DNA of 64,000 nucleotides, taken from the NCBI GenBank assembly GCA_002723085.1, contig PBNK01000001.1:1-64000 (forward strand). Direction: 5' to 3'. The notes beneath the pieces are model-generated. The model was not told the origin of the DNA. It did not search any database and worked only from the letters and a program-made list of their open reading frames with translations. Numbering within the stretch: position 1 is the first letter of the stretch; every line of letters starts with the position of its first letter. Both the position numbers and the translations under genes were made by a program. This DNA is from Crocinitomicaceae bacterium. Lineage in GTDB: Bacteria; Bacteroidota; Bacteroidia; Flavobacteriales_D; Parvicellaceae. This document shows positions 1 to 64,000 of the stretch, piece after piece.

Positions 1-2751
1 GGTATTCAGGGTGTAACTGGTCCGCAAGGTGCAACAGGACCATTAGTTACTGGAACAACCGGTCAAACTTTAAGGTATGACGGATCAGACTGGGTTGCAA
101 ATAGTATACTATATAATGATGGAACTAATATAGGTATTGGAACTACATCACCCTCATCTAAATTACATGTTAATGGTGGAGATTTAAGATTGGCAAGTAC
201 AGTTGATGACTATACTCATACCATATCTTCATATAATAATTCAAGTTCTTTATGGATTATTTCTAATAGTGCAACTGTACCTTCATTAGTTAATCCAACT
301 TTAGTTTTAGGTGATCGACTTGCTTGGGATAGGTCTATTGAATTTAGATATGATTTAAACGGAACAAATCTTGATTCATTAGGGAATTTAAAGATTGGAC
401 AATTACAAAAAAATGGTTCTAGCATGGGTTATAGTCACGGTAAAACTCAATTTTTTACATCTGGTTCTCCTAGAATGACAATTGATAAAGTTGGTAATAT
501 AGGAGTTGGAACTACTGCTCCAAACTCAAATCTACATGTTATAGATTCTGTAAGAGTTTCTAGAAATGGAGATTCTGATCAGTTCACTGATATAATTAAT
601 TCAAATGCTTCAGGTGCTCAATTTAAATCAGTTAGTAGAGAAAATAATAAAAAACCATTAACATTTGAAGTGTTACATGATGCTACTGGTTCTCCAAGTT
701 CTAATGAATTATCTTACATATATAAAATTGGATCAGTAATATCTCCAACAGAGGTGATGAGGATTACTGAGTCTGGAGATGTTGGTATAGGTACTCCTAA
801 CCCTCAAGCCAATTTGCACATTAATGGATCTCCAACATTAGGGAAACTATTAATTAGTCCTAATGAGTCAGGTTCTGGTGCTGATTCTGAGATCTTTTTA
901 GCAGAAGATAATGATGCAACTTACGGAATGAATATTACTTATGACGGAGGAGATAATGAATTACATATAGGTGGAAAGGTAAATTCAACTTTATATGGTC
1001 CTCATTTGTCTATTGCAAGAAATGATGGGGCTATAAATCTTGCAAATTTAGCTGGTACAGGAACTAGAATGGTTGTTACAGATGGAAGTGGAAATTTATC
1101 TACTCAAAGTATACCTTCTACTTATACTTTACCCACTGCATCAGCTACAGTGTTAGGTGGTATTATGGTCGGGAGTGGATTATCTATTGATGGATCAGGT
1201 GTTTTAAGTGCTGATGGTGTTTCTGGTGATAATTTGGGTAATCATACCGCAACAACTAATTTAAATATTTCTGATTTATCAATAAATAATGTAAGAAATA
1301 TTTACGGAAAAGATTATGATGACGATACTGGAGGTGAATCTACAGGTAATACAACAAGGTTGTTGTTTAGAGACAATGCCTCAATGTTTTATAATGGTGG
1401 AGTTGTTGTTGGTTCATACGCTAATGACACTTGGTCCAGTGGTCTTTCTGATGGGTATCTAATAGTAGAGGGTAATGTTGGTGTTAAGACAACTAATCCA
1501 ACTTCCCCATTAACAGTTAATGGTCAAATAGCATCACTAGGTACTGCATCCTCAGAAGGTGGAGAAATAATGTTAGCCCCAGCAACCTCAACAAGCTACA
1601 CAAATACAATTTACTTAGATAACTACCAAGATAATTTTAGAATTATAAATGGAACGTCAACTGATTTTTCTATGACTGAGTCGGGAGATGTTACTATTCA
1701 TAATGGATGGTTAAATGTTGGGGGAACAGCGTCTTCTACAACAAGATATGGTGTTAAGGAAATATATAGAGACGAAACATGGACTATTGCTGATGAGTAT
1801 CAGGCAGTTAGAATGTATGAAGATCCAAGTGGAAATTTCGCATCAATTGAAAGGCCAGCTGGCGCTACAAGCTTTACAATCTATAGAGTTGAATATGATG
1901 TTACTGGATTAACAACAGATGCAGATGAAGAACAGTGGTTTAAACTACAAGTTGGTGGAAATACATGTGATAATCAAGCAGGAATTGGCAGTTCTTGGGG
2001 ATCAAATTGTGGTAATGGTACAAAGATTGGTAAAACATCTCCTATGGCAGATTATGGTTGGATTGGAGATGATAATGCTGCATTTAATATAAATGAAACA
2101 GTTGAGACTAACTCTATTTTTACAGGATCTAGTTATGATTTATTTCTATATGGTGCTGATGAAAATTCTGGTGGAGGACAAGTAGAAACTAGTTCAATTA
2201 GAGTTAAAATATATTACAAATATACTTTAGCACCTCAAGATGGTGATATAATTGCTGGAGGAAGGCTTTATGCTAATTCAACAAAATCAGTTGGTGATGT
2301 AGCAGAATATTTTCCTATTAATGATGGAGCTGATATTGGCTATATAATTGCATCTGAAACTGGTAAGTCTAATTCCTATGTCTTAGCAGATGAACCCTAC
2401 TGTAATCACTTGGTTGGTGTTGTTTCAAAAGAACCTTCCATTGTTTTAAACGACCCTAATGTTGGACCCCCAGTTGGTTTATCTGGAAGAGTTATTGTAA
2501 AATTAGTAGATGCTGATAGACTTATTGTTTCTGGAGATTTTATTACAAGTTCCTATGAAAAAGGTCTTGGTCAATTTGCTACAAAAGAAGGTCCTGTTAT
2601 AGGTTATGCAGTAAGGGATCAAAAACAAGGAGAAGATTTTGTGGAAATTTTGTTACAACCAGGAAGATATTATAAGCCTAAGAATCAAGATTTAAATAAT
2701 TTAGAAGATAGAATAAAAGAACTAGAACGTTTAATTTTAGAAAAAAAATAA
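1..2751 (+). CDS. Collagen-like / tail-fibre-like surface repeat protein (5' end missing)
   Basis: The reading frame is open from base 1, so the start lies upstream; 916 residues are visible. The first 15 residues are collagen-like Gly-X-Y triplets (GIQGVTGPQGATGP). A motif of the type VGIGTxxPxxxLHVNG recurs about five times (near bases 124-180, 493-545, 778-830, 1471-1530, with a weaker copy near 1700), as in phage tail fibres and Bacteroidota proteins that carry tail-fibre modules. A Gly/Asp-rich module at about 2290-2690 begins VGDVAEYF and contains GLSGRVIVKL; it resembles C-terminal modules of such fibre proteins, but I cannot name it with certainty. The last 20 residues form a short coiled coil rich in Leu, Glu and Lys. 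No T9SS sorting domain or membrane segment is visible. Likely a trimeric surface or extracellular fibre; the export route is unknown because the N-terminus is missing. Confidence 0.7.
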   Translation, partial: GIQGVTGPQGATGPLVTGTTGQTLRYDGSDWVANSILYNDGTNIGIGTTSPSSKLHVNGGDLRLASTVDDYTHTISSYNNSSSLWIISNSATVPSLVNPTLVLGDRLAWDRSIEFRYDLNGTNLDSLGNLKIGQLQKNGSSMGYSHGKTQFFTSGSPRMTIDKVGNIGVGTTAPNSNLHVIDSVRVSRNGDSDQFTDIINSNASGAQFKSVSRENNKKPLTFEVLHDATGSPSSNELSYIYKIGSVISPTEVMRITESGDVGIGTPNPQANLHINGSPTLGKLLISPNESGSGADSEIFLAEDNDATYGMNITYDGGDNELHIGGKVNSTLYGPHLSIARNDGAINLANLAGTGTRMVVTDGSGNLSTQSIPSTYTLPTASATVLGGIMVGSGLSIDGSGVLSADGVSGDNLGNHTATTNLNISDLSINNVRNIYGKDYDDDTGGESTGNTTRLLFRDNASMFYNGGVVVGSYANDTWSSGLSDGYLIVEGNVGVKTTNPTSPLTVNGQIASLGTASSEGGEIMLAPATSTSYTNTIYLDNYQDNFRIINGTSTDFSMTESGDVTIHNGWLNVGGTASSTTRYGVKEIYRDETWTIADEYQAVRMYEDPSGNFASIERPAGATSFTIYRVEYDVTGLTTDADEEQWFKLQVGGNTCDNQAGIGSSWGSNCGNGTKIGKTSPMADYGWIGDDNAAFNINETVETNSIFTGSSYDLFLYGADENSGGGQVETSSIRVKIYYKYTLAPQDGDIIAGGRLYANSTKSVGDVAEYFPINDGADIGYIIASETGKSNSYVLADEPYCNHLVGVVSKEPSIVLNDPNVGPPVGLSGRVIVKLVDADRLIVSGDFITSSYEKGLGQFATKEGPVIGYAVRDQKQGEDFVEILLQPGRYYKPKNQDLNNLEDRIKELERLILEKK

Positions 2752-2798
2752 TATTTCGTCTTTGATTATTTAAGCGCCCTTTATAGAATAAAGATTAT

Positions 2799-2826
2799 AA
2801 AAAAAGCCACTTAAGTGGCTTTTTTT
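2799..2826. terminator. Bidirectional intrinsic terminator
   Basis: The palindrome AAGCCACTTAAGTGGCTT is flanked by an A run on the left and a T run on the right. It lies between the convergent fibre protein gene and the DUF1573 gene and can stop transcription from both sides. Confidence 0.85.
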
Positions 2827-2846
2827 ATATATAAATGTGATAAAAG

Positions 2847-3314
2847 TTATTCAGCTGGAGAACTCACAGGGCCTTGAACTGGCTTTACTGGTGTTGCTGT
2901 TGCATTTGGTGCTTTGATTTCACCTTTAATTCTAACAATTTTAGTTGGAGAATTAACTGCATTAGAAGTTATAGTAACAGACTTGTTAATAGGTCCAATA
3001 CGTTTTGTATCGTATTTAACTTTAATTTCTCTTTTAGCACCAGGTGCGATAGGATCAGTTGAGCATTCAGGGACAGTACAACCACAAGAACCTTTACATC
3101 TACTAATTACTAAATCTTCGCTTCCAGTGTTGGTTACTGTAAATACACACGTTCCATTAGCATGTTGTTCAATTTTACCATAATCATGAACTTCTTTGTC
3201 TAAAGATATTTCTGCTCCACCTAAAGCTACAGCTTTGTTTTCTTGTGCAATTGTTCCGCTAAATAAAAAAGCTGTGGCGAAAATCCAGGTTAGTGTTAAG
3301 ATTGATTTTTTCAT
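2847..3314 (-). CDS. DUF1573 domain periplasmic protein
   Basis: 155 residues. Residues 1-23 form a signal peptide ending near TIAQ. Residues 35-132 match the DUF1573 pattern of an Ig-like, ASH/MSP-type fold: HDYGKIEQ, FTVTNTGSEDLVI, the Cys-rich SCGCTVPE, then P.APG and IKVKYDT. A Pro/Ala/Val-rich tail follows. DUF1573 proteins are abundant secreted proteins of Bacteroidota without an established biochemical role. A TATATTTG box lies about 40 bases upstream of the start. The gene stands alone and ends at the bidirectional terminator. The family is clear, the function is not. Confidence 0.85.
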   Translation of the reverse strand: MKKSILTLTWIFATAFLFSGTIAQENKAVALGGAEISLDKEVHDYGKIEQHANGTCVFTVTNTGSEDLVISRCKGSCGCTVPECSTDPIAPGAKREIKVKYDTKRIGPINKSVTITSNAVNSPTKIVRIKGEIKAPNATATPVKPVQGPVSSPAE

Positions 3315-3354
3315 TGTATTGTTTTTTTTTCTTGAGTTTTGAATTTTTGGTTAT

Positions 3355-3362
3355 CAAATATA
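3355..3362 (-). promoter_or_regulatory. Promoter -7 box of the DUF1573 gene
   Basis: On the minus strand this reads TATATTTG, a perfect match to the Bacteroidota TAnnTTTG element. The predicted transcript start leaves a leader of roughly 34 bases. No clear -33 TTG is seen. Confidence 0.55.
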
Positions 3363-3413
3363 TTAAAAATGTAAAGTAATGTTTGTTATGTATAAACAAT
3401 AATTAGGCCAAAA

Positions 3414-4907
3414 CTAGTGATCTGATTCATTTTTTTGTTCTTTTTTCTTTCTTTCTTCAGTATCTTTTTTGTCTTGCTCTTCTAAGGTTCTCACATAGTT
3501 TATCTCAATATTTTCTAAATGTTCAACCATTTTTCCAAGAGTTAAAGCATCTAGTCTTTTTCCAATAATTTTCTTTTCGCTATCTAATAAATATACTTGC
3601 GGTGTACTAAAAATATCGTAAGTTTTTCTAAAATTTAAACTTTTTAAATCGGTTACTTTTTTCTCATACAAGTAAACTCTTGGATTTTCATTAGCTTCTG
3701 GGAAATCAGATAAATTAATCCAATCTAAGTTTTTATCAGAAATAAATTTACGCCAATCATCATTTTCTAAATTGGTTCCAAACGCAAAAATTTCTAAGTC
3801 AACATCCATTGTTTTAAAATCATGATAAAGTCTTAGGAGTTTTGGTATCTCTTTTTTACAATGACCACAATCAGGGTCCCAAAAAACCAATAAATTATAT
3901 TTTTTAGAGTTTTGATAAAAATCAACCCATTTTTTTTCAGACGTATCTGCTAAAATAATTCTTGGGGCTTTTTCACCAATTAATAATGGAGATAAGTTGT
4001 AGGCTTTGTCGCATAATTCAACAAGTTTAGTTGAGTCTAGCCAAAAAGCACCAGATTCATTTGCTGGGCAATAATATTTTTGAGCCATACAAACAAAAAC
4101 AGCGTCCATCCCCATAATGTTTGAGGTTTCATAATTATAAGTAATAAAATGAACAGTATATTTAAATAAGTCACTGTTTGGGTCCATTTGGTTAATTAAT
4201 TTATGTGCATGATAACAAATGGTATCTGGATGTTGAGGGATCATTTTTTTAAAAAAATGACTCAATTTGTTATGATAAACAGGGGAGTGAACTATCCTTT
4301 TGTCAGTTACATCGATATTATCCCAATAGTGGTCTACAAAATATCTGTATTTAAGCGTGTCGTTGTTTTTTATGTTTTCAGGTAAAATAGGGTCAATAGA
4401 CATAGCTAAGATTTTAGCCCCCAACTTATCTTTATTTTGAAGAACAATTTTTTGTTGAAAGGCTTTTACTTCCTTATCAAGAGCAGCTAATTTTTCAGTT
4501 TGTTTGCTGGCTTGATATTCTTGAGCAGTTTTTTTCTTATCGTTTAAAAACGTAATGTACTCATAAAATATTTTATTATTTTCTGATTTAATCACCTTCA
4601 TATTACCTATGAAGTCACTCATTTTTGTAGACATTTCTACATCTTCATCACTCATGATGAATTCAAAATATTTAGGTCCAGGACAAACTAAAGCATAAAC
4701 TCCTTGTGTAAGTTCTTTTTTGTTAAAAATTACTGTTTCATTTTTAGCAACTGCAGTATCTGCATAATATAATCTTTCACCAAAATATCTGGCTAAATAG
4801 ATGGTGTCATCAGGCATTTCATCAATGTGGAATTTCACCTTTTGTTGTGCGTTGAAATTAAAAGAGATACATAAAACGCAAAAGAATAATAATATGTTTT
4901 TTTTCAT
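3414..4907 (-). CDS. Secreted thioredoxin-like protein with DUF4369/DUF5106-type N-terminus
   Basis: 497 residues with a signal peptide at 1-20. Residues about 22-130 have the beta-rich character of DUF4369 (DDTIYLARYFGE), and the helical middle (about 150-310) resembles DUF5106. The C-terminal thioredoxin fold starts near residue 310 (IGEKAPRIILAD) and carries the redox motif CGHC at residues 347-350 within FWDPDCGHCKKEIP, followed by STPQVYLLDSEKKII with the cis-proline region. The end is a highly charged Lys/Glu tail. Such proteins are TlpA/ResA-like disulfide reductases or isomerases acting outside the cytoplasmic membrane; the substrate is unknown. It is transcribed alone, with about 100 bases of A/T-rich sequence upstream. 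Confidence 0.85.
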   Translation of the reverse strand: MKKNILLFFCVLCISFNFNAQQKVKFHIDEMPDDTIYLARYFGERLYYADTAVAKNETVIFNKKELTQGVYALVCPGPKYFEFIMSDEDVEMSTKMSDFIGNMKVIKSENNKIFYEYITFLNDKKKTAQEYQASKQTEKLAALDKEVKAFQQKIVLQNKDKLGAKILAMSIDPILPENIKNNDTLKYRYFVDHYWDNIDVTDKRIVHSPVYHNKLSHFFKKMIPQHPDTICYHAHKLINQMDPNSDLFKYTVHFITYNYETSNIMGMDAVFVCMAQKYYCPANESGAFWLDSTKLVELCDKAYNLSPLLIGEKAPRIILADTSEKKWVDFYQNSKKYNLLVFWDPDCGHCKKEIPKLLRLYHDFKTMDVDLEIFAFGTNLENDDWRKFISDKNLDWINLSDFPEANENPRVYLYEKKVTDLKSLNFRKTYDIFSTPQVYLLDSEKKIIGKRLDALTLGKMVEHLENIEINYVRTLEEQDKKDTEERKKKEQKNESDH

Positions 4908-5009
4908 AAATTAAATTACTTATTTATTTGTAATCAAAAGCTATACCAAAAATCAAAAAAAAAAATTAATGACATTGTTATTTTAACATTTTTTAGAAAT
5001 TAAGAGGTT

Positions 5010-6212
5010 TCATCTTGAAGTTTGAAATTCGATTAATTTATTTTTTAAATTATTTCTATTAATTAGTATAAATGAAGTTAAAAGTAAAATATAAATTAAA
5101 ATTGTCCATATGTTTATGAATGGGTTTATTTCTAATTCTAAAGAGTTTTTAAGCTGTTGACTAATTAAAAATTTACATAAATAAGTTAGTGCTAAACAAG
5201 ATCCAAATATAAAAAAATAGGTTTTTATTAAAGTTTTTTCAATTGTTTTTGAAATGATTGAATTGGAATAACCAATAAGGGATAGTTGCTGAATTTCTCT
5301 TTTAGCATCGTACATAATCATTTTTGTGTAAAATAAAATCAGTAAAACACCTTGAATAATTATAATTAAACATATAATTATTTGATAGGAGAGTACACCA
5401 TTTGCTAGTTTCTGAACCACATTTTCTTTTGAAATGTTATTGCTTGTCGTTAGGTTGTTTTCAGATAAATATTTTTTTATTGCAGGATCTTGAATGTTAT
5501 TTGTGCTTATTGCAATTCTATTAATCTCTCTTTTTTCATAATTTCCATAAATTTTATTTGTGTGTTTTATGAAACTTTCTGGAACAAGTATGCTGTTTAT
5601 TTTTGATGATAGGCCGACTACACTTCCTATGAAGGTTTGTCTTTTGTTGTTTCCTCTTATATGTATTTTAAAAACAATTCCTTTTAAAAGATCAGCACTA
5701 ATTTGGGGTGTGTTTGCAGTAATAGCTATTCCGAAATTATAGGCGTCAAGGTAGTTTTTTGGTAGGATAATTGGTATGATTTCATTAGTTGGGGCCCAGT
5801 TCCAATTTTTAATTTTTATATCAATAAATTTTGAAGGAATTGATTCAAAAAAAGCCATTGTATATAAATTGGGAATGCCTAATTTATCATCTCCAACTTC
5901 AACAAAAACATTGTAGTCACAAGATAAAAAAGGAGCCATGTCAATTACAAAATCAGAATTTCTTAAAGATGTTAATTCTTTTTCTGTAAATGTGTTGTTT
6001 TTTTGGGAAAGTAAAGATGTTGTTACTTTTTTAGAAACTATTAGTAAATCATTGTCTACAGAAGAATTATTTTCTTTTGAAATCGATTTAACATTAATGT
6101 AAAGTTCAATGCTTAACAACATTATTGTTAGTCCAATAATAAAACCAATTGTAGAAATGGTTTTTGACTTTTTATTTTTGTGATGAAGAATTACTTTAAA
6201 AATGGTTTTCAT
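5010..6212 (-). CDS. FtsX-like ABC transporter permease
   Basis: 400 residues. One transmembrane helix lies near the N-terminus (about 20-40), followed by an extracytoplasmic domain of about 230 residues (45-270) and three helices near 273-298, 330-352 and 365-386. This is the topology of MacB/FtsX-type permeases. The motif YDAKREIQQLSLIGYS after the second helix corresponds to the coupling helix region of FtsX proteins. The start overlaps the stop of the upstream ATPase gene by four bases (ATGA), so the two are translationally coupled and probably form one transporter. MacB/LolCDE-type systems move lipoproteins, peptides or signals rather than importing nutrients; the substrate here is not indicated. 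Confidence 0.75.
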   Translation of the reverse strand: MKTIFKVILHHKNKKSKTISTIGFIIGLTIMLLSIELYINVKSISKENNSSVDNDLLIVSKKVTTSLLSQKNNTFTEKELTSLRNSDFVIDMAPFLSCDYNVFVEVGDDKLGIPNLYTMAFFESIPSKFIDIKIKNWNWAPTNEIIPIILPKNYLDAYNFGIAITANTPQISADLLKGIVFKIHIRGNNKRQTFIGSVVGLSSKINSILVPESFIKHTNKIYGNYEKREINRIAISTNNIQDPAIKKYLSENNLTTSNNISKENVVQKLANGVLSYQIIICLIIIIQGVLLILFYTKMIMYDAKREIQQLSLIGYSNSIISKTIEKTLIKTYFFIFGSCLALTYLCKFLISQQLKNSLELEINPFINIWTILIYILLLTSFILINRNNLKNKLIEFQTSR

Positions 6213-6850
6213 AGCTTAAGTAATTCTAAGTTGTTAAAATTATGATCATTCCCTAATGAAGTTATAATGATACTTGCATTTTGTTCAGAGATGATTTTTT
6301 GAATGAGTTGAGAAGCTTTTTCTTCATTTTCTTTATCTAGATGTGAAAAAGGTTCGTCCATGAATAACCAATCAAAAGGTTGAAGAAGAGCTCTAATAAT
6401 TGCTGTTCTTTGTTGTTGACCAATTGAAAGTTGATTACATCGTTTGTTTTTAAGAGTATTTATGTCTAGTAACTCTAAATATATTTCGATTTCTTCTTTT
6501 GTTTTATAATTGGTCAGCTCATTTTTAAGCAATAAATTTTCCCATACAGTTAAAAATGGGATCAATTCCAATTGTTGATTTACAATTGATATATTTTCTT
6601 TTCTATAATTAACCCATTGGTCATGACTTATTTGTTCGCTGTTTATTTCGTTGAAAAATAGTTCACCTTTAAAATCTTTTCTTAGTCCACAACAATATGA
6701 AATAAAGGTGCTTTTCCCTTTTCCTGAAGCAGATTTAACTATGTAGTTTTTTCCTTTTTGTAATTCAATTTCATTTCCCCATATTTCTGATTTATTAAAA
6801 TCAGTTTCTTCAATCGGTTTAGGAATTATATTTTTTAGTGTGTAATTCAA
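6209..6850 (-). CDS. ABC transporter ATP-binding protein with atypical catalytic motifs
   Basis: 213 residues, LolD/MacB-like in size. The P-loop reads SASGKGKST at residues 40-48, with Ser in place of the usual first Gly. The Q-loop is at 91-93 (NQQ), the signature is LSIGQQQR at 141-148, and Walker B is WLFMDEP at 161-167 with a D-loop HLD at 170-172. The switch position, normally His in a T-H-D motif, reads ITSLG, with Ser198 where His is expected. The P-loop change and the missing histidine suggest slow or altered ATP hydrolysis. The gene lies nine bases downstream of a T9SS cargo gene and overlaps the permease gene by four bases, so the three form one transcription unit. Confidence 0.8.
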   Translation of the reverse strand: MNYTLKNIIPKPIEETDFNKSEIWGNEIELQKGKNYIVKSASGKGKSTFISYCCGLRKDFKGELFFNEINSEQISHDQWVNYRKENISIVNQQLELIPFLTVWENLLLKNELTNYKTKEEIEIYLELLDINTLKNKRCNQLSIGQQQRTAIIRALLQPFDWLFMDEPFSHLDKENEEKASQLIQKIISEQNASIIITSLGNDHNFNNLELLKL

Positions 6851-6859
6851 TTATAATGG

Positions 6860-7666
6860 TTATCTAATGATAAATTTATCAACTATTGTACCATATTTTA
6901 AGAAATACAACCCTGATGGGTAATCAAGTTTTATACTTTCGTTGTATATCCCAGATTTAATAATTAAGCCATTTATGTTAAATATTTCATATTGATTTCC
7001 ATTTTTTAATCCTGTTACCTTAATCATATTTTTAGTTGGATTTGGGTAAATCATATTGGTGTTGTTAAAAGAACTTTGAATGTTCGTAAGGTCATTGGAT
7101 TCAACTCTTATGTTGTCAAGTTCTAGGATAAATTGATTAGAAGCATAATGTCTAAAAGCAAAGTTTATTAAAGCTCCATTTAAGTTAGAATCTAATTTCA
7201 CTTTGAAGTTAGTCCAAAAAGGAGGGACAGCAACCGTGTCAAAAATAATTTCATTTTGCATAATGCTGTCTACATTAATATGATTATAGGTGTATCTTAT
7301 TTGGATTCCATCAGGATATGAAGCATCAGTAGATTTAGCATCAAAATATAGATAGTTTCCAGTATTGCCTAATTGAATAGAAGGACTAATTAAAAAATTA
7401 TTTGCAGAAGTAGTATCTGTAAACCAAGAGGTAGCGGCAACTACAGTGTCTCCAATTCCTGTTGAATCAATATTTTCTATAGCATGAAAAGCTCCATATA
7501 AACCAACGACACTTGGATCATTGTAGGGTGTTGCAAGATCTGCATCAATCATGCTCCAAGAAGATGGTATACCTTGATTGAAGTTTTCGCTGAAAATAAC
7601 ATTAATCTGTGCTGAAAGTGTTGATGTGAATAAAAGAACCCCTAAAGTGGTAAGGTATTTGTACAT
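6860..7666 (-). CDS. Secreted protein with T9SS type A sorting domain
   Basis: 268 residues from the ATG at 7666. This start is preferred over an upstream in-frame start because it places a signal peptide (MYKYLTTLGVLLF, ending STLSAQ) at the N-terminus and fits the TACATTTG promoter box 19 bases upstream. Residues about 20-190 resemble the choice-of-anchor J / cleaved-adhesin jelly-roll fold: FSENFNQGIPSSWS at the start and NFLISPSIQL, then LELDNIRVE at the end. The C-terminus has the type A sorting signature: YPNPTKN, then YEIFNINGLII, SGLYFLKY and a final KFIIR. It is exported through the Sec system and T9SS to the cell surface. It heads an operon with the degenerate ABC ATPase and permease. 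Confidence 0.85.
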   Translation of the reverse strand: MYKYLTTLGVLLFTSTLSAQINVIFSENFNQGIPSSWSMIDADLATPYNDPSVVGLYGAFHAIENIDSTGIGDTVVAATSWFTDTTSANNFLISPSIQLGNTGNYLYFDAKSTDASYPDGIQIRYTYNHINVDSIMQNEIIFDTVAVPPFWTNFKVKLDSNLNGALINFAFRHYASNQFILELDNIRVESNDLTNIQSSFNNTNMIYPNPTKNMIKVTGLKNGNQYEIFNINGLIIKSGIYNESIKLDYPSGLYFLKYGTIVDKFIIR

Positions 7667-7685
7667 GTGTTTCAAATTTTGAAGA

Positions 7686-7693
7686 CAAATGTA
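7686..7693 (-). promoter_or_regulatory. Promoter -7 box of the T9SS cargo / ABC operon
   Basis: The minus strand reads TACATTTG, a match to TAnnTTTG, 19 bases before the chosen ATG. It supports the shorter start of the downstream gene. Confidence 0.5.
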
Positions 7694-7763
7694 ATTATTT
7701 CCTTTCAACATATGCTTATGGACAAGATTAAGACTTTTTTTAATATATGTAAGACATCCATCT

Positions 7764-7771
7764 TATTTTTG
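7764..7771 (+). promoter_or_regulatory. Promoter -7 box of the GH3 gene
   Basis: Reads TATTTTTG, matching TAnnTTTG, 15 bases before the ATG at 7787. It would exclude the longer N-terminal extension of the glycosidase reading frame. No clear -33 element is seen. Confidence 0.45.
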
Positions 7772-7786
7772 GTTAAAATGTTTTTT

Positions 7787-8869
7787 ATGCGATTTATTTC
7801 ATCCGTTTTTTTGATGTTGTTTGTTTCAACATTTACAGCTCAAGATTACACTTTAAACGATTTTTTTAATCAAAATAATTCTTTAGATTCTATAGTAAAT
7901 GTTCATTTTAATAAAATGAATGATACTCTTAGGGTTGGTCAAATGATTGTTCCTTCAGTTGGACGTTTAGGTAAATCTAGAAAACATGTTGTTAGTTTAG
8001 CTAAAAAGGGGTATTTGGGGGGCGTTATTTTGTTAAATGGAACAGTTGATGAATTTAAAAATGATGTTTTTACATTTGATAGTATTGCAAAAGCAAATGG
8101 TTTTTTACCTCCTATATATAGTGCTGATGCTGAACCAACTTTAGTTAATAGAAAGATTTTGGGCTCTACACCAGTTCCAAAAACAAATGAAATTCATTCG
8201 TTGCAAATGGTAGAAAGCGTAACTAATACTATCAGTGAAGATTTGAATAAAATTGGAATTACTCAAAATTTTGCTCCTGTTATTGATGCATCACCAAATA
8301 AAGTAGTTAGCAATAGAAGTTTTGGGTTAAATATGGACACGGTGATTTCTTTTTCTAATTTATTTGTTGAGCAAACACAAAATAATAACATTATAGCTAC
8401 TGCTAAGCATTTTCCAGGTCATGGTTTTGTTAAAGGAGATACTCATAAAGAGTTGATTTATATTGATGGTCCAATGAAAGAAGTAGTAAATTATGTTCCA
8501 GTTATAGAATCTGGAGTACTTTCTATTATGGTAGCTCATTTAGCGATTAAGAATAATGTGGCTTACAATACTTACAACCAACCATCAACCTGTTCAAGAA
8601 ATATCGTGACTGGGTTATTAAAAGATTCTTTGGGTTTTAAAGGTTTAATTATAACTGATGCAATGAATATGGGAGGGGTTGTAAATATTGAAAATTGCGG
8701 ATTACTTGCAGCGCAAGCAGGCTGTGATCAATTATTGATGCCAGTTAATGAAGAAAAAGACATTATGGATATACTAACTGCAATGGAACTAGATCCATCT
8801 TTCAAAAGGCAAGTTTATTCATCTGTTAAAAAAATAATAAAACTTAAAGTTTGTTTAGGTAAAATCTAA
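7787..8869 (+). CDS. Glycoside hydrolase family 3 protein (beta-N-acetylglucosaminidase-like)
   Basis: 360 residues from the ATG at 7787, which gives the signal peptide MRFISSVFLMLF ending TFTAQ; an ATG at 7778 is an alternative. It has the GH3 (beta/alpha)8 barrel only. LRVGQMIVPSVGR opens the barrel, KHFPGHGFVKGDTH matches the NagZ-type signature KHFPGHGxxxxDSH that provides the acid/base His/Asp pair, and Asp291 in ITDAMNMGG is the expected nucleophile. Family members cleave N-acetylglucosamine from peptidoglycan or chitin fragments. Many Bacteroidota homologues carry a C-terminal beta-lactamase-like domain of several hundred residues; this one ends after the barrel. A signal peptide indicates a periplasmic enzyme rather than a cytoplasmic NagZ. 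Confidence 0.85.
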   Translation: MRFISSVFLMLFVSTFTAQDYTLNDFFNQNNSLDSIVNVHFNKMNDTLRVGQMIVPSVGRLGKSRKHVVSLAKKGYLGGVILLNGTVDEFKNDVFTFDSIAKANGFLPPIYSADAEPTLVNRKILGSTPVPKTNEIHSLQMVESVTNTISEDLNKIGITQNFAPVIDASPNKVVSNRSFGLNMDTVISFSNLFVEQTQNNNIIATAKHFPGHGFVKGDTHKELIYIDGPMKEVVNYVPVIESGVLSIMVAHLAIKNNVAYNTYNQPSTCSRNIVTGLLKDSLGFKGLIITDAMNMGGVVNIENCGLLAAQAGCDQLLMPVNEEKDIMDILTAMELDPSFKRQVYSSVKKIIKLKVCLGKI

Positions 8870-9588
8870 TTATAGGTTTTTTTATTCCATTGATATGTGC
8901 TAGGATAAATCCCTTGAGAAAAACATATGAATGTTGTAATGGAAAGTATAAGAATGAATGAATATATTAGCCATGCTGCTCTATGGTATCCAAAATAACC
9001 CATGTCAATTTCAGCACTATTTAAAATCAACCAAGTTGGAGTAATAAGGGTAATTAAAAGTGAAAAAATTCCAATAGATAAAAGTATAGTTTCAATATTT
9101 CTTAAAGGAAAAGCAAATATTCTCTTTAGCCAACTCAAGTCATTCCCCCATTTATGTATTAGCAAATATCTGTTATTTTCAAGAGGGATAAATAAAAGAG
9201 GGTCTTTGTTAACGTCTTCTAAATCAAATGCTTCGCTAGGAGCTAATATGTAAAATTCTTTTATTTCAACATGGTTTTCTTTTTCAATTTTTTTGATTTT
9301 GAAAATAGCTTCTTCAGGGATTATTTTTTTCGCATATTTAGAAGGAAGAAAGCGTAATCTGTAATTGATAGCTATTTTTTTAATTTCATGAATAGAAAAG
9401 ACTTTATTTAAGTCAACGCTTTTTATTTTGACAGAACCTCTCCCAATGCTATTACTTAAGTTTAGTTTGATTTTTTTTTCCTGATTATAGTCATCTAAAA
9501 GAATATCTGAAGCAAAATTTAAAACATTGTTCTCAGTTTTATTTTTTTCTTTAATGAGTTGTTTTTCTAAATCAATTGTTGGAAACAT
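8866..9588 (-). CDS. Hypothetical protein with two C-terminal membrane helices
   Basis: 240 residues, not recognised. Residues 1-90 are Lys/Glu/Asn-rich and soluble, with no signal peptide. Residues 90-160 form a mixed alpha/beta stretch containing PLLFIPLENNRYLLIHKWG, and two hydrophobic helices follow (about 166-190 and 205-228). A Trp/Tyr-rich tail ends the protein. The layout suggests a cytoplasmic domain held to the inner membrane by a C-terminal hairpin. Its stop overlaps the convergent GH3 stop (bases 8866-8869). It is the last gene of the long minus-strand run, 68 bases after the OmpA-family gene, and no promoter box is obvious in that gap. Confidence 0.65.
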   Translation of the reverse strand: MFPTIDLEKQLIKEKNKTENNVLNFASDILLDDYNQEKKIKLNLSNSIGRGSVKIKSVDLNKVFSIHEIKKIAINYRLRFLPSKYAKKIIPEEAIFKIKKIEKENHVEIKEFYILAPSEAFDLEDVNKDPLLFIPLENNRYLLIHKWGNDLSWLKRIFAFPLRNIETILLSIGIFSLLITLITPTWLILNSAEIDMGYFGYHRAAWLIYSFILILSITTFICFSQGIYPSTYQWNKKTYN

Positions 9589-9656
9589 TTCAACTTTTTT
9601 TATTTAAAATTATTTAAAAAAAACTAAATATTTTTTTTGTTTAATTAAAATGTAAA

Positions 9657-11549
9657 TTACTTAAAGATTACTTCTTGAATCTCTATTCTTCTTTCCAAAG
9701 CAGCTTCAGGACTATAAATAGATTTTCGTTTATTTTTTAAGTCATCACTTGCATTTGAATTGGCTTTTACTTCTCCGAAAGGAGCGGAGTGTATTATTAA
9801 TTTTCCACTTTCTATATATTCTTTAAAGTACTGATTATCAGTTTTTTCAAAGTATTTAATTAAAGAATGTATTCTTCTTTTTGAAAGATTGGTGTTGTAG
9901 TCACTTTTAGCTAATGGACTAGCAAATCCTTTGATTGTTATTTCAATTGTTTCATACTCCCTAAGTAAGGGTTTTAGTTGTTTTTTAAATAAATTAAGTC
10001 TATCAAGTCCACCAGTAACATAGTGATCAAAAAAGTCATTTATTTCATTTTCAGCTATAGTTTTTTCATTGTTTTTCAATGATTTAGTATACTCTTTAAT
10101 GTATGTGGATTTTAAATTGACGTATTGATGATATGTCTCTGGATAAGTTTGGGATACAACTGTATCTAAGCTCTTTGGTGAAGGTTGGTCGTTATGAAAA
10201 TACAATGCTAAAGGAAGTGTAATACCAGTTCGTTTTTTAAATATTTCTTTTGAACTAATTTTAATTTCACTTGCCAAAGGCTGTTTTGATTTAAATTTCC
10301 ATATGTCGGAACAGCAGTGTGGGATACTATCGAAATTTGCTCCATCTCTATTTGATGTTAAGTAACCATAATTTGAATTTTCACTCATCCAAAAATATAC
10401 ATCATTCCAAGATGAATTTATTGGTTTTTCAAGATTGACTGGGTTTTCAAAATTTGTTCCATTCCAATGGGAGTAAAATACATCATAGCCCCCAAAACCA
10501 TTATGCCATTTAGAACTAAAATATAGGTTTTGTGATTTTTCATGAAAAAATGGTGTTATTTCATCATCAATTGAATTTATTTTTTTTCCTAGATTCACGG
10601 CATTACCAAATGTAATGTCATCAAAAATAGGGGCATACCAAATGTCCATTTTGCCCTTGCCAAAACTGTAATTTGCAGAAAAGAATAAAACTTTTTTCCC
10701 ACTTAATTCTCCAACACTTGGGTGAGTGGCATTAAAATTTGTTTTATTTATTTCTCGGCCTACTTTGGCTGGTTCTGTCCATTTATTTCCATTTCTTTTA
10801 GAATACATTATAAAACAATGATTGTAATCGTCACACCTTGAAAAGAAAAAATGTTTTCCATCTTTAGTAAATGTACCATTTGCATTATGGTGATTGAAGT
10901 CATTTATTATAGTATCTATTGGTGAGTATGTACTGTTATCTTTTTTAAAAATAAGTGCTTGTTTTCCTTTATTCTTGAATGAGCTATAGAAAAATTCTTT
11001 GTTATTTTCAAAACCTGCAAAATCTGCATCTGAGCCATTTACACTGTCATTTAAGTGAGCAATTTTGGTGTTTTTGTCAAATTTGTTTTTGTGTCTTATC
11101 GCAAATAAATTTGAATTTATCTCTCTTACTGATTTTTTATATATAAAACTTTCAGGTGTGCTTCCATAATTGGATTTTGTTTTTTTCCAATAGAACATAG
11201 CATCTTTATAATTGCCTTTTAAATCAAGTATTTCAGCTAAATGGTAACTTGCATTAGGGTGCTTTAATCCTTTTGGGTCAAGACTTATTACTTTTTTAAA
11301 CTCCTTAATAGATTGGTTATAATCGTGAACTTTCATTAGAGACAAAGCGTAGTAAAAATGTAAATCTGCTATTGATGAGTCAATTTTAATCGCTTCTTTT
11401 AAATAGGGAAGTGCTTTGTAGTAATTTCCATTATTAATTAGTTCTATTCCTTTTGATTTTAGTAACTCGGTATGTTGTCCAATTGAATAAATTGAAAACA
11501 ACATAAACAATGTCATAAATTGGATTTTATTTATAAATAATCTGGGCAT
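9657..11549 (-). CDS. TPR - PD40 - OmpA family envelope protein (SprD/PorE-like architecture)
   Basis: 630 residues with a hydrophobic signal sequence (about 1-24). TPR-like repeats follow (about 28-125, GNYYKALPYLKEAIKIDSS, then DYNQSIKEFKKVISLDP). PD40/WD40-like beta-propeller blades lie at about 165-415, including KDGKHFFFSRCDD, KVLFFSANYSFGKGKMDIW and QNLYFSSKWHNGFGGYDVF. The C-terminal OmpA-like peptidoglycan-binding domain occupies about 515-628 (ITIKGFASPLAKSDYN, LSKRRIHSLIKYF, ERRIEIQEV). PorE of the T9SS and SprD of the gliding apparatus share parts of this layout; the carboxypeptidase-like domain of PorE is not seen here. The start overlaps the PorP/SprF gene by 19 bases. I infer that it links an exported adhesin complex to peptidoglycan. 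Confidence 0.85.
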   Translation of the reverse strand: MPRLFINKIQFMTLFMLFSIYSIGQHTELLKSKGIELINNGNYYKALPYLKEAIKIDSSIADLHFYYALSLMKVHDYNQSIKEFKKVISLDPKGLKHPNASYHLAEILDLKGNYKDAMFYWKKTKSNYGSTPESFIYKKSVREINSNLFAIRHKNKFDKNTKIAHLNDSVNGSDADFAGFENNKEFFYSSFKNKGKQALIFKKDNSTYSPIDTIINDFNHHNANGTFTKDGKHFFFSRCDDYNHCFIMYSKRNGNKWTEPAKVGREINKTNFNATHPSVGELSGKKVLFFSANYSFGKGKMDIWYAPIFDDITFGNAVNLGKKINSIDDEITPFFHEKSQNLYFSSKWHNGFGGYDVFYSHWNGTNFENPVNLEKPINSSWNDVYFWMSENSNYGYLTSNRDGANFDSIPHCCSDIWKFKSKQPLASEIKISSKEIFKKRTGITLPLALYFHNDQPSPKSLDTVVSQTYPETYHQYVNLKSTYIKEYTKSLKNNEKTIAENEINDFFDHYVTGGLDRLNLFKKQLKPLLREYETIEITIKGFASPLAKSDYNTNLSKRRIHSLIKYFEKTDNQYFKEYIESGKLIIHSAPFGEVKANSNASDDLKNKRKSIYSPEAALERRIEIQEVIFK

Positions 11550-12529
11550 ATAAGCAATGGGCTTTCAAGATTTAGTTTTCTTTTGAAAAAATATATTAAA
11601 CCTATTTCAAATCCTCCTCTATGTCTAGAAGCAGGAATTAACTTTGATAAGTTAATGTCATAACTTATTCCTAATTTCCATTGGTCATGAAGTATGCCTG
11701 TAGATATGAATAGAGCATCATGATTTCTGTAATACACACTTGCCCAATAACTTCTTTTGAACTCCATAAAGGAAGTTGATGTGTAGGTGCCCTCAAAACC
11801 AACTACCAATTCTTTATGAGCACCTTGTTTTAGAAATAGAATACTTGGTTTAATTCCAATAAATTTTTTCAATTGAATTTCATATTCAATTCTAGAAATG
11901 AATTTTACATCTAATGGAGATGTTTCTCCAAAAAAACTTTGGTTACTTCTGTTTAGATTAAAAAAAGCAAAATTTGTTGTTAGTTTTTGATTCTTTCTAA
12001 AAAGCCTACTATATAATAATCCTAAATTAATGTTTGGATATAAATTAGAATTATTACTAATGGTTTCCATATTGGGTAAGTTTGAATCGTAATTTAATCC
12101 ATTGTATTGAGCATCAAAAGACAATGGATTAATATCGAAACTTCTGTTGGTTAAGCCCATTTGGATACCGAATCTTATATTTTGTATGGTATCTCCATAA
12201 AAGGAATATGCAGAACTTATGTTTGCTTGAAAGGTGTTAAATTTTGAATCCCCAGCTTTATCTTGATTAATTTGAAGTCCTAATGGTATTCTTTTATTTT
12301 TTGAGTCTACAGAAAAACTCATGGTGTTAAATGGTACGGATACGGACCCCCATTGTGACCTTTGATGAGCAGAAATTCTGGCATCAGATCCATACCAGCC
12401 GGTTAAGGCAGGGTTTAAGTTTAATGGGGACATTTCAATCATTGAATAGTGAAAATCTTGAGAAATGTAAAAATCTACTTTAATTAAAGTTATTATTAAT
12501 ATAAAAATATTTAAAACACTGAATTTCAT
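11531..12529 (-). CDS. PorP/SprF family type IX secretion outer-membrane protein
   Basis: 332 residues. The signal peptide (about 1-24) ends FYISQ. The mature N-terminus has the family signature: FHYSMIEMSPLNLNPALTG, then SAHQRSQWGS and FNTMSFSVD. The rest is a 12-16 strand beta-barrel pattern ending RHRGGFEIGLIYFFKRK. SprF is needed for secretion or surface attachment of the adhesin SprB in Flavobacterium johnsoniae, and PorP/SprF genes typically sit next to a type B cargo gene. That is so here: the start codon overlaps the adhesin stop by one base (TAATG), and the next gene encodes an OmpA-type protein. Predicted to be the dedicated partner of the upstream 1257-residue adhesin. Confidence 0.9.
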   Translation of the reverse strand: MKFSVLNIFILIITLIKVDFYISQDFHYSMIEMSPLNLNPALTGWYGSDARISAHQRSQWGSVSVPFNTMSFSVDSKNKRIPLGLQINQDKAGDSKFNTFQANISSAYSFYGDTIQNIRFGIQMGLTNRSFDINPLSFDAQYNGLNYDSNLPNMETISNNSNLYPNINLGLLYSRLFRKNQKLTTNFAFFNLNRSNQSFFGETSPLDVKFISRIEYEIQLKKFIGIKPSILFLKQGAHKELVVGFEGTYTSTSFMEFKRSYWASVYYRNHDALFISTGILHDQWKLGISYDINLSKLIPASRHRGGFEIGLIYFFKRKLNLESPLLICPDYL

Positions 12530-15500
12530 TACTTTAACAATGTTATATTTCCTTTCTTAAAATAGCTTTGCCCGTCTATGCAATCAAGATTTAGGTAGTA
12601 AACAAAAACTCCAGGGTCGCATGGTTTGTCATTGTAATATCCATCCCAACCATCATTCGGGTTTTCAGTTTCAAAAACTAAATTTCCTAATCGATCAAAA
12701 ATTCTTAATACAAAATTTTCTGGAGATATATAGTTTCCTCTAACTTTCAAAATTTCGTTATAGTTATCTCCATTAGGGCTAAACGCATTTGGAATAAATA
12801 TTTCGGGAGGTTCACATATTAGTTCATTAACTAATATTGTAATAGAATCGTTTTTTTCACAATGGCCATTGGATATTATAACATGATAGGTAGTGTTGGT
12901 TAATGGACTTGCTATTGGATTCTGATTTGTGAAATTATCAAGTGAGGTTGATGGACTCCATATATAATTATATCCATTTGGTATTACATATAAAGTAGTT
13001 GTATTGCCAGGTGAAATCACTAAATAATCTGCTGAAACAGAGGGCGTTAGTATTGGTAATGAATCTACAATTACCCATATGGAATCTTTTTGAACACATC
13101 CTGTAGATGGGTCAAATCCAGTTGCTGATATGTATGTATTGTTTAAAAGGCTGAACCAAACAGAGTCGTTGTATATTGAACTTATTGCATAAATTTGTGG
13201 AGAAAATTCGATATCAATTGAATCAATATTTGATATTGTTTCAGCAATGGCTAAAATAGAATCGCCTAAGCATTGAATTGTGTCGGTTGATACAAATAAA
13301 CCTCCTATTGAAATCTCTACTGTAATTGTGTCAGAAATATAGCATCCATTATTATTGGTTTGAATATAGTATGATGTTGTTATATTTGGTGAAACCGTTA
13401 GAATGGAATCGCTTAGATTTGAATTAATGGTGTCATTAAAAAGAGAATTTAAAGACCAAATAAATTCATTAGATGTTCCATATGAATTTGCTAAAATAGT
13501 TAAGGAACCGCTTCCGTCACATAATACGGTGTCATTTGGAATATTTAGAAGTGGAGTGTTTACTTGAACGGTTTGAAAAGCAGTGTCAATGCAAATTCCA
13601 TTAGAAATGAATAAAGAATAATTTGTGGTGTTTAAAGCAGTAGAAAATGGGTTTGAGATACTGTCGTTGCTTAAAGCAATAGATGGGGACCAACTGTATG
13701 TAATATTAGGATCAGAATTAGGTAAAAATCCTATTTGTTGTGACTCTCCTGGACAAATTTCTAATGTTTGTAGTGTGTATGATGTGTCGCCCATAACAAA
13801 AATTTCTTTTGAAATGGTGTCTCCAAAATTACAAGAAGCGGTGTCGCTAACAATTAATTGAACCATATATGTACCTGATTGAGCAAATGTATGAGTTGGA
13901 TTAGCAATGTTGCTTGTGTTTCCGTCTCCAAAATCCCATTGGAAAATACTGTTATTTTGAGAAACACTAGTATTGTTAAAATTATGAGTGAAAGGTTCAC
14001 ACCCTAATGGAGGTGTATCAAAATCAGCTAGAACAAATGGAAGGTCAAATTCCATTTTAAATACACCTAGATTGCAATTGCTGTTGTTTGTTGAGGAAAC
14101 AGCTCCTGAAGGCTGAATTGGTAAGTCAGAAATTCCACCACAACCAGCACAAACAGCTTGATAAACCTTTCCTTTTCTATCAAATCTTGATGTTCCGCCA
14201 TCAACGTGTTCTGAAGAAGTGCCACCTCCAAAATAAGATCCATAAACAATTCCAGAAGCATCATCCTCTAGTACCATAATATAAAAATCGCTTCCATCTG
14301 TAGAACTTTGAAAAGCATCAGATGTGATTGGCATGTTGTTGGTATTTCCAGCATTATTGTCCAGAATTCCTAAGTTATTGACACTTCCTCCCCAACCAGC
14401 AAGATACATTTTGTTGCACAAATCAACTAAAAAAGCAGTTGGTGAAATGTTAATGCCATTTCCAGAGCCAAATACGGTAGAATATGATATACTATCAAGA
14501 TTTGGTGATAATTTACTTATGAATTGGCCACTTCCAGGAATGCTCCATCCAACATTTTTAATGAATGTAGTATCTTGAATTTCTGTTTGTCCTAATAAGT
14601 ATACATTCCCATTTCTATCGGTTTCAACAAAGTAGCTTTGATCATAAGAAGATGATCCAAAATAAGTTGAATTTAAAATTTGCTGGCCATTTGATGATAT
14701 TTGTGAAACAAAACCATCTGATCTTCCTCCCTGGTTGTTTATTTGTAAAGCATTTACAGAAATAGGGAATGTGGATGATGAAGTACCTCCAGTAACATAT
14801 ATATCCTCATTAGGGTCTAAGGCAAGAGAATATATAGCATCGTGAAAATCTCCACCTAAATAACTGCTCCAAATAATATTTTCTAGGTTATTATCTAATT
14901 TAATAATGCAGCCATCAATGTCTCCACCACCATAATTGCTTTGAAATGCATTTGGGGATACTGGAAAATCGGTTGATTGGGTACAGCTGGCAATATAAAT
15001 GTTATTGTTGTTGTCAATTTCAATTTCTCCTCTTATTTCGTCTGCATAATTATACCTGAGTATGTTGTTTGATGCAATATCACTTGTAGAATTTAGCCCG
15101 TCATTTCCAGATCCACCAATAAAAGTAGATCCTATTAAATTCGATCCATCTGTACTCAAATGAGAAACAAATATGTCAGAACCATTCGAATAGTTTACTC
15201 CAAGGCCATTTGACAAATTATTTGGAATACCACCATTGTAGCTTGTGTCATATGCAGAAGGTGTAGTAGAAAAATCAGTTGAGCTAGTTGTTCCTAAAAT
15301 AAACAATTCATCAAAGCTGTTTACAATTAAACTATGAGGAAGCTCATCGTTACTTCCTCCTAAATATGTAGAATATATTAGAAATGTTCCAGATGTGTCA
15401 AATTTTGAAATCCCAATATCTACAACTCCTCCATTCCAAGAAGTGTTATATGCTCCTAGTGTTGTTGGATATTGGTTTCCAAAGACACTACTTCCAGAAT

Positions 15501-16302
15501 ATAGAAACCCTTTAGAGTCAAAGGTAGCGGAATAACCAAAATTGTTTGAAAATGAACCTGAGAAAGTTGAAAAAATTAACGTAGGGTCAATAATTAAAGG
15601 ATATTTTTTATTGTATCCATTAGGAAAAACATAAGAAATAATATTGCCCTTTAGTTTGTAATTACAATTTACTTTTATCTTTTTATTATTAATAAATTGG
15701 TATGCAAAAGGTTCATTTTCAATAATTTGATTTACACTGGTTTGAATATGAATTCTGCCTTTTTTTAACGATATATCTTTAACACCTTCATATTTAAACT
15801 TTATGATTTTAGGATTTATTCCAGGTTTAATTATTAGGTCATATTTTAGGTTGAAGTATTTTGAATACAATTTTAAGTCAATCCCTTCATATAAATCGTT
15901 ATAAATAATTTCATGATAACCCCTTACGTTATTTGCCCATTTAGAAGCATTATTTCCTATAAAATAGTTGTAATACTCTTTTGTTGGTTGACTATGAATA
16001 AATTTACAGTTTGAATTCATGTTTAGAAAATTAACTCTATATGAATGCTGTTTTATTTCTGGGTTTTTAGGAAGTTTTGATTTGTCGTAATGATTTGAAA
16101 TTAAATTATTCATTAATTTCTCATCATAGAAATTAAATAAAAAACCATTTTTTTCTAAATAAAGTTCTCCGTTTTTAAGTTCAGCTTTATAATTAACATT
16201 TTCTGGCCACTGATTTTTATTTTCTAAAAATTTATAGCCCGCTTGCTGGGAAAATAGAGAAGAACTAAAAAAGATTAATATGTAAGTTGATAATAATTTC
16301 AA
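12529..16302 (-). CDS. Large T9SS type B adhesin with SBBP-like propeller and PKD domain
   Basis: 1257 residues. Signal peptide 1-18 (SSSLFSQ). Residues about 20-240 are the conserved N-terminal domain beginning ENKNQWPENV, now called DUF7948. SBBP-type beta-propeller repeats occupy about 245-740 (for example STYLGGSNDE, WSSYLGGDFHDAIYS, YGSYFGGGTSSEHVDGG). A PKD domain lies at about 765-850 with IFQWDFGDGNTS and HTFAQSGTYMVQL. Several Ig-like or PKD-like segments with Cys pairs follow. The last 95 residues are the gliding-associated type B sorting domain: IFIPNAFSPNGDNYN, LRIFDRLGNLVFE, NDGWDGYYNDKPCDPGVFVYYL. It is exported by Sec and T9SS to the surface. It lies four bases after a TerC-family gene and is followed at once by its likely PorP/SprF partner. 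Confidence 0.9.
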   Translation of the reverse strand: MKLLSTYILIFFSSSLFSQQAGYKFLENKNQWPENVNYKAELKNGELYLEKNGFLFNFYDEKLMNNLISNHYDKSKLPKNPEIKQHSYRVNFLNMNSNCKFIHSQPTKEYYNYFIGNNASKWANNVRGYHEIIYNDLYEGIDLKLYSKYFNLKYDLIIKPGINPKIIKFKYEGVKDISLKKGRIHIQTSVNQIIENEPFAYQFINNKKIKVNCNYKLKGNIISYVFPNGYNKKYPLIIDPTLIFSTFSGSFSNNFGYSATFDSKGFLYSGSSVFGNQYPTTLGAYNTSWNGGVVDIGISKFDTSGTFLIYSTYLGGSNDELPHSLIVNSFDELFILGTTSSTDFSTTPSAYDTSYNGGIPNNLSNGLGVNYSNGSDIFVSHLSTDGSNLIGSTFIGGSGNDGLNSTSDIASNNILRYNYADEIRGEIEIDNNNNIYIASCTQSTDFPVSPNAFQSNYGGGDIDGCIIKLDNNLENIIWSSYLGGDFHDAIYSLALDPNEDIYVTGGTSSSTFPISVNALQINNQGGRSDGFVSQISSNGQQILNSTYFGSSSYDQSYFVETDRNGNVYLLGQTEIQDTTFIKNVGWSIPGSGQFISKLSPNLDSISYSTVFGSGNGINISPTAFLVDLCNKMYLAGWGGSVNNLGILDNNAGNTNNMPITSDAFQSSTDGSDFYIMVLEDDASGIVYGSYFGGGTSSEHVDGGTSRFDRKGKVYQAVCAGCGGISDLPIQPSGAVSSTNNSNCNLGVFKMEFDLPFVLADFDTPPLGCEPFTHNFNNTSVSQNNSIFQWDFGDGNTSNIANPTHTFAQSGTYMVQLIVSDTASCNFGDTISKEIFVMGDTSYTLQTLEICPGESQQIGFLPNSDPNITYSWSPSIALSNDSISNPFSTALNTTNYSLFISNGICIDTAFQTVQVNTPLLNIPNDTVLCDGSGSLTILANSYGTSNEFIWSLNSLFNDTINSNLSDSILTVSPNITTSYYIQTNNNGCYISDTITVEISIGGLFVSTDTIQCLGDSILAIAETISNIDSIDIEFSPQIYAISSIYNDSVWFSLLNNTYISATGFDPSTGCVQKDSIWVIVDSLPILTPSVSADYLVISPGNTTTLYVIPNGYNYIWSPSTSLDNFTNQNPIASPLTNTTYHVIISNGHCEKNDSITILVNELICEPPEIFIPNAFSPNGDNYNEILKVRGNYISPENFVLRIFDRLGNLVFETENPNDGWDGYYNDKPCDPGVFVYYLNLDCIDGQSYFKKGNITLLK

Positions 16303-16306
16303 TTTA

Positions 16307-17092
16307 TTAATAATTATTTATTTCTTTTTTTTGTCCAGATCTTTTTAAAATGTTTTTTTGATACTTTGTTTGAACCACATCAATAAGGATTAAAATGACA
16401 AGAATAAAATAAAATGTTGATTTGCTCATAGCTGTTATTGGGTGATTCATTATGACCATTTCAGCTTTGGCTCCTCCATCTGATATTAGCATTATTCCAA
16501 CAAGAAATAAAATAAATAAGCCTAATACTTCATACATTCTATTTTTTTGTAAAAACTCAGCTACTTTATTGGCTGCAAAGATCATTAAAATGCCACCAAT
16601 TATTATGGCAATAGCAATAAGATAATTATTTTCAGTTAAAGCCATTGCGCTAAGAATAGAGTCAAAAGAAAATACCAGGTTCATTAAAACAATCATAAAT
16701 ATTGATTTTGCAGCACTATTTGAAGTTTTAACTTCTATATTATCTTCGTAACTTAACATGTGCCAAATTTCTTTAATAGATGTATATAAAATAAATACTC
16801 CTCCTAATAAAATGATTAAACTCTCAAGATTCATTTTTAGTGATATAAATTCATAATCTCTGTCAATAAACGGATGTTCAAACTTTTCAATAAGTTTTAT
16901 AAGAAATAAGAGCAATAAAAGTCGAAAAAATATAGCAATACCAATACCGGTTTTACGAACTATACTTTGTTTATCTTGAGGGGCTTTTTTTGACTCCAGT
17001 GCTATATATAACAAATTATCAAACCCCAGAACAGCTTGAAGAATAATAAGCATTAATAGGGTTCCTAAAGAAGAAAAAATTTCTTGTGTCAT
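16307..17092 (-). CDS. TerC family integral membrane protein
   Basis: 261 residues with about seven transmembrane helices. The two family hallmarks with membrane Asp residues are present: LGFDNLLYIAL near residue 23 and VFSFDSILSAMAL near residue 140. A third conserved segment reads LLGGVFILYTSIKEIW. TerC/Alx/MeeY-type proteins are linked to tellurite resistance and to manganese or calcium export, often loading secreted metalloproteins. The gene is four bases upstream of the adhesin gene and 49 bases downstream of the DUF2279 gene, so it is probably cotranscribed with envelope genes. Metal export in support of T9SS cargo, many of which bind Ca, is possible but is only inference. Confidence 0.85.
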   Translation of the reverse strand: MTQEIFSSLGTLLMLIILQAVLGFDNLLYIALESKKAPQDKQSIVRKTGIGIAIFFRLLLLLFLIKLIEKFEHPFIDRDYEFISLKMNLESLIILLGGVFILYTSIKEIWHMLSYEDNIEVKTSNSAAKSIFMIVLMNLVFSFDSILSAMALTENNYLIAIAIIIGGILMIFAANKVAEFLQKNRMYEVLGLFILFLVGIMLISDGGAKAEMVIMNHPITAMSKSTFYFILVILILIDVVQTKYQKNILKRSGQKKEINNY

Positions 17093-17141
17093 GTAATTTA
17101 TATTTATAATGTTAAGTTAAGTAAAAAATAATTAAAAATTT

Positions 17142-18056
17142 TTAGAAATAAAGCCAATAATATTTAGTTTCATTCTTCATTATTTGAAGTGTAGGAAAAG
17201 GAATTTTAATTACTGAAAATGGAGATAATATAGATTTTAAAATTTTATTCTTAGTATTTATGTTTCTTAAGTTGATATCAAAACTTAATAAAAACTTACT
17301 TTTTCTTTGATATTCATTACAATCATGACCGTATTGAGATGGATAAGGGTTTTCATAAGCACCAGTTAATCCATCCACACTGTAGCCTAAAGCTAAATTG
17401 AGCCATTTTATAGCTGTGATATCTTTTTTAATAAATTTACTTAAGTCAACAGTTAACCAATAGGTTTGTCCATTGTAATCTTTAAAAATTCTTTCAAGTT
17501 TAGAACTTCCAAGTACATTTGGTCTACAATTAGCATAAGGTGTTAAATGACTAGAAAATTTAATATCAAATCTATTTTTACCCCATTTTTTTTGTTGGAA
17601 AGCAAATAATCCAGTTCCAATTCCATTTGATATAATGTCATACCAAGAAAATCCCCATTCTTTTGAAAAGCCATCAAGCATTTCCATTCCAGCTAAATAC
17701 CCAAAACTATAAAGTGAACTTTTTAATAAAACTTTATTTTGATTTTCTTGAAACTTTGAAAAAATAGCATAACTATTTAAATTCATTTGATAGGCTGTAC
17801 AAACATGTCCAACTTTATCCATATATCGCCATTCTTTTAAATCGTTAAAAAAATGAAAATTTGATTTTTCAAATTGATCGTACCAAACTTCATTTAAAAA
17901 AATGAGAGATGTTCCGCTTCCTGCATAGGTAACACTATTGATAATCTTTAATCGTTTAGATTTTTGTATGGAATCATATTTTTGACTAAATATTGAATTA
18001 CAGCAAAATATGTAAAAGAAAGTAAATGTTAATAATGTTTTAATTTTTTGAATCAT
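17142..18056 (-). CDS. DUF2279 family periplasmic/envelope protein
   Basis: 304 residues. The signal peptide ends near NSIFSQ (about residue 24). The family core is clear: VWYDQFEKSNFHFFND, then EWRYMDKVGHV, a hydrophobic membrane-like stretch around 100-150 (FGYLAGMEMLDGFSKEWGFSW), and a distal part with CRPNVLGSS and YNGQTYWLTVD. DUF2279 (YfiM-like) proteins are common in Flavobacteriia, and no biochemical function is established. It lies 19 bases after the outer-membrane barrel gene and 49 bases before the TerC gene in the same direction. Confidence 0.8.
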   Translation of the reverse strand: MIQKIKTLLTFTFFYIFCCNSIFSQKYDSIQKSKRLKIINSVTYAGSGTSLIFLNEVWYDQFEKSNFHFFNDLKEWRYMDKVGHVCTAYQMNLNSYAIFSKFQENQNKVLLKSSLYSFGYLAGMEMLDGFSKEWGFSWYDIISNGIGTGLFAFQQKKWGKNRFDIKFSSHLTPYANCRPNVLGSSKLERIFKDYNGQTYWLTVDLSKFIKKDITAIKWLNLALGYSVDGLTGAYENPYPSQYGHDCNEYQRKSKFLLSFDINLRNINTKNKILKSILSPFSVIKIPFPTLQIMKNETKYYWLYF

Positions 18057-18075
18057 TTTAAAAACGAAAGATAAA

Positions 18076-18885
18076 CTATTCTTTCATCCATACCAATCTA
18101 CCAAAAATAGAGTGTTGTAATCCCCAGGGTGCTAATACTGTATTGATATAAGTTTTAGAAAACTGAGCATGATAACCAGCAGTAAAGTCAAGTTGATTGT
18201 TTAATGCAAATGTCAAAAGTAATCCTGATCCGGCTCCAAAGGCAAATCCTCCAGGAACATTATTGGGGAGGTTTGAAGGAGTGTGGATAATGTTATATGG
18301 TTGGTTGTTTACAGCAATATAATTGTTTATAAACTTTGTGTTATTGAATTGTCCGAAAAATGGAATTCCGATATGAAATTCTTTTTCTGACAAAATTAAT
18401 CCTAACTTATAAAAGTTCGTGACAAATCCTGCGTTTATAAACGTTCTTCTTTCTTCCCCAAAAATTGGTATAGGTTTGTAAGTAAAAGGGTTAACACTTT
18501 GATTGTTTGGATCATTGATGGCAATTATCACAAAATCTTCAAGATTTAATTGAGCAAAATTAAAATCAACGTAGTACTTTATTTTTTCCTTTTGTTTGCC
18601 TAAGTGAAAGCCAATTTCAAGTCCAGGATTATATTTAATTGTAGTTGGAATTTCATCTACTTGCCAGGGGTATTCAAAATAATTGTCAAAATTGGATTGA
18701 TAATTAGGGTTTGAAAAAATAGTATAAATGTCATATGCGGTTTGATCACCTTGATATAAACTTGCTGTATTTGAATTTGCAATAAATCCACCAAAATTAA
18801 CTCCAAAAACAAGATGATCTTTCTTAATATAATATTGACCTGAAATAGTTAATGGAAAAATAAGTAGTAATAAAAAATATCTCAT
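18076..18885 (-). CDS. Predicted outer-membrane beta-barrel protein
   Basis: 269 residues. A short signal peptide (MRYFLLLLIFPLTIS) precedes alternating-hydrophobicity strands rich in Tyr, Phe and Asn, for example KKDHLVFGVNFGGFIA and NPGLEIGFHLGKQKE. The C-terminus (FAFGAGSGLLLTFAL, LDFTAGYHAQFSKTY, ending LVWMKE) fits a small 8-10 strand barrel. I do not recognise a named family. The gene starts three bases after the stop of the E1 fusion gene, so the two are cotranscribed although one is metabolic and the other an envelope protein. Confidence 0.65.
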   Translation of the reverse strand: MRYFLLLLIFPLTISGQYYIKKDHLVFGVNFGGFIANSNTASLYQGDQTAYDIYTIFSNPNYQSNFDNYFEYPWQVDEIPTTIKYNPGLEIGFHLGKQKEKIKYYVDFNFAQLNLEDFVIIAINDPNNQSVNPFTYKPIPIFGEERRTFINAGFVTNFYKLGLILSEKEFHIGIPFFGQFNNTKFINNYIAVNNQPYNIIHTPSNLPNNVPGGFAFGAGSGLLLTFALNNQLDFTAGYHAQFSKTYINTVLAPWGLQHSIFGRLVWMKE

Positions 18886-18888
18886 TTA

Positions 18889-20892
18889 TTAATAGTTTAT
18901 AAGTTCATTTAGTTTTAATTCAAATCTTTCGTTGGGAAGAAATTGATTTTCTAAATCTGCAGCAAATGGTACAGGAGTATCTAAGCTTGCACATCTAAAT
19001 ACCGGTGCATCTAAATGTTCAAAACATTCCTCACTAATTAATGCAGCTATTTCTGCTCCAATACCACCTGTTAAACAGTCTTCATGTAGAACAATAACTT
19101 TATTGGTTTTTTTAATTGAATTAAACACAGTTTCTTTATCCATAGGGATAAGGGTTCTAAGGTCAATTATATCGGCATTAATTTTTAGTTTTTCACAAGT
19201 TGATTTTGCCCAATGAACGCCCATTCCATAAGTAACAATAGAAACTTCATTGCCTTTTTCAATTAGACTTGCTTTTCCAATTGGTGTGGTATAATAGTTT
19301 GTAGGTACTTTTTCACTAATGCTTCTGTACAAAGCCTTATGCTCAAAAACCATAACAGGATTTGGATCTTCAATAGCTGCTGAAAGAAGCCCTTTTGCAT
19401 CAATTGGATTTGATGGGTAAACAATTTTCAGACCTGGAGTATGACAAAACCAAGCTTCATTACTTTGGGAGTGAAAAGGCCCTGCAGCTACCCCTGCTCC
19501 TGTTGGCATTCTAATGACAACATCCGCGTTTTGATTCCACCTATAATGTAATTTAGCTAGATTATTTACAATTTGATTAAAACCTACAGTCACAAAATCA
19601 GCAAATTGCATCTCCATTATTGCTTTTCTTCCTTTTAATGAAAGTCCTAAAGCAGCGCCAACAATAGCAGATTCACAAAGCGGAGTATTTCTAACTCTAT
19701 CTTCTCCAAATTCTTCTAAAAATCCTTCAGTAACTTTAAATACACCACCATATTTAGCAATGTCTTGTCCCATAATTACCGAGTCTGAATACATTTCCAT
19801 AGACTGCCATAGTCCTTCTCTTATGGCATCAATAAAGCGCAAATCCTTAGTCTCAGTATTTTGTTTAAAATTTTCAATAGGTTGATTAAAAGGTTTATAT
19901 ACATCATTTATTTCATCTGATAAATTTGGTTTTATTTTTGGAGCAGCTTCAGCTTTCTTCCATTGTGTATTAATTTCTTTTTTTAAGCTAGACCTTATAT
20001 TATCAATTTCTTTTGGCGTTAAAATGTTTTCTTTAATTAAAAAACTTTCAAAATTTTCAATAGGGTCTTTTTTACTCCATTTATCTTGTAAACCGTCAGG
20101 ATAATATTTAGTTCCAGAAGCTTCTTCATGCCCTCGCATTCTAAAAGAGAGGGCTTCCACTAAATAAGGTTCGGTTTTTCCTTTTTGTTTTGTTTTAATT
20201 TCCTTTATGGCATTAAAAACTTCAATAATATTATTGCCGTCAATTTGTTTTGTTTTCATTCCATAGCCTATGCCTTTATCGATGAATTGATGACATCTGA
20301 ATTGTTCTTTAGAAGGTGTGGATAGACCCCACTGATTGTTTTCAAGAATAAATATTACTGGAAGTTCCCAAACTGCTGCCACATTCATTGCTTCATGAAA
20401 ATCACCTTCACTAGCTCCGCCATCTCCAGAAAAGACAAGAACTGACCGATCAGTTTTTTCTATTTTTTCAGCAAGAGCAATGCCACATGCTATTCCAAGC
20501 TGAGGACCAAGATGTGAAATCATTCCCACAACTTTATGCTTTATAGTTCCAAAATGAAAAGATCTGTCTCTACCTTTTGTAAAGCCATCTATTTTCCCTT
20601 GAAATTGACAAAACAAACGATATAAATCAATTTTTCTAGTTGTGAAAACACCTAAATTTCTATGCATAGGAAGGACAAATTCCTCATCATTCATAGCTAA
20701 TGTTGTTCCTACTGAAATTGCTTCTTGACCAATTGCAGAAAACCATTTGGAAATTTTACCTTGTCTTAAAAGAATAAACATTTTTTCTTCAACTAATCGA
20801 GGTAAAATAAGTTGATTGTAAAAATTTATCAATTCATCAGAAGATAAATCTCCTTTAGAAAAATGAATTTTTTCGTTAATGATGTCTTTCAT
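18889..20892 (-). CDS. Fused alpha/beta E1 subunit of a branched-chain 2-oxoacid dehydrogenase
   Basis: 667 residues. The N-terminal half (about 20-325) is the E1-alpha domain: RHNLG-like MHRNLGVF, HLGPQLGIACG, and the thiamine diphosphate motif GDGGASEGDFHEAMN running to LENNQWG. The C-terminal half (about 350-667) is E1-beta: FIDAIREGLWQSM, GGVFKVTEGF, RVRNTPLCESAIVG, AIMEMQFADF, RMPTGAGVAAGPFHSQS. It catalyses oxidative decarboxylation of 2-oxo acids from Val, Leu and Ile (or related substrates) with lipoyl transfer to E2. E2 and E3 are not in this window, and pyruvate cannot be excluded as a substrate. Fused E1 proteins of this length are usual in Bacteroidota. A TACATTTG box and a 16-base palindrome lie immediately upstream. 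Confidence 0.88.
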   Translation of the reverse strand: MKDIINEKIHFSKGDLSSDELINFYNQLILPRLVEEKMFILLRQGKISKWFSAIGQEAISVGTTLAMNDEEFVLPMHRNLGVFTTRKIDLYRLFCQFQGKIDGFTKGRDRSFHFGTIKHKVVGMISHLGPQLGIACGIALAEKIEKTDRSVLVFSGDGGASEGDFHEAMNVAAVWELPVIFILENNQWGLSTPSKEQFRCHQFIDKGIGYGMKTKQIDGNNIIEVFNAIKEIKTKQKGKTEPYLVEALSFRMRGHEEASGTKYYPDGLQDKWSKKDPIENFESFLIKENILTPKEIDNIRSSLKKEINTQWKKAEAAPKIKPNLSDEINDVYKPFNQPIENFKQNTETKDLRFIDAIREGLWQSMEMYSDSVIMGQDIAKYGGVFKVTEGFLEEFGEDRVRNTPLCESAIVGAALGLSLKGRKAIMEMQFADFVTVGFNQIVNNLAKLHYRWNQNADVVIRMPTGAGVAAGPFHSQSNEAWFCHTPGLKIVYPSNPIDAKGLLSAAIEDPNPVMVFEHKALYRSISEKVPTNYYTTPIGKASLIEKGNEVSIVTYGMGVHWAKSTCEKLKINADIIDLRTLIPMDKETVFNSIKKTNKVIVLHEDCLTGGIGAEIAALISEECFEHLDAPVFRCASLDTPVPFAADLENQFLPNERFELKLNELINY

Positions 20893-20893
20893 T

Positions 20894-20909
20894 AATTCAA
20901 ATTTGAATT
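20894..20909. promoter_or_regulatory. Perfect 16-base palindrome at the predicted E1 transcript start
   Basis: AATTCAAATTTGAATT is its own reverse complement. It sits between the -7 box (20917-20910) and the E1 start codon (20892), covering the expected transcription start. It is a candidate operator. A palindrome of this length is expected a few times by chance in 64 kb of such A/T-rich sequence, so its position is the main argument. Confidence 0.35.
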
Positions 20910-20917
20910 CAAATGTA
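20910..20917 (-). promoter_or_regulatory. Promoter -7 box of the E1 fusion gene
   Basis: The minus strand reads TACATTTG, 17 bases before the ATG. It is the likely promoter for the E1 gene and perhaps for the whole following minus-strand run. Confidence 0.5.
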
Positions 20918-20959
20918 TAAATATCTTAATATCAGGGATATCTTATTTGAAAAATTTTA

Positions 20960-20991
20960 TTTGAATATCATTCAATAAATTAGTATTTTTG
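20960..20991 (+). promoter_or_regulatory. Promoter of the type B surface protein at 21074
   Basis: A -33 TTTG (20960-20963), a 20-base spacer and a -7 box TATTTTTG (20984-20991) match the Bacteroidota primary promoter. The leader would be about 76 bases. The region is divergent from the E1 fusion gene. Confidence 0.6.
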
Positions 20992-21073
20992 AAGATTATG
21001 TTAATCTAATAAAAATTTAAATTTTGATTAGGCAACTGTATGTTATTCATTAGCGTTTTTATAAAAACAAACC

Positions 21074-23224
21074 ATGCGAGATTTTTTTAAGTATTCGATT
21101 TTAATTTTTTCTTTATTTATTTTTTCAAAAAATATAAATGCAACCCATATTGTAGGGGGTGATTTCAAGATTGATATGGTTAATAATATAGGCTCTGGGG
21201 CTTACTATAATATCCAACTGAGGTTATACAGAGATGATGTAAATGGAGCAGTGACACTTCCAAGTTCAGTTACTGTTGGTGTATATCAAGTTGGAACCAA
21301 TTCTCAAGTAACTACAAAAACAATATATTTAATTTCATCTGGCTTAGTTCCGCTTGGAGATCCTTGTTATACACCTAACCCTGGGCAAGTAAGAATTGAA
21401 GAAGGAGTTTATCAAAACCTTTCTGGAAGTACAGTTCTTTTACCTAATTACTCACCAGGATACTATATTCAATATGAAACATGTTGTAGAAATAGCTTAG
21501 TAAATAATTTACAAACCCCAACTTCTTTAGGTATTTCTATTTTTGCTAAAATACCTGACCCTGCTATTGGTCAAAATAGTACGCCTGACTTTGGAGCCTA
21601 TCCAAACGATGCTTATTTCTGTGTTAATAATATTAAACAATTTACATGGCCTGTAACAGATCCAGACGGAGATTCTTTGGTTTTTTCATTAGTTGCTCCA
21701 CTTGATGAATCGGGTCAGAGTAGTTTTTTAGCAGACAGTGGTCCTGCAACTGGTGCATACCCAACTTATCCAAACTGCCCTTTTTCTTTTGGTTATAGTG
21801 CTTCAAATATGATTGGTGGAACACCTAACATGACTATAAATTCCATAACGGGCGAAATAACAGCCTCACCTGCTATACAAGGTTTTTTTGCATACGCAGT
21901 AAGAGTAGAAGAATATAGAAATGGAGTAAAATTAGGTGAAGTTAGAAGAGATGCTCAATACGCTTCTTTGCCTTGCCAAGTAGCAACTTCACCAGATGTT
22001 ACAGTTAATAACGATCCAGGAGCATCTAATGTTATTCAAATTGATGCCTATGTTGACAATCAAATATGTTTTGATGTTGAGGTTAGTGTTTTGGATCCAA
22101 ATGACTCTATTTATTTACAAATTAGTTCTGCTAATTTCGATTTAGTAAATACTTATGTTGCACCTACTCAGTCTGGCTCAGTTATGCAATATTTAAACTG
22201 GCAAAATGTTTCGGGTCAAACTTTTAGTTTTACTCCTCCTCAGTTACAAGCAAGTGGATATTTAGGCGGTAAAGGTAAAATTGGTATGAGATACTGTTGG
22301 GAAGCACCTTGTGAATCTTTAAATGAAGTGCTTGATTTAACCCTTTCTTCATATACGGTGAGTTGTGCTGGTATACTTACTGTAGATAAAGATTTACAAG
22401 TAAATGTTGTAAATGACCCTGAGCCAATTAATTTAGATGTTCCCAGTTCAATTTCTTTAACTCTAGATTCGGTTACATGTTTAGATTTATATGCTTTAGA
22501 TAATAAATATATTTCTAATCCTGCTTATGATGATACTTTGTTTCTTGAACCAACCTCTTCATCTGGATTTGATTTTGCAGGCACTTATCAAGTTCCTGAT
22601 TTACATACTAATGGAAGTTATTACTATACTGATTTTACATACACAGATTCTTTAGGTGTAGTTCAAGTTGTAGATTCACTTTTTATGGATAACTTTTATC
22701 ATGCTAATAATATTTCTGCTGCTATTGGTGAAGTTGGTTTACGATTTTGTTGGACGGTAGATTGTGATTATGTGTTTCAGCAAGAATTTGATTTGGATTT
22801 CATGGCTTACTCTACGGTTTGTGCATCAGATACCACCTTTAAAACTGCTCATGTTGAAATAGATCCACCAATAGCTGATCCTCAACCTATACCAAATACT
22901 TTTTCACCAAATGGCGATAATGTAAATGACTATTTTCAGTTAACTCCTTTTGATATTAATAACCCTAATAATAAATATAATGATCCCTGTTTTGATAAAA
23001 TGAAGGTTTCCATTTATAACAGATGGGGTCAAAAAGTTTTTGAATCTGAAGACCCTAACTTTAAATGGGATGGGACAAAGAATGGTGAAGGAAATACAAA
23101 TTGTAAACCAGGTTCTTATGTGGTAATTATTAACGGAACTTTTGGAAGTACTTATGATTTATCTACTGGTGTTAGAATTCCTAATCCAGTTAAAGATGAA
23201 TATTTTATTCAATTGTTTAGATAG
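21074..23224 (+). CDS. T9SS type B surface protein of the ATHIVGG family
   Basis: 716 residues. The signal peptide ends at about residue 23, and the mature protein begins ATHIVGGDFKIDMV, the N-terminal signature of a widespread Bacteroidota family of large surface proteins. Conserved family features follow: YNIQLRLYRDD, YQNLSGSTVLLP, YYIQYETCCRNSLV and a cadherin-like TDPDGDSLVFSLVAPLD near residue 205, then TGEITASPAIQGFFAYAVRVEEYRNG. Several Cys pairs suggest disulfides. The end (about 625-716) is a type B sorting domain: IPNTFSPNGDNVND, MKVSIYNRWGQKVFES, KWDGTKNGEGNTNCKPGSY. No PorP/SprF gene is adjacent. Its stop overlaps the convergent bshA gene by eight bases. Confidence 0.87.
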   Translation: MRDFFKYSILIFSLFIFSKNINATHIVGGDFKIDMVNNIGSGAYYNIQLRLYRDDVNGAVTLPSSVTVGVYQVGTNSQVTTKTIYLISSGLVPLGDPCYTPNPGQVRIEEGVYQNLSGSTVLLPNYSPGYYIQYETCCRNSLVNNLQTPTSLGISIFAKIPDPAIGQNSTPDFGAYPNDAYFCVNNIKQFTWPVTDPDGDSLVFSLVAPLDESGQSSFLADSGPATGAYPTYPNCPFSFGYSASNMIGGTPNMTINSITGEITASPAIQGFFAYAVRVEEYRNGVKLGEVRRDAQYASLPCQVATSPDVTVNNDPGASNVIQIDAYVDNQICFDVEVSVLDPNDSIYLQISSANFDLVNTYVAPTQSGSVMQYLNWQNVSGQTFSFTPPQLQASGYLGGKGKIGMRYCWEAPCESLNEVLDLTLSSYTVSCAGILTVDKDLQVNVVNDPEPINLDVPSSISLTLDSVTCLDLYALDNKYISNPAYDDTLFLEPTSSSGFDFAGTYQVPDLHTNGSYYYTDFTYTDSLGVVQVVDSLFMDNFYHANNISAAIGEVGLRFCWTVDCDYVFQQEFDLDFMAYSTVCASDTTFKTAHVEIDPPIADPQPIPNTFSPNGDNVNDYFQLTPFDINNPNNKYNDPCFDKMKVSIYNRWGQKVFESEDPNFKWDGTKNGEGNTNCKPGSYVVIINGTFGSTYDLSTGVRIPNPVKDEYFIQLFR

Positions 23225-24347
23225 AATTTTCTATACTTTTTGCATATATGTTTTCGTATAGTGGAAGAATTTGATGAATGTCAAATTTTTTAGCATCACT
23301 TAATGCATGTAATTTAAATTCATTATGAACTTTTTCGTTATTTAAAATATGCAATGCATTATTGCTCATATCCTTAAAGTCACCTACATCAGATAAAAAA
23401 CCTGATTTACCATGTTCTACTAATTCAGGGATTCCGCCTTTATTTGTTGCAATTACAGGAACTCCACAAGCTAAAGCTTCTAAAGCAGCTAAACCAAAAC
23501 TTTCGCTAGACGATGGAAGCATAAAAAGGTCAGATATATTTAATACTTCTCTAGTTGATTTTAAATTACCTAAAAAATTAATATGATTAGAAATGTTAAG
23601 TTCTCGGCCTAATCTTTCCATTTTAACTCTTTCTGGCCCATCTCCAACTAATACAAGTTTAGAAGGAATAGAATCATTAATTATTTTAAATGCTCTTATT
23701 ACATCTTGAATTCTTTTAACCTTTCTGAAATTTGAAATATGAGTAATTACTTTTTCATTATTTTTTGCTATTCTAGTCTTATATTTTTGATTATTTGTTT
23801 GTCTGTAATCTTCTAAACATATAAAATTTGGAATCACATCAATTTCTTTTTTAATATTGAATAAATTAATGGTGTCTTTTTTTAAATTTTCTGAAACTGC
23901 AGTAACTATATTTGAGTGATTTATTGAAAATGTTATTACAGGTTCAAAAGAAGGATCTTTACCAACAAGAGTTATATCTGTTCCATGCAAAGTTGTGATA
24001 AACGGAATATTTATTCCTTGAGTTTTAAGAATTTGTTGCGCCATATAGGCTGCTGATGCATGTGGAATGGCATAATGAACATGTAATAAATCCAATTTTT
24101 CAAATTTAACAACATCTACTAATTTGCTTGTTAGAACTTGTTCATAAGGAGTATATTCGAATAATGGGTAATCTGATGTACTTACTTCATGATAAAAAAT
24201 ATTTTCTCTTAGAACACCAAGTTTTACTGGTTGACTATATGTTATAAAATGAATTTCATGGCCTTTTCTAGAAAGTGCTTTTCCTAATTCAGTAGCTACA
24301 ATTCCACTTCCACCAAATGTTGGGTATAGTACTATTCCAATTTTCAT
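23217..24347 (-). CDS. bshA: N-acetyl-alpha-D-glucosaminyl L-malate synthase (BshA)
   Basis: 376 residues, the usual length for BshA, a GT-B fold family 4 glycosyltransferase. It joins GlcNAc from UDP-GlcNAc to L-malate in the first step of bacillithiol synthesis. The N-terminal domain opens KIGIVLYPTFGGSGIVATELG, the classic BshA start, followed by LLHVHYAIPHASAAY and TTLHGTDITLVG. The C-terminal nucleotide-sugar domain has SNFRKVKR, LVGDGPE and the E-x7-E element in SSSESFGLAALEALACGVPVIAT with GGIPELVEHG. Bacillithiol is the low-molecular-weight thiol in many Bacteroidota; bshB and bshC are not in this window. A TATATTTG box lies 15 bases upstream of the start. Confidence 0.93.
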   Translation of the reverse strand: MKIGIVLYPTFGGSGIVATELGKALSRKGHEIHFITYSQPVKLGVLRENIFYHEVSTSDYPLFEYTPYEQVLTSKLVDVVKFEKLDLLHVHYAIPHASAAYMAQQILKTQGINIPFITTLHGTDITLVGKDPSFEPVITFSINHSNIVTAVSENLKKDTINLFNIKKEIDVIPNFICLEDYRQTNNQKYKTRIAKNNEKVITHISNFRKVKRIQDVIRAFKIINDSIPSKLVLVGDGPERVKMERLGRELNISNHINFLGNLKSTREVLNISDLFMLPSSSESFGLAALEALACGVPVIATNKGGIPELVEHGKSGFLSDVGDFKDMSNNALHILNNEKVHNEFKLHALSDAKKFDIHQILPLYENIYAKSIENSI

Positions 24348-24362
24348 TATTCTTTTTTATTT

Positions 24363-24370
24363 CAAATATA
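24363..24370 (-). promoter_or_regulatory. Promoter -7 box of bshA
   Basis: The minus strand reads TATATTTG, 15 bases before the ATG. A TTTG at 24390-24387 could serve as -33, with a rather short 16-base spacer. Confidence 0.55.
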
Positions 24371-24461
24371 ATTGAAATCTTTTCTGCAAATTTCCCTATT
24401 TGTTATATTAGCATATATTAACAATTATTAGTTCGTTTTTCAGAAGCTAAATCAAAAAAAT

Positions 24462-26105
24462 ATGAGTAAAAAGGGAGAAAATTTAACTTTCAATAAAAAT
24501 GAAGATGAAATGAAACTTAAAATTTCATCTTTAAACAGAAAATTAGATGAAATAAAATTAGGAGGAGGAAAAAAGAAAATTGAAAAGCATAGGGCTAAAG
24601 GAAAATTGACAGCTAGAGATCGAATTAATTTGCTTTTGGATAAAAATTCTAATTCAATTGAAATAGGTGAATTAGCTGGTTATAATATGTATGAAGATCA
24701 TGGTGGTTGTCCTGCAGGTGGTGTTGTTGTGGTTATTGGATATGTTTCAGGTAAACAATGTATTGTAGTAGCAAATGATGCTACAGTTAAGGCGGGAGCT
24801 TGGTTTCCAATTACAGGTAAGAAAAACCTTAGGGCTCAAGAAATTGCTATAGAAAATAGATTACCAATAATTTATTTAGTCGATAGTGCTGGAGTCTATT
24901 TGCCTATGCAAGATGAGATTTTTCCTGATAAAGAACATTTTGGAAGAATTTTTAGAAACAATGCTGTTATGAGTTCAATGGGAATTACTCAAATTGCAGC
25001 AGTTATGGGAAGTTGTGTTGCAGGTGGGGCTTATCTACCTATAATGAGTGATGAATCATTAATTGTTGAGAAAACAGGAAGTATTTTTTTAGCGGGTTCA
25101 TACTTGGTGAAAGCTGCTATAGGTGAGTCAATTGATAATGAAACTTTAGGTGGAGCAACAACACACAGTGAAATTAGTGGTGTTACTGATTATAAATGTG
25201 AAAATGATGAATCATGTTTGTCAACTATTCGTGAAATAATAGATAAAATTGGAGCTCCCTCTTTGGCGGGTTTTAACAGAAAGAAATCATCACTTCCTAA
25301 ACAAGAATTAAAAAATATTTATGGATTAATGCCGGCATCAAGGACTCAACCATATAATGTTAAGGATATCATTGAACAATTGGTAGACGAATCAAATTTC
25401 ATTGAATATAAATCTGACTATGGCAAAACAATTGTTTGTGCATACGCAAGAATTGATGGATGGTCTGTTGGTATTGTTGCCAATCAAAGAGAAGTGGTGA
25501 AAACTAAGAAAGGTGAAATGCAATTTGGAGGGGTTATTTACAGCGATAGTGCTGATAAAGCTGCTAGATTTGTTATGAACTGCAATCAAAAAAACATACC
25601 TCTTTTATTTTTGCAGGATGTAACAGGTTTTATGGTTGGAAGTAGATCTGAACATGGTGGTATAATTAAAGATGGCGCAAAATTGGTCAATGCTATGTCA
25701 AATTCAATTGTTCCAAAATTTACTGTAGTTATTGGAAATTCTTATGGAGCTGGAAATTATGCTATGTGTGGGAAAGCCTATGACCCAAGATTAATTGTGG
25801 GTTGGCCAACAGCTGAGCTTGCAGTTATGGGAGGAGCTCAAGCTGCAAAGGTTTTATTGCAAATTGAAGTAGCAAGTTTAAAATCAAAAGGAGAGGAGAT
25901 TACTAAAAAACAAGAAGAAGAGCTTTTTAATTCAATAAAGAAAAAATATGATAATCAGGCTTCACCATATTATGCAGCTGCAAGATTATGGTTAGATGCG
26001 ATAATTGATCCAGCTGATACTAGAAAATGGGTTTCAATGGGAATTGAAGCAGCCAATAAAAATCCAATAAAAAAAGATTATAAATTAGGAGTTATTCAAA
26101 CTTAA
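24462..26105 (+). CDS. Acyl-CoA carboxylase carboxyltransferase (beta) subunit, methylcrotonyl-CoA carboxylase-like
   Basis: 547 residues. It is the carboxyltransferase half of a biotin-dependent acyl-CoA carboxylase. The N-terminal crotonase-like domain includes AKGKLTARDRINLLLD, VANDATVKAGAW, the acyl-CoA oxyanion motif GSCVAGGAYLPIMSDE, and DEIFPDKEHFGRIF, typical of MccB. The C-terminal domain includes LQDVTGFMVG, GNSYGAGNYAMCGKAYDP and WPTAELAVMGGAQAA. Length and motifs favour methylcrotonyl-CoA carboxylase (leucine degradation) over propionyl-CoA carboxylase, but Bacteroidota paralogues are hard to separate by eye. The biotinylated alpha subunit is not in this window. Its TAA stop shares the TTAA at 26102-26105 with the convergent gene. 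Confidence 0.87.
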   Translation: MSKKGENLTFNKNEDEMKLKISSLNRKLDEIKLGGGKKKIEKHRAKGKLTARDRINLLLDKNSNSIEIGELAGYNMYEDHGGCPAGGVVVVIGYVSGKQCIVVANDATVKAGAWFPITGKKNLRAQEIAIENRLPIIYLVDSAGVYLPMQDEIFPDKEHFGRIFRNNAVMSSMGITQIAAVMGSCVAGGAYLPIMSDESLIVEKTGSIFLAGSYLVKAAIGESIDNETLGGATTHSEISGVTDYKCENDESCLSTIREIIDKIGAPSLAGFNRKKSSLPKQELKNIYGLMPASRTQPYNVKDIIEQLVDESNFIEYKSDYGKTIVCAYARIDGWSVGIVANQREVVKTKKGEMQFGGVIYSDSADKAARFVMNCNQKNIPLLFLQDVTGFMVGSRSEHGGIIKDGAKLVNAMSNSIVPKFTVVIGNSYGAGNYAMCGKAYDPRLIVGWPTAELAVMGGAQAAKVLLQIEVASLKSKGEEITKKQEEELFNSIKKKYDNQASPYYAAARLWLDAIIDPADTRKWVSMGIEAANKNPIKKDYKLGVIQT

Positions 26106-26533
26106 TAACTCCACTGAATTTCTTGAAGTTCATCATTTTCAAACCAAAAGGTTATGTGTTTTTCATCAAAGTTCATTACTGTTGATTCATAATCTTCTTC
26201 ATTAAAAATTTCTTCTTGACACTCTCCTAGATTTAAAGATTGAATTTTTTTTAGAAAATCTGATTTACTTGATCCAATTAAGTTAATTCCGTTTATTGTA
26301 TATTCTTCTTCACTGATAGCTATGCTGGTTAATTTCCAGTTTTCTTCTTCATCAAAAGAAGCAGATAAACCCAAGTGATCGTAATGAAGTAACCTTGAAT
26401 GATGACTGTCATCAATATCGTTTATTGATTCATCCTCAGTTGGCTCACCAAGTATGCTAATTACATCTTCAATAGAGGATAAAAATTTAATGTTACTTAA
26501 CCCTTCTTTTAATTTTATTTTAGTGTGTTCCAT
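26102..26533 (-). CDS. Small acidic hypothetical protein with two BLIP-like repeats
   Basis: 143 residues, strongly acidic, without signal peptide or membrane helix. Two halves show the same pattern. Residues about 15-75 run FLSSIEDVISILGEP, LLHYDHLGLSASFD, LTSIAIS; residues about 80-143 run LIGSSKSDFLKKIQ, VMNFDEKHITFWFEND, IQWSY. The order is a short helix that limits a loop, a strand with a Tyr/Phe pair, then an F-E/D-rich strand, reminiscent of the BLIP/SmpA-like fold. No named family is recognised. It is expressed from a TACATTTG box 18 bases upstream, just behind the fadD stop. Probably a cytoplasmic binding protein; an immunity-like role is conceivable but nothing next to it encodes a toxin. 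Confidence 0.6.
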   Translation of the reverse strand: MEHTKIKLKEGLSNIKFLSSIEDVISILGEPTEDESINDIDDSHHSRLLHYDHLGLSASFDEEENWKLTSIAISEEEYTINGINLIGSSKSDFLKKIQSLNLGECQEEIFNEEDYESTVMNFDEKHITFWFENDELQEIQWSY

Positions 26534-26551
26534 TAATAAATATTAAGAATA

Positions 26552-26559
26552 CAAATGTA
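26552..26559 (-). promoter_or_regulatory. Promoter -7 box between fadD and the acidic protein gene
   Basis: The minus strand reads TACATTTG, 18 bases before the ATG at 26533. It gives the small gene its own promoter despite only 27 bases to the upstream fadD stop. Confidence 0.45.
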
Positions 26560-26560
26560 A

Positions 26561-28231
26561 TTATTCTAACAACCTTCTTAAAATCTTTCCAACATTTGAT
26601 TTTGGAAGTTCTTCTCTAAAACTTATGCTTTTAGGGACTTTATAATTTGTTAATTTAGTTCTGCAAAATTCGATTATTTCTTCTTTAGTTAAGCTGTCGT
26701 CTTTTTTAACAATAAAAGCCCTAACAAATTCAGTACCATCTTCATTTTTTTCACCTCTTACTCCAACTTCAAGAACTTTAGGGTTTTCAGCTATAGCTTT
26801 TTCGACATCATTTGGATAAACATTAAATCCAGAAACTAGAATCATTTCTTTTTTTCGATCTACAATTTTGAAAAACCCGTCTTCATCCATTATTCCTATA
26901 TCACCTGTAAGAAAAAAACCATCATGCATACAATTGGCGGTTTCTTCTGGTCTGTTCCAATAACCTTTCATGACTTGAGGGCCTTTTATGCCAATTTCTC
27001 CAGGTTCTCCTACGGCAACTTCTTTTTTATCATCGTCAAAAATTTTCAACTCAGTATTTGGAAGTGGTAATCCAATAGTGCCTTTTTTATGTTTTCCATC
27101 ATATGGGTTTATTGTAGCAGCAGGACTAGTTTCAGATAATCCATAAGCTTCTAGTAATGCACATCCAGTAAGTTGTTCCCATTCATCAGCAACAACATCT
27201 TGAACAGCCATTCCTCCACCAAGAGCTAGTTTTAATTTTGAAAAGTCTAAATTTCTAAAAACATCTTGGTTCATCAAACCAATAAATAAAGTATTTACCC
27301 CAGTAATTGCTGAAAATGGATTCTTTTGTAAATCTTTACAAAATGAAGCCATATCTCTTGGGTTTGTAATAAGAATATTTTTCGCTCCATATCTGAAGAA
27401 TACAACACAGTTTGCAGTAAGAGCAAAAATATGATATAAGGGCAATGCTGTGATAATAGTTTCTTGTCCTTCTACAATGTTTGAACCAATCCAAGCTTCG
27501 ACTTGAGATACATTAGCACAAATGTTTCCATGTGTTAATTCAGCGCCTTTAGATACACCTGTTGTTCCTCCAGTATATTGTAAAAATGCAGTATCCGAAT
27601 TTTCAAGTGAAACATTATTTCCAGATTTACCTAAATTTTGTTTTAAAATTTTCTTTAAGGGAGTTGAATTTGGCAGGCTAAATGGAGGAACCATTTTATT
27701 TCCTTCAGCATCTTTTTTGATGTTTCTTATTACAAAATTTACAATAGAACCTTTTAAGCCGCCAAGCAAATCTCCAATAGTTGTGGTAATAACAGTTTCA
27801 ATTTTAGTTTTTGATAGTATTTCTTCTAATTTACTAGCAAAATTTTCAAGAATAATAATTGCCTTTGCTTCAGAGTCTGTGTATTGATGAAGCATTTCAT
27901 CCGCAGTATATAATGGATTAGTATTAACAATAACTAGTCCCGCTTTTAGACAAGCAAAAATAGCAATAGGGTATTGTAAGAGATTTGGCATTTGTAATGC
28001 AATTTTATCTCCTTTTTTTAGATTGGTTTTGTTTTGTAGATACCAAACAAGAGCATCAACATGTTTAGAAACATCGTTAAATGAAATCTCAACACCCATG
28101 TTTTTATAGGCAATTTGATCTCCATATTTGGAAACAGAATTGTCAAAAATTTCTACAAGATTATTATATGAAAAGTCAGCATTTTCTGAAACAAAATCAG
28201 GGTAGCTTTTAAGCCAAGGTAAATTGCTCAT
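26561..28231 (-). CDS. fadD: Long-chain fatty acid-CoA ligase
   Basis: 556 residues, typical for the ANL adenylate-forming family. It activates fatty acids to acyl-CoA via an acyl-adenylate for beta-oxidation or lipid synthesis. The AMP-binding P-loop is YTGGTTGVSKGAELTH near residue 215. The adenine motif EAYGLSETSPA, the ATP motif TGDIGIMDEDGFFKIVDRKKE with the hinge Arg-Lys, the FACS-type segment ILVSGFNVYP and the catalytic C-terminal Lys in KSNVGKILRR are all present. The first 25 residues, PWLKSYPDFVSENADF, match FadD rather than other acyl ligases. It stands alone, with a 229-base gap to the divergent PorP/SprF gene in which no perfect TAnnTTTG box is seen. Confidence 0.88.
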   Translation of the reverse strand: MSNLPWLKSYPDFVSENADFSYNNLVEIFDNSVSKYGDQIAYKNMGVEISFNDVSKHVDALVWYLQNKTNLKKGDKIALQMPNLLQYPIAIFACLKAGLVIVNTNPLYTADEMLHQYTDSEAKAIIILENFASKLEEILSKTKIETVITTTIGDLLGGLKGSIVNFVIRNIKKDAEGNKMVPPFSLPNSTPLKKILKQNLGKSGNNVSLENSDTAFLQYTGGTTGVSKGAELTHGNICANVSQVEAWIGSNIVEGQETIITALPLYHIFALTANCVVFFRYGAKNILITNPRDMASFCKDLQKNPFSAITGVNTLFIGLMNQDVFRNLDFSKLKLALGGGMAVQDVVADEWEQLTGCALLEAYGLSETSPAATINPYDGKHKKGTIGLPLPNTELKIFDDDKKEVAVGEPGEIGIKGPQVMKGYWNRPEETANCMHDGFFLTGDIGIMDEDGFFKIVDRKKEMILVSGFNVYPNDVEKAIAENPKVLEVGVRGEKNEDGTEFVRAFIVKKDDSLTKEEIIEFCRTKLTNYKVPKSISFREELPKSNVGKILRRLLE

Positions 28232-28460
28232 TTTTAAAATTTTAATTGGTTAAACAATAAAGTTGTTATACAACAGTTAAATATAATGTAATATTTTGAT
28301 TTTATTCTTAAGTCAACTTTTAAATATATAATATTTTAGATTTACTGTAATTCTATTTGGATTTTGGTTAAAATAATAATATTTAATTGTTATTTTAGGA
28401 GAATTAAAACTTTTATTGGTATTTTATGTATAAGGATAATACTAATTTCTAATAATTAAA

Positions 28461-29462
28461 TTGATCAATAAACTAATAAAAAATATACCAATAATTTGTG
28501 GGCTAATTATTTTATTATTTAACTCAACATTTGTTTGTGGTCAAGATCCTCAGTTCACCCAGTTTTATTCAAACCCTGTTTATTTAAATCCTGCTTTCGC
28601 AGGTTCTAATATTTGTCCAAGATTGGTTATGAATTATAGAAATCAATGGCCTAGTTTTTCAGGCAACTTTATTACAACAGCTATGTCTTATGATCAGAAA
28701 TCAGATATATTATCTGGAGGTATAGGTTTTAGCTTAATGAGTGATAATGTTGCTCAAACATTGACAACTAATAATGCAAGTTTGGTGTATTCGTATCATC
28801 AAAATGTAACAAGAAAATTTTCTCTTAATTTTGGTTTAAAGGGGACATTTATTCAAAAATCAGTCGATGTAAGCAAATTGACTTTTGGAGATATGATTGA
28901 TCCAAGAAGGGGATTTGTTTATACAACTAATGATATTATTTTATCAGAACCTTTAAATATTTTAGACTTTTCAGCAGGTGTTTTAGGCTTTTCTGAAAAC
29001 TTTTTTTTAGGGGTTTCAGTTCATCATTTAACTGAACCTGAAGAAGCATTAGTTTTTAATCCAAATTCTACTTCAAATTCTTTTCTTCCGAGAAGGTATA
29101 GTGCTCATTTTGGTGTTGAAATTCCTCTTAAAGCACAAACTCAAACAATGTTTGCGGACAAAAAGGAAACCCTTTCTCCTAGTATATTATATAATAAACA
29201 AGGAGATTTTCAAGAACTTAATGTTGGAATATATTATAGAAATGGAAATTTAGTTGGTGGATTATGGTACAGAAATAGAGATTCTTTTATTCTTACATTC
29301 GGAATTGAAACAGATTATTTAAGAATTGGTTATAGTTATGATTTGACTACATCAACTTTATCCATAATTTCTGGTGGTTCTCATGAAGTATCTTTAGCTT
29401 TTAGGTTTTATTGTAAACCTAAAAAGAAGACATATAGAACTTTTTCTTGTCCTGCTTTTTAA
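28461..29462 (+). CDS. PorP/SprF family protein, no adjacent cargo gene
   Basis: 333 residues read from a TTG at 28461. No ATG precedes the conserved region, and the TTG places a good signal peptide (INKLIKNIPIICGLIILL, ending VCGQ). The mature N-terminus DPQFTQFYSNPVYLNPAFAGSN, then RNQWPSFSGNFITTAMSYD, is the classic PorP/SprF signature, closer to the canonical family than the copy at 11531. The rest is a beta-barrel pattern with LSPSILYNKQGDFQELNVG and GLWYRNRDSFILTFG. Unlike most such genes it has no type B adhesin beside it, so it may serve a distant cargo protein or the core T9SS. Its TAA shares the TTAA at 29459-29462 with the lolD-like gene. Confidence 0.87.
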   Translation: MINKLIKNIPIICGLIILLFNSTFVCGQDPQFTQFYSNPVYLNPAFAGSNICPRLVMNYRNQWPSFSGNFITTAMSYDQKSDILSGGIGFSLMSDNVAQTLTTNNASLVYSYHQNVTRKFSLNFGLKGTFIQKSVDVSKLTFGDMIDPRRGFVYTTNDIILSEPLNILDFSAGVLGFSENFFLGVSVHHLTEPEEALVFNPNSTSNSFLPRRYSAHFGVEIPLKAQTQTMFADKKETLSPSILYNKQGDFQELNVGIYYRNGNLVGGLWYRNRDSFILTFGIETDYLRIGYSYDLTTSTLSIISGGSHEVSLAFRFYCKPKKKTYRTFSCPAF

Positions 29463-30112
29463 TTTATAATTTGCCCATCTTTCATTTCAATTTTTCTATC
29501 TGCTATTTCAGCTAATTTTGAATTATGAGTGACAATTATAAATGTTTGTTTGTGGGAGTCTCTAAATTTAAAAAAGAGTTCATGAAGCTCATTTGCTGAT
29601 TTAGTATCTAAATTTCCACTAGGCTCATCAGCTAAAATTACTTTAGGATCATTAATTAATGCTCTTGCAACACTAATTCTTTGCTGTTCTCCACCAGAAA
29701 GTTCATTAGGTTTATGATCTTTTCTGTTTTCTAAGTCTAATATGTTTAAAAAATGCATGGCTTTATCTGTTAATTCTTTTTTGTTTTTTTTAGCAATATA
29801 ACCAGGCATGCAAATGTTTTCAATAGCTGTAAATTCAGGAAGAAGGTGGTGAAATTGGAAAATAAAACCTATGTTTTTATTTCTAAATTCTGAAATAGCA
29901 TTTTTTCCTAAATTTAAAACATTTGAATTTTCATAAAAAACTTCTCCTGAAGATGGCTTTTCTAGTGTTCCTAAAATTTGAAGTAAAGTTGTTTTCCCAG
30001 CACCACTTTTTCCAACAATTGATACAATTTCAGATTGATTGATTGAAATGTTTATGTCATTAAGAACATTTAAATCGCCAAAATTCTTATATAAATTAGA
30101 TGCTTTAATCAT
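29459..30112 (-). CDS. LolD-like lipoprotein/MacB-type ABC transporter ATPase
   Basis: 217 residues from the ATG at 30112 (MIKASNLYKNFG); an in-frame TTG three codons upstream falls against the promoter box. All motifs are canonical: Walker A GKSGAGKTT, Q-loop FQFHHLLPEFTAIEN, signature LSGGEQQR, Walker B VILADEP, D-loop NLDT and H-loop VTHN. The FQ-HLLPEF-A-EN segment and the overall length fit LolD/MacB ATPases, which power lipoprotein release to the outer membrane or related envelope export. The permease partner is not adjacent. A TAAATTTG box ends only six bases before the ATG, so the mRNA may be leaderless. Confidence 0.85.
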   Translation of the reverse strand: MIKASNLYKNFGDLNVLNDINISINQSEIVSIVGKSGAGKTTLLQILGTLEKPSSGEVFYENSNVLNLGKNAISEFRNKNIGFIFQFHHLLPEFTAIENICMPGYIAKKNKKELTDKAMHFLNILDLENRKDHKPNELSGGEQQRISVARALINDPKVILADEPSGNLDTKSANELHELFFKFRDSHKQTFIIVTHNSKLAEIADRKIEMKDGQIIN

Positions 30113-30118
30113 TATTGT

Positions 30119-30126
30119 CAAATTTA
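30119..30126 (-). promoter_or_regulatory. Promoter -7 box of the lolD-like gene
   Basis: The minus strand reads TAAATTTG. Its last base is six bases from the ATG, which would place the transcript start on or within a base or two of the start codon. Confidence 0.4.
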
Positions 30127-30209
30127 ATCACATAATTAAATTAAGCATGACTTTTTATAAAGTTTATAATTCATTGTATATAAGTTGAATAAAAAATACA
30201 GTTTAAATG

Positions 30210-30238
30210 TTGTTAGAAATAACAATTTTTTACATTTA
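30210..30238 (+). promoter_or_regulatory. Promoter of sucC
   Basis: A TTG (30210-30212), an 18-base spacer and TACATTTA (30231-30238, seven of eight bases of TAnnTTTG) lie 18 bases before the sucC ATG. Confidence 0.5.
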
Positions 30239-30256
30239 CCAAAAATTATTTTAATA

Positions 30257-31468
30257 ATGAATTTACACGAATTTCAAGGCAAGTCTATTTTAAAAAAATA
30301 TGGTGTTGCAATACAGGAAGGCATTGTAGTAGACAACTCTAATGATGCTATTGATGCTGCTAAAAAATTAAATACTGAAACAGGTTCTGAGTGGTTTGTT
30401 GTTAAGGCACAAATTCATGCTGGTGGAAGAGGAAAAGGAAAAGTAATTGAAACTGGATCTAATGGGGTTGTAATTGCTAAAGGCCTTAACGAAGTTGAGG
30501 AAAAAGTAAATGGTATTTTAGGAGGGCATTTAGTAACTGCTCAAACCACTGATAAAGGCAAAAAGGTAAATAAAGTTTTAATTGCTGAAGATGCATATGC
30601 ACCTGATTTTGATAAAACAAGCGAATTTTACATGTCTGTTTTACTTAATCGAGAAACTGGTAGAAATATTATTATGTATTCCACAGAAGGTGGAATGAAC
30701 ATTGAAGAAGTTGCTGAAAAAACACCTCATTTAATTCACAAAGAAGAAATTGACCCTAAAGTTGGTGTAACAGCTTTTCAATGTAGGAAAGTAGCTTTTA
30801 ACCTTGGTCTTTCTGGAAAGGCGTTTAAAGACATGGTTAAATTTGTTAAAGCGTTGTATTCAGCTTATGAAGGTTGTGATGCATCTATGTTTGAAATTAA
30901 TCCAGTTTTAAAAACTTGTGACGATAGGATAATTGCAGTAGACTCTAAGGTTTCTTTAGATTCTAATGCTTTGTATAGACACCCTGACTATCTTGAAATG
31001 AGAGATTTGTCTGAAGAGGATCCAATGGATGTAGAAGCTGATGCTGCAGGACTAAACTATGTTAATTTAGATGGAAATGTGGGCTGTATGGTTAATGGTG
31101 CTGGCCTTGCAATGGCTACAATGGATATCATTAAACAAAGTGGTGGTGAACCTGCAAATTTTTTAGATGTTGGAGGAACTGCTGATGCTGATCGAGTAGA
31201 AAAAGCTTTCAATATTATATTGAAAGATAAAAATGTTAAAGGAATTTTAGTTAACATATTTGGGGGTATAGTTAGATGTGATCGTGTAGCTAAAGGAATA
31301 GTTCAAGCTTATAAAAGTATAGGTGAAATTCCAGTTCCTATTATAGTTAGACTTCAAGGAACTAATGCAATTGAAGCTAAAGAAATAGTTGATAATTCAG
31401 GTTTGAATGTTCATTCAGCTATAACATTAAAAGAGGCTGCTGAAAAAGTTAAAACTTTAGTGCATTAA
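30257..31468 (+). CDS. sucC: Succinate-CoA ligase (ADP-forming) subunit beta
   Basis: 403 residues from the ATG at 30257, which gives the standard N-terminus MNLHEFQGKSILKKYGV; a longer TTG-started frame would add 24 unconserved residues across the promoter. It is the ATP-grasp beta subunit of the TCA-cycle enzyme that makes succinate and ATP/GTP from succinyl-CoA. Seen motifs include KAQIHAGGRGKGKV for nucleotide binding, FEINPVLKT and DSKVSLD for Mg2+, VNGAGLAMATMDI, FLDVGGTAD and the C-terminal NIFGGIVRCDRVA. The alpha subunit sucD is not adjacent, which is common in Bacteroidota. The stop shares TTAA at 31465-31468 with the convergent DUF1015 gene. Confidence 0.95.
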   Translation: MNLHEFQGKSILKKYGVAIQEGIVVDNSNDAIDAAKKLNTETGSEWFVVKAQIHAGGRGKGKVIETGSNGVVIAKGLNEVEEKVNGILGGHLVTAQTTDKGKKVNKVLIAEDAYAPDFDKTSEFYMSVLLNRETGRNIIMYSTEGGMNIEEVAEKTPHLIHKEEIDPKVGVTAFQCRKVAFNLGLSGKAFKDMVKFVKALYSAYEGCDASMFEINPVLKTCDDRIIAVDSKVSLDSNALYRHPDYLEMRDLSEEDPMDVEADAAGLNYVNLDGNVGCMVNGAGLAMATMDIIKQSGGEPANFLDVGGTADADRVEKAFNIILKDKNVKGILVNIFGGIVRCDRVAKGIVQAYKSIGEIPVPIIVRLQGTNAIEAKEIVDNSGLNVHSAITLKEAAEKVKTLVH

Positions 31469-32691
31469 TATTCGTAAATAGTAAGTGCACTTCTTAATTT
31501 AGGCTCTATCCAAGTGCTTTTGGGAGGCATTGTCATTGCATTATCAGCAATTTCTTTTATCTCATTAAAATCATGAGGGTAAAGACATATACCCATGCTT
31601 TCAGGGTTTTCATTAACTTTTTTTGTTAATTTTTTAATTGATGAAAATCCACTAATAAAATCAACTCTTTCATCGGTTCTTAAATCTGCAATATTTAATA
31701 TTGGTTTTAATATAAATTCAGAAACTAATTCGCTATTTAATTGTTTTTTAAAATCAAGTTTATTGTAAATAGCGTCTTTAATTTTTAATAAATACCATTT
31801 TTTATTAAGATAAATAGTAAGTTCTTTATTTGAAGTTGGTTTTTGATGTTTTCTTGTAGTTGGCGATACTAAAAATGATTCTTTTAATGCCAATAATAGT
31901 TCTTTATTAGAAAATGGTTGAATGGTTTTGATAAACCTATTGAACTCAAAAATATTTAGGTTGTTAATATCAATAAAATAAGCTAAAAAATAGTCTTTTA
32001 ATTTACTTTCATTGTTTTTGTTATCTAAACTGTATAATAATGATGAAGCTGCCCTATGGTGTCCATCAGCAATATAACTTTCTGGCACCTTTTTGAATTC
32101 ATTAACTATAAATTGAATGTCTTTTTTATTTTCTAAAACCCATAGTTCATGGCCTTTTTCATCAGTTGTAAAAAACTCATATTCAGGTCTATTTAATATG
32201 ATTTTATTAATAATTCTATTTACACTTTTAGGTTCTTTGTATGCAAGCAATACAGGTTCAGCATGAAATTGACATATGTCAAGGTATTTTTTAAAAACCT
32301 CTTCTCTTTTTTTAAGCGTATTTTCATGCTTTTTTATCATATTATTAGCGTAGTCATCTACAGATGCACCAGCTATAATACCAGTGTAAATACCTTGTTT
32401 TGTTGTTTGTCTATATACATATAAACAAGATGATGTTTCTTTTTTAAAAAAACCAGATGATTGAAATTCATTGTATTTTTCATTGACTTTTTCAAATCTC
32501 TCAACACTATTAGCAGTTGTTTTATCTCCCTTTGAAAATTCAGGATTTATAACATGCAGAAATGTATATGGGTTTCCTCTAAGTTTTGCTTTCAGCAAAC
32601 TTTTTTTGTAGGTATAATAAGGTCTTGAAGCAATAAGACACGCTTTATTTCTAATAGGTCTTACTGCTTTAAAAGGAATAATCTTAGCCAT
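31465..32691 (-). CDS. DUF1015 family protein with ParB-like DGHHR motif, serine operon
   Basis: 408 residues, full length for DUF1015, without signal peptide. It opens AKIIPFKAVRP with the conserved ASRPYYTY region, then NPYTFLHVINPEF and VYRQTTKQGIYTGIIAGA. Asp209-Gly-His-His-Arg213 in SYIADGHHRAASSLLY is the best-conserved motif and recalls the active-site motif of ParB/Srx-fold serine kinases (SerK/SbnI type). The C-terminal part has LRTDERVDFISGF and ends PPKSTWIEPKLRSALTIYEY. The gene is the third of serC-serA-DUF1015 on the minus strand, 20 bases after serA, an arrangement that suggests a role in serine or phosphoserine metabolism. That role is inference. Confidence 0.85.
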   Translation of the reverse strand: MAKIIPFKAVRPIRNKACLIASRPYYTYKKSLLKAKLRGNPYTFLHVINPEFSKGDKTTANSVERFEKVNEKYNEFQSSGFFKKETSSCLYVYRQTTKQGIYTGIIAGASVDDYANNMIKKHENTLKKREEVFKKYLDICQFHAEPVLLAYKEPKSVNRIINKIILNRPEYEFFTTDEKGHELWVLENKKDIQFIVNEFKKVPESYIADGHHRAASSLLYSLDNKNNESKLKDYFLAYFIDINNLNIFEFNRFIKTIQPFSNKELLLALKESFLVSPTTRKHQKPTSNKELTIYLNKKWYLLKIKDAIYNKLDFKKQLNSELVSEFILKPILNIADLRTDERVDFISGFSSIKKLTKKVNENPESMGICLYPHDFNEIKEIADNAMTMPPKSTWIEPKLRSALTIYEY

Positions 32692-32711
32692 TTGATAGAC
32701 TAATTAATAAC

Positions 32712-33668
32712 TTAATTTTTATAAAAGCTAATTATTTTATTACCTAGTTCAGTTCCAATTCTGTCTTGAGCCTCTGATGTAGCTGCTCCAATATGAGGAG
32801 TAAGAGCTATTTTTTCATTTGAAATTAAATCAGTTCTTGGATTTGGTTCTCCAACAAATACATCAAGTGCTGCATCTGAAACTTTACCAGATTTAAGTGC
32901 TTCGATTAAAGCATCTTCATCAATTACTCCACCTCTAGCTGCATTAACTATTCTAACTCCATTTTTCATTTTGTTGAATTCATTAGTGCTTAATAGTGCA
33001 TTACCATCTTTAGGCATTGGTACGTGAAGAGAAATGTAGTCAGATTCAGAAAGTAAATTATCCATACTACACATGGTAATTGGAACTTCAATGTTTTGAT
33101 TTGCAATTTCTATAGATATGCTTATTTTCTCAATAAAGGGATTAAATGCAATTACTTTCATTCCGTTTCCTAAAGCGTATTTTGCAGTAAATTGACCAAT
33201 TCTTCCAAAACCAATAATACCAATTGTTTTACCTCTTAATTCTGCTCCTTTAGCATATTTTTTCTTAAGAGATTTAAATTCTCCACTTTCTGCTTTTGGC
33301 ATATTTCTATTTGAATCATAAATAGATCTAGAAATACTAAAAAGATGTCCCATTACTAATTCAGCAACTGATTGTGATGAAGCAGCAGGAGTATTTATCA
33401 CTTCTAAACCATTTTGTCTAGCAAATTCAACATCGATATTATCCATTCCTACACCTCCTCGGCCAATTATTTTAAGAGAAGGACAACTTGAAATGATGTC
33501 TTCTCTAACTTGAGTTGCACTTCTAACAAGAATGACTTCAATTTTTTCAGAATTGATATAATTAATTAAATCTTCTTGATTTACTTTATTTGTGATAACT
33601 GTAAAACCAGCATTTTCTAGTATTGAAATGCCAGATTTTGAAATCCCATCGTTTGCTAAAACTTTCAT
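32712..33668 (-). CDS. serA: D-3-phosphoglycerate dehydrogenase
   Basis: 318 residues, a short SerA form without the C-terminal ACT regulatory domain. It oxidises 3-phosphoglycerate to 3-phosphohydroxypyruvate with NAD, the first step of serine synthesis. The NAD-binding motif GIIGFGRIGQ lies near residue 147, and the D-isomer-specific signature continues as ISLHVPMP and MKNGVRIVNAARGGVIDEDAL. The catalytic Arg, Glu and His are expected in NAARGG, VGEPNPRTD and TPHIGAATSEAQ. Lacking an ACT domain it is probably not feedback-inhibited by serine through the usual site. It starts three bases after serC stops, which confirms the pathway over other 2-hydroxyacid dehydrogenases. Confidence 0.92.
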   Translation of the reverse strand: MKVLANDGISKSGISILENAGFTVITNKVNQEDLINYINSEKIEVILVRSATQVREDIISSCPSLKIIGRGGVGMDNIDVEFARQNGLEVINTPAASSQSVAELVMGHLFSISRSIYDSNRNMPKAESGEFKSLKKKYAKGAELRGKTIGIIGFGRIGQFTAKYALGNGMKVIAFNPFIEKISISIEIANQNIEVPITMCSMDNLLSESDYISLHVPMPKDGNALLSTNEFNKMKNGVRIVNAARGGVIDEDALIEALKSGKVSDAALDVFVGEPNPRTDLISNEKIALTPHIGAATSEAQDRIGTELGNKIISFYKN

Positions 33669-33671
33669 AAT

Positions 33672-34745
33672 TTATCCTTTGTTGTTTTCTAATTCTTTCA
33701 TTGCATTAACAAGTACTTGAACACTCTCCAATGGAAGCGCATTATACATTGAGGCTCTATAACCACCTACAGATCGATGTCCTTTAAGTCCACTAATGTT
33801 ATTGTTTACTAGTAATTTGTCAAAATCTTCTTTAACATCTGAATTGGTTAAATCAAATGTTGCATTCATATTGCTTCTGTCTTCAACATTAGCTGTTCCT
33901 TTAAATAGTGAGTTTCGATCTATTTCATTATAAATTAAATCAGCTTTAGATTGATTTAGTTTTTCAATCCAATTAATGCCGCCATTTTTTTTCAACCATC
34001 TTAATGTAAGCATTGAAGTATATATAGCAAAAACAGGTGGAGTGTTAAACATTGAATCCTTATCAACATGTGTTTTTAAATTTAACATGGTTGGTATTGA
34101 AACAGCATTTGACTCTAGAACAGATTCTTTTACAATGTACAATGTTGTGCCTGCTGGACCCATGTTTTTTTGAGCACCAGCATAAATTAAATCGTAATCA
34201 GATACATTTATTTTTTTGGAAAAAATATCAGAAGACATGTCACAAACAATAGGAATGTTTGTGTTAGGTAAACTCTTTAGTTGAGTTCCAAAAATAGTGT
34301 TGTTAGAAGTAACATGAAAATAATCCAAATCATCACCTAATAAATAGTTCTTTGGGATGTAATTATAGTTTTGATCTTCAGAAGAAGCAATAACCTTACT
34401 GTTCCCAACAAAACTACCTTCTTTAGCAGCTTTTTTTGCCCAAGCACCAGTCACAAGATATCCCCCAGTTTTGTTTGCGCTCATCATATTATATGCAGCA
34501 GTTAAAAAACCTAAACTTGCTCCACCTTGTAGGAATAATATTTGATATCCATTAGGTACTTCAAGGATTTCTTTTACTAAGCTTCTTGCTTCTTCCATCA
34601 CTTCAATGAAATCTTTGCTTCTGTGAGAGATTTCTATTAAGGATAAATTTAAATCATTGAAATTTAGAATTGATTCTGAAGCTTCTTTCATCACTTCTTG
34701 AGGAAGTATACATGGACCTGCACTATAATTATGGACTTTATTCAT
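33672..34745 (-). CDS. serC: Phosphoserine aminotransferase
   Basis: 357 residues from the ATG at 34745 (MNKVHNYSAGPCILP). This start is preferred over one seven codons upstream because the standard SerC N-terminus begins here and a near-match promoter box (CACATTTG on the minus strand, 34773-34766) overlaps the longer one. It is a fold type I PLP enzyme that converts phosphohydroxypyruvate and glutamate to phosphoserine and 2-oxoglutarate, and also acts in pyridoxal phosphate synthesis. HNYSAGP, the PLP-binding FLQGGASLGF, the Schiff-base Lys in AGAQKNMGPAGTT, and C-terminal GLKGHRSVGGYRASMYNA are all typical. First gene of serC-serA-DUF1015. Confidence 0.95.
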   Translation of the reverse strand: MNKVHNYSAGPCILPQEVMKEASESILNFNDLNLSLIEISHRSKDFIEVMEEARSLVKEILEVPNGYQILFLQGGASLGFLTAAYNMMSANKTGGYLVTGAWAKKAAKEGSFVGNSKVIASSEDQNYNYIPKNYLLGDDLDYFHVTSNNTIFGTQLKSLPNTNIPIVCDMSSDIFSKKINVSDYDLIYAGAQKNMGPAGTTLYIVKESVLESNAVSIPTMLNLKTHVDKDSMFNTPPVFAIYTSMLTLRWLKKNGGINWIEKLNQSKADLIYNEIDRNSLFKGTANVEDRSNMNATFDLTNSDVKEDFDKLLVNNNISGLKGHRSVGGYRASMYNALPLESVQVLVNAMKELENNKG

Positions 34746-35042
34746 TGATGTATGTTTTAATGCCACAAATGTGTAAAATTAAATCAATTGATGAGTAATT
34801 TTTAACTTATATTTTTATTAACATTTCAAAAATAATTTCATTGTGATTAAGCAACCATTTATTGATTTTTCGTTTTGAATGAAGTGCGATTGAAACATTC
34901 TTGAATAAGATTTTATAAGAAATGATAATATTTTATTAATTTATACTTTATTTCGCTGAAATTATCTCTATGAAAAATGTAATTACCATTATTTTTTGTT
35001 TTACATAGCAACTATTTAGATGTTTTTCGTTAAAATATTATT

Positions 35043-35387
35043 ATGATAAAATTAATAATCTTTATATCTAGTTTTTTGTTCTGTGTATTGCCTTTAAGTG
35101 CACAGAACGAATCAATTAATACTAGTGCAGTTAATTCTTCAAATGGTGAAGAATCAACTTATATATTTGTAGAGGGAGGAAAAAGAATAGAAAAACCTAA
35201 AACGGTTGAAGAACAAATTTCTAGTTATAGCATAGAACAGGTCAATGCAATGATAAATGCATATAATACAAAGTTAGATTATGTAAATGATTTAAGTAAG
35301 AATGGTAATAATTACGATGCTTGGAAAAAGAGAGTTATATATGAGTTGGATTTGTTAAATCAAAGAAAAAAGATCTTACAGCGATAA
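35043..35387 (+). CDS. Small secreted helical protein upstream of a type B adhesin
   Basis: 114 residues, not recognised. The signal peptide (about 1-20) ends PLSAQ. A Ser/Asn-rich linker precedes the segment STYIFVEGGKRIEKP, and the last 60 residues are helical and charged (VEEQISSYSIEQVNAMINAY to LLNQRKKILQR). The adhesin gene starts four bases after its stop, so the two are cotranscribed and their products may interact at the envelope. No cysteine follows the signal, so it is not a lipoprotein. The 297 bases upstream contain no perfect TAnnTTTG box. It could be a chaperone-like or accessory factor, but the sequence itself does not say. Confidence 0.65.
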   Translation: MIKLIIFISSFLFCVLPLSAQNESINTSAVNSSNGEESTYIFVEGGKRIEKPKTVEEQISSYSIEQVNAMINAYNTKLDYVNDLSKNGNNYDAWKKRVIYELDLLNQRKKILQR

Positions 35388-35391
35388 GGCA

Positions 35392-38300
35392 ATGAAAAAA
35401 TTAATTCCCTTATATATATTTTTGCTTTTTGGTTTTTTAGATTATGGTCAAAATTCCAACTGTACAAACATGAATCCAATTTGTACTTCAACAGGTCTTT
35501 CATTTCAATCAAATTTTGGTGTTCAAGATGCATCTATTACAGACCCTGGAAATAACTATGGTTGCTTATCTACTTCACCTAATCCAGCATGGTATTATCT
35601 TGAAATTTCTCAATCTGGTGATTTGGCAATGGAATTACAGGCTAATCAAGATATTGATTTTATTTTATGGGGTCCTTTTTCCAATTTAGCAAATGCTATT
35701 GCGAGTTGTGGTTCTTATAATAATATACTTCCTGATTATCCAAGTGGTTGTATACCTTTTTGGAACTGTACGGGTTATGGATGCAGTTACGACCCTTCGC
35801 CAATTGAATATCCCTATATACAAAATGCTGTTGTTGGGGAAGTATATGTTTTGCTTATAACTAATTATGCAAGCGTAGTTCAAAATATCTCATTGACTCA
35901 AACTGGCGGAAATGGTGCTACTGATTGTAACATAGTTAATCCTTGTAGCATAAACTATATAAATGCGAATTTGACACCATGTAATCAGGCAACTGGTAAT
36001 TTTGATATTTCTGGTGTTGTTGAATTTGTTAACCCTCCAACAACAGGTCAGTTAATTGTAGAGAATTGTTCAGGTGATCAAGCGGTATTTAATGCTCCAT
36101 TTTCAAGTCCTCTAAATTATTCAATTAATGGCATCTTAGCGGATGGGACAACCAATTGCGAAGTTTCGGCAACATTTACAGCAGAACCTACATGTACTTT
36201 AAACACGAATTTTTTTACAGAGCCTACATGTCCGGTTTCCTGCGCAATGAATAGTATTACTGTATTACCAACAGCTTGTAATTTAGCAACAGGGACTTTT
36301 GATATAAGTGGGGTTTTAGATTTTACAGCACCTCCAACTACAGGTCAATTAATTGTTGAAAATTGTTCAGGTGATCAAACTGTTTATAACCCGCCATTTA
36401 TAAGCCCTCTTAATTATTCTATTTTAGGAATTGTTGCCGATGGAACCAATAATTGTACTGTAACTGCAACTTTTACAGATGATCCTTCTTGTACAATTAT
36501 ATCTAGTTTGTTTACTGAGCCAACTTGTTCTCAACCATGCTCATTAATTGATGTTTCTGCAGCATTAACTGCATGTGATAACGTTACTGGTTTGACCTAT
36601 TCTGGCGATGTTACTTTTTTAAATCAACCTACAACAGGTCAATTGACTATTACTGATTGTCATGGTATACAACAAGTCTTTAATGCTCCATTTGTTTCCC
36701 CAACAACATACACATTAAGTGGTATCCCAGCTGATGGACAGCCTTGTCAAATTACAGCTGCTTTTACAGCTGCGCCTTCATGTACTTTTTCAGTTCCTTT
36801 CACACCTAATAATAATCCATATGTACATGCTATGACAGATACAGCCATATGTGTTGGAAATTCAGTTTCATTATATGTTGATTCAGTTTCAGGAGGTGTA
36901 TTGGTTGAAGAATTTAATATGGTATTTGATCAAGCATTTTCACATACAACTATTAATACAAATTTACCAGGTACTTATTATGCGGTTGTAAGCGGCACCT
37001 TTTCAGGAGCTGGAAATTGCGAGCTTAGAGATGCTGGTTTTTGGTTTTATCAAGGGTGTGCAAATATAACACCTATCCCTGCATACCCATGGAAATGGAA
37101 TGGTGTTAATCCTAATACTCAATCACAAGTTCCAACTGTTTATAATCCTAATCATATATATCAGTTTTATTTTACAGGAGGATCTCCTCAGACATATTCA
37201 TTTTCTGAAGCTCAACCTAGTTGGTATAATGATAACTTTGGAACACTTAATTTTAAAATATACTATTTAGGTAATTTAAGTTGGTCAAACGGAGTTACTA
37301 CCACTACAAATACTGTTAGTCCTTTAGTTTCAACTAATTATACTGTTACAATTGATTATGGAAATGGATGCAATGCTTCACATTTGTTAAATGTTGGGGT
37401 TAGTGATTTGCAATCTAATTTAGTAGTTCAAGATGTTTCATGTATTGGTGCATGTGATGGGTATATTGATGCTAATGTGTCAGGTGGAATAAACCCTATA
37501 TCTTACACATGGAGTCATGATCCGACTTTAAATATTGATTCTGCTGGTTCTATATGTGCTAATAATTATACTCTTTCAGTAACAGATAGCATTGGTTGTT
37601 CATTATTTATTGATACAGCTGTAATTGGAAATCAATTGATTTCTATTGATCAATTGGATACAATTTCTGAATTGTGTTTTAAAGATTCTACTGGACATGC
37701 AATGGTTTACTCAACTGGAGCATACTTTTTTAGTATCGATAGTGTAAATTATCAATCTGATAGCATGTTTACCAATTTAAGTAGTGGAAATTATACCATT
37801 TACCTAATGGATTCTAATGCGTGTAAAAATTCTGTTTCATTTACACTTATAAGTCCACCACAAATTACTATTCAAGCTAATGGAGATACAACTATTTGTC
37901 ATGGTGGAAGTGCAGATGTAAATGCTTTTGCTAGTGGAGGTACAGGTGTTCTTAATTATTTTTGGAATAATGTGTCATCAATAAATCAACAAACGGTTTT
38001 TCCAACATTTGATTCATTGTTTTATGTTTCAGTTATAGATGATAATGGATGTAGATCAGATTCTGACTTTGTTGTTGTGAATGTTCATCCAATATTGTCA
38101 ATTAGTCCTATTCAAGATCAAAATTTATGTGAAGGTGATTCTATTGCTGTTATTGCAAATGTATTAGGTGGTGATGGTGGTCCATATAATTATTTATGGT
38201 CTCCTGTTGTTTCATCAGATTCTATTCAAGTGTTATCTCCCACAGTTTCTACCACTTATTCAATTACTGTTTCTGACAACTGTGAAACACCTGATGTAAA

Positions 38301-39126
38301 TGAAACATTTGATATAAATGTATTCCCAAATCCAACAGTTCAATTTAGTGGAGATTTATTAAACGATTGTTCTCCTTTAGTAACAAATTTTACAGAAAAT
38401 ATAACTCCAATTGGTTCACAGTGTTTATGGGATTTTGGTGATGGAACTACTAGCAATTCTTGTTCTAATGTTACTCATACCTTTATTAATCCAGGTTGTT
38501 ATGATATTTCATTAACAGCAATATCTCCTCAAGGTTGTGAAACCTCATTTGTTGATTCACAATATGTTTGTGTATACGATTTTTCCATCCCTGCATTTAT
38601 TTGGACTCCTGATACTCCAACTGTAATTAATTCATTTGTTGAATTCAATAATAACAGTATTGATGCAGTTAGTTATGAATGGACAGTTAATGTTGATGGC
38701 CAAATTAGTAGTTTTACTGATGAAAATATATCTTTTACTTTTCCAAACTTTCAAGCCAATTCTTATGAAGTTTGTTTAACTGCAACAACTGATTTTGGTT
38801 GTGATTCCACCTATTGTGGTTTCGTAAGTGTTGTTGATAGGTTTTTGATATACACACCTAATGCTTTTACACCTGGAACAAATGATAATATAAACAATGA
38901 ATTTAAACCAATTATTTATGGTGGAGATGAGAGTTACTATGAGTTTATGGTTTTCGATAGATGGGGTGAATTGTTATTTTCTACAAAAGATATTAATGAA
39001 GGTTGGAATGGCGAACATAATGGTGTTGTATGTCCTCTAGGTGTTTATGTTTGGAAAGTTTCGGTAAAAGATAAGTTTACAGATAAGTTTAATCAATACA
39101 TAGGAAACCTTACTTTGGTCAAATAG
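35392..39126 (+). CDS. Large T9SS type B adhesin with three 99-residue Cys-rich repeats
   Basis: 1244 residues. Signal peptide 1-20 (ends FLDYGQ). Residues 21-180 form an N-terminal domain with NPAWYYLEISQSGDLAM. Three tandem repeats begin at Cys185, Cys284 and Cys383, exactly 99 residues apart, each with FDISGV or its equivalent, PTTGQLxxxxC, FxxPLxY and ADG. A polysaccharide-lyase-like or lectin-like region (about 480-650), several Ig/PKD-like domains, and a PKD domain near 985-1060 with CLWDFGDGTTSN follow. The type B sorting domain covers the last 95 residues: IYTPNAFTPGTNDNINN, FMVFDRWGELLFS, GWNGEHNGVVCPLGVYVW. It is exported to the surface by T9SS. The preceding small secreted protein gene is four bases away; no PorP/SprF gene is adjacent. 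Confidence 0.88.
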   Translation: MKKLIPLYIFLLFGFLDYGQNSNCTNMNPICTSTGLSFQSNFGVQDASITDPGNNYGCLSTSPNPAWYYLEISQSGDLAMELQANQDIDFILWGPFSNLANAIASCGSYNNILPDYPSGCIPFWNCTGYGCSYDPSPIEYPYIQNAVVGEVYVLLITNYASVVQNISLTQTGGNGATDCNIVNPCSINYINANLTPCNQATGNFDISGVVEFVNPPTTGQLIVENCSGDQAVFNAPFSSPLNYSINGILADGTTNCEVSATFTAEPTCTLNTNFFTEPTCPVSCAMNSITVLPTACNLATGTFDISGVLDFTAPPTTGQLIVENCSGDQTVYNPPFISPLNYSILGIVADGTNNCTVTATFTDDPSCTIISSLFTEPTCSQPCSLIDVSAALTACDNVTGLTYSGDVTFLNQPTTGQLTITDCHGIQQVFNAPFVSPTTYTLSGIPADGQPCQITAAFTAAPSCTFSVPFTPNNNPYVHAMTDTAICVGNSVSLYVDSVSGGVLVEEFNMVFDQAFSHTTINTNLPGTYYAVVSGTFSGAGNCELRDAGFWFYQGCANITPIPAYPWKWNGVNPNTQSQVPTVYNPNHIYQFYFTGGSPQTYSFSEAQPSWYNDNFGTLNFKIYYLGNLSWSNGVTTTTNTVSPLVSTNYTVTIDYGNGCNASHLLNVGVSDLQSNLVVQDVSCIGACDGYIDANVSGGINPISYTWSHDPTLNIDSAGSICANNYTLSVTDSIGCSLFIDTAVIGNQLISIDQLDTISELCFKDSTGHAMVYSTGAYFFSIDSVNYQSDSMFTNLSSGNYTIYLMDSNACKNSVSFTLISPPQITIQANGDTTICHGGSADVNAFASGGTGVLNYFWNNVSSINQQTVFPTFDSLFYVSVIDDNGCRSDSDFVVVNVHPILSISPIQDQNLCEGDSIAVIANVLGGDGGPYNYLWSPVVSSDSIQVLSPTVSTTYSITVSDNCETPDVNETFDINVFPNPTVQFSGDLLNDCSPLVTNFTENITPIGSQCLWDFGDGTTSNSCSNVTHTFINPGCYDISLTAISPQGCETSFVDSQYVCVYDFSIPAFIWTPDTPTVINSFVEFNNNSIDAVSYEWTVNVDGQISSFTDENISFTFPNFQANSYEVCLTATTDFGCDSTYCGFVSVVDRFLIYTPNAFTPGTNDNINNEFKPIIYGGDESYYEFMVFDRWGELLFSTKDINEGWNGEHNGVVCPLGVYVWKVSVKDKFTDKFNQYIGNLTLVK
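35944..36810 (+). repeat. Three tandem 99-codon repeats within the adhesin
   Basis: The units start at 35944, 36241 and 36538. The encoded repeats 1 and 2 are the closest (both contain PPTTGQLIVENCSGDQ); repeat 3 is more diverged. The even 297-base spacing points to in-frame duplication of a single Ig-like domain. Confidence 0.8.
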
Positions 39127-39137
39127 ATTTAATTCAT

Positions 39138-39971
39138 TTACCTGTTTGATTTTGCATCAAAATCTTGTATAAAATTCCAAGAATCATCTTGCCATTTAAA
39201 AGCATCAAAACTTAGGTCAGTAACATACCAATCAGGAAAATCTTTTAAGTGTGGAGAGGTTGGAATCAAATGATCAAAAACTAAATAATGTTCTTTTTTT
39301 ATGATTACATGTTTTAAAGACATATATGATTTTTTATTGTATTGAAAAACCACTCTTCTTTTAACTTTACCATCTAAACAATTAAATATTGGTGTCCCAA
39401 ACTGAACATTGTTTTTTTTAACAAAACTCAAGGTTTCTATTATTTTTATGTTTGAAAACATATTGTTTCCATCCCAACCTAAAAGTGTATAAATAGTTTT
39501 GTTATTTTTTTTAACTGGAATGATGTCAAAATAAAGTGCTCCTTTCCAGTTTTTTTCATTGATAATTTGAAATTCAAAATCAAAACTTGTATTCTTTTTA
39601 TCAAATAATTCAATTAACTGAAGATTGCCTTTATTGTCTTTTTTCAAAATTATACATTCATAATGTTGGGTTTGATTTTTCAACTCAATGTTCCAATTAA
39701 AAAGTCTAAATGCGCCATCAGGAGCTGCTTTAGTTGACATAAAGTTAGAAATAGAGTCAAAAGGGAAATCAAATGCATTTGGATCATTCAAACATCTTTT
39801 AAGTGTTTTTTTAAAAGAATTATTAAATTTCATTGCGCTATCTATATTTTTCGAGAAATGAACTTTTTCTAAAAGATTAATTAAAGAATCTTCATAAATA
39901 GACATTTTTTGAGAGAAAATATTGAGATTTAAACTTAAAATAGATATAACTATTAATTGCCATTTTTTCAT
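39138..39971 (-). CDS. Hypothetical secreted protein
   Basis: 277 residues. The signal peptide (about 1-20) ends LNIFSQ. The mature part has a helical beginning (YEDSLINLLEKVHFSKNID) with KTLKRCLNDPNAFDFPFDS, then KAAPDGAFRLFNWNIEL and a beta-rich remainder containing LLGWDGNNMFSNIKIIETL and RRVVFQYNKKSYMSLK. It ends ISDLSFDAFKW-like (LSFDAFKWQDDSW). I recall similar uncharacterised periplasmic proteins in Bacteroidota but cannot name a domain. The gene stops 11 bases from the convergent adhesin and starts about 35 bases from the ferredoxin stop, so it may be cotranscribed with the ferredoxin gene. Confidence 0.65.
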   Translation of the reverse strand: MKKWQLIVISILSLNLNIFSQKMSIYEDSLINLLEKVHFSKNIDSAMKFNNSFKKTLKRCLNDPNAFDFPFDSISNFMSTKAAPDGAFRLFNWNIELKNQTQHYECIILKKDNKGNLQLIELFDKKNTSFDFEFQIINEKNWKGALYFDIIPVKKNNKTIYTLLGWDGNNMFSNIKIIETLSFVKKNNVQFGTPIFNCLDGKVKRRVVFQYNKKSYMSLKHVIIKKEHYLVFDHLIPTSPHLKDFPDWYVTDLSFDAFKWQDDSWNFIQDFDAKSNR

Positions 39972-40005
39972 ATGTTCTTCAAATTCAAATATTAGACCAA
40001 AAAAA

Positions 40006-40359
40006 TTAAATAATATGTAAGCTATCTTTTTTCTTTAAAAGAAATTTTTCGCTTTCCACAATTTCTTCGTTAGGTAGGCAACAGTCCACAGGACAAACAG
40101 CAGCACATTGAGGTTCATCATGAAAACCTTTACATTCTGTACATTTATCTGCAACAATGTAATAAATGTCCATATCTTCAGGTTCGTTTTCTTGATCAGC
40201 ATCTAATGAAAGTTTGGAATTAAAACCAGTATACCTTCCAGTTATTGATGTTCCATCTGAAAATTTCCATTCAGCGCCACCTTCATAAATGGCATTGTTA
40301 GGGCATTCAGGTTCACAAGCCCCGCAATTTATACATTCATCAGTTATTTTGATTGCCAT
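40006..40359 (-). CDS. 4Fe-4S dicluster ferredoxin
   Basis: 117 residues, YfhL-like bacterial ferredoxin. The first cluster motif is [12 protein letters not shown] at residues about 9-20. The second is [22 protein letters not shown] near 72-93, in which the spacing between the second and third Cys is enlarged, as in the family of YfhL ferredoxins with one unusual cluster site. The insertion between clusters ([16 protein letters not shown]) is longer than in small clostridial ferredoxins. It is a soluble low-potential electron carrier; its partner is unknown. It is transcribed from TATATTTG at 40391-40384, overlapping the promoter of the divergent acyl-CoA reductase gene. Confidence 0.9.
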
Positions 40360-40380
40360 AACAGATTGTTGTTATTTTTG
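40348..40380 (+). promoter_or_regulatory. Promoter of the acyl-CoA reductase gene
   Basis: TTTG at 40348-40351, a 21-base spacer and TATTTTTG at 40373-40380 match the Bacteroidota consensus; the ATG is 18 bases downstream. The -33 part lies inside the ferredoxin coding sequence. Confidence 0.6.
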
Positions 40381-40383
40381 TCA

Positions 40384-40391
40384 CAAATATA
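40384..40391 (-). promoter_or_regulatory. Promoter -7 box of the ferredoxin gene
   Basis: The minus strand reads TATATTTG. Its expected transcript start (near 40377) falls within the opposite -7 box, so the two promoters compete for the same DNA. Confidence 0.55.
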
Positions 40392-40398
40392 CTGATTT

Positions 40399-41457
40399 AT
40401 GATTCGTTCGTCTATAGTTCAAAGAAAAGCTGCAATTGCTCAATTAGGTGAGTTTTTAAATACTGTTGCTATAAAAAAGAAATGGGGGGGGTATAAAACT
40501 GGAGTTTCTGAAAGTGAATTCAATGATTTTGTAAATAAGATTAACACTGCTTTCCACAGTAATGGTTGGTTCACTAAAGATATGGTAATTCAAGCATTTA
40601 AATCATGGGCTCAATTAATGAATAAAGCAAATCTTGATATTTGGTTGAATCAGTATGAAATGCCAGTTTCTAATTATAATAAAACTGTTTTAATTATATG
40701 TGCTGGAAATTTACCTATTGTAGGCTGGCATGACATACTTTGCTCATATTTATGTGGGTTTAAAGTAAAAGTTAAATTGTCTTCAGATGATGATAAATTA
40801 ATACCTGCTATGTTGAGTATTATTTCACTATTTGATAATGAAATTGGAAATCAAATTGAAACAGTCGAAGGTAAATCAGAGGGGTTTGATTTGGTTATTG
40901 CAACAGGTAGTGACAATACAAATAGATACTTTGAAAGCTATTTTGGTTCTTATCCTCATATTTTTAGAAAAAGTAGAACTTCTATTGCTGTTGTAAATGA
41001 AAATCATAATTCAGATGAGCTATCTAAATTGGCAGATGATATTTTTAGTTACTATGGGTTAGGTTGTAGAAGCATTACTAAAATTTACCTGCCTGAAGGT
41101 TATTCAACTGACCTTATTTTTAATGCTTTATTTAAATACAAAGATGTTGTTAATCATAATAAATACATGAATAATTACGAATATTACAGGTCAATTTACC
41201 TTATGGAAGGTATTTCTTTTTTAGATAATGGATTTTTAATCTTGAAAGAAGATGAAAATATTTTTTCTCCAATAGGTGTTCTTCATTATGAGTTCTATAA
41301 TAATTTGAAAAAGTTAGAGAATCATTTACAATCAAATAATGAAAATATTCAGTGTAGAGTTGGAGAAGGAGGAATTCCTTTTGGATCAGCTCAGAAACCT
41401 GAATTGTGGGATTATGCTGATGGAATAGATACTATTGAATTTTTAACAAAAATTTAA
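40399..41457 (+). CDS. LuxC-like acyl-CoA reductase family protein
   Basis: 352 residues, cytoplasmic. It belongs to the aldehyde dehydrogenase superfamily branch that reduces long-chain acyl groups to aldehydes with NADPH (LuxC-like). VLIICAGNLPIVGWHDILCSYLCG carries the family nucleotide-binding helix, VKLSSDDDKLIP follows, and SDDIFSYYGLGCRSITKIYLP includes the active-site Cys region (GLGCRS). RVGEGGIPFGSAQKPELWDYADG ends the protein. It is shorter than luminescence LuxC proteins (about 480 residues), as usual for the flavobacterial family, so substrate assignment is open. A run of eight G at 40484-40491 lies at codons 29-31; a one-base slip there would truncate the protein. Confidence 0.78.
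   Translation: MIRSSIVQRKAAIAQLGEFLNTVAIKKKWGGYKTGVSESEFNDFVNKINTAFHSNGWFTKDMVIQAFKSWAQLMNKANLDIWLNQYEMPVSNYNKTVLIICAGNLPIVGWHDILCSYLCGFKVKVKLSSDDDKLIPAMLSIISLFDNEIGNQIETVEGKSEGFDLVIATGSDNTNRYFESYFGSYPHIFRKSRTSIAVVNENHNSDELSKLADDIFSYYGLGCRSITKIYLPEGYSTDLIFNALFKYKDVVNHNKYMNNYEYYRSIYLMEGISFLDNGFLILKEDENIFSPIGVLHYEFYNNLKKLENHLQSNNENIQCRVGEGGIPFGSAQKPELWDYADGIDTIEFLTKI
40484..40491 (+). repeat. Homopolymeric G8 tract in coding sequence
   Basis: Eight consecutive G in a genome of about 30% GC, coding Trp-Gly-Gly early in the acyl-CoA reductase gene. It is the longest G/C run I noticed; the others I saw are six bases. Confidence 0.9.
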
Positions 41458-41502
41458 ATAATAATTAATTTATTTCATTTATTTTTAATTAAAATTTTAG
41501 TA

Positions 41503-42105
41503 ATGAAAACAATTACAAAAGAAATTCAAGATAGTATTTCACCTGATAGGGCAATAGAAATGCTTAAGGAAGGAAATCAAAGATTTCTAGATAAAAATGA
41601 AAAGGATAGAGATTTACATATTCAAGTTAATCAGACAAGTGGTGGACAATTCCCATATGCTGTAGTTCTTAGTTGTATAGACTCCAGAGTTCCAGTAGAA
41701 TTAGTTTTTGATCAAGGTGTAGGGGATATTTTTAGCGCTAGAGTAGCAGGAAACATCATCAATGAAGATATTTTAGGCTCTATAGAGTATGCTTGTGGTG
41801 TTGCTGGTTCAAAGGCTATTTTAGTTTTAGGACATACAAAGTGTGGGGCTGTAACCTCTGCTTGTAAAGGTGTAGAGTTAGGTAATATTACAGCTTTATT
41901 AAGTAAAGTTAAACCAGCTATTGCTGCTGTTCAAGAAAGAGATGGTGATGTTGAAGTAGAAGAGGTTACTAAATCAAATGTGCATCAATCTATAAAAGAA
42001 ATTAGAGAGAATAGTGCAATCTTATCAGATTTAGAAAAAGAAGGGAAGATAAAGATAGTTGGTGCAGTTTATCATGTTGAGGACGGACGAGTTTCTTACT
42101 TATAG
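41503..42105 (+). CDS. Beta-class carbonic anhydrase
   Basis: 200 residues, standard for the class. It interconverts CO2 and bicarbonate, which also supplies biotin carboxylases such as the acyl-CoA carboxylase in this window. Zinc ligands are seen as Cys in SCIDSRVPVE (with the Asp-Arg dyad) and His/Cys in LGHTKCGAVTSACKGVELG. The remaining core, FDQGVGDIFSARVAGNII and GSIEYACGVAGSKAILV, is typical. No signal peptide is present, so it acts in the cytoplasm. It follows the acyl-CoA reductase by 45 A/T-rich bases without a perfect promoter box, so readthrough from that gene is possible. Its stop is six bases from the convergent phosphoribosyltransferase. Confidence 0.93.
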   Translation: MKTITKEIQDSISPDRAIEMLKEGNQRFLDKNEKDRDLHIQVNQTSGGQFPYAVVLSCIDSRVPVELVFDQGVGDIFSARVAGNIINEDILGSIEYACGVAGSKAILVLGHTKCGAVTSACKGVELGNITALLSKVKPAIAAVQERDGDVEVEEVTKSNVHQSIKEIRENSAILSDLEKEGKIKIVGAVYHVEDGRVSYL

Positions 42106-42111
42106 TAATAC

Positions 42112-42615
42112 TTACTCTAAGTAAATAAGAATATTATCCTTTTCAAAATTAACTCTAATATGCTCTTGTAGTGTGGTAGATAACGTTAATCCTACCCAAT
42201 CAGCCTTGATTGGGAACAGTCTATGTCTTCTATCTACTAGAACAATTGTGTTCATTTTACTAATATTTTGATTTAATAAATAAGCTGCAGCATGCATTAG
42301 GGTTCTTCCTGAATTCAAGACATCGTCTATCAAAATTACTTTTTTATTTTTTAAATCAATTATTGGCTTTATAGATATATTAGATTGATTTGGATTGTTT
42401 TTATTTATGTTTAGTTCTAGTAGTTTAAAATTAATTTTAGAGTTTATTTCTTTTAATTTTTTAAAAATGAACTCTGCAAATAAAAAACCTCTTTTACTGA
42501 GACCAACTAAAACAACTTCCTTTTCATCATAATAGTTTTCAATGATTTGATAACTGATTCTAGCAATCTTCTTTTGAATATCATCATTGTTTAAAATAAG
42601 CGATTTATTTCCCAT
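42112..42615 (-). CDS. PyrR-like phosphoribosyltransferase family protein
   Basis: 167 residues, close to PyrR length. The PRPP-binding loop VILIDDVLNSGRTLMHAAAYLL has the signature two acidic residues and SGRT. The preceding IARISYQIIENY and VVLVGLSKRGFLFAEFIFK, and the later VLVDRRHRLFPIKADWVGLTL, are PyrR-like. PyrR binds pyr mRNA and attenuates transcription in Firmicutes and has weak uracil phosphoribosyltransferase activity; whether the Bacteroidota protein binds RNA is unknown. No pyrimidine gene is adjacent. It starts 11 bases after the TonB receptor stop in the same direction, so it is probably the third gene of that unit. Confidence 0.78.
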   Translation of the reverse strand: MGNKSLILNNDDIQKKIARISYQIIENYYDEKEVVLVGLSKRGFLFAEFIFKKLKEINSKINFKLLELNINKNNPNQSNISIKPIIDLKNKKVILIDDVLNSGRTLMHAAAYLLNQNISKMNTIVLVDRRHRLFPIKADWVGLTLSTTLQEHIRVNFEKDNILIYLE

Positions 42616-42626
42616 TTGTTTTTTAG

Positions 42627-45284
42627 TTAAAACCGAGCTACTAATTTAAGATTTAATCTTCTTGAAGTTAAAAAACTAGGAACAGAATATTGTCTTCCGC
42701 TAATGTCTCTTATCCAAGTATAGTTAGTTGTGTTTGAAATGTCCAATAAATTAAAAACTTCAAATGCAATCCACATGGATTCAATTTTGTGAACGATTGA
42801 TTTGCTGCTAAATTTTGATTTATCTGTTTTGCTGTGTATTAAATCTTTTGAAAAGCCTATGTCAATTCTTCTGTATAGAGAAGACCTTAAAGTGTCTGTA
42901 TATCTATCATCTCCTGGGGGGCCATATGGTAATCTTGTTCCGAAAAGAAGGTTTAAATTAACTTTCATTGTGCTCCATTTAATTTTTTCAGTATCCAAAT
43001 CATCTGGCATTTGGTCTTGAAAAAAAAGTGAAAATGATAATCTTTGATCAGTAGGTCTGGGAATGTAACCAGGTTCAATTTTGGTAGAGTCTACAGCAAT
43101 TTGATCCTGCGTATATCCATTTATAATTAATTCATCTTGAGCATTAAAATATTGATAGTAATGGTCATTATTAATGTCCTCTTGTGTTTTTAACCAACTC
43201 AAAGAAGCGTAAGATTGTATTCCTTTAACAAATTCACCGTTAATTTTAATGTCTAGACCAGTAGAATATCCTTTGGCTTTGTTTTCCCCATAATAATTGA
43301 CCCTTATGTTGTCAATTTCATAGGGAATAATATCTCTTAATATTTTGTAGTAGCATTCACTACCAATTTTAAATGGTCTGTTCCAAAATTTAACAATCAT
43401 ATCACCACCTGCGACAAAATGTATGGATTTTTGAGCTCTAATTTGAGGGTTTAATTCGCCATTTAAATTTCTTGCAGCTCTGTAAAATGGAGGTTGGTAA
43501 TAATATCCAGAAGCAATTTTTAAGGTGATGTCTTTTCGTTTGAGTTTACCTTCTTCTATTTTATATATAGCTGGTTTCCATTTTAAGTTTACTCTAGGAG
43601 ATAAAATAAATTCATTGTTATATGTCCAGTAATTTCCCCTTATTCCACCAGTAATTGTAAAAAATTGGTCGTCAGTAAATGAAGTGTCTATTGTAGCATT
43701 TGAATTAATGCTGTCCTTAATTCGAATAGTTTTTGGTTTATAAAATCGTATTCTATGTTGTAAATGTCCACTTAATCGATTACTTGATATGCTGTTGTTA
43801 GCATTTATTGTTTTGTTTAATACCAAATATTGGTAAGGAATATTTGATGGATTGGTATATCCAATACTGTCTTGATAATGGGGAATGCTAAATTTAGCAG
43901 AATCAATAAAATACCATTCATTTATAATGTTGCTAACTTCTTCGTGTTGTGCTTTAATTCCCCAGTCGGTTCTATTTCTTTCTTTTGTAAATGTTCCATT
44001 ATGATAGGCATTAATTACTTGCGCATTTAAACTGTTTCTAGCATGATGTAAAAAAGCGCCTACGCCTCTGTTATATGCAATTTCACCATATTCATCACTG
44101 CTTAAATCTCTCTCTAGTTCATCAAGTCTATATTCTCCTAGTACATCAAAATTTTCTGTTTCATCAGTTTGAAAGTATGTGGTGAAAAATTTAAGAGTTA
44201 AATTATCATTTACAGAATTTATTAATGAAATTGCACCCATATTTGTTTTAAACTGAGTGTTCTCTTGTCCTTCATAATAAACAGTGAATCTAAGTGCTTC
44301 ATTAATGCTACCCCAATTAGTTTCTCTATTTTGTGGTTTAACACTAAATAAATTATTTGCTGAAGTACCAAATAAACTTAATTTCCATTTTTCATTTAGA
44401 TAGTAATTTACCATTCCTTGAAAATCTCCAAATCTTGGTCGATATTCCCCTTTTGTGTCTAAAGCCCCCAGTAAATATGAGTTGGTTCGGTATCTGAGGC
44501 CAATGTTATAGTTTAATCTAGATGTTACTTTGTCTTGAACTTGCAATTGACCACCAAGTAAACTCGTTGTAAAATTTGCTCCAAACTCTTTGGCTTCTTT
44601 ATATGTTATATCTAAAACACTTGATAGTTTATCTCCATAAACTGCATCAAAGCCACCAGCAGAGAATAAAATATTATCGATCATTGATGGGTTTATAAAA
44701 CTTAACCCCTCTTGTTGTCCAGCTCTAGCTAAAAATGGCCTGTAAACTTCTATCCCGTTTACATATATTAAGTTTTCATCAAAATTACCTCCTCTAACAT
44801 TAAAGCCCGATGATAATTCGTTATTTTGACGAACACCAAAACCTAAAGAGGGCAGAAGGCTTTCAATATTAGAACTTGGAAGAGCTATGTTAGTTACGTC
44901 AATTGATGGAATTAATTCTATAGGCGACCCTCCAATATCTTTATGTTCAACTTCCACAGTTTTAAGAATTTTAGATTTCATTTTAATAATGACATTAATG
45001 CTTGTGTCATTTTTTGGAAAAATTGTTTTTTTTGTTTCTGTGTAATTGATATGAGAAATTAATAATGTTGTTTTCTTATCAATAGGAATATTAATTAAGA
45101 ATTCACCATTTTCATTACTAATGACCCCTTTTTTAGTTTCTGAAATAAGGATGTTGGCACCTATAATTTTATTATTCTTAAAGTCTGTAATTTTACCTTT
45201 AATAACGCAGGTTTCTTGAGAACAAATCGGGTTATTAATGAGAAAAAATAAACCAAAAAGTATGATTTGAAATCTATAGTTCAT
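42627..45284 (-). CDS. TonB-dependent outer-membrane receptor with carboxypeptidase-like N-terminal domain
   Basis: 885 residues from the ATG at 45284. This gives the signal peptide MNYRFQIILFGLFFLINN and starts one base from the upstream stop; a longer frame would add 13 charged residues ahead of it. Residues about 25-115 are a CarboxypepD_reg-like domain (CVIKGKITDFKNNKIIGANILI). The plug follows (about 125-240) with ALPSSNIESLLPSLGFGVRQNNELSSGFNVRGGNFDEN-type features, here SGFNVRGGNFDENLIYVNG. A 22-strand barrel fills the rest and ends RLNLKLVARF, with a C-terminal Phe. No SusD gene is adjacent, which argues against a glycan utilisation locus. Substrate unknown. Cotranscribed with a 211-residue partner upstream and a PyrR-like gene downstream. 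Confidence 0.88.
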   Translation of the reverse strand: MNYRFQIILFGLFFLINNPICSQETCVIKGKITDFKNNKIIGANILISETKKGVISNENGEFLINIPIDKKTTLLISHINYTETKKTIFPKNDTSINVIIKMKSKILKTVEVEHKDIGGSPIELIPSIDVTNIALPSSNIESLLPSLGFGVRQNNELSSGFNVRGGNFDENLIYVNGIEVYRPFLARAGQQEGLSFINPSMIDNILFSAGGFDAVYGDKLSSVLDITYKEAKEFGANFTTSLLGGQLQVQDKVTSRLNYNIGLRYRTNSYLLGALDTKGEYRPRFGDFQGMVNYYLNEKWKLSLFGTSANNLFSVKPQNRETNWGSINEALRFTVYYEGQENTQFKTNMGAISLINSVNDNLTLKFFTTYFQTDETENFDVLGEYRLDELERDLSSDEYGEIAYNRGVGAFLHHARNSLNAQVINAYHNGTFTKERNRTDWGIKAQHEEVSNIINEWYFIDSAKFSIPHYQDSIGYTNPSNIPYQYLVLNKTINANNSISSNRLSGHLQHRIRFYKPKTIRIKDSINSNATIDTSFTDDQFFTITGGIRGNYWTYNNEFILSPRVNLKWKPAIYKIEEGKLKRKDITLKIASGYYYQPPFYRAARNLNGELNPQIRAQKSIHFVAGGDMIVKFWNRPFKIGSECYYKILRDIIPYEIDNIRVNYYGENKAKGYSTGLDIKINGEFVKGIQSYASLSWLKTQEDINNDHYYQYFNAQDELIINGYTQDQIAVDSTKIEPGYIPRPTDQRLSFSLFFQDQMPDDLDTEKIKWSTMKVNLNLLFGTRLPYGPPGDDRYTDTLRSSLYRRIDIGFSKDLIHSKTDKSKFSSKSIVHKIESMWIAFEVFNLLDISNTTNYTWIRDISGRQYSVPSFLTSRRLNLKLVARF

Positions 45285-45285
45285 T

Positions 45286-45921
45286 TTATTTTTTCTTAAA
45301 ATCTCCTCTTTTCCATGCTTCAATAAATTTAATCCATGCTACTGGATTAAATAGCTGATTAGGTGGGTATTGACCTGCATAGTATAATTTAGTTTGAATT
45401 TGTTGTTGTTGCCATTTAAAATTTTGAGCTCCATCCATAGGAGTAAATTCCATTCTATCTTGTAATTGAGACCTGGAAAGGTTAGCTAATGCTCTTTGAT
45501 AATCATCATTGGGTATTTTGGTTTCAACAAAAGCTTTGGCAAATTGCTCTTTTGAAGGCCATGGATATATTGTAGCGGTTTTAAGCATAATGGTGTCTTC
45601 AAACATTATTTGAATCAACGAATATTTGTTGGTGGTTAATGTGTCAGGGATAATAAATTCCGCATTTTTATAGCCAACACTAGAAAATCTAATAACATCA
45701 TTAGGTTTAGCCACAAAAGAAAAGTATCCAAAGAAATCAGTAATAGTTCCTCTTCTTGTAGATTTATCAATAACAGTACAATAAGGTAATGGTTTTAAAC
45801 TGTCTTGAGTAACAACAATTCCACTAAATTGAATATATAAAGAGTCGTTTTTATTTTGCTGTGAAATTCCAGAAAATAAGAGCAATACAAAAAGATATAA
45901 AAAGATAAATTTTATCTTCAT
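45286..45921 (-). CDS. Secreted carboxypeptidase-like regulatory domain protein
   Basis: 211 residues. The signal peptide (about 1-22) ends FSGISQ. Residues 30-105 are a CarboxypepD_reg-like Ig domain: FSGIVVTQDSLKPLPYCTVI, RGTITDFFGYFSFVAK, IRFSSVGYKNAEF. The C-terminal half is helical and Trp/Gln-rich, with YPWPSKEQFAKAF, MEFTPMDGAQNFKWQQQ, and a basic tail (WKRGDFKKK). Such proteins recur beside TonB receptors in Bacteroidota; a role as receptor partner or in envelope assembly is inferred from context only. The TonB receptor gene starts one base after its stop. Confidence 0.72.
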   Translation of the reverse strand: MKIKFIFLYLFVLLLFSGISQQNKNDSLYIQFSGIVVTQDSLKPLPYCTVIDKSTRRGTITDFFGYFSFVAKPNDVIRFSSVGYKNAEFIIPDTLTTNKYSLIQIMFEDTIMLKTATIYPWPSKEQFAKAFVETKIPNDDYQRALANLSRSQLQDRMEFTPMDGAQNFKWQQQQIQTKLYYAGQYPPNQLFNPVAWIKFIEAWKRGDFKKK

Positions 45922-45958
45922 TTTTAATCAACCTAAATTAACTATATTTATTGTGTAA

Positions 45959-47062
45959 ATGTATAAATTCTTTAAACGGTTTATGAGATATTTTAATAAG
46001 ATATTATCCTCAATTTTTTTTGTTTTTTTATTAACGCCATTTTATACGCAAATTTCCATAACTGATAACGATTTATCTAATTCAGGATCTAATCATGTTT
46101 TTTCAGAAATATTAGTGGACCAATCTTTAAATTTTAAGAACACTGGAGCTAATTATAGTTGGGATTTTAGTAATGTTCAATACATCAAACAAGATTCATT
46201 GTCGAATATTTCTGTTTCTTCAACCCCTCTTTTATATCAGTTTTACTTTAATAACTTTTTATTATATCCCGATTATTTAGCAAGTTATGCTCTATCTGGA
46301 TCTGATTTTTCTGATCCTTTAGGAGTTTTAAGCCTTTCAAATAATTATAATTATTATAAACTTTCATCTTCAGCATTAAATTTAGTAGGTTTTGGAACTA
46401 CAGTTTCTTTTAATTCATCTCCCGGATTACCTACATCTGTAAGATATGACACTATAGATCAGATATATCCATTGCCAATGATTTATGGAACTACTGATTC
46501 AACATCAGCTTATTATTTAGCCAATATTCCATCTTTTGGAAGTTATGGACAATCCATAAAAAGAAAAGTTGAAGTTGATGGATGGGGAACTTTAACTACA
46601 CCATACAGTAATTATGATGTGTTAAGAGTGAAAACCATATTGTATCAAGTTGATACATTTTATATCGATACATTTCAAGTTGGAAATTCTATCAATCGCC
46701 CAATAGTAGAAAGTTATGAATGGTGGGCTAAAAACATTGGATTTCCAGTTTTAAAAGTTGAATATCAAAACAACTTAATAACTAATGGTTGGTATGCTGA
46801 TCAATTACATGTTGGATTTGGTGATTTTAATTATGATGATTTATTATTGTATCCGAACCCTACAGAAGGAGAATTAATTATTAAAACAAATTTATCTGAA
46901 AATAATTTTATTTATTTTTCAGTGTATAATATTTTAGGAAGTCAAGTTTTTAAAGGAAAAACAAGAAATAAAATATCATTAAGCATGGTGCCTTCAGGAT
47001 TTTATTTTATTGAATTAAATATTAATAATCAATCTAAGGTTTTAAAAATTCAGAAAATTTAA
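45959..47062 (+). CDS. Secreted protein with T9SS type A sorting domain
   Basis: 367 residues from the ATG at 45959; an internal ATG at 45983 (MRYFNKILSSIFF) would also give a complete signal peptide, which ends PFYTQ. The mature part (about 35-285) is beta-rich with GANYSWDFSNVQYIKQDS, an extended Ser/Tyr-rich stretch, and RKVEVDGWGTLTTPYSNYDVLRVKTI, a segment that I have seen in many uncharacterised Bacteroidota surface proteins. The type A sorting domain covers the last 75 residues: LLLYPNPTEGELII, YFSVYNILGSQVFKG, MVPSGFYFIEL, ending KVLKIQKI. It is exported by Sec plus T9SS. Its TAA shares the TTAA at 47059-47062 with the convergent ZIP transporter gene. Confidence 0.83.
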   Translation: MYKFFKRFMRYFNKILSSIFFVFLLTPFYTQISITDNDLSNSGSNHVFSEILVDQSLNFKNTGANYSWDFSNVQYIKQDSLSNISVSSTPLLYQFYFNNFLLYPDYLASYALSGSDFSDPLGVLSLSNNYNYYKLSSSALNLVGFGTTVSFNSSPGLPTSVRYDTIDQIYPLPMIYGTTDSTSAYYLANIPSFGSYGQSIKRKVEVDGWGTLTTPYSNYDVLRVKTILYQVDTFYIDTFQVGNSINRPIVESYEWWAKNIGFPVLKVEYQNNLITNGWYADQLHVGFGDFNYDDLLLYPNPTEGELIIKTNLSENNFIYFSVYNILGSQVFKGKTRNKISLSMVPSGFYFIELNINNQSKVLKIQKI

Positions 47063-47802
47063 ATTCCGAAAGAAATTAAACCAATAATAAAACCTAAAGA
47101 AATTAAAATTAAATTTTTCCATTTGTCATTACTTGAGTGGTGGTCTTCAAAAATTAGAAGTGTAGTAATATGTAATAGCATTCCTGTTGAAACAGCAAGG
47201 AAAATGGTTGAAATTTCAGCAAAATTAGAATTGCTAGAAAAGTATTTTCCAAAAACAGCACCTGCAGGAGCAGTAAGTGCAAATATTATAAAGAGTAAAT
47301 ACTTTTTAATGTTTGAATTAAAAACCCTATTAAATAACATCATAAGCACGGCTGCAACAGGTAGTTTATGCACTAAAATCATCAAAAAATAAACTAAAGA
47401 AATTCCATCTTCAATGTCGTAATGTTCATGTACATGATCATGCGTTTGATGTATTGAATTAAGTGGAAGCGCTTCAATAAATGAGTGAAGAGATATTCCA
47501 AAAAATATTGGGATAACTTTAGTTTCAGTTAATTTCCCATGTAAGTGAATGTGTCCATGTTCAATACCTTTAGAAAGGAGTTCTAAAATTATTTGAATAA
47601 CAAATCCAATTAGAATAAAAAGTCCAATATAAATGTTGGGTTTTTGGAAAAGTTCAGGGAATATATGAAGGCATATTAAAGAAAGAACAAAAGATACACT
47701 TAATGGAATTATATATTTGTTGTATTGATTAAGTTTTTCTTTTAGAACGTCAGCAATTAGGCCTATTAAAACAACGCTTGTCGCAAGAATAATAATATAC
47801 AT
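47059..47802 (-). CDS. ZIP family metal transporter
   Basis: 247 residues with about eight transmembrane helices. The two metal-site helices read LHSFIEALPLN (fourth) and HKLPVAAVL (fifth), the ZIP H-x3-E and H-x-P motifs. The second lacks the usual Glu (HNIPEG in many ZIPs), which may alter selectivity. A His-rich loop precedes and follows the first of them (HGHIHLHGK and HQTHDHVHEHYD), typical of cytoplasmic metal-buffering loops. Predicted uptake of zinc or related divalent metals across the inner membrane. Its ATG directly abuts the stop codon of the upstream methyltransferase gene, so the two are in one transcript. Confidence 0.85.
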   Translation of the reverse strand: MYIIILATSVVLIGLIADVLKEKLNQYNKYIIPLSVSFVLSLICLHIFPELFQKPNIYIGLFILIGFVIQIILELLSKGIEHGHIHLHGKLTETKVIPIFFGISLHSFIEALPLNSIHQTHDHVHEHYDIEDGISLVYFLMILVHKLPVAAVLMMLFNRVFNSNIKKYLLFIIFALTAPAGAVFGKYFSSNSNFAEISTIFLAVSTGMLLHITTLLIFEDHHSSNDKWKNLILISLGFIIGLISFGI

Positions 47803-48537
47803 TTAGTTATTTTTTAAGGCAGTAATAATTAATCTGTTACTATTTTCGTTGTATTCTTCAAGATTGTAGTTGCCAAAAGTTTTATTAATTGTAAAATTAG
47901 ACTTTTTTAAAATTTCACTAAACATTTTTAAATTAATTAACTGAACTTTTTCATAGAAATGTTTTTCCTTATTTTTTTGATTTATATAAATATCTTTAAT
48001 TATAAAATTATTTTCAATTTTTCTTGAAATAGTGTATTTAGTTTTGTTAACTATTTTTATTTCATTTTTTACAAGGTTATTGATTACTTTTTCTGGATTA
48101 AGATAGTCTATAACAATAAGTCCATTTTTCTTTAAGTGTTTATTGCAATTGTCTAAAACTAAAGAATTGTCATTGAAGTTTTCAAAGTATCCAAAACTGG
48201 TAAATAAGTTAAAAATAAAATCAAATTTTTTATTTAAGCTAAAATTTCTCATGTCACCTGTAAGGAATTTTAGATTTTCTTTGTTAAATTTTTTCGCAAT
48301 ATTAATGCTGTTTTTAGATAGATCAATACCTGTTACTTTTTGAAAATAATTACTCATTTTTAAGGCGTGTCTACCTTTTCCACAAGCTAAATCAAGAACT
48401 TCACTACATGGGTCTAATTCTAGTTTGTTTATAAGGTTTTCAATAAAAATATTCGCTTCATCTTCATCTCTGTTTTTATATAATTCATGATAAAAATTTG
48501 TGTCAAACCATGATTCAAACCATATTTCTTTATTCAT
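47803..48537 (-). CDS. Class I SAM-dependent methyltransferase
   Basis: 244 residues. The SAM-binding motif I is VLDLACGKGRHAL near residue 42, followed by motif Post-I VTGIDLSKNSI with the acidic residue that binds the ribose. FLTGDMRNFSL provides motif II and FDFIFNLFTSFGYFEN motif III. The N-terminus (IWFESWFDTNFYHELYKNRDE) matches a common Bacteroidota subfamily whose substrate is unknown. The Lys/Asn-rich C-terminal third probably holds the substrate site. A TATATTTG box lies only five bases before the ATG, so the transcript may be leaderless. It is followed without gap by the ZIP transporter gene; no functional link is evident. Confidence 0.85.
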   Translation of the reverse strand: MNKEIWFESWFDTNFYHELYKNRDEDEANIFIENLINKLELDPCSEVLDLACGKGRHALKMSNYFQKVTGIDLSKNSINIAKKFNKENLKFLTGDMRNFSLNKKFDFIFNLFTSFGYFENFNDNSLVLDNCNKHLKKNGLIVIDYLNPEKVINNLVKNEIKIVNKTKYTISRKIENNFIIKDIYINQKNKEKHFYEKVQLINLKMFSEILKKSNFTINKTFGNYNLEEYNENSNRLIITALKNN

Positions 48538-48542
48538 AAATG

Positions 48543-48550
48543 CAAATATA
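48543..48550 (-). promoter_or_regulatory. Promoter -7 box of the methyltransferase-ZIP operon
   Basis: The minus strand reads TATATTTG, with five bases between the box and the ATG at 48537. A transcript from it would start at or just next to the start codon. Confidence 0.45.
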
Positions 48551-48602
48551 TGTATTGGTTTATTATCATAATTGTTTAAAAATCACTTTTTTATGTTAAA
48601 GA

Positions 48603-48635
48603 TTTGAGTTTTAATTTTAGTATTTATTATATTTG
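48603..48635 (+). promoter_or_regulatory. Promoter of the siaB-siaC operon
   Basis: TTTG (48603-48606), a 21-base spacer and TATATTTG (48628-48635), with the ATG 16 bases further on. Both elements match the consensus. Confidence 0.65.
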
Positions 48636-48651
48636 AATGAATTAAAAATCG

Positions 48652-49206
48652 ATGGATACATTCGACCTTTATAGTTTGATGGAAAGAGATCATGTGTTGT
48701 TGGCCTTTAAAGGTTCAATAACTTCTGATTTACTTACATCAGTTCTTCAGATTATGGAGTCGAAAATGGATGATTTGAACGATGCTCCTAAAACAAAGAG
48801 AAGAGTTTTTAATGTTTTAGTTGAGTGTCTTCAAAATTTATACCATCATATTGATGATTTTCAAATTGAAGGAGAACCTATGGAGGTTGCTTTAAAGAAA
48901 TCAGCAATATTTAGTATAAGTAGAACAGAAGAATCTTATAATATTATTACTGGTAATTTTATTCATAAGAGCAATGTTTCTACTGTGACTGAAAAAATCG
49001 ATTTCATTAATTCATTAAATAAAGACGAATTAAAACAACACTATAAAAAAATGTTGTCTAATGGGGAAATGAGTGAAAAAGGTGGAGGAGGCCTAGGTTT
49101 TATTGATATTGCAAAAAAATCTGGCGAAAAATTGATTTATAAAATTAGAGAAATTGATCCAAATTACTCATTCTTTACATTAACAGTTAAAATATCAAAA
49201 AACTAA
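48652..49206 (+). CDS. SiaB family protein kinase (DUF6272)
   Basis: 184 residues, cytoplasmic, a small GHKL-type ATPase. It resembles SiaB, the kinase that phosphorylates the regulator SiaC in Pseudomonas aeruginosa. LVECLQNLYHHIDDF near residue 58-72 holds the N-box Asn and its helix, and SEKGGGGLGFIDIAKKSGE near 140-158 is the Gly-rich ATP-lid motif. The opening LMERDHVLLAFKGSITSDLLTSVLQIME is typical for the family. The siaC-like gene follows after four bases. In Pseudomonas the module also contains the phosphatase SiaA and the diguanylate cyclase SiaD; neither is here. The pair is probably a partner-switching signalling module with an unidentified output. Confidence 0.85.
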   Translation: MDTFDLYSLMERDHVLLAFKGSITSDLLTSVLQIMESKMDDLNDAPKTKRRVFNVLVECLQNLYHHIDDFQIEGEPMEVALKKSAIFSISRTEESYNIITGNFIHKSNVSTVTEKIDFINSLNKDELKQHYKKMLSNGEMSEKGGGGLGFIDIAKKSGEKLIYKIREIDPNYSFFTLTVKISKN

Positions 49207-49210
49207 AACT

Positions 49211-49585
49211 ATGGATGATTTAAAAATTGAAGGTTCTGCTAAAACTCCAACTGTTGAGTTCAATTCTAATGGCGATTTACATTTAAAAGGTAGGTCTATA
49301 CCGGAAAATTCAATTGAATTTTATAAACCTATTATAGATTGGATTGGGAATTATGGAGAAAATGTAAATACAGAAACTGTATTAAATGTTCAATTAGAAT
49401 ATTTTAACACCAGTTCTTCAAAGTGCATCCTTGATGTGTTTAAAAAACTTGAGACATTAAGTGGTTCTAAAGTGAGTATTAAATGGCATTATGAAGAAGA
49501 TGATGAGGATATGCTCGAAGCTGGTGAGGACTACGAGGCAATTATTGATTTGCCTTTTGAAATGATTGAGGTAGAAGAGATTTAA
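49211..49585 (+). CDS. SiaC family regulatory phosphoprotein (DUF1987)
   Basis: 124 residues, standard for the family, with a STAS-like fold. The N-terminus IEGSAKTPTVEFNSNGDLHLKGRSIPEN is the DUF1987 hallmark, followed by FYKPIIDWI. LNVQLEYFNTSSSKCILDVFKKL contains the expected phospho-acceptor, the Thr67/Ser68 region, equivalent to the Ser/Thr of anti-anti-sigma-like proteins. The acidic end YEEDDEDMLEAGEDYEAIIDLPFE completes the fold. In Pseudomonas, unphosphorylated SiaC activates the diguanylate cyclase SiaD; Bacteroidota generally have few such cyclases, so the target here is likely something else. Cotranscribed with siaB and ended by the hairpin at 49606-49633. Confidence 0.88.
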   Translation: MDDLKIEGSAKTPTVEFNSNGDLHLKGRSIPENSIEFYKPIIDWIGNYGENVNTETVLNVQLEYFNTSSSKCILDVFKKLETLSGSKVSIKWHYEEDDEDMLEAGEDYEAIIDLPFEMIEVEEI

Positions 49586-49605
49586 ATGTTGAATTTTTAT
49601 TTTAA

Positions 49606-49633
49606 GGCTGTCCATAGAGACAGCCTTTTTTTT
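49606..49633 (+). terminator. Intrinsic terminator abutting the cmk start codon
   Basis: GGCTGTC and GACAGCC pair around a six-base loop and are followed by eight T. The hairpin ends the siaB-siaC transcript, but its T run finishes four bases before the cmk ATG at 49638. Confidence 0.85.
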
Positions 49634-49637
49634 GTCT

Positions 49638-50330
49638 ATGAAAAATAGTTTAGTTATAACTTTAGATGGTCATTCAGCTTGTGGGAAAAGTACATTAGCT
49701 AAGTTGATTGCTAAAGAAATGAATTATAAGTATATAGATACAGGAGCTATGTATAGGGCAATTACATTTTTTTTTGATGACAATTGTTTAATTGATAATC
49801 AAGGTTTACTAAAAAATAATGCTTTTGATTATTTAGATAAAATTAAAATTGGATTTTCTAAATTGGATGAAAAAGGACAAAGTTTTGTTACTTTAAATGG
49901 AGTTGTTGTTGAATCTAAAATAAGAAATTTAGAAATTTCAAATTTAGTTAGTGAAGTAAGTAAACATAAACCTATTAGAAGAAAAATGGTAGAAATTCAA
50001 CAAAGCTATTCTTCAGATGGTGGTTTGGTTATGGATGGAAGAGATATTGGTAGTGTAGTTTTTCCAAATGCAGACATAAAATTTTGGGTTACAGCTTCAT
50101 CAAAAACAAGAGCTAAAAGACGCTTATCCGAAATGCTAGATAAAAATATTAAGGTAGATTTAAAAGACGTTATAGACAATATTTCAAGAAGAGATTATGA
50201 AGATCAAAATAGAAAAGAAAGCCCTTTAATAAAACCAATTGGAGCAATTGAAATTGATAATTCAAATCTTTCTATTAATCAAACATTAGATTTGGCAATG
50301 AATCATGTAAATTCATTGTTGAATAAATAA
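49638..50330 (+). CDS. cmk: Cytidylate kinase
   Basis: 230 residues from the ATG at 49638; a TTG two codons upstream lies in the terminator T run and is disfavoured. It phosphorylates CMP and dCMP with ATP. The P-loop reads GHSACGKSTLAK, with Ala-Cys where Ser-Gly is more usual. YIDTGAMYRAITF, MDGRDIGSVVFPNADIKFW and ASSKTRAKRR for substrate and lid are typical. The end RRDYEDQNRKESPLIKP is a conserved cmk segment. It is followed five bases later by truA and then an ABC exporter, probably one operon. No promoter of its own is obvious; transcription must come through or from within the hairpin region just upstream. Confidence 0.93.
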   Translation: MKNSLVITLDGHSACGKSTLAKLIAKEMNYKYIDTGAMYRAITFFFDDNCLIDNQGLLKNNAFDYLDKIKIGFSKLDEKGQSFVTLNGVVVESKIRNLEISNLVSEVSKHKPIRRKMVEIQQSYSSDGGLVMDGRDIGSVVFPNADIKFWVTASSKTRAKRRLSEMLDKNIKVDLKDVIDNISRRDYEDQNRKESPLIKPIGAIEIDNSNLSINQTLDLAMNHVNSLLNK

Positions 50331-50335
50331 ATTCA

Positions 50336-51079
50336 ATGAAAAGGTATTTTTTTGAATGTTCTTATAATGGAAGCAACTATCACGGTTGGCAATCACAACT
50401 TAATGCTGTTTCTGTGCAAGAAGTAATTCAAAGTTCCATAAAGAAGTTTTTTGATGAAAAAAAAATTTCAATTGTTGGTTGTGGACGTACTGATACAGGT
50501 GTTCATGCAAATCAATATTTTTTTCATATGGATACTAGTATTGAAATAGTTCATGAGGATTTTATCTATAAATTAAATAATATTCTTCCAAAAGATATTT
50601 CAGTTTACAGTATTTGGTCAGTTAACTCTGATTTTCATGCTAGGTTTTCTGCTGAGAAAAGAACCTACAGATATTTTATATCAATTAATAAGAATCCTTT
50701 TACAGAAAAGTTTTCACATTTAATTAAAGAAAAATTAGATATTAATTTAATGAATAAATGTGCTTTGGAACTTTTAAAACATAAAGATTTCACTTCTTTT
50801 AGTAAATTGAATACAGATGTAAAAAATAACTTATGTCATATTTTTGAAGCTTTTTGGTTACAAAATAATGGCCAATTGATTTTTCAAATTTCGGCTAACA
50901 GATTTCTAAGAAATATGGTTAGAGCTATTGTAGGAACGATGATTGATGTTGGAAAAGGAAAGTTATCTCTAGACGATTTTAATAAAATAATTAAGGATAA
51001 AGATAGAGCCAATGCAGGTTTTTCAGCTCCAGCTAAGGGGTTGTTTTTACATGAAGTTAAATATCCAAATTGGCCATGA
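50336..51079 (+). CDS. truA: tRNA pseudouridine(38-40) synthase
   Basis: 247 residues, usual length. It isomerises uridines 38-40 in the anticodon stem of tRNAs. RYFFECSYNGSNYHGWQSQ opens the protein, the catalytic Asp53 is in GCGRTDTGVHA, and HMDTS, LPKDISVYS, FHARFSAEKRTYRYFI and SANRFLRNMVRAIVGTMIDVGKGK are all TruA signatures. The stop overlaps the start of the downstream ABC transporter gene by four bases (ATGA at 51076-51079). The upstream cmk gene ends five bases before. Confidence 0.95.
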   Translation: MKRYFFECSYNGSNYHGWQSQLNAVSVQEVIQSSIKKFFDEKKISIVGCGRTDTGVHANQYFFHMDTSIEIVHEDFIYKLNNILPKDISVYSIWSVNSDFHARFSAEKRTYRYFISINKNPFTEKFSHLIKEKLDINLMNKCALELLKHKDFTSFSKLNTDVKNNLCHIFEAFWLQNNGQLIFQISANRFLRNMVRAIVGTMIDVGKGKLSLDDFNKIIKDKDRANAGFSAPAKGLFLHEVKYPNWP

Positions 51080-52854
51080 AAAAATCAAAAAGTAGAGCCT
51101 GGGATATTAAATTGTTTAAAAGAGTTTTAGCTTCTTCAAAACCCCATAAGTCATTGTTAATATACGGGCTTATATTAACTGTTTTATTGGCCGTGTTATC
51201 TCCTTTAAGGCCTTATATAGTTGGTAAATTAGTTGGGGAATATGTTTTTAATAAAGATGCTTCAGCCTTGCTTAATGGAACTATTCTTGTTCTTGGAATT
51301 TTGTTAGTTGAGTCTGTTATGTTGATAGCTTTATCTTATATATCTAGTGATTTAGGTCAAAGAGTTGTAAAAGATTTAAGGGATAGGTTATTTGAGCATA
51401 TTAACAGATTAAGATTGAGGTATTTTGATCAGCACCCAATAGGGATGTTAGTTACTAGGTCTGTAAGTGATATGGAAACCATTGCAGAAATTTTTTCTCA
51501 GGGAATTTTAGTGATAGTAGGAGATTTATTAAAACTTTCAGGAGTCTTGTTTTTTATGTTTTATATGAATTGGGAATTGACTTTAGTTGTCTTAATTCCT
51601 ATTCCTTTATTAATATTTTCGTCTAATATTTTTAAAAAGGCAATTAAAAAATCATTTCAAGAAGTAAGAAAACAGGTTTCTTTATTAAACACTTTTGTTC
51701 AAGAACATATTTCAGGAATGAATATTGTTCAAATATTCAGTAGAGAAGACATTGAGGCTGAAAAATTCAAAAAAATTAACGAAAAACATAAAAAGGCACA
51801 CATAAAAGGAATTATGGCATATTCTGTTTTCTTTCCTGTTGTTGAAACATTAAGTGCACTTTCAATAGCTATATTAGTTTTGTATTCAATTCGAAATATT
51901 TCATATGGAAATGTAGATTATGTAAAAGTAACTACAGATATGATGGCTTTTATTTTGTATGTCCATATGTTGTTTAGACCAATAAGGATGTTGGCTGATA
52001 GATTTAACACTTTACAAATGGGTATGGTAGGGTCAGCTAGAGTTTTTGCTTTGCTTGATAATGATGAATTTATTTCCCAACAAGATGGATTAATGCTAAA
52101 TAATTTTAATGGAGAAATTGAATTCAAGGATGTTCATTTTTCATATGATGAAATAAATAAAGTTTTAAAAGGAGTGTCATTTAAAGTTAATCCTGGGCAA
52201 ACAATAGCTGTTGTGGGTCCAACAGGTGCTGGTAAAACATCAATTATTAATTTAATCTCTAGGTTTTATGAATTTCAGTCTGGTCATATAACGTTGGGTG
52301 GAAAAGATATAAGGTCAATTGATGTATCTTCCCTAAGGTCTAGAATTGCCATTGTTCTTCAAGATGTTTTTTTATATAATGCAAGTATTCAAGATAACAT
52401 CACTTTAGGAAATAAAAACATTTCGACAAAAAAAATCATCGAATCTGCTAAGCTTGTTGGAGTTCATGATTTTATAGTTTCTTTAGAAGGTGGTTATGAT
52501 TTTATTGTAAAGGAAAGGGGAGGGGTTCTCTCGACTGGTCAGAGGCAGTTGATTTCTTTTTTGAGAGCTTTTGTTTATAATCCACAGGTTTTAATTTTAG
52601 ATGAAGCAACTTCATCTATAGATTCTGAGTCAGAAGAGTTAATTCAAAATGCAACAAAAGAACTAACAAAAAATAGAACTTCAATAATTATTGCTCATAG
52701 GTTATCAACGATTAAAAATGCTGATATTATTTTGGTTATGGACGATGGACTAATAGTAGAATCTGGAACTCATAAAGAGCTGCTCAAGATTGATGGAAAA
52801 TATTCTAAATTATATCACAATCAATTTTTAAAGCAAATAGATAGTGACTATTAG
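51076..52854 (+). CDS. ABC transporter with fused permease and ATPase domains (MsbA/SmdB-like exporter)
   Basis: 592 residues from the ATG at 51076 that overlaps the truA stop. Six transmembrane helices (about 25-325) with the coupling segment VVKDLRDRLFEHINRLRLRYFDQHPIGMLVTR. The ATPase domain starts near 345: FKDVHFSYDEINKVLKG, Walker A GPTGAGKTS, Q-loop VLQDVFLYNASIQDNI, signature LSTGQRQL (Thr for the second Gly), Walker B VLILDEATSSID and H-loop IIAHRLST. It is a type IV exporter half; substrates in this branch range from lipids to peptides. Its stop is immediately adjacent to the convergent uvrA stop. It is a frequent truA neighbour in Bacteroidota. Confidence 0.87.
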   Translation: MKKSKSRAWDIKLFKRVLASSKPHKSLLIYGLILTVLLAVLSPLRPYIVGKLVGEYVFNKDASALLNGTILVLGILLVESVMLIALSYISSDLGQRVVKDLRDRLFEHINRLRLRYFDQHPIGMLVTRSVSDMETIAEIFSQGILVIVGDLLKLSGVLFFMFYMNWELTLVVLIPIPLLIFSSNIFKKAIKKSFQEVRKQVSLLNTFVQEHISGMNIVQIFSREDIEAEKFKKINEKHKKAHIKGIMAYSVFFPVVETLSALSIAILVLYSIRNISYGNVDYVKVTTDMMAFILYVHMLFRPIRMLADRFNTLQMGMVGSARVFALLDNDEFISQQDGLMLNNFNGEIEFKDVHFSYDEINKVLKGVSFKVNPGQTIAVVGPTGAGKTSIINLISRFYEFQSGHITLGGKDIRSIDVSSLRSRIAIVLQDVFLYNASIQDNITLGNKNISTKKIIESAKLVGVHDFIVSLEGGYDFIVKERGGVLSTGQRQLISFLRAFVYNPQVLILDEATSSIDSESEELIQNATKELTKNRTSIIIAHRLSTIKNADIILVMDDGLIVESGTHKELLKIDGKYSKLYHNQFLKQIDSDY

Positions 52855-55632
52855 CTACATTATTTTTTTAAGGTATTCTTTAGTGTGAGATTTAACATCA
52901 GACGAGACAAAATCTTTTACAGGTCCTTGATATAAAATATTTCCACCTTTATTTCCACCTTCTGGTCCTAAATCAATTATCCAATCAGCTGATTTAATAA
53001 TGTCTAAATTATGTTCAACTATAATTACATGGTGTCCCATTTCAACTAAATCATTAAGAGCTTTTATAAGTTTTTTTACATCATGAAAATGTAAACCAGT
53101 AGTTGGTTCGTCAAAAATAAATAGTTTTTTTTGAGATGATTTTCTTTGATATAAAAATGAAGCAAGCTTTATGCGTTGTGCTTCCCCACCACTAAGAGTA
53201 TTGGAAGATTGACCAAGTTGCACGTATTCAAGACCAACTTCTTTTAATGCAAGCATTTTGTCATAAATCCTTTCATTTAATCTTGTTTTTTCATTGAAAA
53301 AACTTAAACTTTCTTCAATGGTCATATTTAGAACATCTGAAATGCTTTTGCCTTTATATTTTACTTCTAATATATTTTCTTTAAATCTGTTCCCATTGCA
53401 TTCATCACAAACAAGATTTACATCCGCCATAAATTGCATTGAAATGGTAATTTTTCCTTCGCCTAAACATTTTTCACATCTGCCCCCATCAACGTTGAAA
53501 CTGAAATTTCCTGCTTTAAAACCGTTAATTTTAGCTAGTTGTTCATTAGCATATAATTGTCTTATTTCATCATATGCCTTTACATAGGTTACCGGGTTTG
53601 AACGAGAACTTTTTCCAATAGGGTTTTGATCTATAAATTCTACACTTTCAATAAGATGAATGTCTCCTGATATTTCTTTACAATGAAGAGCTTTATCAAT
53701 GTTTGAATTGAATAACTTTTGAAGATATGGAAATAAAATTTCTGTGATTAAAGTTGATTTCCCGCTACCACTAACTCCAGTAACAACAGTAATTGTATTT
53801 AGAGGGATGGTTGCGTTAATGTTTTTTAGGTTGTGTAGATAGGCTCCTTTTATTGATATATTGTTATTAGACTTTCTTGAAACTTTAGGAATATTTATGA
53901 ATTTTTTTCCTGTTAAATAATCAGCAGTTAAACTTTTTTCACTTTCAATTAAACAGCTATGATCTCCTTGAAAAACAATTTCTCCCCCATTTCTTCCTGC
54001 ATCTGGTCCAATATCAATAATTTCATCTGCTGCTTTCATCATCTCTTCATCATGTTCTACAACAATAACGGAGTTTCCTAAATCTCTTAATTTTTTTAAA
54101 ACTGATATTAGTTGCTGACTATCTTTAGCATGAAGTCCAATTGATGGTTCATCTAATATATACATAGATCCGATTAAAGAGCTTCCAATAGAAGTAGCTA
54201 AGTTAATTCTTTGAGATTCTCCCCCTGAAAGTGTATTAGAAGGTCTGTCTAGTGTTAAGTAACCAAGGCCAACATCTATTAAATATTTTAATCTTGTTGT
54301 AATTTCGGCAATTAGTCTATCAGCAATTTTTCTTTCACTTTTTTCAAAAATAAAGGATGAAAACTGATGGAAAGCTTGCTTAACATCCATTTTGATAATA
54401 TCAGTTATGGATAAATTGTTGATTTTAACATATGAAGCATCGGCTCTTAATCTTGAACCATTACAATCATTACATTGAGTTTTACCTCTATATCTAGAGA
54501 GCATAACTCTATATTGAATTTTATAAGAATTTTTTTCTAGGTATTCAAAAAAAGCATTTAACCCTTTAAAATATTCATTTCCTTTCCATAGTAATTCGTA
54601 ATGAAATTCACTTAATTCTCTTATAGATTGATGAATAGGGAAATCAAAATAATGAGCATTATTAATTAATTCTTCTTTCCAAACACTCATTTTTTCACCC
54701 TTCCAGCAAACAATGGCGTTACTAAGAATTGATAAGTTTGGATTTGGGATAACTAAATCATGATTAATTCCTAATACTTTGCCAAATCCTTCACATTTTT
54801 TACAAGCTCCATATGGGTTGTTAAAGGAGAAGAAATCTAGAGAGGGCTCTTCAAATTTTATATTGTCTTTAATGAATTGATTATTGAAGTTTTCAGAAAT
54901 TATATTTTCTGCAAAAACAATTACATCACAAATTCCTTTTCCTTCGTGAAAAGCAATTTCTAAAGAATCAAAAATCCTAGACTTATTTTCATGTTTATTT
55001 TCATTAGATACTCTATCAATAACCAAAGAAAGCGGGGAATCTAATGTAAGAGAATTTGAAAGTGGTATGATTTTATTTTTTTGGAAAGCCCTTGAAAAGC
55101 CCTGTTGAAGATAAATGTTAATTTGTTCTTTTAATGTTCTTCCTTTTGTTTCATTAATTGGGCACGTAATGGCTATTTTTGATTTATTTGGTTGTTTTAA
55201 AATCCAATTAAGTACATCTTCTGGATAATCTTTAGTAACAATAGTATTGCTAATTGGAGAAATTGTTTTTCCTATTCTAGCAAAAAGTAATTTTAAATAT
55301 TCATAAATTTCAGTGGAAGTACCAACAGTACTTCTAGAGTTAGATGAATTTACTTTTTGCTCAATAGCTATAGCAGGAGATATTCCCTTAATGTCATCAA
55401 CATCAGGGTTTTCCATTCTTCCTAAAAATAGTCTAGCATAAGCGCTTAAACTTTCAATATACCTTCGATGACCTTCAGCGTATAGAGTGTCAAAAGCTAA
55501 TGAAGACTTACCAGATCCTGAAACACCAGTTATAACTGTAAGTTTATTTCTAGGTATTGCAACAGATACATTTTTTAAATTATGAACCCTTGCTCCTTTA
55601 ATTAAAATATGTGTTTTAGTGGTCTTTTTCAA
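52855..55632 (-). CDS. uvrA: Excinuclease ABC subunit UvrA, paralogue with incomplete first zinc module
   Basis: 925 residues from a TTG at 55632 (KKTTKTHILIKGARVHNL). No ATG precedes the conserved region. A TTG nine codons upstream coincides with a TACTTTTG box and is disfavoured. UvrA is the damage-sensing ATPase of nucleotide excision repair, with two ABC domains: Walker A GVSGSGKSSLAFDTLYAEG and GVSGSGKSTLI; signatures LSGGESQR and LSGGEAQR; Walker B MYILDEPSIGL and LFIFDEPTTGL. The first zinc module has only one CxxC pair (YGACKKCEGFG); the usual upstream CP-CG pair is replaced by FIKDNIKF. The second module is complete (CEKCLGEG to CDECNGNR). I recall flavobacterial UvrA paralogues sharing this loss. 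Confidence 0.9.
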   Translation of the reverse strand: MKKTTKTHILIKGARVHNLKNVSVAIPRNKLTVITGVSGSGKSSLAFDTLYAEGHRRYIESLSAYARLFLGRMENPDVDDIKGISPAIAIEQKVNSSNSRSTVGTSTEIYEYLKLLFARIGKTISPISNTIVTKDYPEDVLNWILKQPNKSKIAITCPINETKGRTLKEQINIYLQQGFSRAFQKNKIIPLSNSLTLDSPLSLVIDRVSNENKHENKSRIFDSLEIAFHEGKGICDVIVFAENIISENFNNQFIKDNIKFEEPSLDFFSFNNPYGACKKCEGFGKVLGINHDLVIPNPNLSILSNAIVCWKGEKMSVWKEELINNAHYFDFPIHQSIRELSEFHYELLWKGNEYFKGLNAFFEYLEKNSYKIQYRVMLSRYRGKTQCNDCNGSRLRADASYVKINNLSITDIIKMDVKQAFHQFSSFIFEKSERKIADRLIAEITTRLKYLIDVGLGYLTLDRPSNTLSGGESQRINLATSIGSSLIGSMYILDEPSIGLHAKDSQQLISVLKKLRDLGNSVIVVEHDEEMMKAADEIIDIGPDAGRNGGEIVFQGDHSCLIESEKSLTADYLTGKKFINIPKVSRKSNNNISIKGAYLHNLKNINATIPLNTITVVTGVSGSGKSTLITEILFPYLQKLFNSNIDKALHCKEISGDIHLIESVEFIDQNPIGKSSRSNPVTYVKAYDEIRQLYANEQLAKINGFKAGNFSFNVDGGRCEKCLGEGKITISMQFMADVNLVCDECNGNRFKENILEVKYKGKSISDVLNMTIEESLSFFNEKTRLNERIYDKMLALKEVGLEYVQLGQSSNTLSGGEAQRIKLASFLYQRKSSQKKLFIFDEPTTGLHFHDVKKLIKALNDLVEMGHHVIIVEHNLDIIKSADWIIDLGPEGGNKGGNILYQGPVKDFVSSDVKSHTKEYLKKIM

Positions 55633-55656
55633 TCTAGTTTTTAATCTTTTAAATCG

Positions 55657-55664
55657 CAAAAGTA
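55657..55664 (-). promoter_or_regulatory. Possible promoter -7 box of uvrA
   Basis: The minus strand reads TACTTTTG, 24 bases before the TTG at 55632. It overlaps the alternative TTG start at 55659 and argues against it. No -33 element is clear. Confidence 0.35.
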
Positions 55665-55697
55665 AAATAATTGTTTTCTGATGTAACTAATGTTTAC

Positions 55698-55705
55698 TAT
55701 ATTTG
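55698..55705 (+). promoter_or_regulatory. Promoter -7 box of the sigma factor gene
   Basis: TATATTTG lies 84 bases before the ATG, giving an untranslated leader of about 78 bases, longer than for most genes here. A TTG 24 bases upstream is a weak -33 candidate. Confidence 0.5.
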
Positions 55706-55789
55706 ACTTAATAATTCATAAACAAAAGCCTATAGAAAACATTTACTCTAATTAATTTTTTAATACTAACAATTAAATAATATAGAGTT

Positions 55790-56383
55790 ATGTGCAATTC
55801 TGATATAGGTGATGATCAACTCATTAAAAATTTTATTAACGGAGATAATCAAGCTTTTGATATGCTTCTTAATAAATATCAAAATAGAATATTTTCATAT
55901 GTAATTCAATTGGTTCATGATTATGATTTAGCCAATGATATATTTCAAGACGTGTTTATTAAGGTAGTTACACATCTTAAAAGAAATTCTTATAACCATC
56001 AAGGTAAGTTTTTATCATGGGTATTAAGAATAGCTCATAATCAAGTTATTGATCATTTTAGAAAAGATGCTAAAATGCCTTCTGTTGGCAAAAATTCATC
56101 AAATGAAGATTTTAATATCTTTGATGTCTTAAAACTTGAAGAATCTTCTATTGAAGATGAAATAGTTAAAAAGCAAATTTTTTCTGATGTAAGAGTTCTA
56201 GTTGAGCAGCTTCCCCATGATCAAATGGAGGTGGTAAAAATGAGGTATTTTTCTGGAATGAGCTTTCAAGATATAGCAGATAATAGTAATGTTTCAATAA
56301 ATACTGCTTTAGGTAGAATGCGATATGCTCTAATTAATTTGAGAAAAATGATGAAAGAAAAAAATATTGTTTTAGAGGTTTAA
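55790..56383 (+). CDS. ECF-type RNA polymerase sigma factor
   Basis: 197 residues, sigma-70 family. Region 2 (about 25-95) reads FDMLLNKYQNRIFSYVIQ, DLANDIFQDVFIKVV and FLSWVLRIAHNQVIDHFRK, with the -10 recognition helix. Region 4 (about 135-190) reads VEQLPHDQMEVVKMRYFSGMSFQDIADNS and NTALGRMRYALINLRK. Regions 1 and 3 are absent, as in ECF factors. The linker between regions has KNSSNEDFNIFDVLKLEESSIEDEI. No anti-sigma factor with a membrane helix is adjacent; a 49-residue protein follows 52 bases later. Flavobacterial factors of this type often have a very small downstream companion gene, which fits here. Confidence 0.9.
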   Translation: MCNSDIGDDQLIKNFINGDNQAFDMLLNKYQNRIFSYVIQLVHDYDLANDIFQDVFIKVVTHLKRNSYNHQGKFLSWVLRIAHNQVIDHFRKDAKMPSVGKNSSNEDFNIFDVLKLEESSIEDEIVKKQIFSDVRVLVEQLPHDQMEVVKMRYFSGMSFQDIADNSNVSINTALGRMRYALINLRKMMKEKNIVLEV

Positions 56384-56435
56384 TTTGTGCAATATTTTTT
56401 AAGCGGCTGCGTTTATTGATTAAATAAACAAGCCT

Positions 56436-56585
56436 ATGGTTATAAAAACTACTAAAAAAAATTCTTTAAAATCTAACTTTACCCCTTCAGAATTAACTCT
56501 GAAGTCTGTAAGGGATTTTGCTAGATCTTTTCAGAGTAAAAACTCAGAAATTTTAGAAGAAAGCCTAGATTGGGTTTTAAATTAA
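56436..56585 (+). CDS. 49-residue protein downstream of the sigma factor
   Basis: An ATG at 56436 opens 49 codons ending in TAA at 56585. The protein is basic at the N-terminus (MVIKTTKKNSLKSN) and then has a short amphipathic segment with FTPSELTLKSVRDFARSFQ and an acidic end SEILEESLDWVLN. The pattern P-S-x-x-T-x-x-x-x-x-x-F-x-x-S/F-x, ending in Leu-Asn, resembles the very small conserved proteins that follow ECF sigma genes in Flavobacteriia. It lies 52 bases after the sigma factor stop in the same direction, and its stop shares the TTAA at 56582-56585 with hbd. It could be a small regulator of the sigma factor. I base coding status on these features, not on a database match. Confidence 0.65.
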   Translation: MVIKTTKKNSLKSNFTPSELTLKSVRDFARSFQSKNSEILEESLDWVLN

Positions 56586-57472
56586 TTGATAAAGTTGTCG
56601 GCTACAATAAGTTCTTTTGTGCCGTGACTCCAATTGTAAAAACCTTCACCTGATTTTACCCCTTTTTTACCTGCTGTTACCATGTTTACTAATAGTGGGC
56701 AAGGAGCATATTTTGGGTTTCCAAATCCATCTTTGAGAACCTCTAATATGGCTAGACATACGTCAAGACCAATAAAATCTGCTAATTGAAGAGGTCCCAT
56801 TGGGTGAGCCATCCCAAGTTTCATTACAGTATCAATTTCTTCCACACCAGCAACACCTTCATGTAAAGTAATTATTGCTTCGTTAATCATTGGCATTAAT
56901 ATTTTATTGGCTACAAAACCAGGGTAATCATTTACTTCAACAGGAATTTTACCAATGTTTTTAGATAATTCCATTATGGTTTCAAGCACTTCATTTGAAG
57001 TAGAATATCCTTTAATTACTTCTACTAACTTCATTACAGGAACAGGGTTCATAAAATGCATTCCTATAACTTTGTCTGGTCTAGAAGTGTCAGCAGCGAT
57101 TTTAGTAATAGAAATGGATGAAGTGTTTGTTGCTAAAATGCAGTTTTTAGGAGCATTTAAATCCATTTCTTTAAAAATGGCTGATTTTATATTCATGTTT
57201 TCAGTAGCTGCTTCAACAACGAGTTCAGCATTTGCTATACCATCTTTGAGATTTGTAAAAGTATTAAGGTTGGTTAAAGTGTTATTTTTTATTTCTTCAG
57301 TAATCTTTTCTTTAGTTAGCATTCTATCTAAATTTTTTGTTATAGTTGAAATTGCTTTTTCTAAAGCTTCTGAAGAAACATCTATTAGGTTTACTTTGTA
57401 ACCGTTTTGAGCAAAAACATGAGCTATTCCGTTGCCCATTGTACCTGCGCCTATTACTGAAATATTTTGCAT
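56582..57472 (-). CDS. 3-hydroxybutyryl-CoA dehydrogenase
   Basis: 296 residues, standard for the short 3-hydroxyacyl-CoA dehydrogenase family. It oxidises 3-hydroxyacyl-CoA to 3-oxoacyl-CoA with NAD(P), or the reverse. The Rossmann motif VIGAGTMGNGIAHVFAQNGYKVNLID is at residues 5-30. ATNTSSISITKIA, the catalytic His-Glu pair in GMHFMNPVPVMKLVEVI, and NKILMPMINEAI and MGPLQLADFIGLDV of the C-terminal domain are all conserved. It is a single gene with a TATATTTG box 19 bases upstream. It fits fatty-acid or leucine degradation with the FadD and carboxylase genes of this window, though it is not adjacent to them. Confidence 0.92.
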   Translation of the reverse strand: MQNISVIGAGTMGNGIAHVFAQNGYKVNLIDVSSEALEKAISTITKNLDRMLTKEKITEEIKNNTLTNLNTFTNLKDGIANAELVVEAATENMNIKSAIFKEMDLNAPKNCILATNTSSISITKIAADTSRPDKVIGMHFMNPVPVMKLVEVIKGYSTSNEVLETIMELSKNIGKIPVEVNDYPGFVANKILMPMINEAIITLHEGVAGVEEIDTVMKLGMAHPMGPLQLADFIGLDVCLAILEVLKDGFGNPKYAPCPLLVNMVTAGKKGVKSGEGFYNWSHGTKELIVADNFIN

Positions 57473-57491
57473 GAAATAAATTTTATTTCCG

Positions 57492-57499
57492 CAAATATA
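57492..57499 (-). promoter_or_regulatory. Promoter -7 box of the 3-hydroxybutyryl-CoA dehydrogenase gene
   Basis: The minus strand reads TATATTTG, 19 bases before the ATG at 57472; the stop of the upstream sugar transferase gene is 15 bases further. Confidence 0.5.
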
Positions 57500-57514
57500 A
57501 AATTTGATTTTAAA

Positions 57515-58912
57515 TTACTTGCCAGAACCTTTCAACATGATGATTATTGTATAGAATAAAATTTTGAAGTCAAGAAGAAGTGACATGTTTTCAACATATA
57601 GTAGGTCAAATTTAAGTCTAGAAATCATTTCGTCTACATTTTCAGCGTATCCATATTTAACTTGACCCCAACTTGTAATTCCTGGTTTAACTTTTTTTAT
57701 GTGTTTGTAATGAGGGGCTTGTTCTAAAATTAGATTAATGTAATGTTGTCTTTCTGGTCTCGGGCCAACTAAAGACATTTCACCCTTAATGACATTAAAA
57801 AATTGTGGTATTTCATCTAATCTAGATTTTCTCATTATTTTTCCTATTGGGGTAATTCTTTTATCATTTTGACTAGATAATTGAGGTCCATTATTTTCGG
57901 AGTTTTTAAACATTGATCGGAACTTATATATAAAAAAAGGATCTCCGTGTAATCCGATCCTTTCTTGTTTATATATAATTGGCCCTTTTGAACTGAATTT
58001 TACTAATAAAGAAAGAAATAGGTAAATAGGGGATAATATTGCTATAGCAATTGTTGAAATGCTAACGTCCATAAATCTCTTTAATGATTTTTGCCATGCA
58101 GGCATAATTTCTGGGTTTATTTCTATAAGTAATGCTCCAAAAATCGAATTCATTTTAACTGATCCAGTTAGTATATTGTACATGTCAGCTATAACCTTTA
58201 TTTTAACATTTAAATCGGCCAAATCGTTGATTATTTTATTGATTTTATCATGTTCTTTGGGTTCTGTGGCGATAATTACTTCTTCAATTTTGTTTTTGTA
58301 AATAATGTTTTCTAGTTGATTGTAATCTCCTAATTTTTTAAGTTTAGTTTCATTCATTTTATCAATAGCTCCATTTGTAGAAATGTAACCTATGAGCTGA
58401 TATCCATCAGATTTTTTCATGTTTTTTAATTCTTGAAAAATTTCCAGTGCTTTTTGATTGCTCCCAATAATTAGGGTAGGAAATCCAATTTTTCTCTGGT
58501 GAATTTTTTTAACAGTATTTGAAGTTATTATGAATCTTGGAACAAAGGATATTGATGTATGAATGGCAAATAATCCTAGTATTAAAATATAATAATCTCT
58601 GTAGGAAGAAATTTGATCATCTAGTAAAAAAGTGAAAAAGATTAAGATGATACCTAAAATTGAAACCAAAAGGGTTTGAGATATTTCTTTAATTCTATGT
58701 CTTCTGTATACATTTTTATAAGTTCCAAAAGCAAAATACAGTAAAAGCCAAAAAATGGGTATTATTAAAATTGATAATTTAAAGTTTAAGTCAATTTCAA
58801 ACGGTTGGTGTTCAATAATTTTTTTTCGAAAAAGATTAAATAAAGACCAAGCTATTATCGCAGAAATCCAATCTGAAATTAAGTAAGCAATCCATAATTT
58901 ATTATTTCTCAT
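57515..58912 (-). CDS. Polyprenyl-phosphate sugar phosphotransferase (exopolysaccharide initiation)
   Basis: 465 residues. Four transmembrane helices lie at about 10-130, then a Rossmann-like CoA-binding-type middle domain ([19 protein letters not shown]) and a fifth membrane segment near 275-300 leading into the catalytic domain. The catalytic domain reads [73 protein letters not shown] and [16 protein letters not shown]. This is the WbaP/WcaJ architecture; it transfers a sugar-1-phosphate (glucose, galactose or FucNAc type) to undecaprenyl phosphate at the cytoplasmic face. Its start overlaps the upstream lipoprotein stop by four bases (ATGA), so they are coexpressed. Other polysaccharide genes are absent from this window. 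Confidence 0.9.
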   Translation of the reverse strand: [465 protein letters not shown]

Positions 58913-59793
58913 TGCCTAAAGATTACTTTAATGTTGTCAAGTCTTATTTTAATATCTTCATTTGCCTGACTGTTACTAACAGAAATGTATAAATCAAATT
59001 CTGTTGCACTAGTATAAAAATTAGTAGCATCAGAAATGAATAAATAAGTTTTATTCCAATTATCGATCGTATCTGTTGATGTTGGGAATAGGGTTATAAT
59101 TGGTTGTTTTTGATATGATGGCACGCTAGCGTCTTTATGTAATATTCCTATAGAAAAAGGGTAATTACAGCTATAATTCATCTCGATATAGGCAGGTATA
59201 TTTAAATTTGTTGGGAAATTGTTAAAGCTTAATTCATTAGTTCTTAATTCGCAATAATAATTGCTGGAATTCATGTTAATCGCTCCAGATTTCCCTTCAA
59301 ATACTTCATTTGAGGGAGAATTAATAATAGTTATATCTGCGTCACTCGTAATAAAAGGACTAAACCTTGCTTGAGGGTCTTCAAAATCCTCAATCCAAAT
59401 GTATAAGTTGCTTTCATAGCTCACAATTGGGTTTATTTCAATGATGCTGTCAGGAATTAGGTTTAAGTTTTCAGAATATGAAGTGTAAAAAGGATATTTT
59501 TCTCTGTCTGCTGAAATTCCATTTTTTTTAATTCCAGCGTATACGGTTAAATCATGGTATCCTTCATAATGTAAAGGAATTGTTGAAGGAAGTTCATAAA
59601 CTCCTTCTAGGTTTCCATCAATATAAACCCATGCATCTGTTATTTTTTCACTTTGTGATCCTTGTAAGCTGTTAGACATTGTTAAAGAAATATCTTCAAT
59701 ATGAATGAAAGAAGGTATTTTTTCAGGTTGATCAATCAATTGACAACTTGTGAAAAGTCCAATAGTTAATATAAAAAGGATTCTTATAGTCAT
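58909..59793 (-). CDS. Predicted lipoprotein of unknown function
   Basis: 294 residues. The signal peptide MTIRILFILTIGLFTSC ends in a lipobox Cys17. The mature part has an Ig-like beginning (PSFIHIEDISLTM, DAWVYIDGNLEGVYELP) and YPFYTSYSENLNLIPDS, and a C-terminal lectin-like or jelly-roll half (about 135-294: ESNLYIWIEDFED, GKSGAINMNSSNYYCELRTNE, EMNYSCNYPFSIGILHKD, ending IKIRLDNIKVIFRQ). The end resembles carbohydrate-binding galactose-like folds. I do not know a named family. It lies 45 bases after a Gfo/Idh/MocA gene and overlaps the sugar transferase gene, so a role in polysaccharide biogenesis or surface attachment is likely. Confidence 0.7.
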   Translation of the reverse strand: MTIRILFILTIGLFTSCQLIDQPEKIPSFIHIEDISLTMSNSLQGSQSEKITDAWVYIDGNLEGVYELPSTIPLHYEGYHDLTVYAGIKKNGISADREKYPFYTSYSENLNLIPDSIIEINPIVSYESNLYIWIEDFEDPQARFSPFITSDADITIINSPSNEVFEGKSGAINMNSSNYYCELRTNELSFNNFPTNLNIPAYIEMNYSCNYPFSIGILHKDASVPSYQKQPIITLFPTSTDTIDNWNKTYLFISDATNFYTSATEFDLYISVSNSQANEDIKIRLDNIKVIFRQ

Positions 59794-59838
59794 TATAAAT
59801 TCAACGCTAAATTACTACTAAATATTGTATTGTTAAGA

Positions 59839-60807
59839 TTAGATTGTATCTGAAATTTTTTCTTCAATATCCAAAGCCAATTTTAAACTTTGTTGAGCAG
59901 AGTGAAGACTAACTTCAGGATCTAGGTTGTTTTCAATGCAGTTGACAAAGGATTTTAATTCTTCTTCAATAGCGTTTGCATCTTTAGGAGATTCGTTTTT
60001 AATTTTTATTTGTTTTTTTCCTTTAATTCCTAGGTCAATAATCGGTAAAAAAGGGTCAGGTTCGGAAACATCTTCCATGCTTATGTATTCAAATTTTTTA
60101 TCTAAAAAATCAATAGATATATAAGCGTTATTTTGAAAAAATCTTGATTTCCTCATGTTTTTAAGTGACATTCTGCTCGCTGTAATGTTGGCGACACATC
60201 CGTCCATAAATTCTATTCTTGCATTAGCTATATCTGCAGATTCACTTATTATAGATACGCCATTGGCTTGAATCATTTGAATAGGTTGTTTTATAATATT
60301 TAAGATAATGTCTAAATCATGAATCATTAAATCTAAAACTACAGATACATCAGTGCCTCTTGGGTTAAATGATGCTAAACGATGGGTTTCAATAAATTTA
60401 GGTTTTTTAATGTATTTTTTAGCCTTAGAGAATGCTGGATTAAATCTTTCTACGTGACCAACTTGTGCTTTAACAGAGGCTTCTTCTGAAAGTTTAATTA
60501 GCTCTTTAACTTCATTTAATGTATGGGTAACTGGTTTTTCAATAAAAATGTGCTTTGAATGTTTAAGTGCTATCTGGGCAGTTTCAAAATGATTTAAAGT
60601 AGGAGTAACAATATCTATTATGTCACAATCGTTTATTAATTCATCAAGACCATTGAAGGCTTTAACTTTCATTTCTTTTTCAACAGAAACAGATACTTCT
60701 TTATCAATATCATAAAACCCTACGAGTTCAACAAAATCAACATTTTTTAAAATTTTGATGTGTACTTTTCCTAAATGACCTGAACCAACTACACCTATTT
60801 TAAGCAT
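59839..60807 (-). CDS. Gfo/Idh/MocA family oxidoreductase
   Basis: 322 residues. The NAD(P)-binding Rossmann motif GVVGSGHLGKVHIKILKN is at the N-terminus. The family signature IFIEKPVTHTLNEVKELIKLSEE, with the catalytic EKP Lys, is near residue 95. VGHVERFNPAF and DLMIHDLDIILNI follow; in this subfamily the expected Asp/His catalytic residues lie in DLMIHDLD. The family oxidises sugars or nucleotide sugars at C3 or C4. Beside a polyprenyl sugar phosphotransferase, conversion of a nucleotide sugar for polysaccharide synthesis is plausible but inferred. The closest annotated Bacteroidota relatives are usually left without a substrate. Confidence 0.83.
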   Translation of the reverse strand: MLKIGVVGSGHLGKVHIKILKNVDFVELVGFYDIDKEVSVSVEKEMKVKAFNGLDELINDCDIIDIVTPTLNHFETAQIALKHSKHIFIEKPVTHTLNEVKELIKLSEEASVKAQVGHVERFNPAFSKAKKYIKKPKFIETHRLASFNPRGTDVSVVLDLMIHDLDIILNIIKQPIQMIQANGVSIISESADIANARIEFMDGCVANITASRMSLKNMRKSRFFQNNAYISIDFLDKKFEYISMEDVSEPDPFLPIIDLGIKGKKQIKIKNESPKDANAIEEELKSFVNCIENNLDPEVSLHSAQQSLKLALDIEEKISDTI

Positions 60808-60961
60808 TCTTAATTGAAATTATATTTATCTGTTCAAATTAAACACATCTTTTTATCTTATTCTTCTCATTTTGTATAGAATTATTAACAAGAGTAATGT
60901 TGGCAACATTTATAGATTTTTGGTTTGTGATTTAAAAAAGGTGTTTTTTTTGTATATAAAT

Positions 60962-61606
60962 ATGAAAGATTTTAGATTTCAAGGCTTAAGAAATAAGTTG
61001 GTTAGCCAATTAAAAGAAAAGGGAATTTCAGATAAAAGAGTATTGGATGCAATTGCTAAAATTCCAAGACATTTATTTTTTGATGAAGTTTTTAGAAATC
61101 AATTTGCTTACGAGGATGTAGCTTTTCCTATTGGTCAAGATCAGACTATAAGTCAACCTTACACTGTTGCATTTCAATCCGAGATGCTTAACATTAAAAA
61201 AGGTCATAAAGTATTAGAGATTGGTACAGGATCGGGATATCAAACGGCAGTTTTGTCTTTTCTTGGAGCTAAGGTTTTTTCAATAGAAAGACAAAGAGTC
61301 CTTTTTGAAAAAGCTTCTATTTTTTTATCTGAAAATGGCTATAGAGCACATTTGTTTTTTGGTGATGGGTTTAAAGGAAAAAAAGTTTTTGCGCCATACG
61401 ATTCAATAATTGTAACTTGTGGTGCTCCTTTTATTCCTATAAGTTTAAAAAAACAACTGAAAATTGGAGGTAGAATGGTTATTCCAGTTGGTGAAGGTAA
61501 TGTACAACAAATGAAATTAATTGTTCGTTCTAGTGAGGATGAGTTTAAGGAATCTACATATGGTGAATTTAAATTTGTACCAATGTTAAAAAACATAAAT
61601 AACTGA
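60962..61606 (+). CDS. pcm: Protein-L-isoaspartate O-methyltransferase
   Basis: 214 residues from the ATG at 60962 (MKDFRFQGLRNKLVSQL); an in-frame start 30 codons upstream would add a non-conserved extension, so it is not used. It methylates L-isoaspartyl residues of aged proteins with SAM to restart their repair. IPRHLFFDEVFRNQFAYEDVAFPIGQDQTISQPYTVA and VLEIGTGSGYQTAVLSFLGAKVFSIER contain the substrate loop and SAM-binding motif I. FGDGFKGK, DSIIVTCGAPFIP and GGRMVIPVGEG are family motifs. The UGA stop lies within the stem of the terminator at 61597-61623. Confidence 0.94.
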   Translation: MKDFRFQGLRNKLVSQLKEKGISDKRVLDAIAKIPRHLFFDEVFRNQFAYEDVAFPIGQDQTISQPYTVAFQSEMLNIKKGHKVLEIGTGSGYQTAVLSFLGAKVFSIERQRVLFEKASIFLSENGYRAHLFFGDGFKGKKVFAPYDSIIVTCGAPFIPISLKKQLKIGGRMVIPVGEGNVQQMKLIVRSSEDEFKESTYGEFKFVPMLKNINN

Positions 61607-61623
61607 AAATCAGTTATTTTTTT
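61597..61623 (+). terminator. Intrinsic terminator overlapping the pcm stop codon
   Basis: AAATAACTG pairs with CAGTTATTT around an AAAAT loop, followed by a short T run. The stem is A/T-rich, so it is probably of moderate strength. Confidence 0.65.
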
Positions 61624-61648
61624 AATATTAATTAAACCTTTTATTGTT

Positions 61649-62359
61649 GTGAAATGTCGTTTATTTAAATATAAGAAATTAATTTTTATGTTGTGGTTTT
61701 TATTTTTTTTAAATGACCACAGCTGTCAAGATTCTACCGGTTCTAATTCTTTTATTATTGAATCACAAGTTTACCCTAATTGGAATAAAGATGAATATCA
61801 ACCTGCTTTAAAATTAAGATTGATTTTAAATGGAAATCATGTGTTAAGGTCAAATCTTTCAATGGTTAATCAAAAGTCATATAGAGAAATTTTTGCTTTG
61901 ACAGGTCCATCAGATGGGGTTGGTTCTGTTGAGAATATATATCAATTTTTTAGCTTTTCTATTGGATATGAGCACTTGATTCAATACAATAGAATTTCTG
62001 TTTACAACGGTTTTGAAGGAATTGTTGGTTTTGGAAAAGAGGATGTTTATGGATCTAGAACAGATTCGATTAGTTTTGTTGCTGATAAAAATTATAGCTC
62101 TAAAGTACCTTTGCAACATATCGGAATGAAGGTGTTTTCAGGAATTGATTTTAACATAACTCCAAACCTGTATATTGGTACTGAAGTTGGTTTTTTATTT
62201 TTGAAAACACAGAGAAAAATTGGAACATTTCAGGTATTGGATGAAAGTTCAACTACTTCACCTGTTGAAATAACAAGCATTCCTTCTTCATCTTTAACAG
62301 ATTTAAACTTTTCAGGATTAGGGTGTATAAGAGTAGGTTGGAGATTTATTAATAAATAG
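61649..62359 (+). CDS. Hypothetical outer-membrane protein-like secreted protein
   Basis: 236 residues from a GTG at 61649; an ATG at 61688 is the alternative but would remove the basic residues before the hydrophobic stretch. The signal peptide region is KKLIFMLWFLFFLN and ends near HSCQDSTG. A lipoprotein Cys is possible but the lipobox is poor. The mature part is beta-rich with alternating residues, such as LKLRLILNGNHVLRSNLSMVN, FSFSIGYEHLIQYNRISVYNGFEGIVGFGKED, and NLYIGTEVGFLFLKTQRKIG, ending LGCIRVGWRFINK. This fits a small beta-barrel with aromatic C-terminus. Not recognised further. It lies 42 bases after pcm, behind its terminator, and no clear promoter is seen. Confidence 0.6.
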   Translation: MKCRLFKYKKLIFMLWFLFFLNDHSCQDSTGSNSFIIESQVYPNWNKDEYQPALKLRLILNGNHVLRSNLSMVNQKSYREIFALTGPSDGVGSVENIYQFFSFSIGYEHLIQYNRISVYNGFEGIVGFGKEDVYGSRTDSISFVADKNYSSKVPLQHIGMKVFSGIDFNITPNLYIGTEVGFLFLKTQRKIGTFQVLDESSTTSPVEITSIPSSSLTDLNFSGLGCIRVGWRFINK

Positions 62360-62410
62360 TTAATAAATTCATTCTTTTACGATTTATATATAAAAAATAG
62401 TTTATTTAAT

Positions 62411-62418
62411 TATATTTG
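62411..62418 (+). promoter_or_regulatory. Promoter -7 box of rpsO
   Basis: TATATTTG followed by CACCC, 40 bases before the rpsO ATG. This sequence context is typical for ribosomal and housekeeping genes of Flavobacteriia. No clear -33 element. Confidence 0.6.
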
Positions 62419-62458
62419 CACCCGATTACGCATAACAATAACTCAAATAGTGTTGAAC

Positions 62459-62728
62459 ATGTATTTAGATTCAAAAAAGAAACAAGAAATTTTTAAGAAA
62501 CACGGTAAGGGGGAGTCCGACACCGGTTCTGCAGAAGGTCAAATTGCATTATTTACTCATAGAATAACGCATTTAACCAACCACCTAAAAGCTAATAAGA
62601 AAGACTTTAATACTCAAAGAGCATTGGTTTTATTAGTAGGTAAAAGAAGAAATCAATTGGATTACTTAATGAAAAAAGATATTGAAAGATATAGAGCTAT
62701 CATTAAGAAGCTAAAAATCAGAAGATAA
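62459..62728 (+). CDS. rpsO: 30S ribosomal protein S15
   Basis: 89 residues from the ATG at 62459, the exact usual length of S15; a GTG three codons upstream is not used. S15 binds the central domain of 16S rRNA early in 30S assembly. KKQEIFKKHGKGESDTGSAEGQIALFTHRITHLTNHLK, read in parts, shows the conserved DTGSAEGQIALFT and HRITHLTNHLKANKKD core; LVGKRRNQLDYL and IKKLKIRR end it. In enterobacteria S15 represses its own translation through a leader pseudoknot; the 30-odd bases of leader here are too short to judge. It is followed by a strong terminator and then pnp, the common rpsO-pnp order. Confidence 0.97.
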   Translation: MYLDSKKKQEIFKKHGKGESDTGSAEGQIALFTHRITHLTNHLKANKKDFNTQRALVLLVGKRRNQLDYLMKKDIERYRAIIKKLKIRR

Positions 62729-62750
62729 TTGATTTAGGATGTATTGGAGG

Positions 62751-62783
62751 GGACTATTGCGCTAGCGTAATAGTCCTTTTTTT
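62751..62783 (+). terminator. Strong intrinsic terminator between rpsO and pnp
   Basis: GGACTATTGCGC pairs with GCGTAATAGTCC (one G-T wobble) and is followed by seven T. The stem of about 11 pairs contains four G-C pairs at the tip and end, strong for this genome. Confidence 0.88.
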
Positions 62784-62816
62784 GTATTAATTGAACGAAT
62801 AGAAATAAATAAAAAG

Positions 62817-64000
62817 ATGAATATAGTAAATGAAAAACTTAGCTTCGGCAATGGAAAAGAGATTTCTGTTGAGACTGGGAAGCTAGCAAAGCAGGCTGAC
62901 GGCTCTGTTGTTGTAAGAATGGGTGATACCATGCTTTTAGCAACTGCTGTTGCAAACGTAGATGTAAGAGATGGTGTTGATTTTATGCCACTTACAGTAG
63001 ATTACAGAGAAAAATTCGCATCAACAGGGAAATTTCCTGGTGGGTTTTTGAAAAGGGAGGCAAGACCTTCTGATGAAGAAATATTAACAATGAGATTAGT
63101 AGATAGAGCGCTTAGACCTCTATTTCCAGATGATTATCATGCTGAAACACAAGTAATGATTCAGTTGATGTCATCTGATAAAGAAAACATGCCGGATGCT
63201 TTGGCTTGTTTTGCTGCTTCAGCAGCATTAGCTGTTTCTGATATTCCATTTAATGGCCCAGTATCTGAAGTAAGAATAGCTCGTATTGATGGAGAATTTA
63301 TGATAAACCCAACTTTTGAAGAGCTTAAATCTGCTGATATGGATATGATGATTGCTGGAACATTAGACAGCATTGTTATGGTAGAAGGTGAAATGCAAGA
63401 AGTTTCTGAAGCTGAAATGTTATCAGCTATTAAAGAAGCTCATGTAGTGATTAAAGCACAATGTCAAATGTTATTAGATCTTGCTGCTAAAGTTGAAAAA
63501 GCTAACCCTAAAAGAACTTACTCTCATGAAGTTCACGATGAAGCAATGAGAACAAGAATTCATGAGTTTGCATATCAAAAATGTTATGACATTGCTAAGC
63601 AAGGAATTGCTGATAAGCATAAAAGAGCAGAATTGTTTGGAGCAGTTAAAGAAGAGTTTAAGGAAACTTTAACTGAAGAAGAAGCAACTGAATTAGGTTT
63701 CTTAGTAGGGCCATATTTTAAAGCAGCTCAAAAAGATGCAGTAAGAAGAGTAGTGCTAGATGAGAAAATTAGACTTGATGGTAGAAAAACTACTGAAATA
63801 AGACCTATTTCTTCTGAAGCTGGATACTTGCCTGGTTTTGTGCATGGTTCTGCTTTATTTACAAGAGGTGAAACACAAGCAATTGTTACAACAACACTAG
63901 GAACTTCAGACGATGAACAGAGAATTGAAAGTTTAGAAGGCCTTCAAAGAGTAAGATTTATGCTACATTATAATTTTCCCCCATTCTCAGTTGGTGAAAC
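62817..64000 (+). CDS. pnp: Polynucleotide phosphorylase (3' end beyond the window)
   Basis: An ATG at 62817 opens a frame that runs off the end; 394 codons are visible. Pnp degrades RNA from the 3' end with phosphate and adds tails in reverse. The first RNase PH domain is seen: [59 protein letters not shown], then [12 protein letters not shown]. The helical linker follows ([10 protein letters not shown] to [11 protein letters not shown]). The second RNase PH domain starts [40 protein letters not shown] and includes FPPFSVGET at the window edge. The KH and S1 domains lie beyond it. It has no obvious promoter after the terminator, so part of its expression may come from readthrough. Confidence 0.96.

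Follow-up and report, generated by a model that had tools for sequence, protein, structure and literature searches.

What does a SiaB-SiaC pair control when neither SiaA nor SiaD is encoded nearby? SiaC (DUF1987) has so far a single described role, the activation of a diguanylate cyclase. A siaB-siaC pair in the genome of a Crocinitomicaceae bacterium (GenBank assembly GCA_002723085.1, contig PBNK01000001.1) raises this question. It lies within positions 1 to 64,000 of the contig, and this whole stretch of 64,000 nucleotides is referred to here as the window. A sequence-only reading of the locus had proposed that the output is probably a target other than SiaD-made c-di-GMP, perhaps T9SS adhesins or surface motility.

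The siaB-siaC pair and its transcription unit

The first gene, siaB (48652-49206, + strand, 184 aa), encodes a SiaB-family (GHKL-like) Ser/Thr kinase, and the second, siaC (49211-49585, + strand, 124 aa), encodes a SiaC (DUF1987) STAS-like phosphoprotein. The two genes have the same orientation and are separated by 4 nt. Their assignment as a SiaB-type kinase and a DUF1987 SiaC protein was borne out by family profiles: SiaB passed the cut-offs of PF19788 (E 8.7e-40, 135.9 bits against 26.6) and of the NCBIfam SiaB-family kinase subfamily NF038262 (155.8 bits against 85), and SiaC passed that of PF09345 (E 1.4e-39, 134.9 bits against 24.5). Moreover, the closest PDB relative of both proteins was the Pseudomonas SiaB/SiaC entry 6kko. 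Both scored under the cut-offs of the Pseudomonas equivalogs, SiaB with 83.8 bits against NF038264 (cut-off 225) and SiaC with 91.3 bits against NF038265 (cut-off 150). Thus, they are members of these families and, by the NCBIfam standard, not Pseudomonas orthologs.

The residues expected to matter for phosphotransfer are conserved. The predicted catalytic Glu58 of SiaB (codon 48823-48825, + strand) aligned with Pseudomonas Glu61 of 6kko_A, and the glycine-rich G-box GGGGLG is retained. In the acceptor region of SiaC, LEYFNTSSSKC, the presumed phospho-acceptor Thr67 (in NTSS; codon 49409-49411, + strand) aligned with Thr68 of 6kko chain C, and this position was occupied by Thr in 95 of 95 window-type SiaC sequences. 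In the 14 family members compared, SiaC shared 73-91% identity with the copy in the window. Three features were invariant: the motif KGRSIPENSIEFYKP, which begins with K26, the motif LEYFNTSSSKCILD, and an extended acidic stretch at the C terminus. SiaB would thus be expected to phosphorylate SiaC on Thr67. The arrangement resembles the SiaABCD system of Pseudomonas aeruginosa (PA0172-PA0169) in its tandem SiaB kinase and SiaC with an acceptor Thr. Unlike that system, the genome studied here (2.43 Mb in 46 contigs, estimated 95% complete) has four genes for SiaC and another four that together encode five SiaB domains, one protein carrying two in tandem. The gene for this tandem protein is found on another contig (C37, locus L019, 7971-9059, - strand), where it is followed by a siaC and then by a convergent gene for a propeller-SpoIIE phosphatase. 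A 364-aa SiaB protein of similar size is encoded at locus L202 (3721-4815).

The pair had also been read as a two-gene unit with its own terminator, and this was confirmed by comparison with related loci. An intrinsic terminator, formed by a hairpin and a T-run, occupies the space after siaC and before cmk (49604-49627, + strand), and a hairpin with a T-run separated the two genes in 35 of the 36 loci examined in which siaC is upstream of cmk, with stem sequences that differed. This recurrence with differing stems indicates that siaB-siaC is a unit of its own, despite a gene order siaB-siaC-cmk that is kept in 24 of 29 family loci. The likely ATG of cmk (49638-50330, + strand) is found at 49638, directly after the T-run (window 49628-49640), so that transcription of cmk would either start within or just behind the terminator or need read-through. 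On the other side, the divergent neighbor of siaB is a methyltransferase gene (47803-48537, - strand), with the same gene cluster found in 38 of 80 named loci.

The further claim of a near-ideal promoter stood only in part. As a sigma-70 promoter, the site scored 9/12, and a scan of the window returned 18 such sites against 25.0 expected; the case for a sigma-70 promoter is therefore weak. However, an exact match to TTTG-N21-TATATTTG, which we take to be the Bacteroidota promoter consensus, was present upstream of siaB (48603-48635, + strand). In the window as a whole this pattern was not commoner than chance (8 found against 8.62 expected), but it was enriched upstream of siaB, where 11 of 89 relatives had it and base shuffles gave 0.2.

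SiaA-type phosphatases and the search for GGDEF domains

SiaA had been considered absent. Indeed, none is encoded nearby within the window, but the genome as a whole encodes nine SpoIIE-type phosphatases, eight of which carry the SiaA-type signature DG[YF]xDQ. The comparison with the PDB covered two of these proteins. The first, a HAMP-PP2C protein (C2:64799-66619), had 6k4e (SiaA-PP2C) as its sole match (E 1.2e-31); the second, the 413-residue protein that lacks the signature, matched Rv1364c and SpoIIE and not SiaA. The genome is thus like P. aeruginosa in possessing SiaA-type PP2C phosphatases, one of them with the HAMP-PP2C layout, and unlike it in that the operon itself contains no phosphatase gene.

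Elsewhere in the phylum, 13 of 80 named loci have a SpoIIE phosphatase gene immediately ahead of the orthologous siaBC pair; 12 of these phosphatases have a propeller sensor and one is a protein of 467 aa. The signature DG[YF]xDQ was found in 16 of 18 members of two siaBC-linked phosphatase clusters, the other two being proteins without that part. In the phosphatase-linked loci, a lipoprotein of about 280 residues is encoded between the phosphatase and siaB-siaC, and a lipoprotein-like family of about 280 aa was found directly beside siaB in 19 of the 80 named loci (L120, L126, L139, L084 and L086 among them). This siaB-adjacent protein gave no Pfam or NCBIfam match. Because its expected location is outside the cytosol, we read it as a possible input component rather than as the output.

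The abundance of the two families is also correlated. Across 39 family genomes, the rank correlation between SiaC and SpoIIE copy numbers was 0.81, and 0.48 after removal of genome size, both values being uncorrected for kinship. As a control, STAS and SpoIIE copy numbers gave 0.02 after removal of genome size in the same 39 genomes. The window genome has four matches to PF01740 (STAS), two of them in open frames of about 550 aa. Three family genomes (G028, G030 and G031) encode 32 to 36 SpoIIE phosphatases each together with 6-7 SiaC copies, which is a very large sensor fan-in. One or more SiaA-type phosphatases, membrane bound or cytosolic, would then remove the phosphate from SiaC in trans, and since the SiaB kinase would be opposed by several phosphatases, SiaC would report the balance of several sensors.

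This logic of a kinase, a STAS-like phosphoprotein and a SpoIIE phosphatase is shared with RsbU-RsbV-RsbW partner switching, in which RsbV and RsbW form a STAS/GHKL pair. Unlike in that system, SiaB and SiaC stand in place of RsbW and RsbV, and ordinary STAS proteins are few and do not track SpoIIE after the size correction. SiaC is nevertheless STAS-like in structure (PMC7647112) and SiaB is GHKL-like, which favors a reading in which SiaB itself is the output, as for RsbW, unphosphorylated SiaC sequestering it from a sigma factor or another client. We consider this improbable, given that Pseudomonas SiaB is described as a kinase working via SiaC and SiaD and that no recurring sigma factor or client gene was found beside siaBC in the neighborhoods compared.

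The reported absence of SiaD extended to the whole genome, in which no GGDEF domain was detected by a search that was positive in 8 of 14 control genomes. Of a complete siaA/siaD set elsewhere in the genome, the siaA-like half is therefore present, but siaD is not. SiaC was found in all 39 family genomes, with 193 matches overall. Only two of the 39 had a GGDEF match: a strong one, whose genome carries 7% contamination, and a weak one, under the family cut-off. These counts show that most SiaC biology in the lineage has to be something other than control of a GGDEF protein. A survey of 198 genomes of the phylum, each at least 90% complete, gave SiaC in 13 and GGDEF in 108, weak single GGDEF matches (about E 1e-7 to 1e-20) being present in many of the surveyed genomes. 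In the window's class, the five genomes with SiaC (G000, G083, G087, G184 and G224) were all without GGDEF. The eight SiaC-bearing genomes of other classes all had it, five of them by a single weak match.

We thus rejected c-di-GMP as the output, since GGDEF is absent from the genome and present in only 2 of 39 family members, and the lack of SiaD supports the proposal that the target is a different one. A classical SiaABCD system, whose output would still be a diverged diguanylate cyclase or imported c-di-GMP, does have complete phosphatase-siaB-siaC-GGDEF operons in its favor in other classes of the phylum (L198 and L199). However, with the GGDEF search empty in this genome, positive in the controls, and yielding within the family only the weak match and the one from the contaminated genome, this explanation is largely refuted and has very little probability left.

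Putative stalk effectors behind siaC in other classes

The partners of SiaC outside the window's class were examined in eight genomes with nine loci. In eight of the nine, the product of the gene directly after siaC has a short helical stalk that bears the motif [ILVM]x[KR][ILVM][GS]DxxQ. According to PMC8457831, the SiaC-binding motif of Pseudomonas SiaD has Ser82, Asp83 and Gln86 at the equivalent place, and the same correspondence was seen in our PDB alignment. The pattern, which was written after the stalk had been spotted by eye, matched 12 times in 569,000 residues against 1.0 expected in shuffles; eight of these matches are the siaC-following genes and two are one window gene counted twice. 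What is attached to the stalk differs between loci. In L198 and L199, where a propeller phosphatase and siaB come first, it is fused to GGDEF; the fused part is a histidine kinase in L200, a SpoIIE phosphatase in L211 and a membrane segment in L207. In L208, L209 and L210 it stands alone, and in two of these three it precedes a large protein that we named, by reading its sequence, as CbxX-type AAA ATPase-like. In these sister classes, the partners of siaC form a series of swapped outputs behind one motif. Locus L207 also carries, beside siaC and the stalk gene and near flagellar-looking genes, a natural fusion of a receiver, a SiaA-like PP2C and SiaB (5462-7339, - strand).

A profile built from the eight stalk sequences was partly that of a generic coiled coil, its top PDB match being a designed protein (E 0.0038) and Pseudomonas SiaD its second (E 0.04). 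With this weak profile, which retrieves SiaD itself only at E 0.04, no match at E 0.1 or better was obtained in the window genome. In the 39 family genomes there was none at E 0.001 or better; three weak matches had E values from 0.009 to 0.09, and one of them (L214) is, by its appearance, presumably a phenylacetate-oxygenase subunit. At this sensitivity, a stalk-type effector hidden in the family found no support.

The core Tyr65-Asn67-Thr68 of SiaC did not vary across the 95 window-type sequences, and Ser69 hardly did. The positions that contact the SiaD stalk are altered and yet nearly fixed: D29R in 94 sequences, Y31I in 94, D79K in 93, L107A in 95 and D114I in 95. These stalk-facing residues are a further difference from P. 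aeruginosa. The change R103D is also common in the stalk-linked SiaC group and thus does not discriminate between the two.

A TerB-FHA-like-ABC exporter as candidate effector

T9SS adhesins or surface motility, which had been suggested as the output, and gliding were not supported, since nothing related to them recurred in the siaBC neighborhoods. The comparative evidence pointed instead to an exporter of about 1030 residues, composed of an ABC ATPase and an ABC-2 membrane part (ABCG-type), with a cytosolic N-terminal part in front. Its gene is no more than 6 kb away from siaBC in 18 of the 80 named loci. Among cultured relatives, Crocinitomix catalasitica ATCC 23190 (L097) carries the siaB-siaC pair, and in Marinifilum sp. 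N1E240 (L137) the pair adjoins the exporter operon. An AlphaFold2 model of the N-terminal 250 residues (mean pLDDT 81.4) contains a TerB-like bundle (2h5n, Z 8.9; 2ou3, Z 7.0) and an FHA-like fold. The latter accounted for most of the 50 entries listed, at Z about 6 to 7, values that fall where chance arrangements occur, although the listed entries were nearly all FHA; the best Foldseek E value was 0.02. The canonical FHA pattern GR/SxxH was not evident in a sequence alignment of 13 exporters, which tends to speak against a canonical phosphothreonine reading.

A comparable layout is known from Mycobacterium tuberculosis, where Rv1747, with PknF and Rv2623, is an ABC exporter with a cytosolic FHA part; according to PMC5549992, its regulation involves a bound Thr-phosphorylated partner. 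The exporter of the window's class differs in having a TerB-like domain with one FHA-like fold in which residues for reading phosphothreonine are not evident, and SiaC would be its partner by inference.

The distribution of the exporter was followed with a profile (A4) of its N-terminal part, built from copies beside siaC and run on the 198 phylum genomes, which cover the window genome out of the 39 family genomes. It matched six, five at E < 1e-50 and the sixth, of the same order but without SiaC, at 2e-4. The five strong matches coincide exactly with the genomes of the window's class that carry SiaC, and the exporter was absent from all eight genomes of other classes that do so. Both SiaC and the exporter are present in three genomes of family f9, and both are missing from a fourth (G114). 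The co-occurrence had a hypergeometric probability of 5.3e-7, a value that ignores kinship; the genomes behind it represent about three lineages (families f1, f3 and f9). The exporter gene adjoins siaC in four of the five genomes, convergently in G083 and co-directionally in G087, G184 and G224 (family f9). Apart from f9, it faces siaBC in the named siaBC-exporter loci and shares no operon with it. The copy in the window genome has 1074 residues and shares 53% identity with that of L131. It is on contig C27, unlinked to siaBC, and is preceded by the same two small genes as elsewhere, for a lipoprotein-like protein of 298 residues and a protein of 150 residues.

Our best explanation, held with confidence slightly below even, is a SiaABC switch with an output other than c-di-GMP and with this exporter as the candidate effector in the window's class. 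The effector would not be a diguanylate cyclase and most probably, in this class, would be the exporter encoded with its two secreted or lipoprotein partners. The altered and nearly fixed stalk-facing residues of SiaC also count in favor of this reading. Its cytosolic N-terminal TerB/FHA-like part would provide the docking site for SiaC. Binding is expected from just one of the two SiaC phospho-states; in Pseudomonas it is the free, unphosphorylated form that binds the effector, whereas the partner bound by Rv1747 is Thr-phosphorylated.

The unlinked position in the window genome and the mostly facing orientation speak against the exporter, and the co-occurrence could result from shared inheritance. 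The same switch might therefore act on another effector that does not make c-di-GMP, the exporter being merely a co-inherited neighbor and the SiaC surface being conserved for that other effector and for several phosphatases. This is a substantial alternative, to which we assign a probability only a little lower than that of the exporter reading. It agrees with the absence of GGDEF, with the lack of linkage in the window genome and with the empty search of the 39 family genomes for stalk-type effectors at a threshold of E 0.001, as well as with the distinct and nearly invariant SiaC surface. Against it stands the joint presence of exporter and SiaC in all five genomes of the class, with adjacency in four and in two relative orientations.

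If the exporter reading is correct, the SiaABC switch of SiaC-bearing Bacteroidia might have exchanged its role in making a second messenger for the direct gating of an exporter. Across the phylum, SiaC would then be a general adaptor whose outputs were swapped among diguanylate cyclase, histidine kinase, PP2C, AAA-linked and ABC-exporter effectors; we regard this broader view as possible and somewhat doubtful. DUF1987 proteins were proposed as general modulators of adjacent proteins in the discussion of an earlier paper. Among the CC-licensed papers searched, none was found that links SiaC to an exporter or to stalk effectors lacking GGDEF. For the window's class, the comparative data provide one specific candidate effector. 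If true, several kinds of effector would be driven by one phospho-switch, and a likely substrate would be available for many SpoIIE sensor phosphatases that are so far unassigned in these bacteria.

SiaC paralogs were compared at 43 loci. A PP2C gene was found within four genes in 10 of the 43 and siaB in 11, and no single partner recurred among these loci. In nine SiaC paralogs of family genomes, the phospho-acceptor position is occupied by Ile or Val (L158, L165, L168, L173, L178, L185, L189, L192 and L193). Judged by this substitution, they look like SiaC proteins incapable of phosphorylation, and most of them adjoin a conserved gene set that includes a response-regulator-like protein.
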